In this document: piece after piece, positions 1 to 39,493 of the stretch | Position numbering within the stretch: position 1 is the stretch's first letter | How the letters are laid out: each line of letters starts with the position of its first letter | Virus record (IMG/VR): IMGVR_UViG_3300046511_000932 | Coordinates: 1-39,493 of that record | Source: a virus | DNA: 39,493 nucleotides | Direction: 5' to 3' (one strand) | Position numbers and translations under genes: made by a program | Notes under the pieces: model-generated | Told to the model about the DNA's origin: nothing | Seen by the model: the letters and a program-made list of their open reading frames with translations, nothing else | Databases searched by the model: none

Positions 1-125
1 ACTACGCGCAAGCCCTGGCCGCGATGCGCCTCGCCGAGCGCGAGCTCGCGCAAAGGCGGGCGGCGTACGTCGAGTACATCGGCGAGCTCGCGGACGTCGT
101 GCAGAGCGAGGAGGTGAAGCCGTGA
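1..125 (+). CDS. 3' end of the fused small coiled-coil protein (continues from the right end of the window)
   Basis: This is the tail of the gene at 39129-39491 seen again because the contig ends overlap. The reading frame starts at base 3 and ends with TGA at 123-125, coding a charged, Glu/Arg/Ala-rich helix ending in VQSEEVKP. The stop overlaps the GTG start of the next gene at 122. It is the same piece of DNA as the end of the window if the genome is circular and should not be counted twice. No function is recognised. Confidence 0.7.
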   Translation, partial: YAQALAAMRLAERELAQRRAAYVEYIGELADVVQSEEVKP

Positions 126-127
126 GC
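1..127. repeat. 127-bp direct terminal repeat (contig end overlap)
   Basis: Bases 1-127 are identical to bases 39367-39493. A perfect overlap of exactly 127 bases is what common short-read de Bruijn assemblers leave at the ends of a circular contig when the largest k is 127, so this is most likely an assembly closure and not a biological terminal repeat. If so the true circle is 39,366 bp. The same sequence also occurs at 39008-39134 as part of a tandem duplication, so the overlap could in principle be a collapsed repeat. Confidence 0.85.
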
Positions 128-400
128 GCCGCGAAACCCGCGCAGATGACCCTCCCTGCTCTGCGGGCGCACTGCAAGGCGCTCGAGGACTGTCTCGCGC
201 GCGCCAACAAAGACCTTCGCGCGGCGAAGAAAGACCTGAAGCACCGCAACGAGCAAGTCACCTTCCACGCCGACCACGCACGAAAGAACGCAGAAGACGC
301 CCAGGCGATACGCGAGGCCCTCCGCTCCGTTCTCTCGGCTCTCAGCGCGGGGCACGTCGAAGGTGCCGCGCAAATCATTGCGGAATGGGTGATGCGATGA
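122..400 (+). CDS. Small coiled-coil protein, paralogue of the gene at 39129
   Basis: 92-residue protein of unknown function. Residues 1 to about 76 are nearly identical to the N-terminal part of the protein at 39129-39491; after the shared LSALSAG the two diverge and this copy ends in a different tail (IIAEWVMR). The sequence is rich in Ala, Lys, Arg and Glu and should form a long helix or coiled coil. The start is the GTG at 122, whose last two bases belong to the stop of the previous gene (GTGA overlap), as at most junctions in this operon. The stop overlaps the ATG of the membrane protein at 397. It is one half of a tandem duplication that spans the contig junction. Confidence 0.75.
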   Translation: MSAAKPAQMTLPALRAHCKALEDCLARANKDLRAAKKDLKHRNEQVTFHADHARKNAEDAQAIREALRSVLSALSAGHVEGAAQIIAEWVMR

Positions 401-570
401 TCTACCTCGGAGCTGCAGCAGCAGTGATCCTCGTCGCCCTCGAGCTCTGGAGCGTCCACCGGTGGAACGCCGCCATGAAGCGCGTCGAGCTCGCGCCGAA
501 GTCCTTCGATCTCCTCGCCGCTAAGGTCGACGAGGCCGAGGCGCGGAGGGCGCCGAAGGAGGACGCGTGA
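397..570 (+). CDS. Small single-pass membrane protein
   Basis: 57-residue protein starting at the ATG of an ATGA overlap with the preceding stop. Residues 2-19 are hydrophobic (YLGAAAAVILVALELW) and form one predicted transmembrane segment with a very short N-terminus; the remaining ~38 residues are charged and probably cytoplasmic. There are no catalytic motifs. It overlaps the next gene (GTGA at 567). Its size and layout resemble accessory phage membrane proteins such as small holins or superinfection-exclusion proteins, but its position in the recombination/integration operon, away from the lysis genes, gives no functional clue. Confidence 0.7.
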   Translation: MIYLGAAAAVILVALELWSVHRWNAAMKRVELAPKSFDLLAAKVDEAEARRAPKEDA

Positions 571-752
571 GCGGCCGGCGCTACCGGATCTCGGCCGATG
601 GGCGCGACCGGCATCAGAGCTTCCAGAAGGGCGCCGTCTGCCCGATGTGCGAGGGCCGGAAGAAGCTGATGGCGCGCACGCCGCAAGGCTTCGAGTCGGT
701 GACGTGCCCGCAATGCGAGGGACGCGGGCTCGTCGTGAAGGGGAAGCGATGA
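567..752 (+). CDS. Small zinc-ribbon protein with two CxxC-x-G motifs (DnaJ-type)
   Basis: 61-residue protein with the cysteine pairs CPMC (residues 25-28) and CPQC (47-50), each followed by EGR, like half of a DnaJ cysteine-rich domain. The four cysteines should bind one zinc ion. The remainder is basic. The GTG start overlaps the preceding stop and its stop overlaps the ATG of the next gene, so translation is coupled. A second protein with the same double motif is found at 25129-25344 in the late operon. The role is unknown; DNA or RNA binding, or a partner-binding function, are both possible. Confidence 0.7.
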   Translation: MSGRRYRISADGRDRHQSFQKGAVCPMCEGRKKLMARTPQGFESVTCPQCEGRGLVVKGKR

Positions 753-1399
753 GGCTCGTCGCCGCACCGGTCCCGGTCGCCAATCCGTGCGGGTACTGCG
801 GTCGCGAGCGCTCACGCGGACCCGCGGCGAAGTATTGTTCCTTCGACTGCAAGGTCGCGGCGCAGATGGAGCGCAGGCGGCAGCAGGATCCTCCCGGGCA
901 GTTGAAGAAGGTCTCTTGCCGCGTATGCGGCCGCACCTTCGAGGCCAAGAGAATCAACAAGTCGGTCTGCAGCGACCCGTGCCGGCGCTTGTGGACCGAG
1001 GAAGTGGCGCGCAATCGCGTCCTGAGGCTGCATGCACAACCCGCTCTTGCCGCTCCCGAAGGTGAAGCTGTCGCCCATCGAGAAGTCCGCTCGCCGCGCC
1101 TACAACGCGTGGAGGAAGTGGTTCGAGAGCTCGTTCAGCCCAGACCACGAAGTCCGGCGCAACCCGCTCCTATGGCACGACCTCGTGAAGTCGCGCCAGG
1201 CCCTCTGGATTCGCGTCGCCCGGGCAGCGCTGGGCGCAGGCCCAGCAAAGATGGCTGCGGCGAAAAGGCCACGATCTACTTCGCCGGCGTCGACGAGATG
1301 CGACAGGAAGCGCACCGGCTAGACCGTTCACTCTCTTGGGTCTTTCGCCGCGTGTGGAAGCACGCGAAGAAGCGCATACGCGAGATCCCTGGCATCTAG
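749..1399 (+). CDS. Protein with two Cys zinc knuckles and a C-terminal ribbon-helix-helix-like domain (possible composite gene)
   Basis: The open frame codes 216 residues. Residues 14-34 and 57-78 each carry two cysteine pairs (CGYC..C..C and CRVC..C..C), probably two small zinc-binding units. Residues ~95-170 are Pro/Arg/Glu-rich and have poor third-position GC, whereas the overlapping +1 frame (gene at 1032) has excellent third-position GC over the same bases. The last ~45 residues (from KATIYFAG) regain good codon use and match, from memory, short proteins abundant in myxobacteria with the pattern LDRSLSWV. So the frame may be a chance fusion: the real coding path probably uses the other frame for 1032 to ~1254 and returns here by a -1 shift. 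The stop TAG at 1397-1399 shares bases with the stop of the convergent endolysin gene. Confidence 0.55.
   Translation: MRLVAAPVPVANPCGYCGRERSRGPAAKYCSFDCKVAAQMERRRQQDPPGQLKKVSCRVCGRTFEAKRINKSVCSDPCRRLWTEEVARNRVLRLHAQPALAAPEGEAVAHREVRSPRLQRVEEVVRELVQPRPRSPAQPAPMARPREVAPGPLDSRRPGSAGRRPSKDGCGEKATIYFAGVDEMRQEAHRLDRSLSWVFRRVWKHAKKRIREIPGI
1032..1322 (+). CDS. Overlapping ORF with strong coding bias; possible frameshifted start of the C-terminal domain at 1255-1399
   Basis: 96-residue ORF from ATG 1032, lying in the +1 frame of the gene at 749. From 1032 to about 1250 nearly every codon ends in G or C and the peptide looks protein-like (Trp, Tyr, Phe, Lys well spread), which is not true of the other frame there. 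After the peptide MAAAK (ATG at 1250) the sequence becomes nonsense-like, while the -1 frame continues as a clean KATIYFAG domain. A single extra A in the GCGAAAAGG run at 1256-1264, or a -1 ribosomal slip there, would join them. A GAGG at 1024-1027 could serve as ribosome binding site. Function unknown. Confidence 0.5.
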   Translation: MHNPLLPLPKVKLSPIEKSARRAYNAWRKWFESSFSPDHEVRRNPLLWHDLVKSRQALWIRVARAALGAGPAKMAAAKRPRSTSPASTRCDRKRTG

Positions 1400-2277
1400 G
1401 CTGCCGCTGGGAGCACGGGCCGAGCGAGCGCCGTCCACGTCGCCACGCCAACAACGCCGTCCACAACCAGCCCCCGTGAGTGCTGGAAGCTCTTCACCGC
1501 CGCCGTCGTCTTTGCGCCCGGTACGCCGTCCACCGGCCCCGGGTCGAAGCCGTGCTGCGTGAGGGCGGCCTGCACCTGGCGCACGTCGCCGACGTCCTGC
1601 GGCCCCGTGTCCGCGTGGTCGTTGTGGTACTCGACCTCGATGAGTCCCCGCCGGGCTCGCGCCCGCTGCACGCCCTCGAGGAAGACCGCGAAGGGGCCAC
1701 GCGCTCGGCGCGTGATGGCGTCGACGAGAAAGAGCTCGACCTCGGCGACGAGGATCTTCCCGTCCCGGTTGCGGTCCAAGGCGCGCCAGTTCTGCTCGTA
1801 GACCTTCGGGCGTCGGCCCTGGCCGGCGAGGACGAAGCTCTCGTTTTTGCCGTACGGGAGATCGGCTGGGAGAAAATTCGCGAGGTACATCTGCGCGCGC
1901 GAAGCCCACTTGGCGAGCCCGAAGCGCCGCCGCCAGTAGGCGAAGTACTTGTACGCGAAGTCGAGCTGCACGCTCACGGGCGCGTGTGAGAAGTCGCCGC
2001 GGGCGGCCTCGTACGCCGGGAGACCGGACTCCCATCCGAGGGTCTGGAGCACGGGCGGCATCATCTGCGTGAGGCCCTCGGCGCCGCTCCCTTCCTGGTT
2101 GGGAATGTTGGTGCGGAACTCGCTCTCGGCGCCGATGACCGTGCCGAGCATGATGGGCGCAAACCCTCCGGCCTCGCTCTCCACGAGGAGCCGGTCGTAG
2201 TCAGCTTCGCGCCACCCGTTCGCGTCCACGTTCTGCATGGCACTCCACTCCTCGAGTTGGTCGCCGACGACGATCAC
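1396..2277 (-). CDS. Endolysin: lytic transglycosylase-like domain, EF-hand loop, C-terminal peptidoglycan-binding domain
   Basis: 293-residue cell-wall hydrolase expected to degrade host peptidoglycan at the end of infection. Residues ~38-135 resemble soluble lytic transglycosylases: IGAESEF with E51 as likely catalytic acid, followed by GLTQMMP (68-74). Residues 168-179 (DRNRDGKILVAE) fit a canonical 12-residue EF-hand calcium loop, with ligands at positions 1, 3, 5 and 12 and Gly at 6. Residues ~229-285 are a peptidoglycan-binding domain type 1 (GFDPGPVDGVPGAKT, then VDGVVGVATW). There is no signal peptide, so release should depend on a holin; the membrane protein directly upstream (stop overlapping this GTG start) is the candidate. 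It is the last gene of the late operon. Confidence 0.85.
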   Translation of the reverse strand: MIVVGDQLEEWSAMQNVDANGWREADYDRLLVESEAGGFAPIMLGTVIGAESEFRTNIPNQEGSGAEGLTQMMPPVLQTLGWESGLPAYEAARGDFSHAPVSVQLDFAYKYFAYWRRRFGLAKWASRAQMYLANFLPADLPYGKNESFVLAGQGRRPKVYEQNWRALDRNRDGKILVAEVELFLVDAITRRARGPFAVFLEGVQRARARRGLIEVEYHNDHADTGPQDVGDVRQVQAALTQHGFDPGPVDGVPGAKTTAAVKSFQHSRGLVVDGVVGVATWTALARPVLPAAA

Positions 2278-2720
2278 AGCTTCGGCGGCGCGATTGAATC
2301 CTTCGCCTTCCGCTCGCCCTTCTGAAGGTGCTGCCAGGCGAGCGTGACAGCGCCCAGGAGCGCTGAGACGAGCCCCACGACGGTGAAGGCGTCGGCTTGC
2401 ACCTTGCTCAAGATCCATCCGACGAAGAACATCGCAGCGAGGAAGGCCGCGAGCGCCCGGTTCTCTTTTCGTAAGTAGGTCTGGCCGACGATCTGCTTCG
2501 AGAGATCCATGCGGAGCTGCTCGACCTTCATCTCGACGCCGACCTCGATGTTGTGATGGCTCTCCCGCAGCGAGAGCTCGCTCTCGCGCATGATCCTCCC
2601 GATGATCTGCCCTTGCCGCTCGAGCTCCGTGGCGGAGGCGCCGATGAGTCGGTCGTGGGCCACGTACTTCTCTTCGAGAGCAGAGATGCGCTCTGCGAGC
2701 GGTGCGTCCAACGGGGCCAT
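2274..2720 (-). CDS. Coiled-coil membrane protein, candidate holin
   Basis: 148-residue protein. The N-terminal ~85 residues are charged and predicted helical/coiled-coil (repeated ELERQ, RESELSLRESHH, KVEQLRMDLSKQI). Two hydrophobic stretches follow at about 93-109 (LAAFLAAMFFVGWILS) and 115-131 (FTVVGLVSALLGAVTLA), giving a hairpin of two transmembrane helices near the C-terminus, with a short basic tail. Location immediately upstream of the endolysin, with stop/start overlap, argues for a holin or an anchor for lysis timing. The family was not recognised by name, so the functional call rests on context and topology. ATGA overlap with the upstream gene. Confidence 0.65.
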   Translation of the reverse strand: MAPLDAPLAERISALEEKYVAHDRLIGASATELERQGQIIGRIMRESELSLRESHHNIEVGVEMKVEQLRMDLSKQIVGQTYLRKENRALAAFLAAMFFVGWILSKVQADAFTVVGLVSALLGAVTLAWQHLQKGERKAKDSIAPPKL

Positions 2721-3034
2721 CAGACCTTGTCGAGCTCCGTGACGCCGGCGAAGGCATCCCATTGCGCGTCGACGGCGAGCTCGATATCGGGATCCAGGCT
2801 CGCGGGCGTGATGGTGCCACCGGAGCAGATCGAGAGCGCCCATTGCGGCACGAGGCTCTCTCCGCCGTTCTTCACCCGAAAGGCGAGGGCCTGGCGCTTC
2901 GAGTACCAAGCGTCCGCCTTGCCCACGTTGCTCTCTGAAGCAACGTCCTGCGCTGCCTTGTAGATGGCGGTGGTTACGCGCTGTTGAAAGGCATTGTCCT
3001 TCGCGTTTGCGTAGCTCTCTTCGAACGTAGTCAT
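2720..3034 (-). CDS. Hypothetical small phage protein between the fibre and lysis genes
   Basis: 104-residue soluble protein without signal or membrane segments. The N-terminal half is helical and charged (MTTFEESYANAKDNAFQQRV, then a KADAWYSKRQALAFRVKNG stretch), the C-terminal half mixed. Good ribosome binding site AAGGAG just before the ATG. It sits between the fibre gene and the holin-like gene; small genes in this position are often tail chaperones, assembly factors or lysis accessory proteins, but nothing in the sequence decides between these. Confidence 0.7.
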   Translation of the reverse strand: MTTFEESYANAKDNAFQQRVTTAIYKAAQDVASESNVGKADAWYSKRQALAFRVKNGGESLVPQWALSICSGGTITPASLDPDIELAVDAQWDAFAGVTELDKV

Positions 3035-3044
3035 GGGTCGCTCC

Positions 3045-6000
3045 TTAGAGGCCGTAACGGTCTCGGCAGTAGTTGTTCCAGCGCGTAAGCACGGTGTCGG
3101 AGACGCGCGTCTTCGCGGTCCAGGCCTCGGCGATCTGGCCGTTGAAGTAGTTGCCGCCCAGGTTGCTGCCGATGGCGAGGGTTTGCGTGGAAATGTTGGG
3201 CGAAAGCGTCGTCGTGGTCGCTAGTGCACCGCCGTTAATGCTCAATTCTGCTGAATTCAGTGCAACGCTCCGTCTCCAAAAACATTGCTGCGTCGCCGTG
3301 GCAGCTACCGCTGTATTCGTGACCCACGATCGATTCGATGCATCGCCCGTGACCCCATACATCGCCGGCGCGTTCGCCAAAACGATTGTGAAGTACCCGG
3401 TCGCACTCAGGCCAATCAACGAAGCGTTGTTATAAACGTTGACCGGCGGGATCCCGTTGGTGGGAATGGTGTCGGCTCGGTAAACGACGCCCGTCGACCA
3501 TGCTGCGTTCGCGAGAATGTTGGGTGAAGCCGCGATCGTTCCCAACAAAGTGTCGGCGGTGCCATCAAAGTCGATGCTGGGGCGCCCGTTGAAGTTGGGG
3601 TCGCTCGTGATGAGGGCCGGCTGCTTGGTGCTGGTTGCCTGAACGACGTGGTAGCCATTGCCGCTCTGGTCGTCCCATTGGGTCACGGCGGAGCCCGAGG
3701 TTGTAACCACGTCGGCGCGAAACCAGGTCGACAGCGTCGGAATGTCGAGAATGCCCCAGTTCGCGACCGTAAGATTCTGCGCGCTCGACGACGTCGCGCC
3801 ATCGACGACCGTGATGGCCTTCGTACCGTTCGTATAGAGGACCGACGCGGTCACGGTGGCGCGCACCTGCGTCACCGAGTCGAAGATGGTCACGAGCGAT
3901 GTCGTGCCGGCCTTGACCACGCATGTCGCCGTGAAGTTCGAGCCGGTGCACGTGATGGTGAACGCATCGTCGTAGCGCGTCGCCGTGTTGGGCGAGACGC
4001 TCGTGAGGTTCGGCCCGACGCCCGGAACGTAGGGCGCAATGTCGAGGCGCACTGGACCCGAGATGCCGTTGACATTCGCGACCGTCACGTTCTTTCGGCC
4101 GGAGGTCGCGAGCACGGCGGCCGTCACGGATGCCGTGAGCGTGGTCGCATTGACGAACGTGGTCGCGAGCACGAAGCCATCGATGTTGACGAAGTCGCCG
4201 GATGTAAAACCCGTGCCCGTGACGGTGATCGTGAACGGCAGATCGAACTGAGTCGCGGTATTCGGCGAGCAGGACGTGGGAACGGCCAGCGTGCCGAGGG
4301 TGCCGAAGGTTGTGCCGTAGAGTGACGAGAGGACGTTGTCGATCTGGCTCTTGTGCGTGTAACTCAGGTCACTGTCGGTGATGAGCACGCAGCCGAGAAA
4401 GCCGGTGAACGCGCCTGAGGCCGCCAAGCGCCGGCCCACGAGGATGTTATTCGGCGTGAACGCCGCCGGATTCGTTCCGTGTACAGCCGAGAGCTCCGCG
4501 CCCCTGTTCGTCCGTGCGTAAAGCGAGCCGGCCGTCTTCCGCTGGCGGAAGATCCACGTTGCGCCGACGTCCCACGTGAACGTGGAATTGACGGCGGTCG
4601 CGGTGCCCGAGGAATCGAGCGCTTGAAGGAGGTTCGTGTCGAGCGCGGCCGCCAATACATATTGGCCGTTGTCGCATCCGATGGGCGTAGGGTTCGCCGC
4701 CGATTGGCTCGCCGCCGTGGCGCCGCCGACGACCCAGATGTTGTAGGAGAGCTTTTGGATGAGCCCATCGGGACCCGAGACGAGCCACGGAATGCCGCTG
4801 ACAAAATCGGGCCGGCTGCCCGTAAAGAAGGCCCCGGGTTGCCCATTGAAACCGCCCACGCTGGGCATGATGAGGGGCCGATTGCCGCTCGCGGACTGCG
4901 TGAGGTGATGGCCGTAGGAGGATAGGTCGTTCCACGACGACGCGCGGCCAGTGCCGTCGTCCATGAGGCTTGTGCCATCGAGCCAGAGGCGAAGCGGCGT
5001 CCCGATATCGCCGAAGGTCCACGCGGTGACGTCGAAGGGAAGCGTGTTGGTGTTGAACCCAGTCGCCGTGCGCACGCCAACTTGCGCGGTCCCCACAATG
5101 GCCAAGAGCGCCGACGTGACGGTTGCCCGGAGCGTGGTCGCATTGACGAACGTGGTCGTCAGCGGCGTCGCGCCCCACATGACTGCGTCCGTCGAAAGGA
5201 AGCTCGTCCCGGTCACCGTCAGGGAGAACGCGTCGAAGCCACGAACGCGCGACACCGAGTCGAGGCTCACGACCGATGGGGCCGAGACCTGCACATTCAA
5301 GGTCGCGCTCGTTCCGCCGCCGCCGCCGATGGTGGGGTTCGTGATCTTGATGGCCTTGGTGCCGGGCGAGCTCGTTACGGCTGCCGGCACGGTCACGACG
5401 ACGTGGGTCGCGTCCGTGTAGGTCGTCGTGACGGGCACGTTGTCGACGAAGCCCTGCGATCCGCCATCGGGCCAATCGGAAGCCCTGTAGAACTTCGTGC
5501 CCGCCGTCGCGCCGGTCACCGTCAGGCCGAAGTCGCCAGAGTCGATGGGAATGACGGCTACCGAAAGTGCCGTGGCCGACGGCGCCCGATAGCGCGCCTG
5601 AAAGAGCTTCGAGCCGCTGGCGCCGCCGCCGGGCTCAGGGTTCGAGAGGGTGATGGCGTGGTCACCCGCGCCGTCGACAACAGTAACGGGTACCGTGATG
5701 ATGATGGTCGTGGGGCTGCCGTACGTCGAAGCCACCGGGTCCCCATCGACCGCGGCCTCGGTGCCCGGGTTGTAAATTCCCGTCCCGGTGCCGGACACTG
5801 GCACGGCACCCTCGCCCAGAAACCCGAAGGCGGGCGTCACGGTCGCGAGAGTCGGGACGGGGAAGCTCACGGGCCACGACACCGTGTTTGACCCATGGCC
5901 AAGAGCGTCGAAGACACGGATGCTCTTGAATCCGGGGACGGCCGTGATGCCCGCAGCGACGGTGCACTGCAGGAGGAACGCAGAGACATAGGTCGTCGTC

Positions 6001-6179
6001 TGCGCCACGCCATCGATGTAGATGATGGCCGAAGGCGGGAAGCCGACGCCGTTCACGCTAATGGTCGTGGCGCCCGCGCCCGCGAGCACGCCGCTGGGCA
6101 CGATGCTCAAGATGCGAAACGCGAGCTTCGTGCTCACGTTGCGCCGAATCGAGCTGCGCCGACGTCCAAACGAGCGCAT
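3045..6179 (-). CDS. Tail fibre/receptor-binding protein: six IPT/TIG domains and two LamG-like lectin domains
   Basis: 1044-residue surface protein. After a basic N-terminus (residues 1-16) that probably attaches it to the virion come four TIG-like immunoglobulin folds (about 22-105, 106-190, 195-290, 295-385), a LamG/concanavalin-like domain (~390-620; WNDLSSYGHHLTQ), two more TIG folds (~625-710 and 715-800, both containing SPNTAT) and a second LamG-like domain (~805-1044; QWDDQSGNGYHVVQ). The two lectin-like domains are the likely receptor or polysaccharide binders. TIG strands contain the recurrent TTFVNATTL, encoded twice by identical DNA (4137-4165, 5130-5158). Start ATG overlaps the preceding stop by one base (TAATG). 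Codon use is slightly less GC-biased than in the head genes, as is common for host-range proteins. Confidence 0.85.
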   Translation of the reverse strand: MRSFGRRRSSIRRNVSTKLAFRILSIVPSGVLAGAGATTISVNGVGFPPSAIIYIDGVAQTTTYVSAFLLQCTVAAGITAVPGFKSIRVFDALGHGSNTVSWPVSFPVPTLATVTPAFGFLGEGAVPVSGTGTGIYNPGTEAAVDGDPVASTYGSPTTIIITVPVTVVDGAGDHAITLSNPEPGGGASGSKLFQARYRAPSATALSVAVIPIDSGDFGLTVTGATAGTKFYRASDWPDGGSQGFVDNVPVTTTYTDATHVVVTVPAAVTSSPGTKAIKITNPTIGGGGGTSATLNVQVSAPSVVSLDSVSRVRGFDAFSLTVTGTSFLSTDAVMWGATPLTTTFVNATTLRATVTSALLAIVGTAQVGVRTATGFNTNTLPFDVTAWTFGDIGTPLRLWLDGTSLMDDGTGRASSWNDLSSYGHHLTQSASGNRPLIMPSVGGFNGQPGAFFTGSRPDFVSGIPWLVSGPDGLIQKLSYNIWVVGGATAASQSAANPTPIGCDNGQYVLAAALDTNLLQALDSSGTATAVNSTFTWDVGATWIFRQRKTAGSLYARTNRGAELSAVHGTNPAAFTPNNILVGRRLAASGAFTGFLGCVLITDSDLSYTHKSQIDNVLSSLYGTTFGTLGTLAVPTSCSPNTATQFDLPFTITVTGTGFTSGDFVNIDGFVLATTFVNATTLTASVTAAVLATSGRKNVTVANVNGISGPVRLDIAPYVPGVGPNLTSVSPNTATRYDDAFTITCTGSNFTATCVVKAGTTSLVTIFDSVTQVRATVTASVLYTNGTKAITVVDGATSSSAQNLTVANWGILDIPTLSTWFRADVVTTSGSAVTQWDDQSGNGYHVVQATSTKQPALITSDPNFNGRPSIDFDGTADTLLGTIAASPNILANAAWSTGVVYRADTIPTNGIPPVNVYNNASLIGLSATGYFTIVLANAPAMYGVTGDASNRSWVTNTAVAATATQQCFWRRSVALNSAELSINGGALATTTTLSPNISTQTLAIGSNLGGNYFNGQIAEAWTAKTRVSDTVLTRWNNYCRDRYGL
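4137..4165. repeat. 29-bp exact DNA repeat inside TIG domains, copy 1
   Basis: These 29 bases are identical to 5130-5158 in the same gene and encode the same strand (…TTFVNATTL) of two different TIG domains. Identity at the silent positions indicates recent duplication or gene conversion, not only protein-level constraint. Confidence 0.8.
5130..5158. repeat. 29-bp exact DNA repeat inside TIG domains, copy 2
   Basis: Second copy of the repeat at 4137-4165, in the fourth TIG domain. Homologous recombination between the copies would delete 993 bp (331 codons, in frame), removing the first lectin-like domain plus parts of the flanking TIG folds. Confidence 0.8.
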
Positions 6180-6607
6180 TAGGACTGCTTTCCGCCGTTG
6201 ATGTTGCGGCTCGAGAACTGGACGGCGAGCGTTTGCGCGGCGGTGCCGATGACGTCGAGCTTCGTCCTCGAGGAGTCGATCCAGAAGTCCTCGACCTTTC
6301 CGTCCTCGATCTTGATGCCATTGCTGCCGTTGCCCGTGGTCGTGCCGGGAACGGTGGCCGTCCCGCGCACGCGACGGACATAGAGGTCACCGCCGCGCGA
6401 TTGGAGCGAGACCCACGCGCCGCCGCGCTTCAGGCGGTTTTTTGTGACGTACTCTTGGGAGGGCTGCTCACCGCTTAGACCCCATTCGGCGTTGAGGTCG
6501 ATGAGGCTCGCCGCGGTCGTGACGGCGACGGCCGTCACCGCGGCATAGCCGTCGTCGGTCGGAAGGAGGCGTTCAAAGGCGCTGCGCTGCGGGATGTTCT
6601 CTTCCAC
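6179..6607 (-). CDS. Hypothetical virion-associated protein upstream of the fibre
   Basis: 142-residue protein, soluble, with an Ala/Thr/Val-rich N-terminal third and a beta-rich middle (GGAWVSLQSRGGDLYVRRVRGTATVPGT) that reads like a small jelly-roll or decoration-type fold; ends in FSSRNINGGKQS. The stop TAA overlaps the fibre ATG by one base. Its position directly before the fibre and after the ejection proteins suggests a tail or fibre-attachment component, but no family was recognised. Confidence 0.7.
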   Translation of the reverse strand: MEENIPQRSAFERLLPTDDGYAAVTAVAVTTAASLIDLNAEWGLSGEQPSQEYVTKNRLKRGGAWVSLQSRGGDLYVRRVRGTATVPGTTTGNGSNGIKIEDGKVEDFWIDSSRTKLDVIGTAAQTLAVQFSSRNINGGKQS

Positions 6608-6619
6608 GGGTCTGTCCTT

Positions 6620-9529
6620 TCAGGCCGAGCGCATCTCGCGCTGTTCGATCATCTCGGAGGGGGCTCCCATGTTCGGGAGGTTCAAGGGCTTCGCCGAGAG
6701 CTTCTGGCCCTGCGGGGGCGGCGCTCCGCCCGGGGGTCCGCCTTGCTGCGGCTGGTCCTGCGGGAGCGGATCGTTGGTCGCCTGCATCGCGTGGATGAAC
6801 GAGCCCGTGAGCGTCCGGCTCGTCGGCGCATCGAAGAGGATGGCGAGCTGCACCTGCTGCTGGTACGGCGCCGGCCCGAGCTTCGGGTCCCGCCGCGAGA
6901 ACGCGGTCAGGATGCTTTGCCGCGTCGCCGCGAAGATGTTCGGCCACGCCACGCGGAGGGCGTCGGCCTCGTCGAGGCTGAGCGTGCCTTGCTCGAGGTG
7001 CGCCATGGCTACGCGCGGGTCGTCGGCGACGGCCATGGCGCGCATGAAGCGCACTTGCCCGGCCGAGAGCTCGCGCGGGCGTGCGGCGCGAGCAAGGGGC
7101 GTCAAGGAATACGGGTCGACGTCCGCCGGCGGGAGCTTCGAGGCCATGTAGTCGACGACAGCGTGCGCGCGGTTGGCGATCGCGAAGCCGAGCTCGGGGG
7201 CGGCCGCCATGACGCCGCCGAAGTGCTTCTCGAGGCTCTGCGTGACGAGGCCGGGCGAGTCCTTCATGGCCTCGAGCTCCTTCCGGCGCTTCTCGTAGGC
7301 CTCGTAGGTGAGGTAGCCCCGGAGGAGCCCGACCCGGCGCGTATCGGACGCCATCTTGAGGCCCGTGCCCGTCGCCGTCGCGAGCTGCGTGGCGACCCGC
7401 CCGATGCTCGCCTTCATCTCCTGCGAGCGCTGGGCGACCTCGCCGATGACCTCGCTCCGGCGAAGCGCGGTCACTGCATCCTGCACCTGCGTGATGGCGC
7501 CTTCGGCGAAGGGCTGCGCGCGTTCGGCAAGGGCTTTGACGCCCGGGAGGGCCTTGCCCGCGGCCTCGCCCACGTCCATGCCGGCCTTCTTCGCCGCCTG
7601 CACGAGAGACCTCGACTCGGCGAGGTTGTGAAGGAAGACCGCCGCCGCACCGGAGCCCCGCTCGCGGGCGAGCTTGTTGGCCATGGCGAGGCCTGCGCCC
7701 CCGATGGCGCCGCCGCCCGCCATGCCGCCCACAAAGGCGAGGTAGTCGGTGGCGCCGATGCTCCGGTTCGCACCGCCGCGCGAGATGGCGTCGTCGGTCG
7801 CGTCCTGCGCAATGCGGAGGGCCTGGTAGTCCCGGTTCAGGGAGTCGTAGGCCTTCGCGTCGACGCGTCCCTCTTTGATGAGCGCTTCCCGCTCGAGATC
7901 CTTCAGGCCGCCGCGGATGTCGCGCAGGTGGCCGACGCGCATGTTCGGGTCGAGGCTCTTCGACTCGCGGAAGACGAGGTCCTGAAGGGCTTGCCGCTGG
8001 CGTACGAGCTCTTGGATCGGCACTTCCTTCCCGATGAGCAAGGGGCCGGGCATCCCGTCGGGAAGGATCTTCCGGGCGCCGAGCTCGCGGTACAGGCTCT
8101 CCCGGTACGTCTCGAGGCTACCCAGGATGTTCTCGAAGCCCGCCTTGCCGCGGACGTTGGCGATCTCCTTCTCGAGCGCTTCGGCAATCGAGCCGACCTT
8201 GATGCTGGCGGCCGAGTCCCGCGTGAGCGCGCCGATGGCTTGGCCCTTCTGCTCGAGGACATTGCCAATCTTCTCGCCGACCTGCTCGAGCGGCATGGCG
8301 TTGTCGAGCACGCCGGCCTTCACGTCGATGACGCCCGTGTCCTTCAGGACGCGCCCGACGCCCTCCCAACCCGCGGGCTCGCCGTTGGGCCCGGGCTTGA
8401 GGCGCGCGTTCGCCTCGTCGACGAACTTCTTCCGCGCGTAGGTCGAGCGAGCCGCCTGCTCGTCCGACATCGCCATGATCTTCGCCGGGTCCAGGTGCTC
8501 GCTCACGGCAGCATCGGCCCGGGAGAGAAGGCTCTTCGGGTCGTTGATGTCGACCGCGTTCTTCGCAAACTCGACGCCCTCCTTCGCGAGCGCGCTGCCT
8601 CGCTGGAAAAGGCCTTCGCCCGCCTCACGGAGCGCCGGCACGGCCCCTTCCGCGATGCGCGAGAGGCCCGAGGCCGCGCTCTTCGCGCCCCGAATGACCT
8701 CGCCGGCGCCGAGGAACGGAGCCGAGGAGAGGGACCCAAGCGCGCCGCCGACGAGGCCCGCGCCGCCCATGCTGGCGAGCAGTTCCTCGGCCGTGAGGTC
8801 TTTGTCCTCGAGGACGCTTTCCGAGAGGGCAGAGCCCGCGCCGTAGACAGCGCCCTCGGCCGCCCCGGAGATGCCGGCCTTCGCGAGGCCGGTGCCGAGA
8901 CGACCGAGAACGCCTTGCTCGACGCCGCCCGTAATGACCCGCTCGAGCCCACGACCCGCGAGCTCGCCGAGGCCCGAGGCGGCCCGCACGGGGGCGCCAG
9001 CAACCCGCAAGGCGCTGCCCGCGATGGCGCCGAGGCCCCGCTCAGCGACGGCGCCTGCACCCGCGACGCCGGCCTCTGCGGCGCCTGCGGTGCCGCCCGA
9101 GGCGAGCATGGGCGCGATGTTGCCCACGAGCTCGGTGCCCGTGGAGAGGAGGGGATGGGCCTGCTCGAGGCCCCGGAGGACCCGACCGGTCTTCCCCTTC
9201 TCGACGCCGAAGGCCTCGGCGCCCTTCGCGATGCCGTAGTCCGAGAGGCCGAGGGTCAGGCCGCGGGCGAGGCCTGCGCCGCCGGCGGCGAGGGGAGCGG
9301 CCGCGCCGAGGGCATCGCGCGCTTCAGCCTCGGCGTCGGCGGTCTCCTTTTGGTGCGTGGTCGCGACCTGGGCGCCGCTCTTCAGGGCATCGGGAAGGCC
9401 GCTCTGCGGGACCGTGCCATACTGCCCGTCCCGAGTGACGATGGGGACGCGCGGCTCCGCCGACGGCGCCTCGGGAGGCGTCGCAGCCGGCGAGGGCGGC
9501 GGCGGGGCAGGGGGCAGCGGCTCGGGCAC
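6620..9529 (-). CDS. Large internal virion / DNA ejection protein
   Basis: 969-residue protein. Residues 1-30 are Pro-rich; ~85-290 are Gly/Ala-rich with amphipathic or hydrophobic helices (for example AAPLAAGGAGLARGLTLGLSDYGIAKGAEAFGVEKG, described here as positions ~75-110); the centre and C-terminus are long charged helices; the end is Pro/Gln-rich. This composition is typical of podoviral internal core proteins that are ejected ahead of the DNA and form a trans-envelope conduit (P22 gp16, T7 gp16). It is third in a row of three such genes, as gp7-gp20-gp16 in P22. GTG start directly after the preceding stop. No clear transglycosylase motif was seen. Confidence 0.7.
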   Translation of the reverse strand: MPEPLPPAPPPPSPAATPPEAPSAEPRVPIVTRDGQYGTVPQSGLPDALKSGAQVATTHQKETADAEAEARDALGAAAPLAAGGAGLARGLTLGLSDYGIAKGAEAFGVEKGKTGRVLRGLEQAHPLLSTGTELVGNIAPMLASGGTAGAAEAGVAGAGAVAERGLGAIAGSALRVAGAPVRAASGLGELAGRGLERVITGGVEQGVLGRLGTGLAKAGISGAAEGAVYGAGSALSESVLEDKDLTAEELLASMGGAGLVGGALGSLSSAPFLGAGEVIRGAKSAASGLSRIAEGAVPALREAGEGLFQRGSALAKEGVEFAKNAVDINDPKSLLSRADAAVSEHLDPAKIMAMSDEQAARSTYARKKFVDEANARLKPGPNGEPAGWEGVGRVLKDTGVIDVKAGVLDNAMPLEQVGEKIGNVLEQKGQAIGALTRDSAASIKVGSIAEALEKEIANVRGKAGFENILGSLETYRESLYRELGARKILPDGMPGPLLIGKEVPIQELVRQRQALQDLVFRESKSLDPNMRVGHLRDIRGGLKDLEREALIKEGRVDAKAYDSLNRDYQALRIAQDATDDAISRGGANRSIGATDYLAFVGGMAGGGAIGGAGLAMANKLARERGSGAAAVFLHNLAESRSLVQAAKKAGMDVGEAAGKALPGVKALAERAQPFAEGAITQVQDAVTALRRSEVIGEVAQRSQEMKASIGRVATQLATATGTGLKMASDTRRVGLLRGYLTYEAYEKRRKELEAMKDSPGLVTQSLEKHFGGVMAAAPELGFAIANRAHAVVDYMASKLPPADVDPYSLTPLARAARPRELSAGQVRFMRAMAVADDPRVAMAHLEQGTLSLDEADALRVAWPNIFAATRQSILTAFSRRDPKLGPAPYQQQVQLAILFDAPTSRTLTGSFIHAMQATNDPLPQDQPQQGGPPGGAPPPQGQKLSAKPLNLPNMGAPSEMIEQREMRSA

Positions 9530-11158
9530 TTACTGGCCTCCGCCCGGGATGAAGCCCGAGGGCTGCTCGGCCTGGTAGCTCGGTGCCGCCGAGCCTTGGC
9601 GCCGCTGGTACTCCGCTGCGGCCTTCGGCGAGGCGCCCCGGAGGATCGTGACCTTCGCCTCCTGGAGCGCTTCGAGGGCGTTGGAGAGGGCCCGCCGGCG
9701 GTCCTCGGGGGTGCCTGCGTTCGAGAGGGCCTGGTCGAGCCGGGTCATCTCGTTCTCGTTGATGGCCGCGCCCGAGAGTTCGTGCAGGATCTGGTTCTTC
9801 GCGTTCGCGAAGTCCTGCTGCGAGGCCGCCGCCTTGTCGCCGGCGAGGACCTTGTAGACGAGGGGGAAGGACTGGGCGAACGAGTTGGAGATGGGATTCG
9901 TGTTCGTGAGCGTCGCGCCCGCGTCGAGGCTCGAGAGTGCCCGGCGCCCAGCGGCCTCGCGCTCGGGAATCTTCGCCGAGAGCATCTGCCCGGAGATCTT
10001 CCCGGTCTGCTCGTCGAGCTTGTCGCCCTTCTCGGCGAGGTTCTTCTGGATGACGGAGTCGGTCTCGCCCTCCTTCCGAAGCTGCTCGCGGACCTGCATC
10101 GAGCGGTCCCAACGCTGCTTCTCCGCCGCCGCCGCCGCCGCGGCTGCTTGCGCTTGGAACTGCATCTTCAGCTTCGCCGCGTCCTCTTGAATGCCGGCGG
10201 CGAGCTTGTCGGCCTGCGCCTGCATCTCGGGCACCTTCGAGTGTGCGGCGAGGGCGAGGATCTGCTGCGCGGCGGCTTCTTTGTGCGCGATCTCCGCAGC
10301 CATGTCGGCCTGATTCCGGTCCTGGTAGTTTGCACGCATCATCGTCACGAGGTTCTGCTTCGCCCCGAGGGCGGTGCTCGCCTGCGATGCGTTCGCCTTC
10401 TGCTCGTCGAAGTCGCGATTGATGGCGTCCTTCAGCGAGTCCTCGGCGAGGTTCCGCCCCATGATTCGCTCGTTGGTGCCCGTCCGCATGGCGCTCGCCG
10501 CGGCGCCGAGGATGCCCGCGGGCGACGCGAAGACGCGGTTCGCGTCGAAGCGGATGTTCTTCACCGCGTCGACGTCCTGCGAGAGCTGGCCCATCTGCTG
10601 GTCGATGTGCTGGTCTCGCTCGGACTGGCGCGCTTGCCGCTCGACCATGCGCTGCTCGGCCTGGTCACGCTGCTGGTCGAGCGTGTCGGCGAGCATGGCT
10701 TGCCCCGTCTGCTGGGCGCGCACGCCGGCAATGTCGGCCTCGCCGCCGAGGCGCCGCGCCTCGAGGAACTGCTGCTGAAGGGACGGCCCCTTCGGAGCGC
10801 CCCCGCCTGCACGCGCCTTGGCAGCGGCGACCGTGGCCGGGGCAAGGGTGGGCGCCATCGAGCTCGCTGCGGCCGTGGGCACTTGCGTCGGACCGACCGG
10901 CCCCGTGGCAGGACCGCTCGCCATGGCCATGGCCGCGCGCTGCTTGGCCGCGTCAACGACCGTGGGAGGCAACGTGCCGCCCGACGAGAGGGCGATGGGC
11001 GAGACCGTGCTGTGTTGCAACGCATCGATGCCCGCCTGCTCGCTCTCCTCGGGGGAGAGGAGCTTCATGGGCGGCGGCGGCGCGTTCGGGTCCGGGAGCT
11101 GCAGGCCGGCGTTGCCGAACCCAGCACCGAAGGGATTCTGCATCGTCATGGCATTCAC
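9530..11158 (-). CDS. Internal virion / DNA ejection protein
   Basis: 542-residue, almost wholly alpha-helical, Gln/Ala/Glu-rich protein with long coiled-coil stretches in the middle (residues ~150-380), including a poly-Ala run around residue 345. The N-terminus contains a Pro-rich segment followed by PEESEQAGIDALQHSTVSPI. There are no membrane segments of full length. In the second position of the three-gene ejection module it corresponds by place and composition to P22 gp20. The GTG start overlaps the previous stop; ATGs three and five codons later are alternatives. Confidence 0.7.
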   Translation of the reverse strand: MNAMTMQNPFGAGFGNAGLQLPDPNAPPPPMKLLSPEESEQAGIDALQHSTVSPIALSSGGTLPPTVVDAAKQRAAMAMASGPATGPVGPTQVPTAAASSMAPTLAPATVAAAKARAGGGAPKGPSLQQQFLEARRLGGEADIAGVRAQQTGQAMLADTLDQQRDQAEQRMVERQARQSERDQHIDQQMGQLSQDVDAVKNIRFDANRVFASPAGILGAAASAMRTGTNERIMGRNLAEDSLKDAINRDFDEQKANASQASTALGAKQNLVTMMRANYQDRNQADMAAEIAHKEAAAQQILALAAHSKVPEMQAQADKLAAGIQEDAAKLKMQFQAQAAAAAAAAEKQRWDRSMQVREQLRKEGETDSVIQKNLAEKGDKLDEQTGKISGQMLSAKIPEREAAGRRALSSLDAGATLTNTNPISNSFAQSFPLVYKVLAGDKAAASQQDFANAKNQILHELSGAAINENEMTRLDQALSNAGTPEDRRRALSNALEALQEAKVTILRGASPKAAAEYQRRQGSAAPSYQAEQPSGFIPGGGQ

Positions 11159-12357
11159 CAGGGGTTAGCGGCGCCCTTGTGGACGTCGTCTTCGGTACCC
11201 GTGCTCGCGCCCGTGCCGCCCATGCTGTTGAACGCGCCCGGGATGCGCGCCAGGCCTTCGAGCGCGCGGCCGCCCGCCTGGATCGCGCCCGAGGTCGCTC
11301 CCTGCTGGTCCGAGAACCGCGCATCAGCGAGCTTCCGATTGGCCTGCTCGATGCCAATCCGGTTGGACGCTTGCTGCTGCTGGTAGCCGCTCTGGCCCGC
11401 CTGCTGAGCGCCGTAGATCCGTTGCAGGCCGCCCTCGTAATACTGATTGCGGGCGTCGTTCAGATTGCGCTGCTGGGCATCGAGCGCCGCTTGCTGGCCC
11501 GACTGCGCAAGGTCGGTCGTCTGCATGCCCTGGGCGCCTTGCATGTACTGCCCGCGCGCCGTCGCCATCTCGTTCGCGCGGAGCATCGCGGCGTTCTGGT
11601 TCGTGGTCATCGCGTTCTGGCCTTGCTGCTGGATGGCCGAGCGGGCCGCGAGCGCGAGATTGCCGCCTCCTCCTCGAGCTCCGGCCGCCATGCCCGCGGC
11701 CTGGTTGTTCGCCTGGTCGAGCCCCTGGCGGAGTTGCATCTGCGCGACCGACGGAGCGTTGCCCTCGGCCGCGGCGCGCGAGAGGCCGACGGCGTTCTGC
11801 GTCTCGCCCCGCGCCTGGTTGTAGTGGTCCAGGTTCATCTGGACGCCTTGGCGCTGGTCGGCCGCGCCGGCGGCCTGCTGGTACCGGTTCGCCTCGCTTT
11901 GGGCGAGGTTCGGCGCGTTCTGCATCTTCTGGTCGATGTCTTTGAAGGCAGCGCCCGCGACTTGCGCATTCTTGGCGAGCTGGGGCAATTTCGAGGCGTT
12001 CTGCGCCATTTGCTCGATGGCGGCCTTCTCCTCGGGCGTGCGTTGCCAGAAACCCTTGCCCATCGCCTGCTGGGCGAGCTGCATCTGCTGGGCGACTTGC
12101 TGATAGTCGCTCTGGGCTTGGTGATTCGCTTGCTGGGCCTGCTGGAACTGCCCTTGAAGCGCCTGCTGCTGCTGCGACTGGATGCCGCCGCCGTAGCCGA
12201 AGGCATTCTGATCCATCTGACCAACGCTCTGGTCGATGGGAGCCGTGCCCTTGTTGTTGCCCTGATTTACGGCATTGGCCACGCCGGCGCCGCCACTGGC
12301 GAGCGCAGAGACTCCACCAATGATCGCGGGAATAGTTAGAGCTCCGCCATCAGGCAT
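11155..12357 (-). CDS. Internal virion / DNA ejection protein with Gln/Ala-rich helices
   Basis: 400-residue protein. Residues ~5-30 are hydrophobic and Gly/Ala-rich (LTIPAIIGGVSALASGGAGVANAV), followed by about 330 residues dominated by Gln, Ala and Asn with recurring QQ and AA pairs, predicted as long helices. Such a hydrophobic N-terminus followed by a Gln/Ala-rich rod is typical of small ejection proteins of podoviruses (P22 gp7 or T7 gp14 in role). It overlaps the upstream GNAT gene by 8 bases and the downstream gene by GTGA. Confidence 0.7.
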   Translation of the reverse strand: MPDGGALTIPAIIGGVSALASGGAGVANAVNQGNNKGTAPIDQSVGQMDQNAFGYGGGIQSQQQQALQGQFQQAQQANHQAQSDYQQVAQQMQLAQQAMGKGFWQRTPEEKAAIEQMAQNASKLPQLAKNAQVAGAAFKDIDQKMQNAPNLAQSEANRYQQAAGAADQRQGVQMNLDHYNQARGETQNAVGLSRAAAEGNAPSVAQMQLRQGLDQANNQAAGMAAGARGGGGNLALAARSAIQQQGQNAMTTNQNAAMLRANEMATARGQYMQGAQGMQTTDLAQSGQQAALDAQQRNLNDARNQYYEGGLQRIYGAQQAGQSGYQQQQASNRIGIEQANRKLADARFSDQQGATSGAIQAGGRALEGLARIPGAFNSMGGTGASTGTEDDVHKGAANPW

Positions 12358-12757
12358 TGTGTCCCCCGATCCTCATGATGAAGGCGCTCTGGTTTTCGCC
12401 GAAAGGCACCACGCCAGCAGTCGCAAACAACCAACGGATTGCTCGATTGTTGGTAGTGAACCGAATGATCCGCACTCCCTCGGACACGAGGTGCTCGTGT
12501 ACGGCCCGCAGAAGGCACCGAATGGCCGCCAGGCGCATGCAAACAGGGGCTTCGCGATCGGCTTGCAGGTTGTCGACAAAGACGAGCTGACTTGTCGGAT
12601 CGCGGTACGCGAAGATTGCCATCAATAGACGGCTTTGCTCCTTCACGACGTATCCGTTGCGACTGAGCGCGTCCGGATTGAACGGGCGCCCCAGCACCTC
12701 CGCCCAGTGCTGCAGGTACCTCTCGTGCGTCTCGGGGTTGTAGGGCTCGACGTGCAT
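12350..12757 (-). CDS. GNAT-like acetyltransferase in the structural operon
   Basis: 135-residue protein with the outline of a GCN5-related N-acetyltransferase: beta strands LLMAIFAYRD and LVFVDNLQAD, a helix region APVCMRLAAIRCLLRAVHEHLV and the C-terminal IIRFTTNNRAIRWLFATAGVVPFGENQSAFIMRI, which fits the final GNAT strands (neighbour of the acyl-CoA pocket). The classic R/Q-x-x-G-x-G/A loop is not well preserved, so catalysis is uncertain. GNAT-like proteins in this location are frequent in phage genomes and may modify a virion or host protein. Good ribosome binding site (GAGGTGA) before ATG 12757. Confidence 0.6.
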   Translation of the reverse strand: MHVEPYNPETHERYLQHWAEVLGRPFNPDALSRNGYVVKEQSRLLMAIFAYRDPTSQLVFVDNLQADREAPVCMRLAAIRCLLRAVHEHLVSEGVRIIRFTTNNRAIRWLFATAGVVPFGENQSAFIMRIGGHNA

Positions 12758-12760
12758 GGG

Positions 12761-15700
12761 TCACCTCTTTTGCGCTGCGGGGATGCGGCGCTGCGGGGCG
12801 CCGTCGATGGGATCCCATTCGAGGATGAAGGAGGAGAGCTCGGCGGGCGCCTCGGGCCCCACGACCGCGCTGCCCGAGAGCGGCGAGACGATGGCCTCGA
12901 TGGCGATGGCCTGCATGCGGGCGGTGCGCGCCGTGGCGATGCTCGCGACGAACTGGTAGCCCGCGGAGGGCTCGGCCGTGACGTCCCACGTATTGGCCGC
13001 GATGATCGTGTCTTCGTCGAAGTCGCCGTAGACGTTCACCGTGAGCGTGTGGGCCACGCCGAACTTGCCGAGGATGCCGCCACGGGCTGCCGTGAAGTAG
13101 CCTTGCGGCCCGGCCGGCTTGAGCCAGCCCGAGCGCACTCGGTACGGGAGAATGGCGTCGTCGACGTCGCAGTACGCGGCGCCTCGCTCACGCCAAAGTA
13201 CGCCGTCGCCATCGAGCCAATAAATGCTGCCATCGGGCGCAACGAGCTGAGCGGACGGCGCGAGAGCGGAATCGCCATCGCGGAGATACCGGAACTGCGT
13301 CCACATGCTGCGGAGGTAGTCGTAGACGGCGAGGCTTCCCGTGCCGCCGTCCTCCTCGTCGTTGAGGTCGAAGCGAATATGGTTTTGGCGCGTGACGAGG
13401 ACGGGCGCGACGGTCTTCGCCGACTGCTCGACGAGGCGCGCGACCGGGTCGCCGATGAAGGAAACGTTCAGGCTTCGATCGAGGACGTACAGGCCGCGCG
13501 CCGAGCGGAACATGACGCCCTGCGGGAACACGACGACGCTCTGCGGGTCGATGCAGCCGGCGTCGGTCGAGACCTGCGTCGGCTGGGGAATCGCGCCCGA
13601 GCCTTGCCGGTTCGGGAGCTGCCCGGCGAGCGTATAGATGCCCGACTGCTTGAAGAGCACGAGCTTGTCGTCGAGCACGGCGATGCCGGTGATTCGCCCG
13701 TTCTCGAAGGGCGCCAGGCGAAGGCCGAGCGAGAAGAAGGGCACCTCGCCGTCCTCGTTCTCGGTCGAGAACCACACGCTGTCATCGTCGGTGCCGGCGA
13801 TGACGAAGCGCTGCTGCCAGGTCGTCACCATCGAGCACGACGGCACCGGGTCTGCCGCGAGCGTGTCGCCGTTCGTGTAGATCGGAGGGAACGTCGCGAG
13901 CGGGCCACGCGCGCCGCCGTTGTCCGGATAGGCGTCGACGATCTGGATCTGCGGGTTGCCGTACCGATTCCAATTGGCAACGTCGACGTCGAGGGCCGTC
14001 AGCCGATAGAAGGGCTGCGTGCTGTTCGCTTCGGTGCGAAAGAGGACGATATACGCGGGCCCATTGAAGTGGCCCATGCCGCCGTAGAAGTCGGCCTTGT
14101 GCGAGAGCTGCGAGCCTGCGATCGAGATTGTGATCTTCTGGTTCGCCGTGAAGGTCTGCTGCGCGATGAGCAGCGTGACGGGCGAGTGCATGACGCCGCC
14201 GTTGGCGTCGATCCACTCGTAGCCCGCGGCGTAGCTGTACGTGCCGGCGCCGATGCTGTTCGCTTGGTTGGTGACCCCCGAGCCGAAGTACCTCGGGCCG
14301 TGCACGAAGCCCCATTCGACGACGCTCCGGCCGTCCCATAGGGCGGGCAAGCCCCCGGCGATGAAGGTGCGGCCGCCCATCTGGGCATGCGACCGGCTCT
14401 CGGTCGGGCGCATCGTCGCGAGGTACGCGTGCGGGCTCGTGTCGGCGCGCTCGAGCGCGTAGCAGATGACCTGCGCCGTCCCATCCTCGGCGAGGAGAAC
14501 GGGCGAGGGGCCGCTCGGAAGCCGCGTCTGGTTGCCGATGCTGATGACGACCGAGAGACTGTCGCCCGTCGGCGTCACGAGCACGCCGTAGGTCGCGTGC
14601 ACCTGGCACGGGTAGGCGTCGAGGGGCACCGTTGCGACGCGGTTCGGCGTCGCCCGCAGGAAGGCGACGACGTGCATGCAGCCGAGCGGCGGCACGATGC
14701 CCACGCCAGGGGGCGCCATGAAAGGCACGGTCTGAAACACCGTGCAGAAGGCGACGCCGGCGGCGTTCGTCCAGATGTCGGAAGCCAAGGCGCCCCCGAA
14801 GGCCCATTCGGTGTTGTCGAGCGTGTTGACGCCGCCGGCATCGTCGCAGCGGTAAAGGCCCGTCGCCGGCCGGTAGAACCGGTTCGTCGCGACGAGTCCC
14901 GTCGGCGTAAAGGCGACGAAGGCGCCGAGGCTCGCCCCTCGGTCGAGGATGCTGCACGCCCAGATGTTGACGCCGCCGTTGACGATGGGATCGGTCTGGT
15001 TCTCGCTGAAGATGACGACGGGAGCGAGCGCGAGGGTGGGCGCTGCGGGCGTCGCGAAGCTCACGCGGGCCACGTACGCGGCCACGTTGATGGTCGGCGT
15101 GCCGCCGGTGCCGTAGACGAGCCAGCAGCGGGCCGCCGTGGCGCAGTTCATCCCGATCGAGCTGACCGCCGCCGGGTCGATGGGAATGTCGATGATGCTG
15201 GTCGTCGTCGGCGACGGGTAGGCCGCAAGGCAGATGGTGACCCGCAGGATCGAGGTGCTGATCTGGCACGCGACCATAAAGTGCGTGCCGTCGGGATGCG
15301 CGACGGCCGCGAAGCCCGTGTTGATGGGCGTACCGGCGAGGACGACGGCCGGCGCCAGGGTGCCGGCGAGCGGGTCGACCGCGTAGACCTTCTGCGGGGT
15401 GATCGACAGCTCCGAGACGATGATGAAGAAGAAGCCGCCGGCAAAGACGACCTTCGGGGCAAGCTGGCTCGCCGAGGTCGTGGTCGTTTGCGGAATGATG
15501 ATGGCTTGCGAGTCGGTGTCGACAACGCAGAAGAAGACCTCGAGGTTCTCCGTCCACACGTAGCAGCGGAAGCCGCGGCCCTCGGCCATGGCCATCGTCT
15601 TTTGGGTCGTGCCGCTCCCGCCGATGTTCTGGCGCTCGACGGTGTACGCGCTCACGATGCCCGCACTGCCGAGCAAGTTCACCGCCGGCGAGCCGACATC

Positions 15701-15958
15701 GAGGCTCAGCGGGCGCACGATGCCGTTGGTCACGCTCGCGACCTGGTTGCCGCGCGCGAAGAGCGCACGGTCGCCGGTCATCGGGGCGTTCCACGAGACG
15801 AGCTGCGTGACCTGTACGGTCTTTTGCCCGAGCCTCGGCGTGAGGCCGCCACGACGCTTGTAGACGACGTCCTCGGCCACCGCGAGGCGGTCGCGAAGGC
15901 GGTCGTCGGCGTTCTCGTCGAGGCCGCCGTCGATGGGGATGTCGAGGATCTGGCCCAT
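12761..15958 (-). CDS. Large virion protein, likely head-tail/tail hub component (P22 gp10-like N-terminus)
   Basis: 1065-residue beta-rich protein. The N-terminus (MGQILDIPIDGGLDENADDRLR, then VYKRRGGLTPRLGQ) resembles the start of packaged-DNA stabilisation proteins such as P22 gp10 and other tail hub proteins, in which a line of Pro/Asp turns precedes lists of values. The rest is a long succession of short beta strands (propeller-like) ending with a jelly-roll-like region near residue 1000. It is more than twice the length of P22 gp10 and closer to T7 gp12 or larger nozzle proteins. It lies downstream of the adaptor and before the ejection genes, where a tail hub is expected. Start ATG is two bases after the preceding stop. 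Confidence 0.6.
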   Translation of the reverse strand: MGQILDIPIDGGLDENADDRLRDRLAVAEDVVYKRRGGLTPRLGQKTVQVTQLVSWNAPMTGDRALFARGNQVASVTNGIVRPLSLDVGSPAVNLLGSAGIVSAYTVERQNIGGSGTTQKTMAMAEGRGFRCYVWTENLEVFFCVVDTDSQAIIIPQTTTTSASQLAPKVVFAGGFFFIIVSELSITPQKVYAVDPLAGTLAPAVVLAGTPINTGFAAVAHPDGTHFMVACQISTSILRVTICLAAYPSPTTTSIIDIPIDPAAVSSIGMNCATAARCWLVYGTGGTPTINVAAYVARVSFATPAAPTLALAPVVIFSENQTDPIVNGGVNIWACSILDRGASLGAFVAFTPTGLVATNRFYRPATGLYRCDDAGGVNTLDNTEWAFGGALASDIWTNAAGVAFCTVFQTVPFMAPPGVGIVPPLGCMHVVAFLRATPNRVATVPLDAYPCQVHATYGVLVTPTGDSLSVVISIGNQTRLPSGPSPVLLAEDGTAQVICYALERADTSPHAYLATMRPTESRSHAQMGGRTFIAGGLPALWDGRSVVEWGFVHGPRYFGSGVTNQANSIGAGTYSYAAGYEWIDANGGVMHSPVTLLIAQQTFTANQKITISIAGSQLSHKADFYGGMGHFNGPAYIVLFRTEANSTQPFYRLTALDVDVANWNRYGNPQIQIVDAYPDNGGARGPLATFPPIYTNGDTLAADPVPSCSMVTTWQQRFVIAGTDDDSVWFSTENEDGEVPFFSLGLRLAPFENGRITGIAVLDDKLVLFKQSGIYTLAGQLPNRQGSGAIPQPTQVSTDAGCIDPQSVVVFPQGVMFRSARGLYVLDRSLNVSFIGDPVARLVEQSAKTVAPVLVTRQNHIRFDLNDEEDGGTGSLAVYDYLRSMWTQFRYLRDGDSALAPSAQLVAPDGSIYWLDGDGVLWRERGAAYCDVDDAILPYRVRSGWLKPAGPQGYFTAARGGILGKFGVAHTLTVNVYGDFDEDTIIAANTWDVTAEPSAGYQFVASIATARTARMQAIAIEAIVSPLSGSAVVGPEAPAELSSFILEWDPIDGAPQRRIPAAQKR

Positions 15959-15960
15959 CG

Positions 15961-16293
15961 TCAAAAGACCCAGAGCGAGAGCGAGCATGCCTGCGCGCAG
16001 ACGAGCCGAAGGGCCGACGCGGGGAAGGTCTGCGTCGCGTCCTCTTGCACGATGGCTGTGGCGCCGGGGTAGCGCAGGCGAACGGGAAACCAACCTTGGA
16101 AGCTCCGACCGAGACCGTGGTTCACCGACTGCGGGACGCCGGCGACGAGGGTGACGTTGTCGACAAGTCGCCCGTTCAGGAGGGCGATGACGTTGAGCTC
16201 GGAGATAAGGCCCGTGAGGCCGTTCCACAGCTCGTTGTTCGTCCAGGCGTCGTCGCCCTTCGCCTGCACCTGCCGAGGGACGCGGAAGCTCAC
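15961..16293 (-). CDS. Hypothetical small virion/neck protein
   Basis: 110-residue protein starting at a GTG that overlaps the adaptor stop. The sequence has a helical N-terminal half and a beta-rich second half (VNHGLGRSFQGWFPVRLRYPG, IVQEDATQTFP), ending in LSLWVF. The HGLGR...GW...RL pattern occurs in many short podoviral virion proteins, where it forms a small beta sandwich. Placed between the head-tail adaptor and the large tail hub protein, it is likely a neck, plug or decoration component. Specific function unknown. Confidence 0.65.
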   Translation of the reverse strand: MSFRVPRQVQAKGDDAWTNNELWNGLTGLISELNVIALLNGRLVDNVTLVAGVPQSVNHGLGRSFQGWFPVRLRYPGATAIVQEDATQTFPASALRLVCAQACSLSLWVF

Positions 16294-16988
16294 GCCGTCA
16301 CCATCGTCACGAGATCCTTGCGCCAGATCTCGAGGGTGCGCGCGCTGCCGAGGCCGCGCAGACGGTAGTGGGTGACGGGCTGCGCGGTGGACGTCCAGGG
16401 CCAGAGCGGGTTGCGGAGGGACGCCCGCTGCATCATGGGCGGCGAGCCCGGGTCCTGGTACGCGTTGGCGCGGATGCGCCCGAGGATGGCCTGGTACTCG
16501 CTCGCGAGCTCGCCGATGGGCAAGCGCTTCTTCCGATAGACCTTGTCGGTCGCCCAGAGGATGACGAGCTCTTGCCAGCCGTTGACGCCGTCAAACTCGT
16601 CGCCGTTGTCGACGAGCTTCGCGCAGACGGGGATGTACTCGAGCACCATCTGCGTGCCGCCCATCGGGGGCACCATGATGATGCGTTCGTCGGGCTGCAT
16701 CTGCATGAGCGAGCGCCGTCGCTGCGCTTGCTCGACGACCTGGACGCGTCGAATCTTGAAGAAGTCGGTGGGCAGCGTGTACGCCGCCTGCGAGTCGACC
16801 GTCGTCCAGGCGTAGTCCTTCAGGTAGTAGTCGGGAGGCGCGGCCGTCACGAGCTCGTCGTAGAGATCGGTCAGGCCCTCGTTGATGAGCCCGACCTTCT
16901 CCGTTGCCGAAAAGTGTTGGTCGTTCTCGATGTCCGCGCGCTGCTCGAGCGCGGTCACGAGCTCGCCCAATGTGACGGTCCGCGCCAT
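16290..16988 (-). CDS. Head-to-tail adaptor protein
   Basis: 232-residue protein. The N-terminal region (LGELVTALEQRADIENDQHFSATEKVGLINEGLTDLYDELV) is a helical pattern found in connector/adaptor proteins that bind below the portal, followed by PPDYYL, a beta-rich middle with YTLPTDFFKIRRVQVV, and a helical C-terminus. This outline, together with its location downstream of portal and capsid genes, supports an adaptor comparable in role to P22 gp4 or T7 gp11. Start ATG 16988 follows the preceding stop after a few bases. Confidence 0.7.
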   Translation of the reverse strand: MARTVTLGELVTALEQRADIENDQHFSATEKVGLINEGLTDLYDELVTAAPPDYYLKDYAWTTVDSQAAYTLPTDFFKIRRVQVVEQAQRRRSLMQMQPDERIIMVPPMGGTQMVLEYIPVCAKLVDNGDEFDGVNGWQELVILWATDKVYRKKRLPIGELASEYQAILGRIRANAYQDPGSPPMMQRASLRNPLWPWTSTAQPVTHYRLRGLGSARTLEIWRKDLVTMVTA

Positions 16989-16991
16989 CGG

Positions 16992-17531
16992 TCAGTAGCT
17001 CTCGTATTCGAGCTCGAGGGTGCCGGCCGGCACGCTCACGCCCGCCGCCGTGTTCGTGACCTGAATCTCGAAGGCTCCTCCCGCTTCGACAATCAGGTTG
17101 CCCGCGAGAACTGCACTCACGGTGTTGCTTATGAGGCTCGCCAGGGTCACACGGCTCTTGGCGGTCCAATCGCCCGTGCCGCCGTTGGCCGTCGGCACCG
17201 TCGCGATGTTGGCGAGCTCGCCGCGCACCGTGCCGTTTGCCCAGTAGTGGCGGACGATGATGCGCTTGTTGTTCGTCACGTTGGCCGTGAGAGCGGCCGT
17301 CGGTGTGAACCACACGTTGCGGACCTTCGCTTGCTGCGGCACGGACCCGAAGGTCGTGTTCGCAGTGACGTCGGTCGCGTTCGTGTCGGCCGCGGTCTTT
17401 TGCCAACGAATCACGTCGCGGCTAAGGCCGTTGACAAGTCGCGAGTCGGGCTCGGTGTCCGGCTGCGCGTTGAAGCTGCCGCGGAGGATGTCGCGGAGCT
17501 CGTCGCCGTTCTTGAAGGTCGCCGTGCTCAT
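16992..17531 (-). CDS. Hypothetical virion protein, beta-rich
   Basis: 179-residue protein with a helical N-terminus (MSTATFKNGDELRDILRGSFN) and a beta-rich body with many Thr/Val/Ala (VRNVWFTPTAALTANVTNNKRIIVRHYWANG). It contains the sequence LASLISNTVSAVLAG and ends in GTLELEYESY. Composition fits a head decoration or fibre protein. The start ATG overlaps the preceding stop by one base. No family recognised; the assignment to the virion rests on its place directly between capsid and adaptor genes. Confidence 0.65.
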   Translation of the reverse strand: MSTATFKNGDELRDILRGSFNAQPDTEPDSRLVNGLSRDVIRWQKTAADTNATDVTANTTFGSVPQQAKVRNVWFTPTAALTANVTNNKRIIVRHYWANGTVRGELANIATVPTANGGTGDWTAKSRVTLASLISNTVSAVLAGNLIVEAGGAFEIQVTNTAAGVSVPAGTLELEYESY

Positions 17532-17947
17532 TAGAACCTCTTCCGCGTGCTGCCACGCAGCGCGATGGTGAAGGAAATGCGGTTGTTCGCATCGGCCGCC
17601 ACGTCGGCGACAGCGCCGGTCGAGGTGTTCACGACGCGGAGATCGATGGTCCGGTTCGTCTCATCGATGGGGCCGATCTGCAGCCCCTGCGCGGCCGCGG
17701 CGGCGAGATGAAAGCCCGTCGTGACGTTGTCGATGCCGTTGACGTTGTAGCCAAGCGTCACGCGGTAAAGGCCCGTCGAGACGTACGCCACGGTGAAGAG
17801 GGCGATGTCGCCCTTGACCGCGGTGCTGTCGAGCGCGCTCGCCCCGTTCGGAGCGAAGCTCCCAAACACGACGTACCGCCGCGGCGTGTGGACAGGGATG
17901 CCTGCCGCCGAGCTCGGTGCCGTCGTGATGTGCGGGATCTGGCTCAT
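17531..17947 (-). CDS. Hypothetical head decoration-like protein
   Basis: 138-residue protein immediately downstream of the major capsid gene. It is beta-rich with Pro at the N-terminus (SSAAGIPVHTPRRYVVFGSF), then LYRVTLGYNVNGIDNVTTGFH and ends in a basic RGSTRKRF tail. Small beta-rich products in this place are usually capsid decoration or stabilising proteins, or head fibres. This cannot be proven from sequence alone. Confidence 0.65.
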   Translation of the reverse strand: MSQIPHITTAPSSAAGIPVHTPRRYVVFGSFAPNGASALDSTAVKGDIALFTVAYVSTGLYRVTLGYNVNGIDNVTTGFHLAAAAAQGLQIGPIDETNRTIDLRVVNTSTGAVADVAADANNRISFTIALRGSTRKRF

Positions 17948-17950
17948 CGC

Positions 17951-19234
17951 TCAGGCCGTCCCGCCGAAGTTGAGGCCCCGCACCCACGCCATCGGGTTGC
18001 GGTTCCGGTAACGGCCGTAGGTGCCGAGGCGTCCCTCGGCGGCGTCCGCGTTGGCGACGGTGAGCACTTGCTCGTTGTTCCAATGCAGCATGCGCGGCAC
18101 CGGACCCATCGACTCGAAGATGGTCTCGTTCATCGGGCCGAGGTAGTTGCGGCCTCGACGCACGAACGGGCTCGAGAGGAACTTGATATCGCCGTAATCG
18201 CCGGCGAACTTGATGACCTGAAACGACAGGCCGCCGACGCTCGACTTCATGCGGTCGAGGGTCATGCGAGCGGCTGCGACCTTCTTCAGGTTCGCAAGAT
18301 CGCGCGTGTTGATCTTGCAAACGCGGTTTGCGCCGTCCTCGTCCTCGCCCCAGGCGTACCCGAGCAGGGCTTCCTGGTCGATGATGGCTTCTTCGTAGCC
18401 CTTCGTCGCGCCGTCGTAGGTCTGTCCCGCGAGGCCGACCGGGTCCTGGTCACGGTTGCACGAGAAGAGCGTGCCGGGGGCGGTGCCGCCCTTCACCCAT
18501 TCGTCGTCGCCGGTGATGATGACGGACGAACCGAGCTGCGGACCGTCGCCGGCGCGGCAGAAGTAGACAAGGCCCGCCGTGATGTTCGCGTCGGTGATGT
18601 TGAAGGACGCGCCGAGCGTGTTGGACAGCGTGAACTGCCCGACGTCCGGGTTGCGATTGATGGCCGTGATGCGCGCGGTGCCGACATACTGCGTGGCCGT
18701 CGCGACGACGTCCGAGTTGTACGCGTGGATCTTCTCGAAGAGATCGAAGTTGATGATGTCGTCGGTGAGGGCGAGCGTGACGACGGTCGACGCCGCGGTG
18801 ACGCCGGTGGTCGCGCACTGGCCGACCATGCCGGAGCCGTTCCGTGTCAGGTACATCTCCTGGCACTTCATCTCCGTGATGCCGGCGCCGTCGGTCTCGC
18901 TCTTCAGCAAGTCGAGGAAGGCCTTGTCGCCCTTCTTCTTGGCGGCCTCCATGGCGGGGCCCTGCACGCGGAAGAGCGAATAGTGGTACGTGAGCGGGAC
19001 GAGCCAGCGGTTGTACGTGCCGGGCTGAAAGTTGCCCGCGGCCACTTCGAAGTCGGCGGATGCCGCTTGCGGAGTGCCGTTCTGCACGGCCTGCTGGACG
19101 TCGTCGCCGCCGTCGTCCTGGTAGCGCGGCGTGGCCGCGAGGATGGGGAACTTGGATTGCAGCGCTCGGGGGACGTTGCCACCGTCGAAGCGCCGCTTGA
19201 GGATCGCGCGTGCGTCCTCGTACTGCATGCTCAT
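17951..19234 (-). CDS. Major capsid protein
   Basis: 427-residue protein following the scaffold gene. Features consistent with an HK97-fold coat protein: helical, Arg-rich N-terminus, an extended segment with PRYQDDGGD, a long alpha helix (GPAMEAAKKKGDKAFLDLLKSETDGAG) resembling the spine helix region, and a beta-rich C-terminus with FLSSPFVRRGRNYLGPMNETIFES. The order portal, scaffold, coat is standard for P22-like and many other podoviruses. SD GGAG is 8 bases upstream of ATG 19234. The 59-base gap before it contains two hairpin-forming sequences. Assignment rests on size, order and fold-like pattern. Confidence 0.8.
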   Translation of the reverse strand: MSMQYEDARAILKRRFDGGNVPRALQSKFPILAATPRYQDDGGDDVQQAVQNGTPQAASADFEVAAGNFQPGTYNRWLVPLTYHYSLFRVQGPAMEAAKKKGDKAFLDLLKSETDGAGITEMKCQEMYLTRNGSGMVGQCATTGVTAASTVVTLALTDDIINFDLFEKIHAYNSDVVATATQYVGTARITAINRNPDVGQFTLSNTLGASFNITDANITAGLVYFCRAGDGPQLGSSVIITGDDEWVKGGTAPGTLFSCNRDQDPVGLAGQTYDGATKGYEEAIIDQEALLGYAWGEDEDGANRVCKINTRDLANLKKVAAARMTLDRMKSSVGGLSFQVIKFAGDYGDIKFLSSPFVRRGRNYLGPMNETIFESMGPVPRMLHWNNEQVLTVANADAAEGRLGTYGRYRNRNPMAWVRGLNFGGTA

Positions 19235-19242
19235 GGGGAAAT

Positions 19243-19290
19243 CTCCGGGCTAGGAGGCCTTGGAAAGGCCCGGAGGTCCCCGAGTCGGGG
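19243..19290. other. Two inverted repeats in the scaffold-capsid gap
   Basis: CTCCGGGC (19243-19250) pairs with GCCCGGAG (19268-19275), a perfect 8-bp stem with a 17-base loop. Next to it CCCCGA/TCGGGG (19278-19283 and 19285-19290) forms a near-perfect palindrome. They lie in the leader of the capsid gene on the minus strand, just upstream of its SD. No U-tract follows, so a transcript-stabilising or processing element that raises capsid expression relative to scaffold is more likely than a terminator. Confidence 0.55.
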
Positions 19291-19293
19291 CGG

Positions 19294-20367
19294 TTACCGA
19301 GAGGTGGCTTCGCGCTGTCGACGGGTCTTTTGCTCCGCGAGAAGAATGCGATCCTGTTCGGCTTCGCTCAGCTCGTGGAAAGCACGCACGTCACCACCGC
19401 TCCGCTCGCTCTGGGCCGCTTGATTCAGGCTCCGAGCCGCTTTCCCCGCTGCTGTTGGTGCGGGCGCACCCTTCGGTGGTGTGGGCGCTTGACCAAAACC
19501 GTACGTGGTCGCGAGCCAATCGGCAATCTCGCCGTAGGTGAGCTGCCCGCCCGGGCCGCGTTCGGCGGCGAGCTCGTCGGCGCGCTTGTGCGCCTGCTGA
19601 AGGTAGAAGTCCTGCATCCCAGGTCGTTTGAGGTGCTCTTCGGCGCCCGGATACTTCGTTTTGACCTCGCCGAGGAACGTGTCGGCGACCTGCTGGCGCT
19701 GCGCGTTGGCCTGCGCCTGCATGCGCGCAGCCTCGTCGGCCTTGATGCGTGCCGTCTGCTCGGCGCGCATCTGCGCGAGCTCCGCCTTCGTCGCGAGCAC
19801 TTCGCGCTCGATGCGCCCCTGCGGCGAATCGTAGTTGGCAATGTTCTCGACGAGCGCGACCGGGTCCCAACCCGCCTTCTTCGCCGCGGCGATGGGGTCT
19901 TTGCGCAAATCAACGATAAGCTGCTCGTACTCCGCGTCCGCCTGCTTCTTTCGCTGCGCGGCGTAGGCCTCGGCCTCGGACACGATGCGCGAGCCCTGGT
20001 CGCGGTACTGCCGAAGCTCGCGTTCGCGCGCCTCGTTCTGCTGAAGGCGCTGCGCGAGGGCCGCGTCGACGGCCGCAGCGAGCTTCGGGTCCGCGGGCGG
20101 AGCGGCCGCTGCGGGGGCCGGCGCGTCGCTCCCAGCGGGCGCCGAGGGGGCCTCGCTGGCGTCGTCCGGCGTGGGCTCCGGGGGACGGGCCTCGCGCGAG
20201 CTTCGCAGCGCGCCGAGGAGGTCGGCGTCGGACACGTCGCCGGGGCCCTCCATGACGGGCGTGGGGTTGGCGAGGGCAGGGGCCTTGGCCGGCTCGGCGC
20301 TCGGCGTCGGGAGGCTCGAGCTCCCGCCGGTGTTGTCGATGATGGCGCCTTGGGAGAGATCGGACAT
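19294..20367 (-). CDS. Scaffolding protein
   Basis: 357-residue, highly charged, mainly helical protein between portal and capsid. Residues 1-95 are disordered and rich in Pro, Ala and Ser; ~95-240 form a coiled coil rich in Gln, Arg and Ala (RLQQNEARERELRQYRDQG, LAQMRAEQTARIKADEAARM); the C-terminus is basic (TRRQREATSR), as required for the capsid-binding end of scaffolds. The function would be to guide procapsid assembly and then leave the shell. SD AAGGAAG is well placed before ATG 20367. Confidence 0.75.
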   Translation of the reverse strand: MSDLSQGAIIDNTGGSSSLPTPSAEPAKAPALANPTPVMEGPGDVSDADLLGALRSSREARPPEPTPDDASEAPSAPAGSDAPAPAAAAPPADPKLAAAVDAALAQRLQQNEARERELRQYRDQGSRIVSEAEAYAAQRKKQADAEYEQLIVDLRKDPIAAAKKAGWDPVALVENIANYDSPQGRIEREVLATKAELAQMRAEQTARIKADEAARMQAQANAQRQQVADTFLGEVKTKYPGAEEHLKRPGMQDFYLQQAHKRADELAAERGPGGQLTYGEIADWLATTYGFGQAPTPPKGAPAPTAAGKAARSLNQAAQSERSGGDVRAFHELSEAEQDRILLAEQKTRRQREATSR

Positions 20368-20382
20368 AGGGGCTTCCTTTCG

Positions 20383-22440
20383 TTACGCGGCTGCAGGCAT
20401 CGCCGGGGGCGGACCGGGAGGCATGCCCGGTGGGAGTCCAGGCGGGGCGCCGGGAGGCATCCCGGGAGGTCCAGGCGGCATGCCTGGCGGAGCGTTGGGA
20501 TCCATCGGCATGCCGCCGCCGGGAGGCATGCCAGGGCCGCCGGGAGCGCCGCCAGGGGCGGGAGGTGCGCCCTCGCTCGGGGGCTTGTTCAAGAGCCGCT
20601 CGGCCTCCTCGCAGAACTGCTGCACGAGGGCCTTCGTCTCGGCGTCCACGTCGTGGGCGAGACGGATCTGCGCGTACGTGCGGCGCCCGATCTTGATGGC
20701 GAGGGGCAGGTCATCGAAGGGCTCCGGCGAGAGGTATTCGCCCGACTCGATGATGCGGTCGAGCGTGTCGCGAATGACCTCGTAGAGCGACATATCGAGG
20801 TCGTAAGTCGCCTTCAGGTCCAGCGAATCGAAGGCTTTCCGGAAGCCGTTGATGTCGATGACGCCCTTGTCGAGGAGCTTCTCGAGGACGGCCATGCGGG
20901 CGCCCGGGAGCTTCGAGAGGCCGCTTGTCGAGAAGCACTTCAGGACGAACTTCTGGCGGTCTTTTTTGACGTCCTTCCACTTCAGCGGCCGCGCCGTGTG
21001 GTTGTCGGAGGCAATGACCTCATAGTCGCCGCCCGTCTCGCCCTCGCCCTCTTTGGCTTCGTTGTCCGAGAGCTCGTCGGCCTTCTCGAGAATGAGGTTC
21101 GCGCGCTTCACGACGAACATCTCGCGGAGCTTGAACTTCACGGCGTGGCGCTGCGTGTACTGGTCGTCCTTCATCTGCAAGGCGACGCCGCTCGCGTCCT
21201 TCATGCCCGGCTCGACGGTGCCGTTCGTGGTCATCTGGTTGGAGCCAGTGACCTCGTACATCTCCTGCTTGATGCTTTGCCGGAACGCGTAGGCATCGCC
21301 GCCGAGGGGCGACCATTGCATCGCCTGCGGCATTGTCTGCGAGCGAATGATGGCGCCGTTGAGGTCGTTGATGTGTTCGAGCTCGACCTCGCCTTGCCCT
21401 TTCGGCCCGCCCCAGATGCGGAACTTCGACGCGAGGGAATGCGCCTCACGGAAGCAGTCGTCGAGGTACGCGAGCTCGCGGTGGTTCGGGAGGATGCGCT
21501 GCGCGACGCTCATTCCGTCCATGGTCGCGAGGGGCACGTTGGTCCAGAGGAAGGCGAGCGGGAAGTCCTTGCACGTGTACTTCCGGTCGACGAGGCCCGG
21601 CTCGACGGAGTCCCCCGAGGTCGTGAGGACGAAGCGCCCGTCGTCGGCGCCCGGGCCCGAGGGCAGGTGCCAGGCTTCCGTGACCGTTATCATGTCGCTC
21701 TGCGCCCAGAGCTCTTCGCTCTGCCAGTTCTCGCGGATGAACACGGCGCTGTCGATGGCCTCGCGCCGACGCTCGGCGCTGCCCACGGAACCGTCGTAGG
21801 CCTCGCGGCCGAAGCGATCGAGCACGGTGCCGCGGTCGACGGCGTAGCGGTGATAGACGGTGCGAGGCTTTCGGTAACGGCTCTCGAGCGGGTCAATGCG
21901 CATCTCCCAGCGCGGCACGCAATCGAAGCCGATGCGGCCCTCGGCGGTCTCGACGCACTTCGCGATCGCGACGCCGAAGAGGAGAGCGTGCAAGCCCCAG
22001 AGTAAATCGAGCTCGTCGCAGCCGGCCTCGTACTCGACGCCGTCGATGAAGTCCGAGAGGTCGCGCGCTTGCCGCTGGGCGCGCCACGAGCCGCGGTCCG
22101 TCACGAACATCGGGACGAGCCGGTTCTTGTAGATGTCCGCTTGCAGCGACTCGAGGATGTTGGCGAAGACGTTGGTCGGCTGCCAGTCGCGGAAGCTCGG
22201 GAGGTTCGTGGTCTGCACGCCCGAGGGGAAGAGCATCTCGTCGGCGCCGAAGGCCTGCGCGATGCGCCGGCACGAGTCGACGATGCGATCGTGGTAAGGC
22301 CGGATACCGTCGACGTTGGCGTTGACCATGGCGCCGGCGCTCATGCCTTGCTCTTTGGCGCGCCAAAACTGCCCGTTGCGAATCCTTCGCTTGGGCATCT
22401 TGTGCGGGTCGGAGTCGACGTTCGCTTGGTTGTCCGGCAT
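20383..22440 (-). CDS. Portal protein with collagen-like Pro/Gly/Met C-terminal tail
   Basis: 685-residue protein between the large terminase and the scaffold. Portal-like signs are an N-terminal helical region, an IRPYHDRIVDSCRRIAQAFGADEML start, a central beta-rich wing and long C-terminal helices before a low-complexity tail. Residues ~617-685 consist of repeated PPGMPPG-type units encoded by a repetitive GC-rich stretch (about 20386-20590). Such a tail is unusual for portals and is probably disordered. It forms the dodecameric DNA entrance and docks the terminase. SD GGAG is before ATG 22440. Confidence 0.8.
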   Translation of the reverse strand: MPDNQANVDSDPHKMPKRRIRNGQFWRAKEQGMSAGAMVNANVDGIRPYHDRIVDSCRRIAQAFGADEMLFPSGVQTTNLPSFRDWQPTNVFANILESLQADIYKNRLVPMFVTDRGSWRAQRQARDLSDFIDGVEYEAGCDELDLLWGLHALLFGVAIAKCVETAEGRIGFDCVPRWEMRIDPLESRYRKPRTVYHRYAVDRGTVLDRFGREAYDGSVGSAERRREAIDSAVFIRENWQSEELWAQSDMITVTEAWHLPSGPGADDGRFVLTTSGDSVEPGLVDRKYTCKDFPLAFLWTNVPLATMDGMSVAQRILPNHRELAYLDDCFREAHSLASKFRIWGGPKGQGEVELEHINDLNGAIIRSQTMPQAMQWSPLGGDAYAFRQSIKQEMYEVTGSNQMTTNGTVEPGMKDASGVALQMKDDQYTQRHAVKFKLREMFVVKRANLILEKADELSDNEAKEGEGETGGDYEVIASDNHTARPLKWKDVKKDRQKFVLKCFSTSGLSKLPGARMAVLEKLLDKGVIDINGFRKAFDSLDLKATYDLDMSLYEVIRDTLDRIIESGEYLSPEPFDDLPLAIKIGRRTYAQIRLAHDVDAETKALVQQFCEEAERLLNKPPSEGAPPAPGGAPGGPGMPPGGGMPMDPNAPPGMPPGPPGMPPGAPPGLPPGMPPGPPPAMPAAA

Positions 22441-22458
22441 CGTCCGTGTCTCCTCGGC

Positions 22459-23982
22459 TTACGCTGCGCGCCGGCGTTGGCGCATCTCGTCCCGGGCCGC
22501 GCGCTTCATGCGCTCAGCCTCACGCTTGAACCACGCGCTCGTCTCGTATCCGGGCGGCATCGGCCGCACGTCGGGAAGGAACGGAACGAGCGAGAGCACC
22601 TTGGCGGCCGCGTAGTCGCAGTGCCGGCCGTCGGAGGTCTTCGGCAAGTGCGCACGCATGCCGGCCTGCGTGGTGCGGCGGCGGATGCGTTGCAAGTCGG
22701 TGCGGTAGTGGCCGTCGGTCGAGAGGGCCATCGTGCCGTCGGCGATGCCGTCGCGGAGGAAGAGGTAGCGCTTCGTCTCCTCCTCGCCCTGCACGCCGTC
22801 GACGAGCAGCGTGATGCCGTAGTCGGAGGCGTGGTCGCGCATGGCATCGGAGTAGTGCTGGTCGGTGCGCGTGAGGCTGCACCGGTACTTCGTCAGGAGG
22901 GGGCCGAGCTCTGTCCACACTTCGCGGGGCGAGAGCGGCTTCTGCGGCGTCCCGATCCATTCGCGCACGCACGCATCGACGATCTTGTTGCCGATGCGGG
23001 TCGAGATGACGAGGGTCCAGGCGTTGCGCCGCGTGGCCGGGTCGATGGCCGCCGAGTAGCTGGCGTTCGGGTCCGGCTCGAGGTCGCCCACGATCGTCCG
23101 GCACGCCTCGAGGCTGGCCTGGTCGATGAGATTGTCTTCCTGGTCGGCGAAGTCGGCGTCGAGGTTCGTGACGGCGATGTCCGGGTGCCGCGCGCGGAAG
23201 TCGGCGCAGCGCTCGGGCGTCCACCACTTGGGATTCATCCAGTAGCCAGGCGCCTTCAGGACGAGCATGCCGTCGCCCGGGCGTCCGAAGTACTCGATGA
23301 ACTTCTCGTACGCCGGACCGAAGGGCGCCCACGGCGAGCCGATGTGAAACATCATGCCCTTCGGCAGAATGCGACCCGTGCACTCTCCCCGCATATGGTC
23401 CCAGTTGATGACGCCTTCCTCGGCGCCGAGCATCTTGGGAAACTCGTCGAAGATGGCGCCGCCGAGCCACCGTGCGCTCACTGAGGCGCCGGCGCGGCTA
23501 CCGGCCGTGACCATGATCTCGCACGGATGGCCCGAGGGCGTCCGTACCACGAGCCGTTCGGCGTCGGGCTCCTCGAGGAGCAAGCCCGCGAGCTGGGGCG
23601 AGAGCGTGAGCGCGTTCTTTAGATGGCTATAAGCCTGGCCGGCGAGGTCCTTCGAGAGCGACACGATGGGAATGCGGAAGCTCTCGCCGCGCATCAGCAT
23701 CGACGTGTCCACGACCTGCGAGAGGCAGATGGCAGCGGCGGCGACGATGCTCGTCTTCCCGGCGCGGACGCCCGAGAAGACCACGAGCTCGTCGGGACGC
23801 TTCTCGACGCTCGCACCGCCGAGCGCCTTCACCACGGTCTCGTCGCCCGCGACGTCCCCCAAGGGCCGGTCATCGATGATGCGAGTGATGGCCTTCTGAA
23901 GCGGGGCCGGGTCGCAGATGCCCATGCCGCCGCGGGCGGTGAAGAGCCGCTCGACGGATTGGGTCAGGTAGCGGGCGAGCAT
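22459..23982 (-). CDS. Terminase large subunit
   Basis: 507-residue ATP-driven DNA packaging motor. The ATPase domain has a Walker A motif GVRAGKTS (residues 71-78), a Walker B AIFDE (D179, E180) and a coupling-type segment IGSPWAP around 214-220. The nuclease domain follows, with AAIDPAT where D314 is the likely first metal-binding acid. The start ATG 23982 lies inside the previous gene (19-base overlap). Upstream start codons in frame would add an Arg-rich, unlikely extension. The C-terminal tail is Arg-rich and probably binds the portal. Confidence 0.9.
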   Translation of the reverse strand: MLARYLTQSVERLFTARGGMGICDPAPLQKAITRIIDDRPLGDVAGDETVVKALGGASVEKRPDELVVFSGVRAGKTSIVAAAAICLSQVVDTSMLMRGESFRIPIVSLSKDLAGQAYSHLKNALTLSPQLAGLLLEEPDAERLVVRTPSGHPCEIMVTAGSRAGASVSARWLGGAIFDEFPKMLGAEEGVINWDHMRGECTGRILPKGMMFHIGSPWAPFGPAYEKFIEYFGRPGDGMLVLKAPGYWMNPKWWTPERCADFRARHPDIAVTNLDADFADQEDNLIDQASLEACRTIVGDLEPDPNASYSAAIDPATRRNAWTLVISTRIGNKIVDACVREWIGTPQKPLSPREVWTELGPLLTKYRCSLTRTDQHYSDAMRDHASDYGITLLVDGVQGEEETKRYLFLRDGIADGTMALSTDGHYRTDLQRIRRRTTQAGMRAHLPKTSDGRHCDYAAAKVLSLVPFLPDVRPMPPGYETSAWFKREAERMKRAARDEMRQRRRAA

Positions 23983-24260
23983 GGCTCCTCGGCCGCGTTG
24001 TAGGCGACGAGTCCGTAGAAGAAGAGGTGGGCGATACGCTTCGTGCTGTTGCGCGCATCGCATTCGCTCACTTCGAAGTAGCCCCCTTCGCCGTTGCTCG
24101 TGGCGTAGTCGATGGCGAGGCTCGGGTAGTCCGCGCCTTCATCGATGATGTAGACGTCGGGTATGCCTTCCTTCACGCCCGCCTCGGCGAACAGCGTCTC
24201 AAGCTCTCGCTGAATGGCGTCACGCACGGGGATGAAGTCGGAGGCGAGCCACTTCGTCAT
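23964..24260 (-). CDS. Hypothetical small protein upstream of the large terminase
   Basis: 98-residue acidic protein with an amphipathic N-terminal helix (VRDAIQRELETLFAEAG) followed by alternating strands (DVYIIDEGADYPSLAIDYAT, GGYFEVSECD). It may be a small alpha/beta adaptor. The start ATG 24260 overlaps the preceding stop (GTGATG; a GTG one codon earlier is also possible). It ends 19 bases inside the large terminase gene, indicating coupled translation. No family recognised. Confidence 0.65.
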   Translation of the reverse strand: MTKWLASDFIPVRDAIQRELETLFAEAGVKEGIPDVYIIDEGADYPSLAIDYATSNGEGGYFEVSECDARNSTKRIAHLFFYGLVAYNAAEEPCSPAT

Positions 24261-24523
24261 CACATCCCCGGAAGGTGCGGCTGCTTGCCGTCGTCGAGCT
24301 TGAAGGCCTTCGCCACGCGCGAGCGAAGGACCTTGATGGCGCCACGCGCTGCGGCCTTGTCGTCGGCTGCAATGTCGCGACCTGCGATCGTCACGGAGAA
24401 GCGCAGCGACAGCACGAGCCCGTCGGCGTGCGGGTTGCTCGCGATCTTGAGAGGGAGCAGTTCCAGGCCCTCCGCCTCGCACGCGGCTTTCACGGCCTCG
24501 GTGAAGGGCCTGGAGCGGCTCAT
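24260..24523 (-). CDS. Hypothetical small alpha/beta protein
   Basis: 87-residue protein beginning MSRSRPFTEAVKAACEAEGLELLPLK, then a strand-rich middle (LVLSLRFSVTIAGRD) and a basic helix (KAAARGAIKVLRSRVAKAFKLDDGK). The basic C-terminal helix suggests nucleic-acid binding. ATGA overlap with the upstream gene. It belongs to the row of small genes between the terminase subunits, a place where packaging accessory genes are common, but no function is recognised. Confidence 0.65.
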   Translation of the reverse strand: MSRSRPFTEAVKAACEAEGLELLPLKIASNPHADGLVLSLRFSVTIAGRDIAADDKAAARGAIKVLRSRVAKAFKLDDGKQPHLPGM

Positions 24524-24936
24524 GGTTTCTTCTCCTCGAGGAGCGCCTCGGCTGCTGCCAGGAGCTGCCCATCGGGCCGTTGGCCGTCCAGGCGCGCTCC
24601 CGGCGCGAGACTGATGTTGAACATCGTGCCGGGCCCCGTCTCCCGAGATGCGGCTTCCCACTCTTCGGGGGTCGGAGGCGCGTCGATGAGCATGCCGTAC
24701 ATGCCGATGCGCTGCTCGTAAGCGTCGTCTACTTCCCCCGCGGCGCCTTCTTCGCCGGTGCTTCGGCCTTCGCCTTGCCCTTCGGAGCGCTCTTCGCGGG
24801 AGCGGAGGCCTTGGACGTCTTCGGGGCGGATTTCGTGCTCTTCGTGGGCATGGTCTTTTTCCTGGTTGGGTGGCATGACAAGCGCGCCGCTCATCTCGAG
24901 AGCGCGACGTCTCTTGTGGTAGTCGGCGATCTTCAC
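24520..24936 (-). CDS. Hypothetical Glu-rich protein (contains a nested Lys/Ala-rich ORF)
   Basis: 138-residue open frame starting at a GTG overlapping the preceding stop. The N-terminal ~25 residues (MKIADYHKRRRALEMSGALVM) and the C-terminal ~65 (MYGMLIDAPPTPEEWEAASRE…LLAAAEALLEEKKP) look like ordinary protein. The centre (about residues 28-70) is an unusual Glu/Gly/Arg stretch that could be a by-product of the Lys/Ala-rich ORF lying in another frame at 24729-24851. The unit could thus be one gene, or two short genes flanking the nested one, with the third starting at an internal ATG near 24700. Confidence 0.5.
   Translation of the reverse strand: MKIADYHKRRRALEMSGALVMPPNQEKDHAHEEHEIRPEDVQGLRSREERSEGQGEGRSTGEEGAAGEVDDAYEQRIGMYGMLIDAPPTPEEWEAASRETGPGTMFNISLAPGARLDGQRPDGQLLAAAEALLEEKKP
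24729..24851 (-). CDS. Nested Lys/Ala/Pro-rich basic mini-protein (histone H1-tail-like)
   Basis: 40-residue ORF from ATG 24849-24851 to TAG, entirely inside the gene at 24520 in another frame. It is composed almost only of Lys, Ala, Pro, Ser, Thr and Gly (MPTKSTKSAPKTSKASAPAK and onward to PRGK), like histone H1 C-terminal tails and DNA-compacting phage peptides. It has a well placed SD (AGGA, 8 bases before ATG) and very high third-position GC. It could be an overprinted DNA-binding protein, or simply the shadow of the Glu-rich frame; the SD and codon bias favour expression. Confidence 0.45.
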   Translation of the reverse strand: MPTKSTKSAPKTSKASAPAKSAPKGKAKAEAPAKKAPRGK

Positions 24937-25139
24937 TGCAGCCTCAGGCCGCACGCGGCGGTGTGGTACTCGCACTCGACGCCTTGCTGGCACTCGACGA
25001 TATGCGAGTAGGTTCCTGCGTCCTTCATGCAGTCGTTGAGCCTCTGCTCGTAGGAGTGCACGCCGCAGCCCTCGAGCGCCCAGATGATGAGCGCGGCGAA
25101 GAGCACGACGCCGGCGAAGATGAGGAGGTTACGGGCCAT
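24933..25139 (-). CDS. Small membrane protein with Cys-rich periplasmic part
   Basis: 68-residue protein. Residues 5-23 are one strongly hydrophobic segment (LLIFAGVVLFAALIIWALE) after the basic start MARN, giving a membrane anchor. It is followed by GCG and a domain with four further cysteines (C37, C50, C56, C63 approximately), which could form disulfides outside the cytoplasm. The position of the first Cys after the hydrophobic stretch resembles a lipobox, but Glu two residues before Cys is atypical, so lipidation is doubtful. It starts 11 bases before the end of the preceding gene. Confidence 0.65.
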   Translation of the reverse strand: MARNLLIFAGVVLFAALIIWALEGCGVHSYEQRLNDCMKDAGTYSHIVECQQGVECEYHTAACGLRLQ

Positions 25140-25344
25140 GGTTCTCCTGTCGAAGGCCGGTGCCGTTGCAGTGCACGCAAGGCGTGTCGATACCGGCGTG
25201 TGAGTCGAGGCCCGTGCCGAGGCAGTAGGGGCACCGCACGTTCTCGACCATGTACCGCTGCACACGCGCACGAGCGGCCGCGAAGAGGGCCTCTCGGAGG
25301 TTGAGGACCGTGTCGAGGGCGGCGGCGAAGAGGGGGCCGATCAT
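25129..25344 (-). CDS. Small zinc-ribbon protein with two CxxC-x-G-x-G motifs
   Basis: 71-residue protein with an N-terminal helical half (MIGPLFAAALDTVLNLREAL) and a C-terminal DnaJ-type zinc ribbon: CPYCLGTG (residues ~38-45) and CVHCNGTG (~56-63). It shares the double motif with the protein at 567-752 but is otherwise different. One zinc is expected. ATGA overlap with the upstream gene. Proteins of this kind are common among phage small genes, with roles in protein or nucleic-acid interactions. Confidence 0.7.
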   Translation of the reverse strand: MIGPLFAAALDTVLNLREALFAAARARVQRYMVENVRCPYCLGTGLDSHAGIDTPCVHCNGTGLRQENHGP

Positions 25345-25694
25345 CGCTCAAGCTCCGAGTCGAAGAACGTGGCCCCGCGCCACATGGCTCGCCAGAGCAC
25401 GGCGTCGTCCTCGTTCTCGAGGTCGATGGCCTTCGGGAAGCGAATCTCGAGGGTGTGCTCTTGCCCGTGGCACTTGCCGCGGATGCGCGCGTACTCGCCG
25501 CCCCATTCGAGCGCCTCGACGGAGTCCACATACTTCTGCTTTTCGACGGGCAGCCCACCCTCGTCGTAGACCGTGACCTTGCACCGCCCGCAGCGTGGGA
25601 AGAGCAGGAGATGACCCTCGTCGGTGCGCTTGTTGGCGCGCTCGACCAGGTCCAGGAGCCCCACGGGCCGGCGGACGCGGGCGATGAGGCCCAT
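25341..25694 (-). CDS. Hypothetical protein with one cysteine pair
   Basis: 117-residue protein. The middle has CGRC (about residues 35-38) in FPRCGRCKVTVYDEGGLPVEK, and a later GKCHGQEHTLEIRFPKAIDLEN; together three cysteines and a histidine could bind a metal. The C-terminus is aromatic/acidic (VLWRAMWRGATFFDSELER). Overlap ATGA with the neighbours on both sides. No family recognised. Confidence 0.65.
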   Translation of the reverse strand: MGLIARVRRPVGLLDLVERANKRTDEGHLLLFPRCGRCKVTVYDEGGLPVEKQKYVDSVEALEWGGEYARIRGKCHGQEHTLEIRFPKAIDLENEDDAVLWRAMWRGATFFDSELER

Positions 25695-25954
25695 CAGGCA
25701 ACCTTGTCGCGCGAGCGCTTCTCTTCAGCCTTGGCGATGCCGGGCATGAAGGCCGCCTCCTGCCATTCGAGGACCTCGGTCACGCCGATGCCGAGCGCGT
25801 AGGCCGCCTTCACATGCGTGACGAGGAAGGCGCCGCCGTCGATGCGCTCGATGACGAAGCCATCGGCGGCGAGGAACTGCTTCGTGAACGTCGGCGAGGC
25901 CTTCGTCGGGTCGCGGTGCTGGTTGTTCGTCTTGAGGCAGGTGCAGCGGGTCAT
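25694..25954 (-). CDS. Hypothetical small protein
   Basis: 86-residue protein, MTRCTCLKTNNQHRD start, with a central alpha/beta region (FVIERIDGGAFLVTHVKAAYALGIGVTEVLEWQ) and a basic C-terminus (AKAEEKRSRDKVA). The two N-terminal cysteines may pair or bind metal. The stop overlaps the next start by one base (TAATG-like arrangement), and its own start overlaps the GNAT stop. No function recognised. Confidence 0.65.
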   Translation of the reverse strand: MTRCTCLKTNNQHRDPTKASPTFTKQFLAADGFVIERIDGGAFLVTHVKAAYALGIGVTEVLEWQEAAFMPGIAKAEEKRSRDKVA

Positions 25955-26406
25955 GGGCGCCTTGTCTGCGCCCGGCGGACGGCGTCCGTGAGCGCGTAGG
26001 GGTTGAACGTGAAGCCTCGGAAGGCCTTCGAGAGCTCCTTCGGCTTGTGATGCGTGTGCCAGCCGCTGAGCCCGCAGACCTCACGCACGAGCGCCGAGGC
26101 GATGCCGAGCCCGCGGAGCTCGCGGCCGACGAAGACGTAATGGCAGACGCCGAGCGCGCCGCAGACCCACGCCTGAATCGTGTTGGGCCCTTCGGGCGCG
26201 ATGACGGCGACAACCAGCGGCATCAAGTCGCGGATGACCCGACGCTGCCCCTCCGACCACGTGTCGATGTGCAGCTTGCCCGGAGCGATGCGCCGGTACG
26301 TCGAGCACCACGACGAGACGACGTACTCGGGCACCGGCGGCGCCACGAGGTGGAAGCGCGTCCCGGCGACGGTCAGGCCGCGGGGCTCGAGCACGGGGGC
26401 CATCAT
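25951..26406 (-). CDS. GNAT-family N-acetyltransferase
   Basis: 151-residue protein with the GNAT signature: strand GVCHYVFVGRELRGLGIASALVREVC, in which RGLGIA (residues 98-103) is the acetyl-CoA pyrophosphate-binding loop (R-x-x-G-x-G/A). It should transfer an acetyl group to an amine; the substrate is unknown. Start chosen at the first of two ATGs (ATGATG overlapping the small-terminase stop). It lies between the two terminase subunits together with other small genes. A second, more degenerate GNAT-like gene is at 12350-12757. Confidence 0.75.
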   Translation of the reverse strand: MMAPVLEPRGLTVAGTRFHLVAPPVPEYVVSSWCSTYRRIAPGKLHIDTWSEGQRRVIRDLMPLVVAVIAPEGPNTIQAWVCGALGVCHYVFVGRELRGLGIASALVREVCGLSGWHTHHKPKELSKAFRGFTFNPYALTDAVRRAQTRRP

Positions 26407-26945
26407 GACGACGCCCCCTCGAGGGCCTCGGCGGCCGCCTCGAACTGCGCGCGGACGTCGTCGGTCTCGGCCATCTTGGCGAGGGCGCGGAGGTAGACGC
26501 GAGCCTCTTCGGGGCCGAGCAGGTCGATGTTGTGCGGGAGCTCGATGGACTTCATCGCGATCTCGCTCTTCGTCTCGATGCGCTTGCCCCATCGCTTGTT
26601 GTGGCGGCGCTCGAGCAGCCACGCGTTCGGCTGCCAATCGATCTGACCCGCGACTTCGATGCGCCGAAGGAGGCCCACCTCGGCGTCGGCCATGGCCTTG
26701 CGCGTGGCGAGGTAGAAGCGGGCATGCGGCGCGTGCTCAGCGTCGTCGCCCTCGAGGGCGAGCTTCCCGATCTTCATCCAGCGCCGGTACGTGTCCCACG
26801 AGATGCCGGCCGAGATGCAGGCGACGGTGATGTAGTTGCCCGCGCGAATGGCATCGAGGGCGGCCATCGCTTCGGGGCCTTCGGGCGAGATGCCCTTCTT
26901 GCCCTTCGCCTTCTTCCAGTCTTTGGGAGCGCGAGGGTCGCTCAT
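26403..26945 (-). CDS. Terminase small subunit
   Basis: 180-residue DNA-recognition component of the packaging motor. The N-terminal ~70 residues form a helix-turn-helix (AIRAGNYITVACISAGISWDTYRRWMKIG), followed by a helical oligomerisation region (ARFYLATRKAMADAEVGLLRRIE) and PNAWLLERRHNKRWGKR, a pattern typical of small terminases. The C-terminus is acidic. It precedes the large terminase by about 2.4 kb, with small genes in between. ATGA overlap with the upstream glycosyltransferase-like gene. Confidence 0.8.
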   Translation of the reverse strand: MSDPRAPKDWKKAKGKKGISPEGPEAMAALDAIRAGNYITVACISAGISWDTYRRWMKIGKLALEGDDAEHAPHARFYLATRKAMADAEVGLLRRIEVAGQIDWQPNAWLLERRHNKRWGKRIETKSEIAMKSIELPHNIDLLGPEEARVYLRALAKMAETDDVRAQFEAAAEALEGASS

Positions 26946-27715
26946 CGCTGCCTCTCGAGGTCGTAGGCCTTCTCGACGAGGCCGCCGGCCTTCCAGGCGT
27001 GGGGCTGCACGTTGGTCAAGAGGCGCCAGTGGTTGCCGTGGTACTGGCGACCGAAGCGGGCGATGGGCCCCGTCTGCCAGCGATGCGCGCCGAGTCCGCT
27101 CACGTCGTCAGGCGGAGGGACCGAGGGCGTGCGGTGGTCGTCGCTGGCATTGCCCACGGTGCTCTCGCCCGGGAGCTGATGGCCGACGAGGCTCGGGAGC
27201 GTTGTGAGGATGCGCCGGCCCGTGGCCATCGCCCAGAGGTTGATGCGGCCGTCGTCCGTATGCTCGCCCGTGAAGTTCGCGTCGTGCCAGGCGAGGAACT
27301 CCTTCACGTTCTCGCGGTGCATGCCGCAGCCCACGCCGACGAGGCCATCGGGGGTCGTGTAGAAGGCAGCGCCCCTCGCGTGGGCTTCAGGCGCGCGCTC
27401 GTTCGCCGTGTAGAAGCAGACCGGGTCGCGGGGGCTGCGAGCGTTGGCGGCGTCGAGGGCATCGAGGGCCGCCTGCTTGAAGCCGACGGGCACGCTGGCG
27501 TCGTCGTTCAGGAGCACGATGAAGTCGGAGCCGTCCTCGAGCCCGTGCTCCCAGCACTTCCGAGCCGTCCACCAGGCGCCGCGCTTGGCGTCGTCCACCA
27601 TGAAGTAGGCGCCGTTGACCTCGAGGTCGCCGCCGAGCTGCCTATCGAGCGCGCGCCCCGACTCCACGCGCCCTGGGAACGCGGGGCAATGCATGATGTA
27701 GAAGGCGACGCTCAC
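26942..27715 (-). CDS. Glycosyltransferase-like protein (GT-A fold)
   Basis: 257-residue protein. The N-terminal part follows a nucleotide-sugar transferase outline: VAFYIMHCPAFPGRV, then FIVLLNDDASVPVGFKQAALDAL, where NDDAS (70-74) takes the place of the DxD metal-binding motif, then the acceptor-side GVGCGMHRENVKEFLAWHDANFTGEHTDDGRINLWAM. The strand/helix order resembles family-2 glycosyltransferases. The acceptor is unknown; candidates are phage DNA, capsid or host surface glycans. GTG start overlapping the previous small gene. Confidence 0.65.
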   Translation of the reverse strand: MSVAFYIMHCPAFPGRVESGRALDRQLGGDLEVNGAYFMVDDAKRGAWWTARKCWEHGLEDGSDFIVLLNDDASVPVGFKQAALDALDAANARSPRDPVCFYTANERAPEAHARGAAFYTTPDGLVGVGCGMHRENVKEFLAWHDANFTGEHTDDGRINLWAMATGRRILTTLPSLVGHQLPGESTVGNASDDHRTPSVPPPDDVSGLGAHRWQTGPIARFGRQYHGNHWRLLTNVQPHAWKAGGLVEKAYDLERQR

Positions 27716-27822
27716 GCCGCACCGCCCATCGGCCCGGGCGGACCTTCGTCGCGGCACGCCTCGATGACGATCCAAAGACCCACGAGAATGAGCACGGCGG
27801 TCACCTTGATGAAGGTCGTCAC
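27712..27822 (-). CDS. 36-residue single-pass membrane protein between two glycosyltransferase genes
   Basis: A very short ORF: GTG 27822 overlaps the stop of the upstream gene and its stop overlaps the GTG of the downstream gene, so it fills the space exactly. Residues 5-21 are hydrophobic (IKVTAVLILVGLWIVIE), followed by a hydrophilic Pro/Gly tail. The perfect stop/start overlaps on both sides and the high third-position GC support real translation. Function unknown; a membrane anchor or modulator for its neighbours is conceivable. Confidence 0.65.
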   Translation of the reverse strand: MTTFIKVTAVLILVGLWIVIEACRDEGPPGPMGGAA

Positions 27823-28514
27823 GCGGCCTCCCGGGGGCTGAAGAGCTGCCCCTGGTACACGTGCCGGCCGGCGTGACCGAACCACGCGGGGCCGTAGCAG
27901 TGAATGCGCCCGCCCATGCCCCGCCAGCGCTGGCAGAAGGCGTAGTCCTCGGAGAGGTAGCGCCGGCGCGTCGGCTCGATAAACGGGATGAAGAAGCCGA
28001 ACTGCGGCTCCCCGGGAGCGTCGTCCATGTCCGAGACGAGGAGGAGCTCCGGGTGCTCCTCCGCCATGCGCACGAGGACGCTCCGCTCGATGCAAAGAAA
28101 GCCCGTGGCAATCTCCTGCACCTCGAGCCAGCCGTCCGGCTCGGGCACGCTCACCCCCGCAGCGAGGTCCGCCTCGAGCGGATTCACGTTGAAGCCGGCG
28201 CCGATGGCCTTCTTCGGATAGGCCCCGCCAACGACAGGCTTTCCGCTCTCAATCAAACGCAGAACATCGGTCGACTCAAACGCGATATCGGCGTCGATAA
28301 AGAAGAGGTGCGTGCAGTCCGACTTGAGGAAGTCATGGGCCAGCCTGTTTCGGCCGCGGCTGATGAGAGAATCGTGAACGTTGAAATTAGCCTTGAAGAC
28401 GCAGCCTCTTTGGACGAGCGTGCTCACGAGCATCGTCCAGCTCTGGACAAACTCCGCGTCGAGATTGCCGCCAAAGTTGGGCACCGCGAAGTACGGTTTG
28501 AACAGCCAACCCAT
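27819..28514 (-). CDS. Glycosyltransferase-like protein (first gene of the late operon)
   Basis: 231-residue protein of a type often found in phages and in glycan clusters. The N-terminal region has ISRGRNRLAHDFLKS (residues ~51-65) followed by CTHLFFIDADIAFE, where D74-x-D76 is the DxD motif for metal-nucleotide-sugar binding, then LRLIESGKPVVGGAYPKK and an aromatic C-terminal domain with SEDYAFCQRWRGMGGRIHCYG. The ATG 28514 lacks a good SD. It starts the ~27-kb minus-strand operon and faces the ParA cassette across the regulatory region 28515-28656. Confidence 0.7.
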   Translation of the reverse strand: MGWLFKPYFAVPNFGGNLDAEFVQSWTMLVSTLVQRGCVFKANFNVHDSLISRGRNRLAHDFLKSDCTHLFFIDADIAFESTDVLRLIESGKPVVGGAYPKKAIGAGFNVNPLEADLAAGVSVPEPDGWLEVQEIATGFLCIERSVLVRMAEEHPELLLVSDMDDAPGEPQFGFFIPFIEPTRRRYLSEDYAFCQRWRGMGGRIHCYGPAWFGHAGRHVYQGQLFSPREAA

Positions 28515-28656
28515 GTGCGAGTGATGCTCGCCGAAGTACTTCGATTGAACAAGTCAGCTTTTCCCCATCTGGAATAGCTAACTTGTTGACACTTCGAATT
28601 GTCTACTTGTCTACAAGCTTGCAATTCGACTTGTTGAATGCTTGGCTCATCCCCCG
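28515..28656. promoter_or_regulatory. Divergent regulatory region with ACTTGT boxes and a 36-bp interrupted palindrome (candidate parS/operator)
   Basis: This 142-base AT-rich gap separates the late operon (minus) from parA (plus). It has four copies of a box resembling GACTTGTTGA: 28548-28555 (reversed), 28580-28589, 28604-28613 and 28628-28637. Bases 28594-28629 form a dyad: TCGAATTG (28594-28601) pairs with CAATTCGA (28622-28629), and nested on the same centre CTTGT (28606-28610) pairs with ACAAG (28613-28617). TTGACA at 28586-28591 with TCTACA at 28610-28615 (18-base spacing) is a possible parA promoter lying across the dyad. ParA partners with ribbon-helix-helix folds commonly bind such arrays, both as centromere and operator. 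Confidence 0.6.
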
Positions 28657-29322
28657 ATGGGCAGCAGCAGTATCGTCGCCATCGCGAACATGAAGGGCGG
28701 CGTCGGAAAGACGACCGTCGCGCAGACGCTCGCGTGCTTTCTGGCCGATGCGGGCGCGCGCGTGTGCCTCGTCGACGCCGACCCGCAGGGGACGAGCCGG
28801 GTGTGGGCCGAGAAGGCCGCGGAGCTCGGGCGCGACGTGCCGCGGGTGATGAACCTGGGCGGCGCCGAGGCGATGCACCGGGAGCTCAAGAAGATGCGCG
28901 CCGAGTGGGACGTCGTCGTCGTCGACTGCCCGCCGCGCATGGGCCGCGAGACGCGGGCGGCGATGGCCGTGGCCGACGTAGTGCTCTTGCCCATAAGCCC
29001 GGGGGTCGCCGACCTCTGGGCGCTGCAAGACACGCTCGCTGTCCTCGAGGAGGCGCGCGGCTTCAACACGGAGCTCGAGGCGCGGGCGGTTCTCAATCGC
29101 TTCGATACGACCCTCATGGCGAAGGGCATCGCGGGGAGCCTCGAGGGCGCCGGCGTGGAAGCGCTCGCGGCGCGGCTCACGGCGCGCGTGACGTTCTCCG
29201 AGGCGATGGCGGAGGGGCGCTCGGTGCTCTCCTACGCCCCGGCGAGCAAGGCGGCGTTTGAGGCACGGCGCTTCGGGCGCGAGGTCGAGGCCCTCATGGG
29301 CGGGAAGGCGCGGGCGGCATGA
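28657..29322 (+). CDS. parA: ParA-family partition ATPase
   Basis: 221-residue Walker-type ATPase. Deviant Walker A KGGVGKTT (residues 13-20) with the signature lysine, VDADPQG (39-45) as the A' motif and VVVVDCPP (87-93) as Walker B. This is the small ParA type without an N-terminal DNA-binding domain, used in plasmid-type Ib systems where the second protein is a ribbon-helix-helix. It would bind the nucleoid non-specifically and move its cargo. Start ATG 28657 is chosen; there is no SD, and a TTG five codons earlier is an alternative. It overlaps the next gene (ATGA). Confidence 0.85.
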   Translation: MGSSSIVAIANMKGGVGKTTVAQTLACFLADAGARVCLVDADPQGTSRVWAEKAAELGRDVPRVMNLGGAEAMHRELKKMRAEWDVVVVDCPPRMGRETRAAMAVADVVLLPISPGVADLWALQDTLAVLEEARGFNTELEARAVLNRFDTTLMAKGIAGSLEGAGVEALAARLTARVTFSEAMAEGRSVLSYAPASKAAFEARRFGREVEALMGGKARAA

Positions 29323-29555
29323 GCAAGCGATTCGACGCGGGCAATCTCCTCCGAGCGGACGCGTTCGTCGCGAAGGCCGATGCGCCCACCGCGCTCCCGT
29401 CCCCGCGGGACGTGAAGGCCTTCGCCGAGGAGATGCTCGCCGTGCGCGTGCCTGTCCGGTTGAAGAAGAGCGTGCAGATTGCCGCCGTCGAGCGCGGCGA
29501 GACTCTCCGGACCCTCGTCATCGAGGCGCTACACGCGGCGGGCTTCCGCGAGTAA
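29319..29555 (+). CDS. Ribbon-helix-helix partner of ParA (ParG/ParB-like centromere-binding candidate)
   Basis: 78-residue protein coupled to parA. The first 45 residues are flexible and basic (MSKRFDAGNLLRADAFVAKAD), the last ~37 fit a ribbon-helix-helix: strand MLAVRVPVRLKK, helix KSVQIAAVERG, turn ETLRT, helix LVIEALHAAGF. Such short partners (ParG, omega) bind the upstream operator/centromere and stimulate ParA's ATPase through their N-terminal tail. No similarity to large ParB/Noc proteins. The stop is followed by a strong hairpin. Confidence 0.75.
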   Translation: MSKRFDAGNLLRADAFVAKADAPTALPSPRDVKAFAEEMLAVRVPVRLKKSVQIAAVERGETLRTLVIEALHAAGFRE

Positions 29556-29576
29556 GCTTGAGGTGCTCGAGCGGTT

Positions 29577-29609
29577 GAACGCCCGTCGGACTCCCCCCGG
29601 CGGGCGTTC
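29577..29609. terminator. Bidirectional terminator-like hairpin between convergent genes
   Basis: GAACGCCCG (29577-29585) pairs perfectly with CGGGCGTTC (29601-29609), 9 bp with a 15-base C-rich loop. It lies between the converging ParA partner gene and the minus-strand gene at 29611. A CTATTT follows on the plus strand; there is no real U-tract on the minus strand, so it may act mainly on the plus transcript. Confidence 0.65.
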
Positions 29610-29610
29610 G

Positions 29611-30045
29611 CTATTTCAGACCGAGTCTCCGCCGGAGGGGGATGCGAATCTTCGCCCGCGCGTTCATCACGCTCGCGCGTATCTCGTCGAGTTCCTCAAG
29701 CTGCCCCTTGAGATGAGCCTTCGTGTCCTGCAACAGCACCTCGAGTTCATGGAACTCTTCGGAGTCGTCGAGCATGGTCGCGGTCCGATCGAGTTCTTCG
29801 ACGACTCCAATAACGATCGAGACGCTTGGTTTACAGTCGAGCGTGTCAGCGAGAAGGCGCGCGAAGGCTCGGAAGCCGAGTCCGAAGGCTTCCTCGGGCG
29901 TCGACCCGGTCACGCGCAGGCGATTGCGCCGCAACGCGAGGGCGGTGAGCTTCTCCGAATGCTCGCGAATGCCGGGCTGGCTCTCGCACCAACCGTAATG
30001 ACAGAGCGGTTCGTCGCTCCCGCACCCCTTGCACGTCTCAGTCAT
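29611..30045 (-). CDS. Hypothetical protein with N-terminal Cys/His cluster
   Basis: 144-residue protein starting MTETCKGCGSDEPLCHYGWC, where four cysteines and one histidine in the first 20 residues form a probable zinc ribbon. The rest is predicted helical (FRAFARLLADTLD, then long Glu/Leu-rich segments DSEEFHELEVLLQDTKAHLKGQLEEL) and ends in a very basic RRRLGLK tail. Last gene of the minus-strand replication group. ATGA overlap with the upstream gene via a repeated junction (30041-30057). No function recognised. Confidence 0.7.
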   Translation of the reverse strand: MTETCKGCGSDEPLCHYGWCESQPGIREHSEKLTALALRRNRLRVTGSTPEEAFGLGFRAFARLLADTLDCKPSVSIVIGVVEELDRTATMLDDSEEFHELEVLLQDTKAHLKGQLEELDEIRASVMNARAKIRIPLRRRLGLK

Positions 30046-30057
30046 CCGTCCGTCCCC
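30041..30057. repeat. 17-bp repeated gene junction, copy 1
   Basis: Identical to 30427-30443. On the minus strand it encodes the C-terminal TDG, the TGA stop and the ATG of the next gene, with GGACGGACGG as a possible ribosome binding stretch. Two consecutive genes of the replication group use the same junction. Confidence 0.7.
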
Positions 30058-30431
30058 ACCTTCTTCTTCACCTTCGAGTACGGCCGGAACGCGTCGCCCT
30101 CTTTCCACTCTTCGGGCACCGGAGGCCACCTGCAGCTCTTGTCGATAACGTTGGGCATGAGCTTAGCGGCAAGCGCGTAGGCGACCTGGAAGGCCTCAGC
30201 GAGGTGAGCCATCTGGTCGTGCCAGCAGACGTGGTACGCGCCCTCCGAACTCGTCGACCAGTTCGCGCAGCCGTCCCACTTGATGCCGCCCTTAATGGCG
30301 TTATCCCAAAGCTCGCCGTCCGAGCTCAGCTCTAGGTTGAAGACGTGAAAGTCGACGACGTGCGTGTTGCCTTCAGCGAGCTCCGCCTCCACACGCAGCG
30401 ATTCATCGACCCGATGAGAGAGCTTCGTCAT
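30042..30431 (-). CDS. Hypothetical protein of the replication operon
   Basis: 129-residue protein, acidic N-terminal half with strands (NTHVVDFHVFNLELSSDGELWD), a Trp-rich centre (IKWDGCANWSTSSEGAYHVCWHDQ) and a helix (HLAEAFQVAYALAAKLMPNVI), ending in a basic segment with VKKKVGTDG. The centre and length recall small phage proteins of unknown function that sit near replication genes. Start ATG 30431 overlaps the RusA stop. Its C-terminus and that of RusA (GTDG) are encoded by the same 17-base sequence. Confidence 0.65.
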   Translation of the reverse strand: MTKLSHRVDESLRVEAELAEGNTHVVDFHVFNLELSSDGELWDNAIKGGIKWDGCANWSTSSEGAYHVCWHDQMAHLAEAFQVAYALAAKLMPNVIDKSCRWPPVPEEWKEGDAFRPYSKVKKKVGTDG

Positions 30432-30443
30432 CCGTCCGTCCCC
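30427..30443. repeat. 17-bp repeated gene junction, copy 2
   Basis: Second copy, joining the RusA-like gene to the gene at 30042. Spaced 386 bp from copy 1, so recombination between copies would remove exactly one gene and leave a functional junction. Confidence 0.7.
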
Positions 30444-30874
30444 GCCCTTTGCCGCTCCTCCTCGAGGACGCGTTGCCAGACCTCGATGCGCACGCCGTGG
30501 GGCATCTTCTTCGAAGCGCGGTCCTGGCCGTACCGCCATTCGACCCGGGGGTCACGGTCCGACTTGAGGCCGAGGGCGTCGGCGATGCCGTCGCGGACGG
30601 CCTTCAGGGCGCCGCGGAGGTTGTCGTCGTCGAGCTCGCCGCGCGAGAGGCGGGTCATGCGGACGACGAGGGGCATCGTGAGCGTCTGCGGCTCGTTCCG
30701 GTCGCCCGGGTAGGCGCAGAAGCCGGCGCGCCGAAGCGGCGTGGCGAGGGCCATGTACGCCCCCGTCCGTTGCGCCGCCGCTCGCCGAGCCCGCTCGTGG
30801 AAGTGGCTCCGGGCGTTGGCCTCGGAGACCGTCATGAGGGGCAGCTCCAGGGCCAGGACGAGAGGGAGGGTCAT
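30428..30874 (-). CDS. rusA: RusA-like Holliday junction resolvase
   Basis: 148-residue endonuclease of the RusA fold. The diagnostic segment is LDDDNLRGALKAVRDGIADALGL (starts at residue 81; DDDN 82-85 and D95 are metal-ligand candidates), followed by SDRDPRVEWRYGQ. RusA dimers cleave four-way junctions produced during recombination-dependent replication. It is coded next to the replication initiator and opposite the recombination operon with exonuclease and annealase. ATGA overlap with the initiator stop. Confidence 0.8.
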   Translation of the reverse strand: MTLPLVLALELPLMTVSEANARSHFHERARRAAAQRTGAYMALATPLRRAGFCAYPGDRNEPQTLTMPLVVRMTRLSRGELDDDNLRGALKAVRDGIADALGLKSDRDPRVEWRYGQDRASKKMPHGVRIEVWQRVLEEERQRAGTDG

Positions 30875-31974
30875 GCCGGCAAGCTCTTGTAGAAGCCCAT
30901 GACCTCCTCGCGAGCGGCGAGCTCCGGCGGAGGGGGCTGCACCTTCGCGGGACCGGCCTTGGGCTCCGTAGGCCTCTTCCGCTTTGGCCTCTCGTCGTCC
31001 TGCGTGTCGAGGAAGCGCCGGAAGGCGGGCGGGTCAAACGTCTCGCGCTCGGGTCGCCAGTACGAGAAGCGTCGTATGCAGGTGATGAGGGCCTTCGCCC
31101 GGTCTTCTCCCTCGAGGCCGACGGCGTCGAAGTAGCCCATGGCCGAGGCTAGGGCCTCGCGATTTGACGGCAGGCGCGGGTTGAACGACCACGCCGGATT
31201 GCCTTCGACCTCTCGCACCGCCGCGACGTACAGCTCCGCGTCGCTCGGCGGTGGGGGCACGGCCTTGAGCCGCATCTCGCTCACGGGCTCCTTCCGCGGA
31301 TTGCCCGAGGTTTCATAGCCTCCCCCCCCTTCTCGCATGGCCATGGGCATGGCCTCGTGGCCATGGCCTCCGATGGCCTGGCCATCCAGTGAGGCCATAA
31401 GGCCATCAGAAGGGGGGGATTGGATTTTCTCTTTGGTTTCTCGGATCTCAGAGGAAGAAGGAGATCCAGAAGGCCATGCAGGGGCCATGATGGCCTCGGG
31501 ATGGCCTTCGATGGCCTTGGCCATGGCCTGGCTATCCGGGGCCATGACCTTACGGGCTGCCTTGCCCCATCGCGCGAGGGCACCCTTCAGGCCGGCGGCG
31601 GAGAGCTTCTCGTTGCGAACCTTCTTCGTCTGCTCGAGGGCCTCGACGGTCGGCGCCGCGGGTTGGGTCCGCTGGTACGCGTCGAAGTCGTGGATCTGGA
31701 AGACGCCCTCGGCGACGACCTCGAGGAGGCCGGAGCGAACGAGGCGTTCGATGAGCCCGGGCACCGTGGCGCGGCGAAGGCGACCATCGGCCCCGGGCAT
31801 CCGGAGCTCGCCGAGCTCGTGGGCGATGCAGGCGGCGAGCTGCTCGGTGGTGACGTGGCCACCGGTCCGGTACTGCGCTGCCCAGCAAATGGCGTTGAGC
31901 CAGAGGGTTCGAGCGGCGACGCCGGCATCGAGGACCTTCGGGTGACGGGTCACCCGGTCATCGAGGAAGATCAT
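30871..31974 (-). CDS. Replication initiator (lambda O / DnaD-like organisation) with internal origin repeats
   Basis: 367-residue protein. Residues 1-100 form a winged-helix-like DNA-binding region (FLDDRVTRHPKVLDAG, then ATVPGLIERLVRSGLLEV, FQIHDFDAYQRTQP), as in phage replisome organisers. Residues ~143-213 are a Met/Ala/Pro/Ser-rich hinge encoded by the GGCCAT repeat cluster. Residues ~245-367 are a helical C-terminal domain (AELYVAAVREVEG, ALITCIRRFSYWRPE) likely to bind the host helicase or loader, with a basic Pro-rich end. Lambda O has the same order: N-terminal iteron binding, origin inside the gene, C-terminal helicase-loader contact. Start ATG 31974 is preceded by an AGGA; longer in-frame starts are Arg-rich and unlikely. 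Confidence 0.7.
   Translation of the reverse strand: MIFLDDRVTRHPKVLDAGVAARTLWLNAICWAAQYRTGGHVTTEQLAACIAHELGELRMPGADGRLRRATVPGLIERLVRSGLLEVVAEGVFQIHDFDAYQRTQPAAPTVEALEQTKKVRNEKLSAAGLKGALARWGKAARKVMAPDSQAMAKAIEGHPEAIMAPAWPSGSPSSSEIRETKEKIQSPPSDGLMASLDGQAIGGHGHEAMPMAMREGGGGYETSGNPRKEPVSEMRLKAVPPPPSDAELYVAAVREVEGNPAWSFNPRLPSNREALASAMGYFDAVGLEGEDRAKALITCIRRFSYWRPERETFDPPAFRRFLDTQDDERPKRKRPTEPKAGPAKVQPPPPELAAREEVMGFYKSLPA
31337..31545. repeat. GGCCAT/ATGGCC repeat cluster with AT-rich centre: candidate replication origin
   Basis: Within 209 bases there are 17 occurrences of GGCCAT or its complement ATGGCC, at 31337, 31339, 31349, 31359, 31363, 31373, 31380, 31393, 31401, then 31472, 31483, 31490, 31501, 31511, 31519, 31523 and 31540. 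Two blocks flank an AT-richer patch (31418-31440) and a 7-bp inverted repeat GGATCTC/GAGATCC (31443-31449, 31461-31467). By rough estimate fewer than one copy is expected by chance. The cluster lies in the hinge region of the initiator gene, as lambda's iterons lie in gene O. Initiator binding and melting of the AT-rich patch is the inferred role. Confidence 0.65.
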
Positions 31975-32118
31975 CTTCCTGCCCTCATCGGGCGACGGCC
32001 TTCGGCACTTCGGATGCTCCCCCCGCGACCTGCGCGGAAGGACAGAATGCACCGGTGTGCAGCTCCGGGGAATACCCTGGGGCACGCTGACACCAGCCCA
32101 CAATCAACCACTTCGCCC

Positions 32119-32206
32119 TTGACGCCGGGCGTCGCGCAAGTACGACTGCGCATAACCAGTGCTCCTAGGCGGCGTCCGGTTTCGACCCGGGCGCCGTCAC
32201 TTTTTT
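32119..32206 (+). ncRNA. Candidate short RNA, placed like lambda OOP
   Basis: TTGACG (32119-32124) and TACGAC (32141-32146), 16 bases apart, would start a plus-strand transcript near 32153 that ends at a strong intrinsic terminator at 32206, giving an RNA of about 55 nt. It is antisense to the leader of the initiator operon. Its stem loop (TTTCGAC) contains UUCG, which fits the YUNR U-turn motif common in regulatory antisense RNA loops. Lambda encodes OOP RNA at the same place and in the same orientation relative to cI, cro and O. Expression is not proven. Confidence 0.4.
32168..32206 (+). terminator. Rho-independent terminator, plus strand
   Basis: A 12-bp stem (32168-32179 with 32187-32198, two G-U wobbles) with a 7-base loop, followed within two bases by six T residues (32201-32206). 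No plus-strand gene precedes it, which is why a short regulatory RNA is suspected. Confidence 0.75.
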
Positions 32207-32271
32207 GTTGCATCGCTGATTCGTTCCGGCGGATTCGCCTGTTCACGTCGCTGCGGTTGCGCACACACACG

Positions 32272-32319
32272 AAAAAACGCTCACGCTGGCGCCACCTGGC
32301 AGGGCAGCGCAGCGTGAGC
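32272..32319 (-). terminator. Rho-independent terminator of the Cro-like gene
   Basis: On the minus strand GCTCACGCTG (from 32319) pairs perfectly with CAGCGTGAGC (ending at 32279), with a 21-base loop, and is followed by G and six T (32277-32272). It begins about 10 bases after the Cro-like stop codon. It separates Cro-like and initiator transcription and is a possible target for antitermination. Confidence 0.85.
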
Positions 32320-32328
32320 CAGTGAATG

Positions 32329-32607
32329 TCAGCCCGCTGCCCTTCGCGCGCGTGCCGCAACCCGCCTTGCCGAGTCGTAAGGAACGACCCGAGCGATCTC
32401 TTTTCGCTCGGTCTCGGTGAACCACGCGGAGGCGGGGATGACGCCCGAGGTCCAGATCTCGATCTTGTGACGCACGAGGGCCGCCGGCCGGTTCCCGTCG
32501 AACCAGAAGTTGATGGCGGACGGCACCACGCCCATGGCGCGGGCGAAGTCCCCCCTGCGAATCCCGCGGGATTCCAGGTACGAGCGCAGCATTTCGTGAG
32601 CGGTCAT
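32329..32607 (-). CDS. Cro-like helix-turn-helix protein
   Basis: 92-residue DNA-binding protein with a helix-turn-helix pattern GIRRGDFARAMGVVPSAINFW at residues ~15-35, followed by a strand region and a basic tail (RRVAARARRAAG). Small size, divergence from the CI-like gene and its own terminator support a Cro role (early repressor). Start ATG 32607; the upstream extension is unlikely because it would cross the operator. The SD GAAGG overlaps the operator at 32611-32632, so the operator lies directly on its translation start. The recognised features are the fold and context; a close named relative was not recognised. Confidence 0.75.
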   Translation of the reverse strand: MTAHEMLRSYLESRGIRRGDFARAMGVVPSAINFWFDGNRPAALVRHKIEIWTSGVIPASAWFTETERKEIARVVPYDSARRVAARARRAAG

Positions 32608-32610
32608 GGC

Positions 32611-32632
32611 CTTCAGAATGTTGGTACTGAAG
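32611..32632. promoter_or_regulatory. Operator-like palindrome 1 (immunity region)
   Basis: CTTCAG (32611-32616), ten bases, CTGAAG (32627-32632): perfect half-sites 16 bases apart. It abuts the Cro-like start codon. The same half-site/spacer design occurs at 33887-33908, suggesting a repressor binding site. A degenerate third site may be at 32658-32679 (CTT…, N10, CTGAAG). Confidence 0.65.
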
Positions 32633-32657
32633 CACCATGCAAGGTCTGAGATCAAGT

Positions 32658-32679
32658 CTTGCCGGTCAGGCTGCTGAAG
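32658..32679. promoter_or_regulatory. Possible degenerate operator 3
   Basis: CTTGCC (32658-32663), ten bases, CTGAAG (32674-32679). The right half is perfect, the left matches only CTT. Spacing equals the other sites and it lies 47 bases from operator 1, close to the repressor start. Weak on its own. Confidence 0.35.
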
Positions 32680-32701
32680 GAGGGCGCTGGTAGCCCCTCC
32701 T
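32678..32701 (+). promoter_or_regulatory. Hairpin covering the SD of the CI-like gene
   Basis: AGGAGGG (32678-32684), the only strong SD-like sequence, pairs with CCCTCCT (32695-32701) directly before ATG 32703. In linear form the SD is 18 bases from the ATG, which is too far. An in-frame TAG at 32691-32693 excludes an earlier start. The hairpin may hide the SD or alternatively present it; either way repressor translation seems structure-dependent. Confidence 0.5.
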
Positions 32702-32702
32702 C

Positions 32703-33155
32703 ATGCCCAAGGGACGCCGCCGAGACGAGCCCGTATCCGCGTACGTCGCGATGCGGATTGCGACCTGGGAGCGCGAGTCCAAGTTGTCTCTTGGGCAGCT
32801 CGCGCGGCAGGCGGGCGTTGCGCGCTCTCTTCTGAACCAGGTTCGCGCCGGCGAGACAGGGATCGCGTCAGGGAGCATCGAAGGCTTCGCGCGCACCTTC
32901 GGCTTCGAAAGCGGGCTCGCCATGCGCATCGAGGCCGCGCGGTGGTGGGAGACTGCTGAAGCTGCTGAATACCGCACGCGCGTTGCGCAACGTTTGGGTG
33001 CACTTAGCTCGCCCTTCGCTGGGCACACCGAGCTCGAGGCCGCGACGCATGCGCACGGCGCGCGTAAGCCCGAGAGCTCACAGCGCGCCGCCGCCATCGG
33101 AGGAGCCACAGCGACCCGATTCAAGCGTCCGGCCCTCCGTCCACCCCCCTCGTAG
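32703..33155 (+). CDS. CI-like phage repressor (helix-turn-helix)
   Basis: 150-residue protein. The N-terminal domain has an XRE/lambda-repressor-like helix-turn-helix: LSLGQLARQAGVARSLLNQVRAGETGIASGSIEGFARTFGF (residues 29-69; described by position). There is no S24 peptidase domain; the C-terminal ~75 residues are Ala/Arg/Pro-rich and probably disordered, so induction by RecA self-cleavage is not expected. Divergent from the Cro-like gene, with operator-like palindromes between them. Likely keeps the integration/recombination operon off in lysogens via the site at 33887. Confidence 0.7.
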   Translation: MPKGRRRDEPVSAYVAMRIATWERESKLSLGQLARQAGVARSLLNQVRAGETGIASGSIEGFARTFGFESGLAMRIEAARWWETAEAAEYRTRVAQRLGALSSPFAGHTELEAATHAHGARKPESSQRAAAIGGATATRFKRPALRPPPS

Positions 33156-33212
33156 CGCGCCGCCCGAGATCGAGCGCGCCGGGTCGAGGGCGCGTCTAAG
33201 GGTCGCTCGAAC

Positions 33213-33761
33213 CTAGCGCGAGGCCTGCGGCGTGCGGGGCGCCTCCCACCAGTTCCCCTTGAAGCTCTCCGTTGCGGAGGCCGGGCGAAGGCCGTTGGGC
33301 AGCGCCTGCCACTGCTCCTGCGGCACCCGCACGACGAGATAGGAGCCGACGGGCAGGTTCACGATGAAGTCCTGCGGGGGCATGTACGAGACGTTCGTCG
33401 TCGCCTGCGTGCCCTGGCGGTTCATCGTTGTATCGACGTGCGCGGAGCCCGGGAGCGTCGTCACGCGCTGGGCATAGCCCTCCGTGAGGATGAGGACGTG
33501 CGTGCCGCCACGGCGTGCCGCCTCCTCGCAGGCTTTCGCCTGGACGTCCTCCCGGTCCGCGTAGCCATTGCCACCGCCCCGGAGCTCCCCGAGGACGGTG
33601 CCGCCCGCCTCCGCAAGGGTCTTCACGTCGTCCTCGTAGGCCATCAGAGCCTTGTCGGTGACCTGCGGTGAGGGAACGGCGGAACGCGGGTGATAGCTGA
33701 CGCTGGCAGAAGCGCAGCCCGCCACGAGCACGGCGGCGGCGAGCGAAAAAGCACGGAACAT
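33213..33761 (-). CDS. Lipoprotein, probable lysogenic conversion gene
   Basis: 182-residue protein with a lipoprotein signal: MFRAFSLAAAVLVAGC, lipobox VAGC with the lipidated C16. The mature part contains YEDDVKTLAEAGGTVLGELRGGGNGYADREDVQAKACEEAARRGGTHVLI, an alpha/beta pattern resembling small envelope lipoproteins with stretches such as GG(T/A)xVLxxT. It sits between the repressor and the early operon, transcribed alone, which is typical of morons expressed from a prophage (for example superinfection-exclusion or serum-resistance lipoproteins). SD GGGAGG is present. Which envelope function it serves cannot be told. Confidence 0.75.
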   Translation of the reverse strand: MFRAFSLAAAVLVAGCASASVSYHPRSAVPSPQVTDKALMAYEDDVKTLAEAGGTVLGELRGGGNGYADREDVQAKACEEAARRGGTHVLILTEGYAQRVTTLPGSAHVDTTMNRQGTQATTNVSYMPPQDFIVNLPVGSYLVVRVPQEQWQALPNGLRPASATESFKGNWWEAPRTPQASR

Positions 33762-33923
33762 CGGAAAGGACCTCCCGCCCTCAGTTTCCTGGGACGGGGC
33801 TTCAGACGCTAGATGCGCGCCCGATCATGTCCGGGGACGTGCGTGCGCCTTGTCAGTGTTTTGAATATCGGCTTGACTCGTTAGGCCTTCAGGTTCAATT
33901 CTCTGAACACCTGGAGGCGCCCG
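33762..33923 (+). promoter_or_regulatory. Promoter region of the recombination/integration operon with operator 2
   Basis: TTGACT (33873-33878) and TTCAAT (33894-33899; 15-base spacer) or TCAATT (33895-33900; 16 bases) form a possible promoter. The operator-like site CTTCAG (33887-33892), N10, CTGAAC (33903-33908) covers the -10 area and the start point. A GGAGG SD (33913-33917) precedes ATG 33924. Divergent from the lipoprotein gene, whose promoter was not identified. Confidence 0.6.
33887..33908. promoter_or_regulatory. Operator-like palindrome 2 (early operon promoter)
   Basis: CTTCAG, ten bases, CTGAAC: the same half-sites and spacing as at 32611-32632, with one mismatch in the last base. 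Its overlap with the likely -10 element suggests repression by the CI-like or Cro-like protein. Confidence 0.6.
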
Positions 33924-34445
33924 ATGTCCCAAGCCCGTGCCCGCTACCTAAAGGCCCAAAAAGATTACGAATACGCCGTCGCGTCCGAGAAGAACGCCCG
34001 GCTTTCCTCGGACAAGCAGTCGCCCGAGCTGAACGTGGCCGCCATCGGTCTCGAGTACGCCGGGAACGAGCTCGCCCGGGCCCGTGAGAACTTCTACTCG
34101 GCCTTCCGAGCCGACCTCTCGGCGCACGACCTCGAGTTCAAGCGCCTCGAGCGGAACGCTCAGGCGGCGCAGCACGCGTTTTACCAGGCGAAGCTGATGG
34201 TCACGGAGCTCCGCCGGGTGCTCACGACCTCGCTCATGGCGCCCGAGGGGCTCGACACGCTCGATGCCGCGACGCGTGATTCCTACGCCCGGCTGAACGT
34301 GTCGACGCGCCAACTCGCCAAGGGCGGCGTCGCCTCGGTCGAAGCTGAGCTCCGGCTCCTCGAGGAGCGGGCCGAGGAGCACCAGGGCCGGGCCTACTGC
34401 TACCTCGAGGCCGCGCTCGAGCGCGAGGAAGCGAGGGCGGCATGA
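33924..34445 (+). CDS. Hypothetical coiled-coil protein, first gene of the recombination operon
   Basis: 173-residue protein, helical throughout and rich in Ala, Glu, Arg and Leu (YLKAQKDYEYAVASEKNARL, LEFKRLERNAQAAQHAFYQAK, LRLLEERAEEHQGRAY). Predicted long antiparallel coiled coil. No enzymatic motif. It has a strong SD (GGAGG) and is the first gene after the operator-controlled promoter, so it should be well expressed. ATGA overlap with the next gene. Function unknown. Confidence 0.7.
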   Translation: MSQARARYLKAQKDYEYAVASEKNARLSSDKQSPELNVAAIGLEYAGNELARARENFYSAFRADLSAHDLEFKRLERNAQAAQHAFYQAKLMVTELRRVLTTSLMAPEGLDTLDAATRDSYARLNVSTRQLAKGGVASVEAELRLLEERAEEHQGRAYCYLEAALEREEARAA

Positions 34446-34759
34446 CCCTCGACCAACTCCTCGTGCTCGCTCGCGCGGGCATCGCTGCCAACGTCATCGG
34501 CGCCGACCTTCTCTCGAAGGCGCTGCATCAATTCCAACCGGAGAACAACCTCGAGGCGCACCTCGACGCCGCCGAGATTGCGTTCGCGTGCCGCAAGGCC
34601 GACGCGCTGCAGGCGCTCCGCTTCCGGCCGTGGGCACGGAAGGCCCTCGAAGACGCCGCCGTGCTCCTCGAGGGCGTGGGCGCCGCGTGTGACATCGCCT
34701 CGGCCCTTCACCGGGTCGCGTCTCCCGCCAAGGAGGTCTCCCATGCCGTTCACGCGTGA
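34442..34759 (+). CDS. Hypothetical helical protein
   Basis: 105-residue, Ala/Leu-rich, all-helical protein (MTLDQLLVLARAGIAANVIGAD, AAEIAFACRKADALQALRFRPWARKALEDAAVLLEGVG). It ends in KEVSHAVHA, encoded by the first copy of a repeated gene junction (34731-34759) also used at the end of the next gene. Overlaps the next gene by 17 bases. No family recognised. Confidence 0.65.
   Translation: MTLDQLLVLARAGIAANVIGADLLSKALHQFQPENNLEAHLDAAEIAFACRKADALQALRFRPWARKALEDAAVLLEGVGAACDIASALHRVASPAKEVSHAVHA
34731..34759. repeat. Repeated gene junction, copy 1
   Basis: AGGAGGTCTCCCATGC (34731-34746), three bases, TCACGCGTGA (34750-34759): SD, ATG of the next gene and TGA of the previous gene in one compact cassette. 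The same 16-mer followed by the same 10-mer is found at 35011-35036. Confidence 0.7.
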
Positions 34760-35036
34760 CGACTTCGAGGCTCGCATGTGGGCCTCGCACTACAAGGATC
34801 TCGAGGCGCCCTCGGGCATCTGCCGCGCCTACGCGTCGATCTGGAAGAACCGCGGCGAGGAGCGGAGCTTCACAGTGCACCTTCACGGCTTCCACGCGAC
34901 CTCGGCGGTCGCCGGCCGTGTCGAGGGGCACGCAACGACCGTCGAGGCGGCTGAGGACCTCGCCGACGCCATGGCGAAACGCATCTTCGAGACGGGCTTC
35001 GCGCGCGACGAGGAGGTCTCCCATGCTCACGCGTGA
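34743..35036 (+). CDS. Hypothetical small protein
   Basis: 97-residue protein starting at ATG 34743, preceded by the SD AGGAGG at 34731-34736. Contains aromatic residues (ARMWASHYKDLEAPSGICRAYASIWKN), then a strand region (SFTVHLHGFHATSAVAG) and a helix. Ends in EEVSHAHA, nearly the same as the preceding protein's end, because both contain the same DNA junction. Overlaps the exonuclease gene by 14 bases. No function recognised. Confidence 0.65.
   Translation: MPFTRDDFEARMWASHYKDLEAPSGICRAYASIWKNRGEERSFTVHLHGFHATSAVAGRVEGHATTVEAAEDLADAMAKRIFETGFARDEEVSHAHA
35011..35036. repeat. Repeated gene junction, copy 2
   Basis: AGGAGGTCTCCCATGC (35011-35026) directly followed by TCACGCGTGA (35027-35036). 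Provides SD and start for the exonuclease gene and the stop of the preceding gene. It lacks the three-base insert of copy 1. Confidence 0.7.
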
Positions 35037-35937
35037 ACAGCTCGAGACGCGCCGCTCGATGATTGCGGCGACGGACGCGGTCATCCTTGCGGGGGTCTAT
35101 CCGGGCAAGAAGGGGCCGTCGTCGGTCTACCTCTCGAAGGTCGCCGAGCTCGAGGAGCGCGACGAGGAAGAGGCCTTGGCCCTTCGCCTCGGCAACCTCC
35201 TCGAGCCGCTGGCCATCGAGCTCGTGGCGGAGGAGCGCAACCTTTGGGTGGCTCCGGGCGAGACCGTGCGGCACCCGACCGAGTCGTGGATTGGCGCCAC
35301 GCCGGACGCCTTCCACGTGCGGCAATCTTCGGGCGCCCGCCTCGCTGTCATCGAGGCGAAGGCCGTCGGTCGCTTCCGCCTCTCCCACTGGGGCGAGGAG
35401 CTCGACGCGATTCCTGACTACGTCCACGTCCAAGTGCAGTGGCAGCTCCTCGCAACGGGGCTGAAGACGGCCTACGTGAGCGCGCTCCTCGGCCTCGAGC
35501 ACCGAAGCTTCGTCATCGAGCACGACGACACGCTCGCTTCGGCCCTCGTCGAGGTCTGCGAGGCCTTCTGGAAGAACCACGTGCTCGCGGGCAAGCCGCC
35601 TGCACCGGACGGTTCTGAGGACGCGTGGAAGGTTGTGAAGCGCGCGTTTCCGAAGCCCACGAAGGGTGGCCTCCTTTGGGCGCCCGGCCCCATCGAGGAC
35701 CTCGCGAAGGAGGCTTTGAAAGCCGCCGAGATGCGGAAAAAGTGGGAGGCCCTCGAGCAGCAGAAGAAGCAAGAGCTCTGCGCCCTGATTGGCAACGACG
35801 AGGGCTACGAGGGCGACGGCTGGCAGGCGAAGTGGAGTTTGCGGGCGGCGCACTCGCGCCCGGCGTGTGAGGTCGCAGCGAGCCGAGTGCTCGATGTGCG
35901 CGAGGTCAAGGCAGCGAAGAAGGGACGTGCAGCGTGA
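35023..35937 (+). CDS. YqaJ-type (lambda-exonuclease-like) recombination exonuclease
   Basis: 304-residue nuclease of the PD-(D/E)XK superfamily. RLGNLLEP (residues 55-62), WIGATPDAF with D95 and AVIEAKAV with E111 and K113 are the expected catalytic elements, followed by VQVQWQLL with Q137, the motif typical of YqaJ exonucleases. It should resect double-stranded DNA 5' to 3' and hand the 3' strand to the RecT-type annealase coded immediately downstream (GTGA overlap). The C-terminal 60 residues are helical and charged. Together with RecT this is a complete Red-like system. Confidence 0.88.
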   Translation: MLTREQLETRRSMIAATDAVILAGVYPGKKGPSSVYLSKVAELEERDEEEALALRLGNLLEPLAIELVAEERNLWVAPGETVRHPTESWIGATPDAFHVRQSSGARLAVIEAKAVGRFRLSHWGEELDAIPDYVHVQVQWQLLATGLKTAYVSALLGLEHRSFVIEHDDTLASALVEVCEAFWKNHVLAGKPPAPDGSEDAWKVVKRAFPKPTKGGLLWAPGPIEDLAKEALKAAEMRKKWEALEQQKKQELCALIGNDEGYEGDGWQAKWSLRAAHSRPACEVAASRVLDVREVKAAKKGRAA

Positions 35938-36893
35938 CGCAGGGCAATGGCAACGAACGGGCGATGCAGAAGAAGGAGCCGACGCCCGCGGCGCAGCTCA
36001 AGAACTTCCTCGAGAGCCCCGCGGTGAAGGCGAAGCTCGCCGCGGTCGCAAACAAGCTCATGAAGCCCGAGGATCTGATCCGAATGGCCCTCATGGCCGT
36101 CTCGCGGAGCCCGGATATCGCGAACTGCACGCAGGCCTCGATCCTGCGCTCGCTCATCGACGCCGCCGAGCTCGGCATTCAGCCCGGCGGGACCATGGGC
36201 CGTGGCTACCTCGTGCCGCGGATGAACAAGAAGGTCCAGCCATGGGCCCTCGAGTGCTGCTTCGACCCGGGCTGGCGCGGGCTCATCGATGTCGCGCGCC
36301 GGTCCGGGGAGATCGCCCGCCTCGAGGCGCACGTCGTCTATGCGAAAGACACCTTCCGGGAAGAGAAGGGTATCAAGCCCGTGCTCGAGCACGTGCCGTA
36401 CGACGGCGACGACGACCCGGGGCCAGTGCGGAAGGCCTATGCGATCGCGTTCTTCAGGGACGGGACCTACCAGGCCGAGGTCCTCCGCAAGGCGGACATC
36501 GACAAGATTCAGAAGTCCTCGGCGTCGGCGAATGGCCCTTGGAAGAACTGGTACGACGAGATGGCACGGAAGAGCGCCGTCCGCCGCCTCTGCAAGTACC
36601 TCCCGTACAGCTCGCAGCTCGAGAAGGCCCTCGAGAAGGCAACCGAAGCCGAGGTCGAGGACAGCATGGTTCAGGACATCGACGTCGTCATTGAGGGCAA
36701 GCCGAAGGGCGCAGCGCTCGCGGACAAGATCCGGTCGCGCGCCACGAACGGCGTGCCGAACGATATCGAAGTGCGCGAGCTCGAGGAGATGCTCGCCGCA
36801 CCGACGGGCGGCTTCGATGAAGAAGAGCGCAGTCCTGTCCCGCCCGCCGTGGGAAGCCGCCCGGGTGCACGCGAGCCGGGGGAAGAGGGATGA
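35934..36893 (+). CDS. recT: RecT-family single-strand annealing protein
   Basis: 319-residue annealase. RecT-typical pattern: LIRMALMAVSRSPDIANCTQASILRSLIDAAELGIQPGG (residues ~45-85 by position), GRGYLVPR, FDPGWRGLIDVARRSG, AHVVYAKD and later PWKNWYDEMARKSAVRRLCKYLP, all hallmarks of the family. It anneals complementary single strands exposed by the upstream exonuclease. GTG start in overlap with the exonuclease stop. The C-terminal ~60 residues are acidic and Pro-rich, probably disordered. Confidence 0.9.
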   Translation: MTQGNGNERAMQKKEPTPAAQLKNFLESPAVKAKLAAVANKLMKPEDLIRMALMAVSRSPDIANCTQASILRSLIDAAELGIQPGGTMGRGYLVPRMNKKVQPWALECCFDPGWRGLIDVARRSGEIARLEAHVVYAKDTFREEKGIKPVLEHVPYDGDDDPGPVRKAYAIAFFRDGTYQAEVLRKADIDKIQKSSASANGPWKNWYDEMARKSAVRRLCKYLPYSSQLEKALEKATEAEVEDSMVQDIDVVIEGKPKGAALADKIRSRATNGVPNDIEVRELEEMLAAPTGGFDEEERSPVPPAVGSRPGAREPGEEG

Positions 36894-37099
36894 GCAGCGA
36901 ACTCCTGCTGGCCCTCGAGCAGCTCTCCGAGCGACAAGTCGAAACCTTCCGAAAGACCCTAAAGGTCATCGAGGCGCTCGAGGCGCGCGTCAACCTCGTG
37001 GAGAACGTCGCTTTGGAGCTTCGTCAGCGCGTGGCGCTCCTCGAGGGCGCAGCCCTTGGCTTCCAATCGCGCTTCGAGGCGCTGGAGAAGAACCGGTGA
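36890..37099 (+). CDS. Small coiled-coil protein
   Basis: 69-residue protein, nearly all helix with a heptad pattern of Leu/Val (LLALEQLSERQVETFRKTLKVIEALEARVNLVENVALELRQRV). A dimeric coiled coil is likely. ATGA and GTGA overlaps on both sides bind it into the operon. Position directly after RecT could mean a recombination accessory factor, but there is no direct evidence. Confidence 0.65.
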   Translation: MSSELLLALEQLSERQVETFRKTLKVIEALEARVNLVENVALELRQRVALLEGAALGFQSRFEALEKNR

Positions 37100-37350
37100 G
37101 CGACGAGCAGAAGCCAACCTACGAGGAGCTCGAGGAGCTTGCCGCGCTTGCCCTTGCCTTTGCGCATGTGGTCGCAAACAAGACGAGCGCTTCACGTAGC
37201 GACGACCTCGACCTCTTCGCAGCGTTGACGGCGCTCGTCGGGCGCTCCCTCTTCGAAAGGCCGCCAGCCAAGTGGATGTTGGTCGCTCGCGACCGGGTCA
37301 ACGACAAGATCGACGCCGAGAATCGAGTGCATAGGGAGGCGGAGCCGTGA
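37096..37350 (+). CDS. Hypothetical small acidic protein
   Basis: 84-residue protein starting at a GTG overlapping the previous stop: MSDEQKPTYEELEELAALAL, then VVANKTSASRSDDLDLFAALTALV and an ending RDRVNDKIDAENRVHREAEP. Mostly helical, acidic N-terminus and mixed C-terminus. High third-position GC and overlaps on both sides support expression. No function recognised. Confidence 0.65.
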   Translation: MSDEQKPTYEELEELAALALAFAHVVANKTSASRSDDLDLFAALTALVGRSLFERPPAKWMLVARDRVNDKIDAENRVHREAEP

Positions 37351-37577
37351 GCCGCGACGCCGCCCTTCGCCGTGCCGCCTCGGCCCTCTCGGCCGCCGGC
37401 ACGGCGCTCCAGGACGCCGCCCAGGCCCTCGCCGAGGCCACGGGCGAGGAGAGCGTCCGCACGCGCAAGCCTCGAAAGGGGCCTGTCTTCGAGCCTCCGC
37501 CTCCTGAGCCGCCGTCGGCGCTTCACATGGCCCGGGCTCGTGACCTACTCAAGAAGCGGGGAGTGACAGCAGCATGA
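37347..37577 (+). CDS. Hypothetical small protein upstream of integrase (excisionase position)
   Basis: 76-residue protein: Ala-rich helix (RRAASALSAAGTALQDAAQALAEA), a basic Pro-rich linker (RTRKPRKGPVFEPPPPEPP) and a short C-terminal helix (MARARDLLKKRGVTAA). Small basic proteins directly before int are often excisionases, but no winged-helix pattern was visible, so this remains open. The stop overlaps the integrase start (ATGA). Confidence 0.6.
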   Translation: MSRDAALRRAASALSAAGTALQDAAQALAEATGEESVRTRKPRKGPVFEPPPPEPPSALHMARARDLLKKRGVTAA

Positions 37578-38962
37578 TCCGAGCGAGAGGAACCGGCACC
37601 ATCGAGCCGTTGCCGTGGGGCGGCTTTCGGGTGCGCATACCCATCGCGGGCGTGCGCGAGGACTTCGGCCCGTTCGCGACGCGCGAGGAGGCCGAGGCGA
37701 TGGCGGCGGCGCTGCGGCTCACCGCGCAGCGGGAAGGCGTTGTCATCTCGGGCGTGAAAACGCTCGCGGCCTACGGGCCCACGGTGCACGACGAGCGCGA
37801 GAAGTCGGGCTACACGACCGTCGAGGACCACCGGGGCATCTGGCGCCGCGAGGTGCTCCCGTGGTCGTGCTCGAAGTGGCCGCTCGCCGCCGTCGGCGCG
37901 GGCGACGTCCGCCGATGGGTCTCTGCCCTCTCGGCGAAGCACAAGACGTCGACGGTGAAGAACTGCCTCTCGGCCCTCCGCGCGGTCTTCTCCGCGGCGA
38001 CGCAGGACGGGCTCGTCGAGGTGAACCCTTGCAAGGGCGTCGACATTCGCGGCCGCGGGACGACCGAGGAGACGTCGACCTTCCTCTCGCGTCTCGAGCT
38101 CGAGGGCCTCATCGAGGCGGCCGGCGCGCCCGACGGGCTGCTCGTCGCCTTCGCCGCGGGCACCGGCCTCCGGCAAGGCGAGATGCGCGGACTGCTCGCC
38201 GCCGACGTGCACCTCGATTGCCCTGCGCCCTGGATGACGGTCCGCTTCGGGGCGCCGGGCATGCCGACGAAGCCGCGCCGCATCCGGAAGGCCCCCATCT
38301 TCGGGCTCGCCCTCGAGGCGGCCCGGGCGTGGATGAAGGTCCGGCCGAAGAGCGACCGGGGCCTCATGTTCCCGCGGCCCTCCGGCGAGCCGCGGGCGAA
38401 GGGGGCCATGGTGACGGGCGACGCGTGGGAGGCGTGGCTACGGACGGCCGGCATCCGGCGCAACGTCCGCTGGCACGACCTCCGGCACACGTGCGCGACC
38501 CTGCTCCTGCAGGGGGCCTGGGGCCAGCCCTGGAGCCTCGAGGAGGTGAAGGAGATGCTCGGGCACTCCAGCCTGCGCGTCACCGAGCGCTACGCCAAGG
38601 CGACCGGGTCCTTGGCCGACCGCGCGGCGGCGGAGAAGTTCGGTCCTGAACGGTCCTGGCTGCCGTCCCTGGCGATCGCATCGGCAGGGGAATTATCGAG
38701 GCGTGGATCGGATTCGAACCGACGTATGACGGTTTTGCAAACCGGTCCTCTCCTAAGTGAGTACGGGCACTTAGGCGCGAATCTGGTCTCTCCCGGGACT
38801 CTCGAAGCCGTCGAGACCGCCAGCCACGCCTACCTCCGGGCCGTCGTCGCTGGGGACCGGCACGCCCACACGAAGGGCCTCGAGCTCGTCGCCCGGGTGC
38901 ACATGTTCGTCGACGAGCTCCGGGCCGCCATGGCGCCGCCAGCGCAGGAGGGCGTGGCGTGA
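37574..38962 (+). CDS. int: Tyrosine integrase with attP inside its coding sequence
   Basis: 462-residue tyrosine recombinase. N-terminal arm-binding part (GTGTIEPLPWGGFRVRIPIAG, 7-27), core-binding SAM-like region (~70-160), catalytic domain with R200 (GTGLRQGEMRG), H301/R304 (HDLRH), H331 (LGHSSL) and nucleophile Y340 (TERYAK). After a normal end near residue 355 the frame continues through the attP core (residues ~375-391, the typical antisense-tRNA peptide GSDSNRR…LQTG) and adds a 71-residue tail with excellent codon bias. Integration would replace this tail with residues read from the antisense strand of the host tRNA 5' half. Myxococcus phage Mx8 has the same design. Overlaps neighbours by ATGA/GTGA. 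Confidence 0.9.
   Translation: MIRARGTGTIEPLPWGGFRVRIPIAGVREDFGPFATREEAEAMAAALRLTAQREGVVISGVKTLAAYGPTVHDEREKSGYTTVEDHRGIWRREVLPWSCSKWPLAAVGAGDVRRWVSALSAKHKTSTVKNCLSALRAVFSAATQDGLVEVNPCKGVDIRGRGTTEETSTFLSRLELEGLIEAAGAPDGLLVAFAAGTGLRQGEMRGLLAADVHLDCPAPWMTVRFGAPGMPTKPRRIRKAPIFGLALEAARAWMKVRPKSDRGLMFPRPSGEPRAKGAMVTGDAWEAWLRTAGIRRNVRWHDLRHTCATLLLQGAWGQPWSLEEVKEMLGHSSLRVTERYAKATGSLADRAAAEKFGPERSWLPSLAIASAGELSRRGSDSNRRMTVLQTGPLLSEYGHLGANLVSPGTLEAVETASHAYLRAVVAGDRHAHTKGLELVARVHMFVDELRAAMAPPAQEGVA
38641..38775. other. attP region: arm-type repeats and inverted repeat around the core
   Basis: CGGTCCT occurs at 38641-38647, 38651-38657 (two copies in tandem, one helical turn apart) and 38743-38749, at the far edge of the core. 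CCTAAGTG (38752-38759) and CACTTAGG (38768-38775) form a perfect 8-bp inverted repeat just beyond the core. Such repeats beside a tRNA-like core are candidates for integrase arm sites and accessory protein sites. All lie within the int coding frame. Confidence 0.55.
38697..38745 (-). other. attP core: 3' half of a tRNA-Cys gene
   Basis: Read on the minus strand from 38745 to 38697 this is the 3' half of a tRNA: anticodon stem 5' arm CCGGT, loop TTGCAAA with anticodon GCA (Cys), 3' arm ACCGT (one mismatch at the outer pair), variable loop CATAC, T-stem GTCGG / loop TTCGAAT / CCGAT, and acceptor 3' strand CCACGCC followed by T and CGA. No D-arm or 5' acceptor strand precedes it, so it is not a complete tRNA. 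Phages that integrate into tRNA genes carry exactly such a segment to restore the host tRNA. The host attB is therefore predicted to be a tRNA-Cys(GCA) gene. Confidence 0.85.
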
Positions 38963-39132
38963 GCCTCACGACCGCCCAGCGCTCCCGCCTGCGCACCATC
39001 ACGGAAGACTACGCGCAAGCCCTGGCCGCGATGCGCCTCGCCGAGCGCGAGCTCGCGCAAAGGCGGGCGGCGTACGTCGAGTACATCGGCGAGCTCGCGG
39101 ACGTCGTGCAGAGCGAGGAGGTGAAGCCGTGA
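38959..39132 (+). CDS. Small coiled-coil protein (unit A of the tandem duplication)
   Basis: 57-residue protein starting at GTG 38959 in overlap with the integrase stop. Charged helical sequence from MSLTTAQRSRLRTITEDYAQ to VVQSEEVKP; a coiled coil is likely. From ITEDYAQ on (39001-39134) the DNA is repeated exactly at 39360-39493, where it forms the C-terminal part of the next gene. Stop overlaps the next GTG start. Function unknown. Confidence 0.7.
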   Translation: MSLTTAQRSRLRTITEDYAQALAAMRLAERELAQRRAAYVEYIGELADVVQSEEVKP

Positions 39133-39359
39133 GCACCGCGAAACCAGCGCAGATGACCCTCCCCGCTCTGCGGGCGCACTGCAAGGCGCTAGAGGACTGT
39201 CTCGCGCGCGCCAACAAAGAGCTTCGCGCGGCGAAGAAGGACCTGAAGCACCGCAACGAGCAGGTCACCTTCCACGCCGACCACGCGCGGAAGAATGCCG
39301 AGGACGCCCAGGCGACGCGCGAGGCCCTCCGCTCCGTTCTCTCGGCTCTCAGCGCGGGG
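39001..39359. repeat. Tandem duplication unit 1 (359 bp)
   Basis: Bases 39001-39134 are identical to 39360-39493, and 39135-39358 are closely similar (few substitutions) to the sequence that follows across the circle junction, 128-351. So a 359-bp unit containing the end of one gene and most of the next is present twice in tandem. The second unit runs from 39360 across the contig junction to about 351. The identical first third versus the diverged remainder suggests partial gene conversion. Confidence 0.8.
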
Positions 39360-39491
39360 ACGGAAGACTACGCGCAAGCCCTGGCCGCGATGCGCCTCGC
39401 CGAGCGCGAGCTCGCGCAAAGGCGGGCGGCGTACGTCGAGTACATCGGCGAGCTCGCGGACGTCGTGCAGAGCGAGGAGGTGAAGCCGTGA
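39129..39491 (+). CDS. Fused small coiled-coil protein created by tandem duplication
   Basis: 120-residue protein. Residues 1 to ~76 match the protein at 122-400; from TEDYAQALAAM on it is identical to residues ~15-57 of the protein at 38959-39132. It is thus a fusion of the two neighbouring genes, produced when the unit duplicated in frame. GTG start in overlap with the preceding stop; the stop overlaps the GTG that starts the next gene (base 39488, equal to 122). Helical and charged; no function recognised. Confidence 0.7.
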   Translation: MSTAKPAQMTLPALRAHCKALEDCLARANKELRAAKKDLKHRNEQVTFHADHARKNAEDAQATREALRSVLSALSAGTEDYAQALAAMRLAERELAQRRAAYVEYIGELADVVQSEEVKP

Positions 39492-39493
39492 GC

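Follow-up and report, generated by a model that had tools for sequence, protein, structure and literature searches.

Where this phage begins to copy its DNA is the question raised by a gene on its minus strand, the middle of which is packed with one short word in both orientations. The window analyzed here is the whole 39,493-nt stretch of IMG/VR record IMGVR_UViG_3300046511_000932, a circular phage record of 39.5 kb with a 127-bp direct terminal repeat. A first-pass annotation had proposed that the words form a replication origin inside the hinge-coding part of an initiator gene. We asked whether the words are kept as DNA, what the gene encodes, what its relatives carry and which other roles could account for the array.

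A dense array of six-nucleotide words

Seventeen copies of the 6-mer ATGGCC or its complement GGCCAT lie within 31337-31545 (209 bp), exactly the number first counted, in two blocks of nine and eight; on the plus strand, nine read GGCCAT and eight read ATGGCC. The claim that this density is far above chance also held up, as the densest 6-mer in any 209 bp reached a maximum of 11 copies, with a mean of the maximum of 7.1, when the whole phage was shuffled 60 times with its dinucleotides preserved. Steps between words of the same orientation are 10, 10, 11, 11, 12, 12 and 13 bp, four of 21 bp, and also 8 and 14 bp. The spacing had been described as irregular, and it is looser than in relatives, but distances of 10-13 or about 21 bp are common between words of the same orientation.

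The two blocks flank an AT-rich patch (Table 1). This had been called the only AT-rich stretch, which is correct within the gene but not within the phage: at 31419-31468 the A+T content ties for second among the 50-mers of the circle, and the 50-mer at 28567 is higher (32/50). The inverted repeat noted between the blocks is real (31443-31467), but its arms are only 7 bp long.

Table 1. Features of the window discussed in the text, with positions in the 39,493-nt stretch
Feature	Position	Strand	Content or basis
ParA family partition ATPase	28642-29322	+	Family match; 2 kb from repeats
RusA-like resolvase gene, directly downstream of initiator	30428-30874	-	PHROG 34, 2e-4
Initiator gene, 367 aa from ATG at 31974	30871-31974	-	PHROG 2447/3926, replication initiation protein
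C-terminal helical domain, aa 245-327	30994-31242	-	AlphaFold2 model
Disordered hinge, aa 145-244, holding nearly all repeats	31243-31542	-	pLDDT mostly 42-59 (aa 145-240)
Iteron block nearer gene 3' end	31337-31406		9 ATGGCC/GGCCAT words
C7 run, gene strand, after AATCCAATC	31412-31418	-	No canonical (CCCNN)n tract here
AT-rich patch, candidate duplex-unwinding region	31419-31468		29/50 A+T
Inverted repeat GGATCTC(11)GAGATCC, 7 bp	31443-31449/31461-31467		Inside AT patch
Iteron block nearer gene 5' end	31472-31545		8 ATGGCC/GGCCAT words
Linker motif SAAGLKGALARWGKAARK, aa 125-142	31549-31602	-	Class AGxKGAxxRW; alignment, model, class-word association
Winged-helix (wHTH) domain, aa 1-103	31666-31974	-	AlphaFold2 pLDDT mostly >90

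As the array overlies a gene, the words might be a by-product of coding, with a Met/Ala-rich low-complexity linker yielding ATGGCC through codon bias. Met-Ala is spelled ATG GCC, and five of the words encode Met-Ala in frame. Only five do so, however, and 10 of the 17 lie in the other two frames (relative to the gene, frames 0, 1 and 2 hold the starts of 7, 3 and 7 words); because the words are present in all three frames, coding offers no explanation for them. When the hinge protein was re-encoded with the codon usage of the phage, 3,000 trials gave 5.5 ± 2.1 words and a maximum of 13. As re-encoding never gave 17, we conclude that the words are maintained at the DNA level. A stricter control, in which synonymous codons were shuffled only inside the segment, still averaged 11.2 words and could reach 17, a high count that arises because the codons of the segment itself already spell the words. 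The segment also holds 133 inverted 6-mer pairs, a number reached in 0 of 1,000 such segment-internal shuffles. Inverted pairs were considered as a family trait and rejected, since only 26 of 90 relatives exceed their synonymous-codon shuffles, a low number because most relatives use mainly direct repeats.

The initiator and its predicted domains

The open reading frame as called, from the TTG at 32103, is probably too long: homologues start at MxWFKVDD, so translation most likely begins with the ATG at 31974. The protein matches two PHROGs families of replication initiation proteins (2447 at 3.2e-14, over residues 47-147 of the ORF, and 3926 at 1.1e-10). Neither Pfam nor NCBIfam has a model for it, a sequence search of solved structures gave no meaningful match, and family searches found no helicase domain or family match.

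An AlphaFold2 model built with 44 sequences divides the protein into the domains of Table 1, with a long basic helix (residues 110-144), confidently predicted, between the wHTH domain and the hinge. By structure, the wHTH domain matches the winged helices of MCM8 and ORC1 (Z of 7-8 over 70-87 residues); Foldseek against the PDB returned generic winged helices only, and among the viral models of BFVD the matches were Gordonia phage HTH proteins, DUF1376 proteins and a replisome organizer. The C-terminal helical domain is presumed to be the contact for a helicase or its loader. In one relative (L109), the C-terminal part has a weak match to DnaT at 20.6 bits, under the cut-off of 25. The repeats encode residues 144-213, which fall in the predicted disordered hinge, and this part of the earlier description of a lambda O-like gene stands; "O-like" applies as a likeness of layout.

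Most related initiator genes carry repeats in the same region

Searching viral and genome collections with the whole protein turned up no close relatives, and among phage records there were none at E 1e-5. The wHTH region alone retrieved 326 phage records, mostly from Mycobacterium, Gordonia and Streptomyces phages, many of them weak at an E limit of 10 and the best at about 30-34% identity. Small alignments extended this to many loci in IMG/VR and in sequenced bacteria, the hosts named in one of these scans all being actinobacteria. The initiator of the window sits on a long branch: over the wHTH domain, no relative exceeds 42% identity to it.

We scored repeated 7-mers per 250-bp window against shuffles in 105 related loci, near-copies included. 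The highest-scoring window of the locus lay inside the initiator gene in 67 of the 105, and in 94 the best window of the initiator gene ranked in the top 5% of its locus, with the peak typically 325-425 bp after the start of the gene. The words of relatives are 5-6 nt long and recur in the same orientation at steps of 11-12 bp, about one helical turn, with echoes at 22-24 bp; words of opposite orientation sit at preferred offsets. Homologues that kept the hinge but lost the repeats had been named as grounds for abandoning the origin proposal; instead, most relatives keep repeats while both the word and the hinge sequence change.

A second element accompanies the words in most of the family. 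A (CCCNN)n tract with n of at least 3 is found in 92 of 128 non-redundant related loci and in 7 of 364 control stretches, most commonly as CCCGA or CCCGT and at a median position of +405 of the initiator gene (loci L003-L365). With its period of 5, the tract is read in all frames. In eight loci with short initiators (108-132 aa), it lies 29-103 bp past the stop codon, which argues that the DNA is conserved, not the protein. The tract is common but not universal: the window has no canonical copy (n of at least 3), only C runs. That the period-5 and 11-12-bp repeats of relatives persist with unrelated amino acids, and that the tract lies beyond the stop codon of short proteins, also speaks against the words being a by-product of coding, which we consider the least likely of the explanations weighed here.

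A linker motif goes with the repeat word

The basic stretch that directly follows the wHTH domain occurs in distinct types, which correspond to the words. With the window excluded, we ranked every 6-mer by linker class, which gave TGGCAA/ATGGCA for AGxKGAxxRW, GAAGCA for AGxxGG and GCGTGA/CGTGAC for RQR. For class-by-word counts across the 128 non-redundant relatives, a locus was scored positive if it had at least 4 words in 530 bp; the linker classes were defined by regular expressions drawn up once part of the data had been seen, and the tests ignore relatedness. Counted in this way, GAAGCA/AAGCAA occurred in 15 of 19 loci of the GG type and 0 of 109 elsewhere (Fisher 2.9e-16, relatedness ignored), CGAAC in 20 of 21 loci of the RM type (RM..R) and 9 of 107 others (1.6e-15, likewise), and CGTGA in 14 of 18 loci of the RQR type and 8 of 110 others (4.3e-10, likewise). 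For the KGA_RW type, with a word set of TGGCA/ATGGCC that ATGGCC joined when the word of the window was already known, the counts were 4 of 5 against 2 of 123 (6.9e-6, relatedness again ignored). The exceptions are L104, which bears AGKKGAESRW, and L265, which bears AGKAGAAARW; once these were reclassified, with the result in view, the counts became 6 of 7 against 0 of 121.

With AGLKGALARW as its linker, the initiator of the window belongs to the KGA_RW type, and ATGGCC shares the ATGGC core, ending in C where the ATGGCA of relatives ends in A. Another linker class, GNHxRWH with a CxxC pair after it, was seen in L124, L169, L171, L270, L321 and L361; ATCGGG is a candidate word in two of these loci and ATCGCA in another.

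On a tree of the wHTH domain alone, which is poorly resolved, the linker types change 5 to 18 times. In supported independent pairs, the word changed with the linker on average in 1.0 of 1, 3.2 of 5, 3.7 of 5 and 3.8 of 5, and against it in 0.0; none of the single-class sign tests on this tree reaches 0.05. We lean toward a modular code in a large family of phage initiators, in which a basic helix after the wHTH domain, exchanged between wHTH backgrounds, would go with a 5-6-nt origin word set at helical-turn steps, a frame-independent (CCCNN)n tract would be the site of opening or loading, and the origin would lie in the initiator gene or immediately beyond it. The window would be a far outlier of this family, with ATGGCC on both sides of an AT patch. 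No description of a motif-word code or of the (CCCNN)n tract was found in the literature searched, which covered few subscription papers.

Neighboring genes and other roles for the words

Several relatives' initiators adjoin DnaB-like helicases or helicase loaders. In the window, the neighbor downstream is the RusA-like resolvase gene, and no helicase was recognized in the subset of ORFs scanned.

Binding of the words by a wHTH protein could also serve another end: they might be operator sites through which the initiator or another phage regulator controls early transcription and not replication. Proteins of the wHTH kind often repress their own genes, and the repeats do lie within the gene of the presumed binding protein. 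The sites are, however, about 430-640 bp inside that gene and not at a promoter; in relatives, the repeats are in the same region or just past the stop codon, and the nearby genes are replication genes. An operator role is thus unlikely.

The phage also encodes a ParA family partition ATPase, and the words might be its centromere (parS), parS arrays being likewise made of short repeats. Against this, the ParA-like gene is 2 kb away and has an AT-rich, repeat-bearing upstream region of its own at 28515-28641, and word type follows the linker motif of the initiator in relatives, so we find a centromere at 31337-31545 very unlikely. The region 28515-28641, where A+T reaches its maximum for any 50 bp of the circle, also carries copies of ACTTGTTGA/ACAAGT in both orientations; it is a candidate parS or ParA operator, or a candidate second origin. 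No ParB partner for the ATPase was recognized in the phage. The ATPase coexists with an integrase, encoded at 37574-38962.

Elsewhere in the phage, at 26942-28514, a glucosyltransferase-like ORF (PHROG 854) adjoins the gene of a PHROG 1574 protein; the latter has dozens of relatives in environmental phages, at about 33% identity. The presumed virion module (17951-24063) contains large ORFs with no PHROG or Pfam match, which marks the phage as a far outlier, and searches with a large virion-module ORF product and the ParA-like and PHROG 1574-like proteins found no close kin.

Comparison with known origins

The origin of phage lambda lies in the middle of gene O, with iterons beside an AT-rich tract; lambda has four long iterons and the Stx phages P27 and 933W have six, on one side of a single AT-rich tract (PMC7466680). 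The window shares with these phages a putative origin placed mid-way in its initiator gene, an AT-rich tract with repeats next to it and a DNA-binding N-terminal part. The likeness is one of layout: the window has 17 six-nucleotide words, in both orientations and on both sides of the tract, and the repeat unit is, as had been noted, unlike that of lambda.

In the phage-inducible chromosomal islands (PICIs; SaPIs and Gram-negative PICIs), the origin is 3' of a helicase-type Rep gene (PMC6092414), whereas the repeats of the window are inside the gene of a wHTH initiator in which no helicase domain was detected. The initiator RepA of Miko and Jeeves, extrachromosomal mycobacterial prophages, is sufficient for replication, and an origin likened to that of lambda O was proposed immediately upstream of or within repA, with no repeats reported (PMC7157519); that RepA is of the plasmid type, and what it shares with the window is being a phage initiator. 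RepA_N of the PLEs, satellites of Vibrio phages, binds semi-palindromic repeats, and the PLE origin shares with the window an initiator from a phage-related element together with repeats, but differs in being in a non-coding region, with longer iterons around a poly-A tract (PMC7145576).

Named actinophage counterparts are Phonegingi gp42, BritBrat gp87 and Zitch gp59, RepA-like or replication initiation proteins that share a homologous wHTH domain (about 30-34% identity) and clustered hinge repeats. Their genes differ in using other words at 11-12-bp steps and in having a (CCCNN)n tract, which the window lacks. No published origin for these three phages was found in the literature searched.

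A putative origin and how it may work

Computation shows that the repeats are there and do not depend on the reading frame, how the protein's domains are arranged, that such repeats accompany the gene across the family and that motif and word correspond. An internal origin in the hinge of the initiator gene, as the first-pass annotation had it, is the reading best supported by the gene family, its neighbors, the repeats of 105 loci and the motif-word link, and the operator, centromere and coding explanations are weaker. Judging from sequence, we put at about 0.84 the probability that 31337-31545 is the replication origin of the phage, lying where the phage's own initiator gene codes for the hinge; there the initiator would bind the words, the AT patch would open and a helicase would be recruited.

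In such an origin, the wHTH domain and the adjoining basic helix (SAAGLKGALARWG...) would bind the ATGGCC(T) words of both blocks, with several initiator molecules lined up along the duplex. The resulting nucleoprotein complex may strain and open the AT-rich patch between the blocks, and the C-terminal domain could then bring in the replicative helicase, either directly or via a loader.

Several features count against an origin here: the word is ATGGCC and not ATGGCA, the spacing is looser, the (CCCNN)n tract is missing, the initiator is on a long branch, and the AT-rich, repeat-bearing region at 28515-28641 is a rival site. There is also no GC skew minimum at the repeats (the detrended minimum is at 12733 and the maximum at 27530), but the skew, being weak and in step with gene direction, speaks neither for nor against an origin at this place.

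Few actinophages or related phages were found to have a mapped origin. The correspondence between motif and word would offer a readable and testable rule, pointing both to the site where replication starts and to the part of the initiator that reads the origin. In the window, the same bases would serve as protein hinge and as origin, a dense double use of DNA.

Follow-up and report, generated by a model that had tools for sequence, protein, structure and literature searches.

The contig studied here, from an uncultured temperate phage (39,493 nt, analysed over its whole length), contains two copies of an inverted repeat, designated O1 and O2, at the heads of two divergent gene units. These copies are probably operators at two divergent early promoters, recognised by a single HTH regulator system that the phage itself encodes. 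In two distant relatives, the Myxococcota prophages G120 and G164, paired sites of another sequence are found in the same arrangement; control of both gene sets by one regulator is therefore probable. A layout that is kept while the operator sequence changes fits a phage regulator together with the sites that it recognises, and this comparison is the decisive evidence.

Two dyads and the adjoining genes

The features of the region are as follows.

30871–32103, minus strand: replication-initiation-like protein (PHROG 2447), encoded after the Cro-like gene in the leftward operon
32329–32607, minus strand: Cro-like HTH protein, 92 aa, heading the leftward operon; weak HTH_3 match; homologues in Myxococcota prophage-like loci
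32611–32632: putative operator O1, which ends 3 bp short of the Cro-like ATG, over the predicted -10/start region of the leftward promoter; position kept in relatives
32637–32642, minus strand: candidate -35 hexamer TTGCAT (3/6), 35 nt before the Cro-like ATG; weak alone
32703–33155, plus strand: CI-like HTH protein of 150 aa, its gene transcribed away from the Cro-like gene; weak HTH_31/HTH_3 match
33213–33761, minus strand: small gene for a putative lipoprotein (moron), located between the CI-like gene and O2
33873–33878, plus strand: -35-like hexamer TTGACT (5/6) of the putative rightward promoter, 8 nt from the operator, as in G120 and G164
33887–33908: putative operator O2, over the predicted -10 region of the rightward recombination/integration (rec/int) promoter
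33924–34445, plus strand: 173-aa protein without assigned function, encoded at the head of the rightward operon
35023–35937, plus strand: RecE/YqaJ-like exonuclease (longest frame 34756–35937)
35934–36893, plus strand: RecT ssDNA annealing protein
37574–38962, plus strand: tyrosine integrase

O1 reads CTTCAGAATGTTGGTACTGAAG and has perfect 6-bp arms (CTTCAG-N10-CTGAAG), and O2 reads CTTCAGGTTCAATTCTCTGAAC with perfect 5-bp arms (CTTCAG-N10-CTGAAC). A preliminary description of this DNA had reported the same dyad with equal half-sites at both positions, and both copies are present. O1 had been placed on the Cro-like start, which it adjoins, ending short of the ATG (32607, minus strand). O2, placed over the likely -10 of the recombination operon, begins 8 nt after TTGACT and lies approximately 15 nt upstream of the ATG of the rightward unit.

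Perfect matches to TTCAG-N10-CTGAA occur exactly twice in the whole 39.5-kb contig (32612–32631 and 33888–33907), and both are intergenic and head the two divergent units. No match with one mismatch was found in the whole contig; eight further matches with two mismatches were found, giving a total of 10 versus 8.4 expected. The virus record consists of this contig alone, and a search of the record returned the same two matches. Many copies inside coding genes had been named in the preliminary description as speaking against shared operators, and the scan yielded two perfect copies instead. A degenerate third site, previously suggested at 32658–32679, was rejected as a chance-level match: it carries mismatches at 3 of the 12 positions, and 28 matches as good or better were found versus 13 expected.

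The centres of the O1 and O2 half-sites lie 16 bp apart; the half-site spacing of classical XRE dimers is narrower. An Rfam search of 32000–34500 gave no match, and the RNA folding of 32608–32720 was no better than that of shuffled sequences, so the dyads were read as DNA sites and not as RNA elements. A LexA-type site was considered as the identity of the dyads from general knowledge and was not favoured.

The leftward unit begins with the Cro-like gene and continues with the genes of the replication-initiation-like protein, the small terminase subunit, terminase, capsid, adaptor and lysis proteins. The rightward unit, which includes exonuclease, RecT and integrase, extends through the contig ends. 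Since O1 and O2 head these opposite units, they are likely to mark two divergent early promoters. No consensus sigma-70 promoter was detected. On the leftward side, TTGCAT corresponds in position to the TTGACT/TTGACG hexamers of relatives, and TTGATC at 32650–32655 is an alternative -35 candidate.

The divergent arrangement of Cro-like and CI-like genes beside O1 is common to the homologues, with the HTH family matches of both contig proteins below curated cut-offs. The CI-like protein showed weak similarity to the divergent genes of G164 and of G314, a further relative. Its AlphaFold model, built from one sequence, had a mean pLDDT of 51 and was set aside. Note that a dyad with 7-bp arms, AGGAGGG-N10-CCCTCCT, is located at 32678–32701 directly before the CI-like ATG; it is not significant alone and may serve in autoregulation or form an RBS hairpin. 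In addition, dense GGCCAT/ATGGCC repeats, possibly origin iterons, were found at 31340–31550 within the replication-initiation-like gene.

The two-site layout in Myxococcota prophages

Scans of IMG/VR and GTDB contigs with single proteins (RecT, Cro-like, TerL, MCP) revealed no close relative. A search of Myxococcota with the Cro-like protein, and then with a three-sequence profile, led to homologues in prophage-like loci, with homology of approximately 30% over a short protein. The dyad motif of the contig itself was found in no relative. Relatives obtained with a RecT profile have nothing in common with the contig beyond the rec/int genes, except that L099 gave a single weak Cro-like match, and therefore were unable to test the operator. 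The TerL search in Myxococcota gave distant terminase relatives only.

Like the contig, the G120 and G164 prophages have a distant Cro-like homologue, a divergent CI-like gene, an operator against the Cro start and a second copy at a rec/int operon. The palindrome shared by these prophages, CAGTAGCTACTGNTACT, is unlike the contig dyad: their operator is contiguous (CAGTAGCTACTG), whereas that of the contig is a dyad with a 10-base spacer. The palindrome was found in 2 of the 377 Myxococcota genomes (G120 and G164, at two places each) and was absent from the other 375. In both prophages, as in the contig, one copy is located immediately upstream of the Cro-like start codon, namely TCAGTAGCTACTGTTACTGACT-ATG in G120 and GCAGTAGCTACTGCTACTCC-ATG in G164.

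One further operator copy was found in each of the three, at the rec/int operon and 8 nt after a TTGAC hexamer: TTGACT-N8-operator in the contig and TTGACC-N8-operator in G120 and G164. This spacing was counted from the printed sequences, with the operator of the relatives taken as the 16-bp core. In G164, the second copy is located 1,097 bp from the first on the CI side, inside a 34-bp perfect palindrome (CACGAAAGTAGCAGTAGCTACTGCTACTTTCGTG, 18691–18724 of L219) centred on the operator. It precedes leftward genes including excisionase and tyrosine integrase, and is separated from the CI-like gene by an HNH gene, in the place taken by the lipoprotein gene in the contig. The second copy of G120 lies at the beginning of contig C8 and precedes genes for an exonuclease, a Sak4-like annealing protein, SSB-like and ParB-like proteins and an integrase. 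The 5' ends of the G120 contigs C8 and C11 share an 8-nt reverse-complementary overlap (ATCCAAGT, seen by eye), which suggests that the two contigs may adjoin. The genomes are not alike in their recombinases: RecT is encoded in the contig and Sak4 in G120, and none was seen in G164.

On the Cro side, G120, G164 and G314 have TTGACT or TTGACG beginning 36–37 nt ahead of the Cro start codon (3/7; p ~1e-4). At this distance transcription would begin on or close to that codon, which points to a leaderless cro mRNA. The best-studied leaderless mRNA is that of lambda cI (PMC11514452). In the contig only TTGCAT is found at the same position (35 nt), so leaderless initiation is more weakly indicated there.

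TAGCTA-centred palindromes precede the Cro start in G041 and G314. The second copy of CGTTAGCTAA in G314 is 1.2 kb away beside ordinary bacterial genes, without an integrase operon, and no second palindrome copy was found in the 60 kb read from G041; the rec/int link is thus neither supported nor refuted by either. The structural relative L183, with homologous terminase, portal, capsid and adaptor, has its own boxes CTAGYNRACTA flanking a divergent control region (3630–3830): those at 3636 and 3654 lie toward exonuclease/Sak4 and that at 3802 before repressor/helicase genes. This sharing of boxes between the two sides counts in favour of the common-operator reading.

Proposed regulation and alternative explanations

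In the proposed mechanism, O1 would cover the -10/start region of the leftward promoter, which serves the Cro-like gene and then the replication and late genes, and O2 would cover the -10 of the rightward promoter of the exonuclease-RecT-integrase operon. Both sites would be bound by the CI-like protein in a lysogen and by the Cro-like protein at other times. RNA polymerase would then be shut out from both promoters and neither unit expressed, which is how CI and Cro act at lambda OR/OL. The action of one regulator on the Cro and rec/int promoters, already predicted in the preliminary description, is supported by the same layout with a different operator in the two Myxococcota prophages. The role of the CI-like protein as repressor at O1 and O2 is an assumption, and the little that bears on it favours the Cro-like protein at least equally.

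The arrangement resembles lambda OR/OL in that one operator type is present at both divergent early promoters, with cro and replication on one side and recombination and integration on the other. The lambda operators are 2.3 kb apart (PMC3708714), whereas the spacing in the contig is 1.3 kb. In addition, lambda has three 17-bp sites per promoter and the contig has one spaced 22-bp dyad, without tandem subsites. With a single site per promoter and binding predicted from the DNA, the pair would work like lambda OL/OR and is not classified here as lambdoid. The contig regulators are likened to CI and Cro by layout; sequence homology and looping are not part of the likeness. Another parallel is Apl of phage 186, a regulator that links the lysis-lysogeny promoters to integration and excision (PMC7498355). 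The Apl sites at pR-pL and att are direct repeats (PMC7498355), whereas the contig has an inverted repeat at the rec/int promoter.

The evidence from the contig sequence alone gives the O1/O2 pair a modest significance against chance. Repeated 5-bp dyads are frequent in the contig, and for any repeated dyad (arm of at least 5, equal spacer of 0–20) in approximately 1.6 kb of intergenic DNA the look-elsewhere p is ~0.16, which would allow O2 to be a chance match, with O1 alone or neither site being an operator. However, both copies read GGCCTTCAG-N10-CTGAA (14 bases in common), and for a dyad pair with this common flank in the same amount of intergenic DNA p falls to ~0.016. When up to one mismatch is allowed, the 12-base motif is expected in 0.05–0.09 copies per whole contig and, given O1, in ~0.0002–0.0003 copies in the 162-bp promoter region 33762–33923. 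The presence of just two near-perfect copies in 39.5 kb, both at operon heads, and of the same layout in G120 and G164 makes a chance origin of O2 unlikely. It is far less probable that the sites bind a host regulator, such as LexA or another SOS factor, coupling both units to the state of the host. Two sites at two promoters would fit a host factor too, and both phage regulators have weak HTH scores, but in the relatives the site has another sequence and occurs just twice in a 7-Mb genome, unlike a host regulon, and the operator abuts the phage cro gene.

The identity of the binding protein leaves room for a narrower form of the preferred explanation, in which O1 and O2 are chiefly sites of the Cro-like protein, which would shut off its own gene and the rec/int genes during infection, with the CI-like protein acting elsewhere, for example at 32678–32701. 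G120 and G164 have a common operator and similar Cro recognition segments (GVTHPAV and RVTHASW), and their CI-CI comparison gave no convincing similarity; these two cases make the Cro-like protein a serious binding candidate. On the other hand, CI and Cro of the lambda type usually bind common sites, the 32678–32701 dyad lacks significance by itself, and the comparison includes two relatives only. We regard such a restriction to Cro as possible but not probable. Slightly more speculative is the idea of a little-studied Cro family of phages and prophages (with relatives in Myxococcota) with a minimal two-site switch, in which operators would lie at a leaderless cro promoter and at the rec/int promoter, specificity would follow the Cro recognition helix, and the unusually wide 16-bp spacing in this phage would mean that binding has a geometry unlike the classical XRE dimer.

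With O1 and O2 taken as operators of one phage regulator system, the lambda logic of one regulator, two divergent early promoters and recombination tied to immunity would extend to an uncultured lineage in which few proteins can be recognised. An operator pair per phage offers a handle for finding and testing cognate regulators, and the relatives form a small set for operator-regulator co-evolution.

Other features of the phage genome

The two ends of the contig carry an exact 127-bp repeat (1–127 = 39367–39493) by which it closes on itself, and it is therefore probably a whole genome; the overlap represents either a circular genome or an assembler repeat. A tandem duplication of approximately 359 bp (96% identical) of a small-gene segment was also found at the contig ends (1–356 and 39008–39362). 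The large terminase (22459–24063, minus strand) had no match in Pfam, PHROGs or NCBIfam, and was identified by weak similarity to a terminase-annotated phage record and by 36–38% identity to distant relatives. The phage lineage is poorly covered by the libraries. A glucosyltransferase-like gene (PHROG 854; 26942–28111, minus strand) adjoins the gene of the small terminase subunit.

Follow-up and report, generated by a model that had tools for sequence, protein, structure and literature searches.

The window, by which we mean the whole stretch of 39,493 bases analysed here, is a circular temperate phage whose host is probably a member of the Myxococcota: bases 1–127 are identical to bases 39367–39493, which closes the record into a circle and leaves its attP intact. 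Across the junction of this circle, about 350 bp containing a small gene are present twice in tandem (39008–39366 and 1–345; 96% alike over the 300 bp compared), owing either to recent duplication or to a variant in the assembly. On the plus strand, the int gene (37574–38962) encodes a tyrosine integrase that in its long, phage form has 462 amino acids (PHROG integrase, E 2e-49). A small open reading frame of 76 amino acids with no family match (37347–37577, plus strand) overlaps the start of int by 4 bases, and the gene for a RecT-like single-strand annealing protein (35934–36893; PHROG E 7e-70) lies a short way upstream. The Pfam Phage_integrase model (PF00589) covers residues 181–343 of the int product (38114–38602; E 6e-18, 65.6 bits versus a cut-off of 27.1), and in the alignment of relatives R200, K233, H301, R304, H331 and Y340 are all present and conserved, with the catalytic Tyr340 (codon 38591–38593) being invariant. 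All of these residues are encoded before the att block.

This block starts 105 bp past the catalytic Tyr codon, in the int reading frame, and occupies positions 38698–38746; on the minus strand, antisense to int, it reads as nucleotides 25–73, the 3′ part, of a tRNA-Cys(GCA), with 48/49 identity to tRNA-Cys of Myxococcota. Because the record is circular, as its 127-bp end repeat indicates, the block represents attP; it is only part of a tRNA, as expected of such a site, given that ARAGORN detects no whole tRNA anywhere in the window. A second copy with up to three mismatches is absent from the window, and shuffled sequences lead one to expect none. The sequence-only reading had recognised a tRNA-Cys 3′ half past the catalytic Tyr and was correct in this, although its coordinates (38697–38745) were one base off; the 71 further codons that it described past the block are likewise present (38747–38959), with G+C by codon position of 80/46/86 versus 68/57/92 in the core. 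An 8-bp perfect inverted repeat just past attP (38752–38775) may be due to chance, and an RNA hairpin considered for this position was rejected, its fold being no stronger than those of shuffles.

Allowing for up to three mismatches, the attP block occurs in 7 of 379 Myxococcota genomes, each time within a complete tRNA-Cys(GCA) gene, so that the myxobacterial target proposed from the phage sequence does exist. Most of these host matches differ from the block at one acceptor-stem base only, which is A in the phage and G in the hosts, and this accounts for the failure of an exact attB 43-mer to match anywhere in the genome contigs. No integrase of the window's family lies near the seven host tRNA-Cys genes. 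Of the prophages that had been suggested as a check, relatives were found, namely four myxobacterial elements with both att copies and an apparent provirus at tRNA-Cys with one end (L005), but the search found no lysogen of the window phage itself. In one locus (L242, G357:C5:136500-142500), a tRNA-Cys gene is accompanied by a detached 3′ copy that begins at the anticodon loop 2.4 kb downstream, with no integrase of the window's family between the two; the detached copy suggests that the window phage's target tRNA-Cys is used as an insertion site, and the locus may be a small or decayed element at that tRNA.

Joining the window's int in silico to the 5′ halves of the host tRNA-Cys genes gives a predicted Int of 392 amino acids that ends in RMTVLQTGA or RMTVLQTVA, keeps all catalytic residues and loses 70 residues; its stop codon, TAA, is the antisense of a TTA in the tRNA D-arm. 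Only two residues come from the antisense 5′ half of the tRNA before translation would end, so that integration would truncate Int and give it no new tail. The earlier proposal that attP lies in int and that integration changes the C-terminus is thus borne out as to structure, by the host tRNA-Cys genes, L005 and the four two-ended elements, while the tRNA-derived tail that it assigned to the prophage Int shrinks to these two residues.

What is predicted for the window is seen directly in its integrated relatives. In the viral contig L005, whose Int is 47% identical to that of the window, int reads through the same block and then through the exact tRNA-Cys D-arm/anticodon-arm sequence TTAGGCAACGG to end in RMTVLQTVA; both ends of this contig coincide with gene ends, and it is apparently a trimmed provirus at tRNA-Cys. 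The int relatives in myxobacterial genomes enter whole tRNA genes in antisense (Arg, Thr, Lys, Gly, Asp and His), and mostly stop inside them. For four myxobacterial elements both ends were found, and in each the separated tail lies in frame beyond a second copy of att, 5–35 kb away: G365 (46-bp perfect att repeat, ~16 kb apart, open tail of 91 codons), Polyangium sp. 6x1, or G004 (47-bp perfect, ~33 kb, 122 codons), G007 (63-bp imperfect, ~5 kb, ~43 codons) and G378 (69-bp perfect, 34.7 kb, 97 codons). G349 and several other elements showed no second att copy within the stretch examined around each.

It might be argued that the frame past att is open merely by accident, or that the contig is an assembly chimera formed at a repeated tRNA. 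Non-coding frames are indeed often open in DNA of 68% G+C, and while in G004 and G378 the other two frames past the second att meet a stop within 9 codons, in G365 another frame stays open even longer than that of the tail. Chance or artefact is nevertheless very improbable given the closed circle, the independent contigs of the same structure and the coding character of the tail, which is evident from its G+C by codon position, from homologous tails elsewhere and from its dN/dS.

The 71-codon tail, which forms part of Int in the circle alone, is homologous to the tails of L009, which has a Cys target, and L016, which has a Met target (Z 9.9 and 9.4, with 0/500 shuffles as good), and a profile built from these three tails also picks up the tail left behind in the integrated Polyangium element (0/1818 shuffles). 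On these comparisons the tail evolves as protein, being conserved between phages with different target tRNAs. The one pair in which selection could be gauged, L157/L160, gives a dN of 0.40 and a dS of 2.12 for the tail (ratio ~0.19, with dS near saturation) and 0.20 and 1.17 for the core (~0.17), such that constraint on the two appears similar and the tail is, by this estimate, under purifying selection. AlphaFold2, run on a 15-row alignment, predicts a helical hairpin for residues 407–452 (38792–38929; pLDDT ~72–85), composed of helices at 407–425 and 431–452 and preceded by a largely att-encoded, disordered stretch (378–400, pLDDT <50). Conservation of a segment that Int carries only in the circle points to a function for it in the phage form. 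Tail homology extends to part of the clade only: a common tail domain taking in Mx8, L153 and L157–L163 was unsupported, and a profile of the tail alone returned weak, chance-like matches in genomes and none in viral contigs.

A simpler account would hold that attP sits in int only so that enzyme and site are exchanged as one unit, that both forms of Int work alike, and that the tail serves folding, dimer contacts or attP binding. The short form does retain the whole catalytic domain, the tails diverge strongly between lineages and some relatives manage with att after int. Such a compact module without a switch would leave unexplained, however, the conservation of a tail attached only in the circle among phages that target different tRNAs, and a constraint on it about as strong as that on the core in L157/L160; moreover, the two forms of the Mx8 integrase are reported to differ (PMC4701971). 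We therefore consider this account unlikely.

The phage form of the arrangement, an embedded tRNA 3′ part followed by an in-frame tail, recurs in viral contigs L009–L011, L153 and L157–L162, as well as in L016 and L100 from genome assemblies, the tRNA part in L157, L158, L160 and L162 being recognised by translated motif and not by BLAST. There are variations on the theme: the tail of L012 is short (20 amino acids), and in L163 (6865–6938) ARAGORN calls a whole tRNA-Arg(cct) inside the int frame, which runs ~100 codons further, with only 51 nt of the call matching other tRNA-Arg genes. In L013 (6339–6373), the attP in int is a tRNA-Lys(TTT) 3′ part in sense orientation, such that integration would fuse int to the sequence downstream of the tRNA and not to its antisense 5′ half.

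Across a wider sample, int overlaps the tRNA in 20/22 close-group versus 5/22 distant-group integrases with a 3′-end tRNA (Fisher P 9e-6); the 20 include two genomes counted a second time (18/20 once these are removed), and of the five distant cases three likewise come from myxobacteria. An IQ-TREE phylogeny places the 41 clade members in one group (100/98); attP is scored as inside int in 35 of them (L113 on translated motif alone) and not in 6 (L120 and L156 on absence of overlap alone), in a sample that was gathered by similarity to the window and is biased accordingly. The remaining non-overlapping members, L098, L115, L154 and L155, show a tRNA or tRNA part just past the int stop, and with five or six clade members having att after int, the arrangement is evidently not essential. 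Judged from these sequences, attP inside int is the rule in an integrase clade found mostly in myxobacteria and environmental viruses. It is this clade-wide spread that is new here, the arrangement itself being already known from Mx8 and, by report, Mx9; a survey describing attP in int as a clade-wide trait was not found in the literature searched, outside of which most subscription journals lie.

The reading that we favor, with a probability of roughly two in three, is that int spans its own attP such that a long Int in the circle and a truncated yet catalytically complete Int in the lysogen constitute an integration-state switch. In the circle, Int would be the 462-residue form, carrying its helical C-terminal tail on a linker encoded by attP, a form presumably built for integration. 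Recombination with the 3′ part of the host tRNA-Cys(GCA) gene would restore the tRNA and fuse int head-on to it, whereupon int would meet the stop in the antisense D-arm to give the 392-residue Int, and the tail codons would be stranded at the other end of the prophage. The short form may have a lowered or changed activity that favors a stable prophage, and excision, probably aided by a directionality factor, would restore the long form. By analogy with Mx8, the long and short forms of Int would differ in their activity. Control might instead be exerted at the level of expression, in that a prophage int lying head-on to a strongly transcribed tRNA could yield less Int through convergent transcription or through loss of its 3′ end. 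The integrated int does overlap a complete antisense tRNA gene, but lowered expression would leave the protein-level conservation of the tail unaccounted for; we regard it as improbable in its own right, and it could act alongside the protein swap. Extending the protein switch to the clade as a whole is a more tentative step, which we would put at somewhat below even odds: an old clade with attP in int may use the host tRNA as a donor of stop codons, such that integration removes a conserved, phage-only tail and the circle or prophage state is written into the enzyme, a built-in control of directionality kept through changes of target tRNA (Cys, Arg, Thr, Lys, Gly, Asp, His and Met) and of the frame through the tRNA.

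The closest known system is myxophage Mx8, and the parallel drawn to it from the window's sequence alone was apt both in architecture and in the literature (PMC6070905, PMC4701971). In its IntP gene (AF396866), attP is likewise the antisense 3′ part of a tRNA lying inside int past the catalytic domain, and the window shares this placement of attP. On integration a 112-residue phage tail of the Mx8 enzyme is replaced with one of 13 residues (PMC4701971, PMC6070905); for the window, replacement of the tail is predicted from the in-silico joining and is seen in relatives. Later papers report that the changed Mx8 integrase is less active (PMC4701971), that it is altered in specificity and part of a molecular switch (PMC6070905), and that Mx8 is among very few elements with att inside their own integrase gene (PMC4701971). 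Mx9 is reported in a review to integrate on a principle similar to that of Mx8 (PMC6070905). At the level of sequence, Mx8 Int is remote, with ~24% identity in the multiple alignment and 80 bits versus the window's 490 on the clade profile, so that Mx8 represents the same arrangement in a distant integrase; it has another target tRNA, its tail resembles the window's no better than shuffles do, and no homology of Int or tail was detected beyond the general integrase fold.

In the integration-dependent immunity of mycobacteriophage BPs, the protein altered is the repressor, whereas in the window it is the integrase. As in the window, attP of BPs lies in a coding gene whose product has a C-terminus that depends on integration (PMC4557955). 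Streptococcal ICEs in rumA also have an att inside the integrase gene that alters its C-terminus (PMC4701971), but they differ in having a serine recombinase and a protein-coding target gene. The archaeal SSV-type “suicidal” integrases share an attP within the integrase gene (PMC8371274); there, however, the gene is broken in two on integration and its catalytic part is detached, while the window's predicted 392-residue form keeps all catalytic residues, so that nothing catalytic is cut off. A 2021 review places recombinases that disrupt their own gene only in archaea (PMC8371274), and integrases reaching across attP are treated as an exception in the paper on the Islander database (PMC4383910).

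On these data, integrases that alter themselves are the usual form within one clade, which spans myxobacteria and environmental phages, and their tail evolves as protein. The many natural pairs of long and short Int make control of an integrase by the prophage state, through a C-terminal swap, a testable proposition, and short int forms that read into an antisense tRNA are likely to be mis-annotated.

Two observations on related contigs deserve mention. L004 (8952–9983, minus strand) carries another integrase, cut short by the end of the contig. The same tRNA-Cys 3′ part lies within its reading frame, read in a frame other than the window's (ARIGFEPTYDGFAI) and followed by a long frame, so that attP may have come to lie in int independently here. 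L009 and L010 seemed to diverge sharply upstream of int, at first sight a sign of recombination at att, but this proved to be an indel in an ungapped comparison, the two phages being 94–99% alike over the stretches compared. Between positions 6101 and 8403, these two are ~4% apart in the int core and identical for 2.3 kb from 39 bp before attP onwards, which marks a mosaic boundary close to attP.
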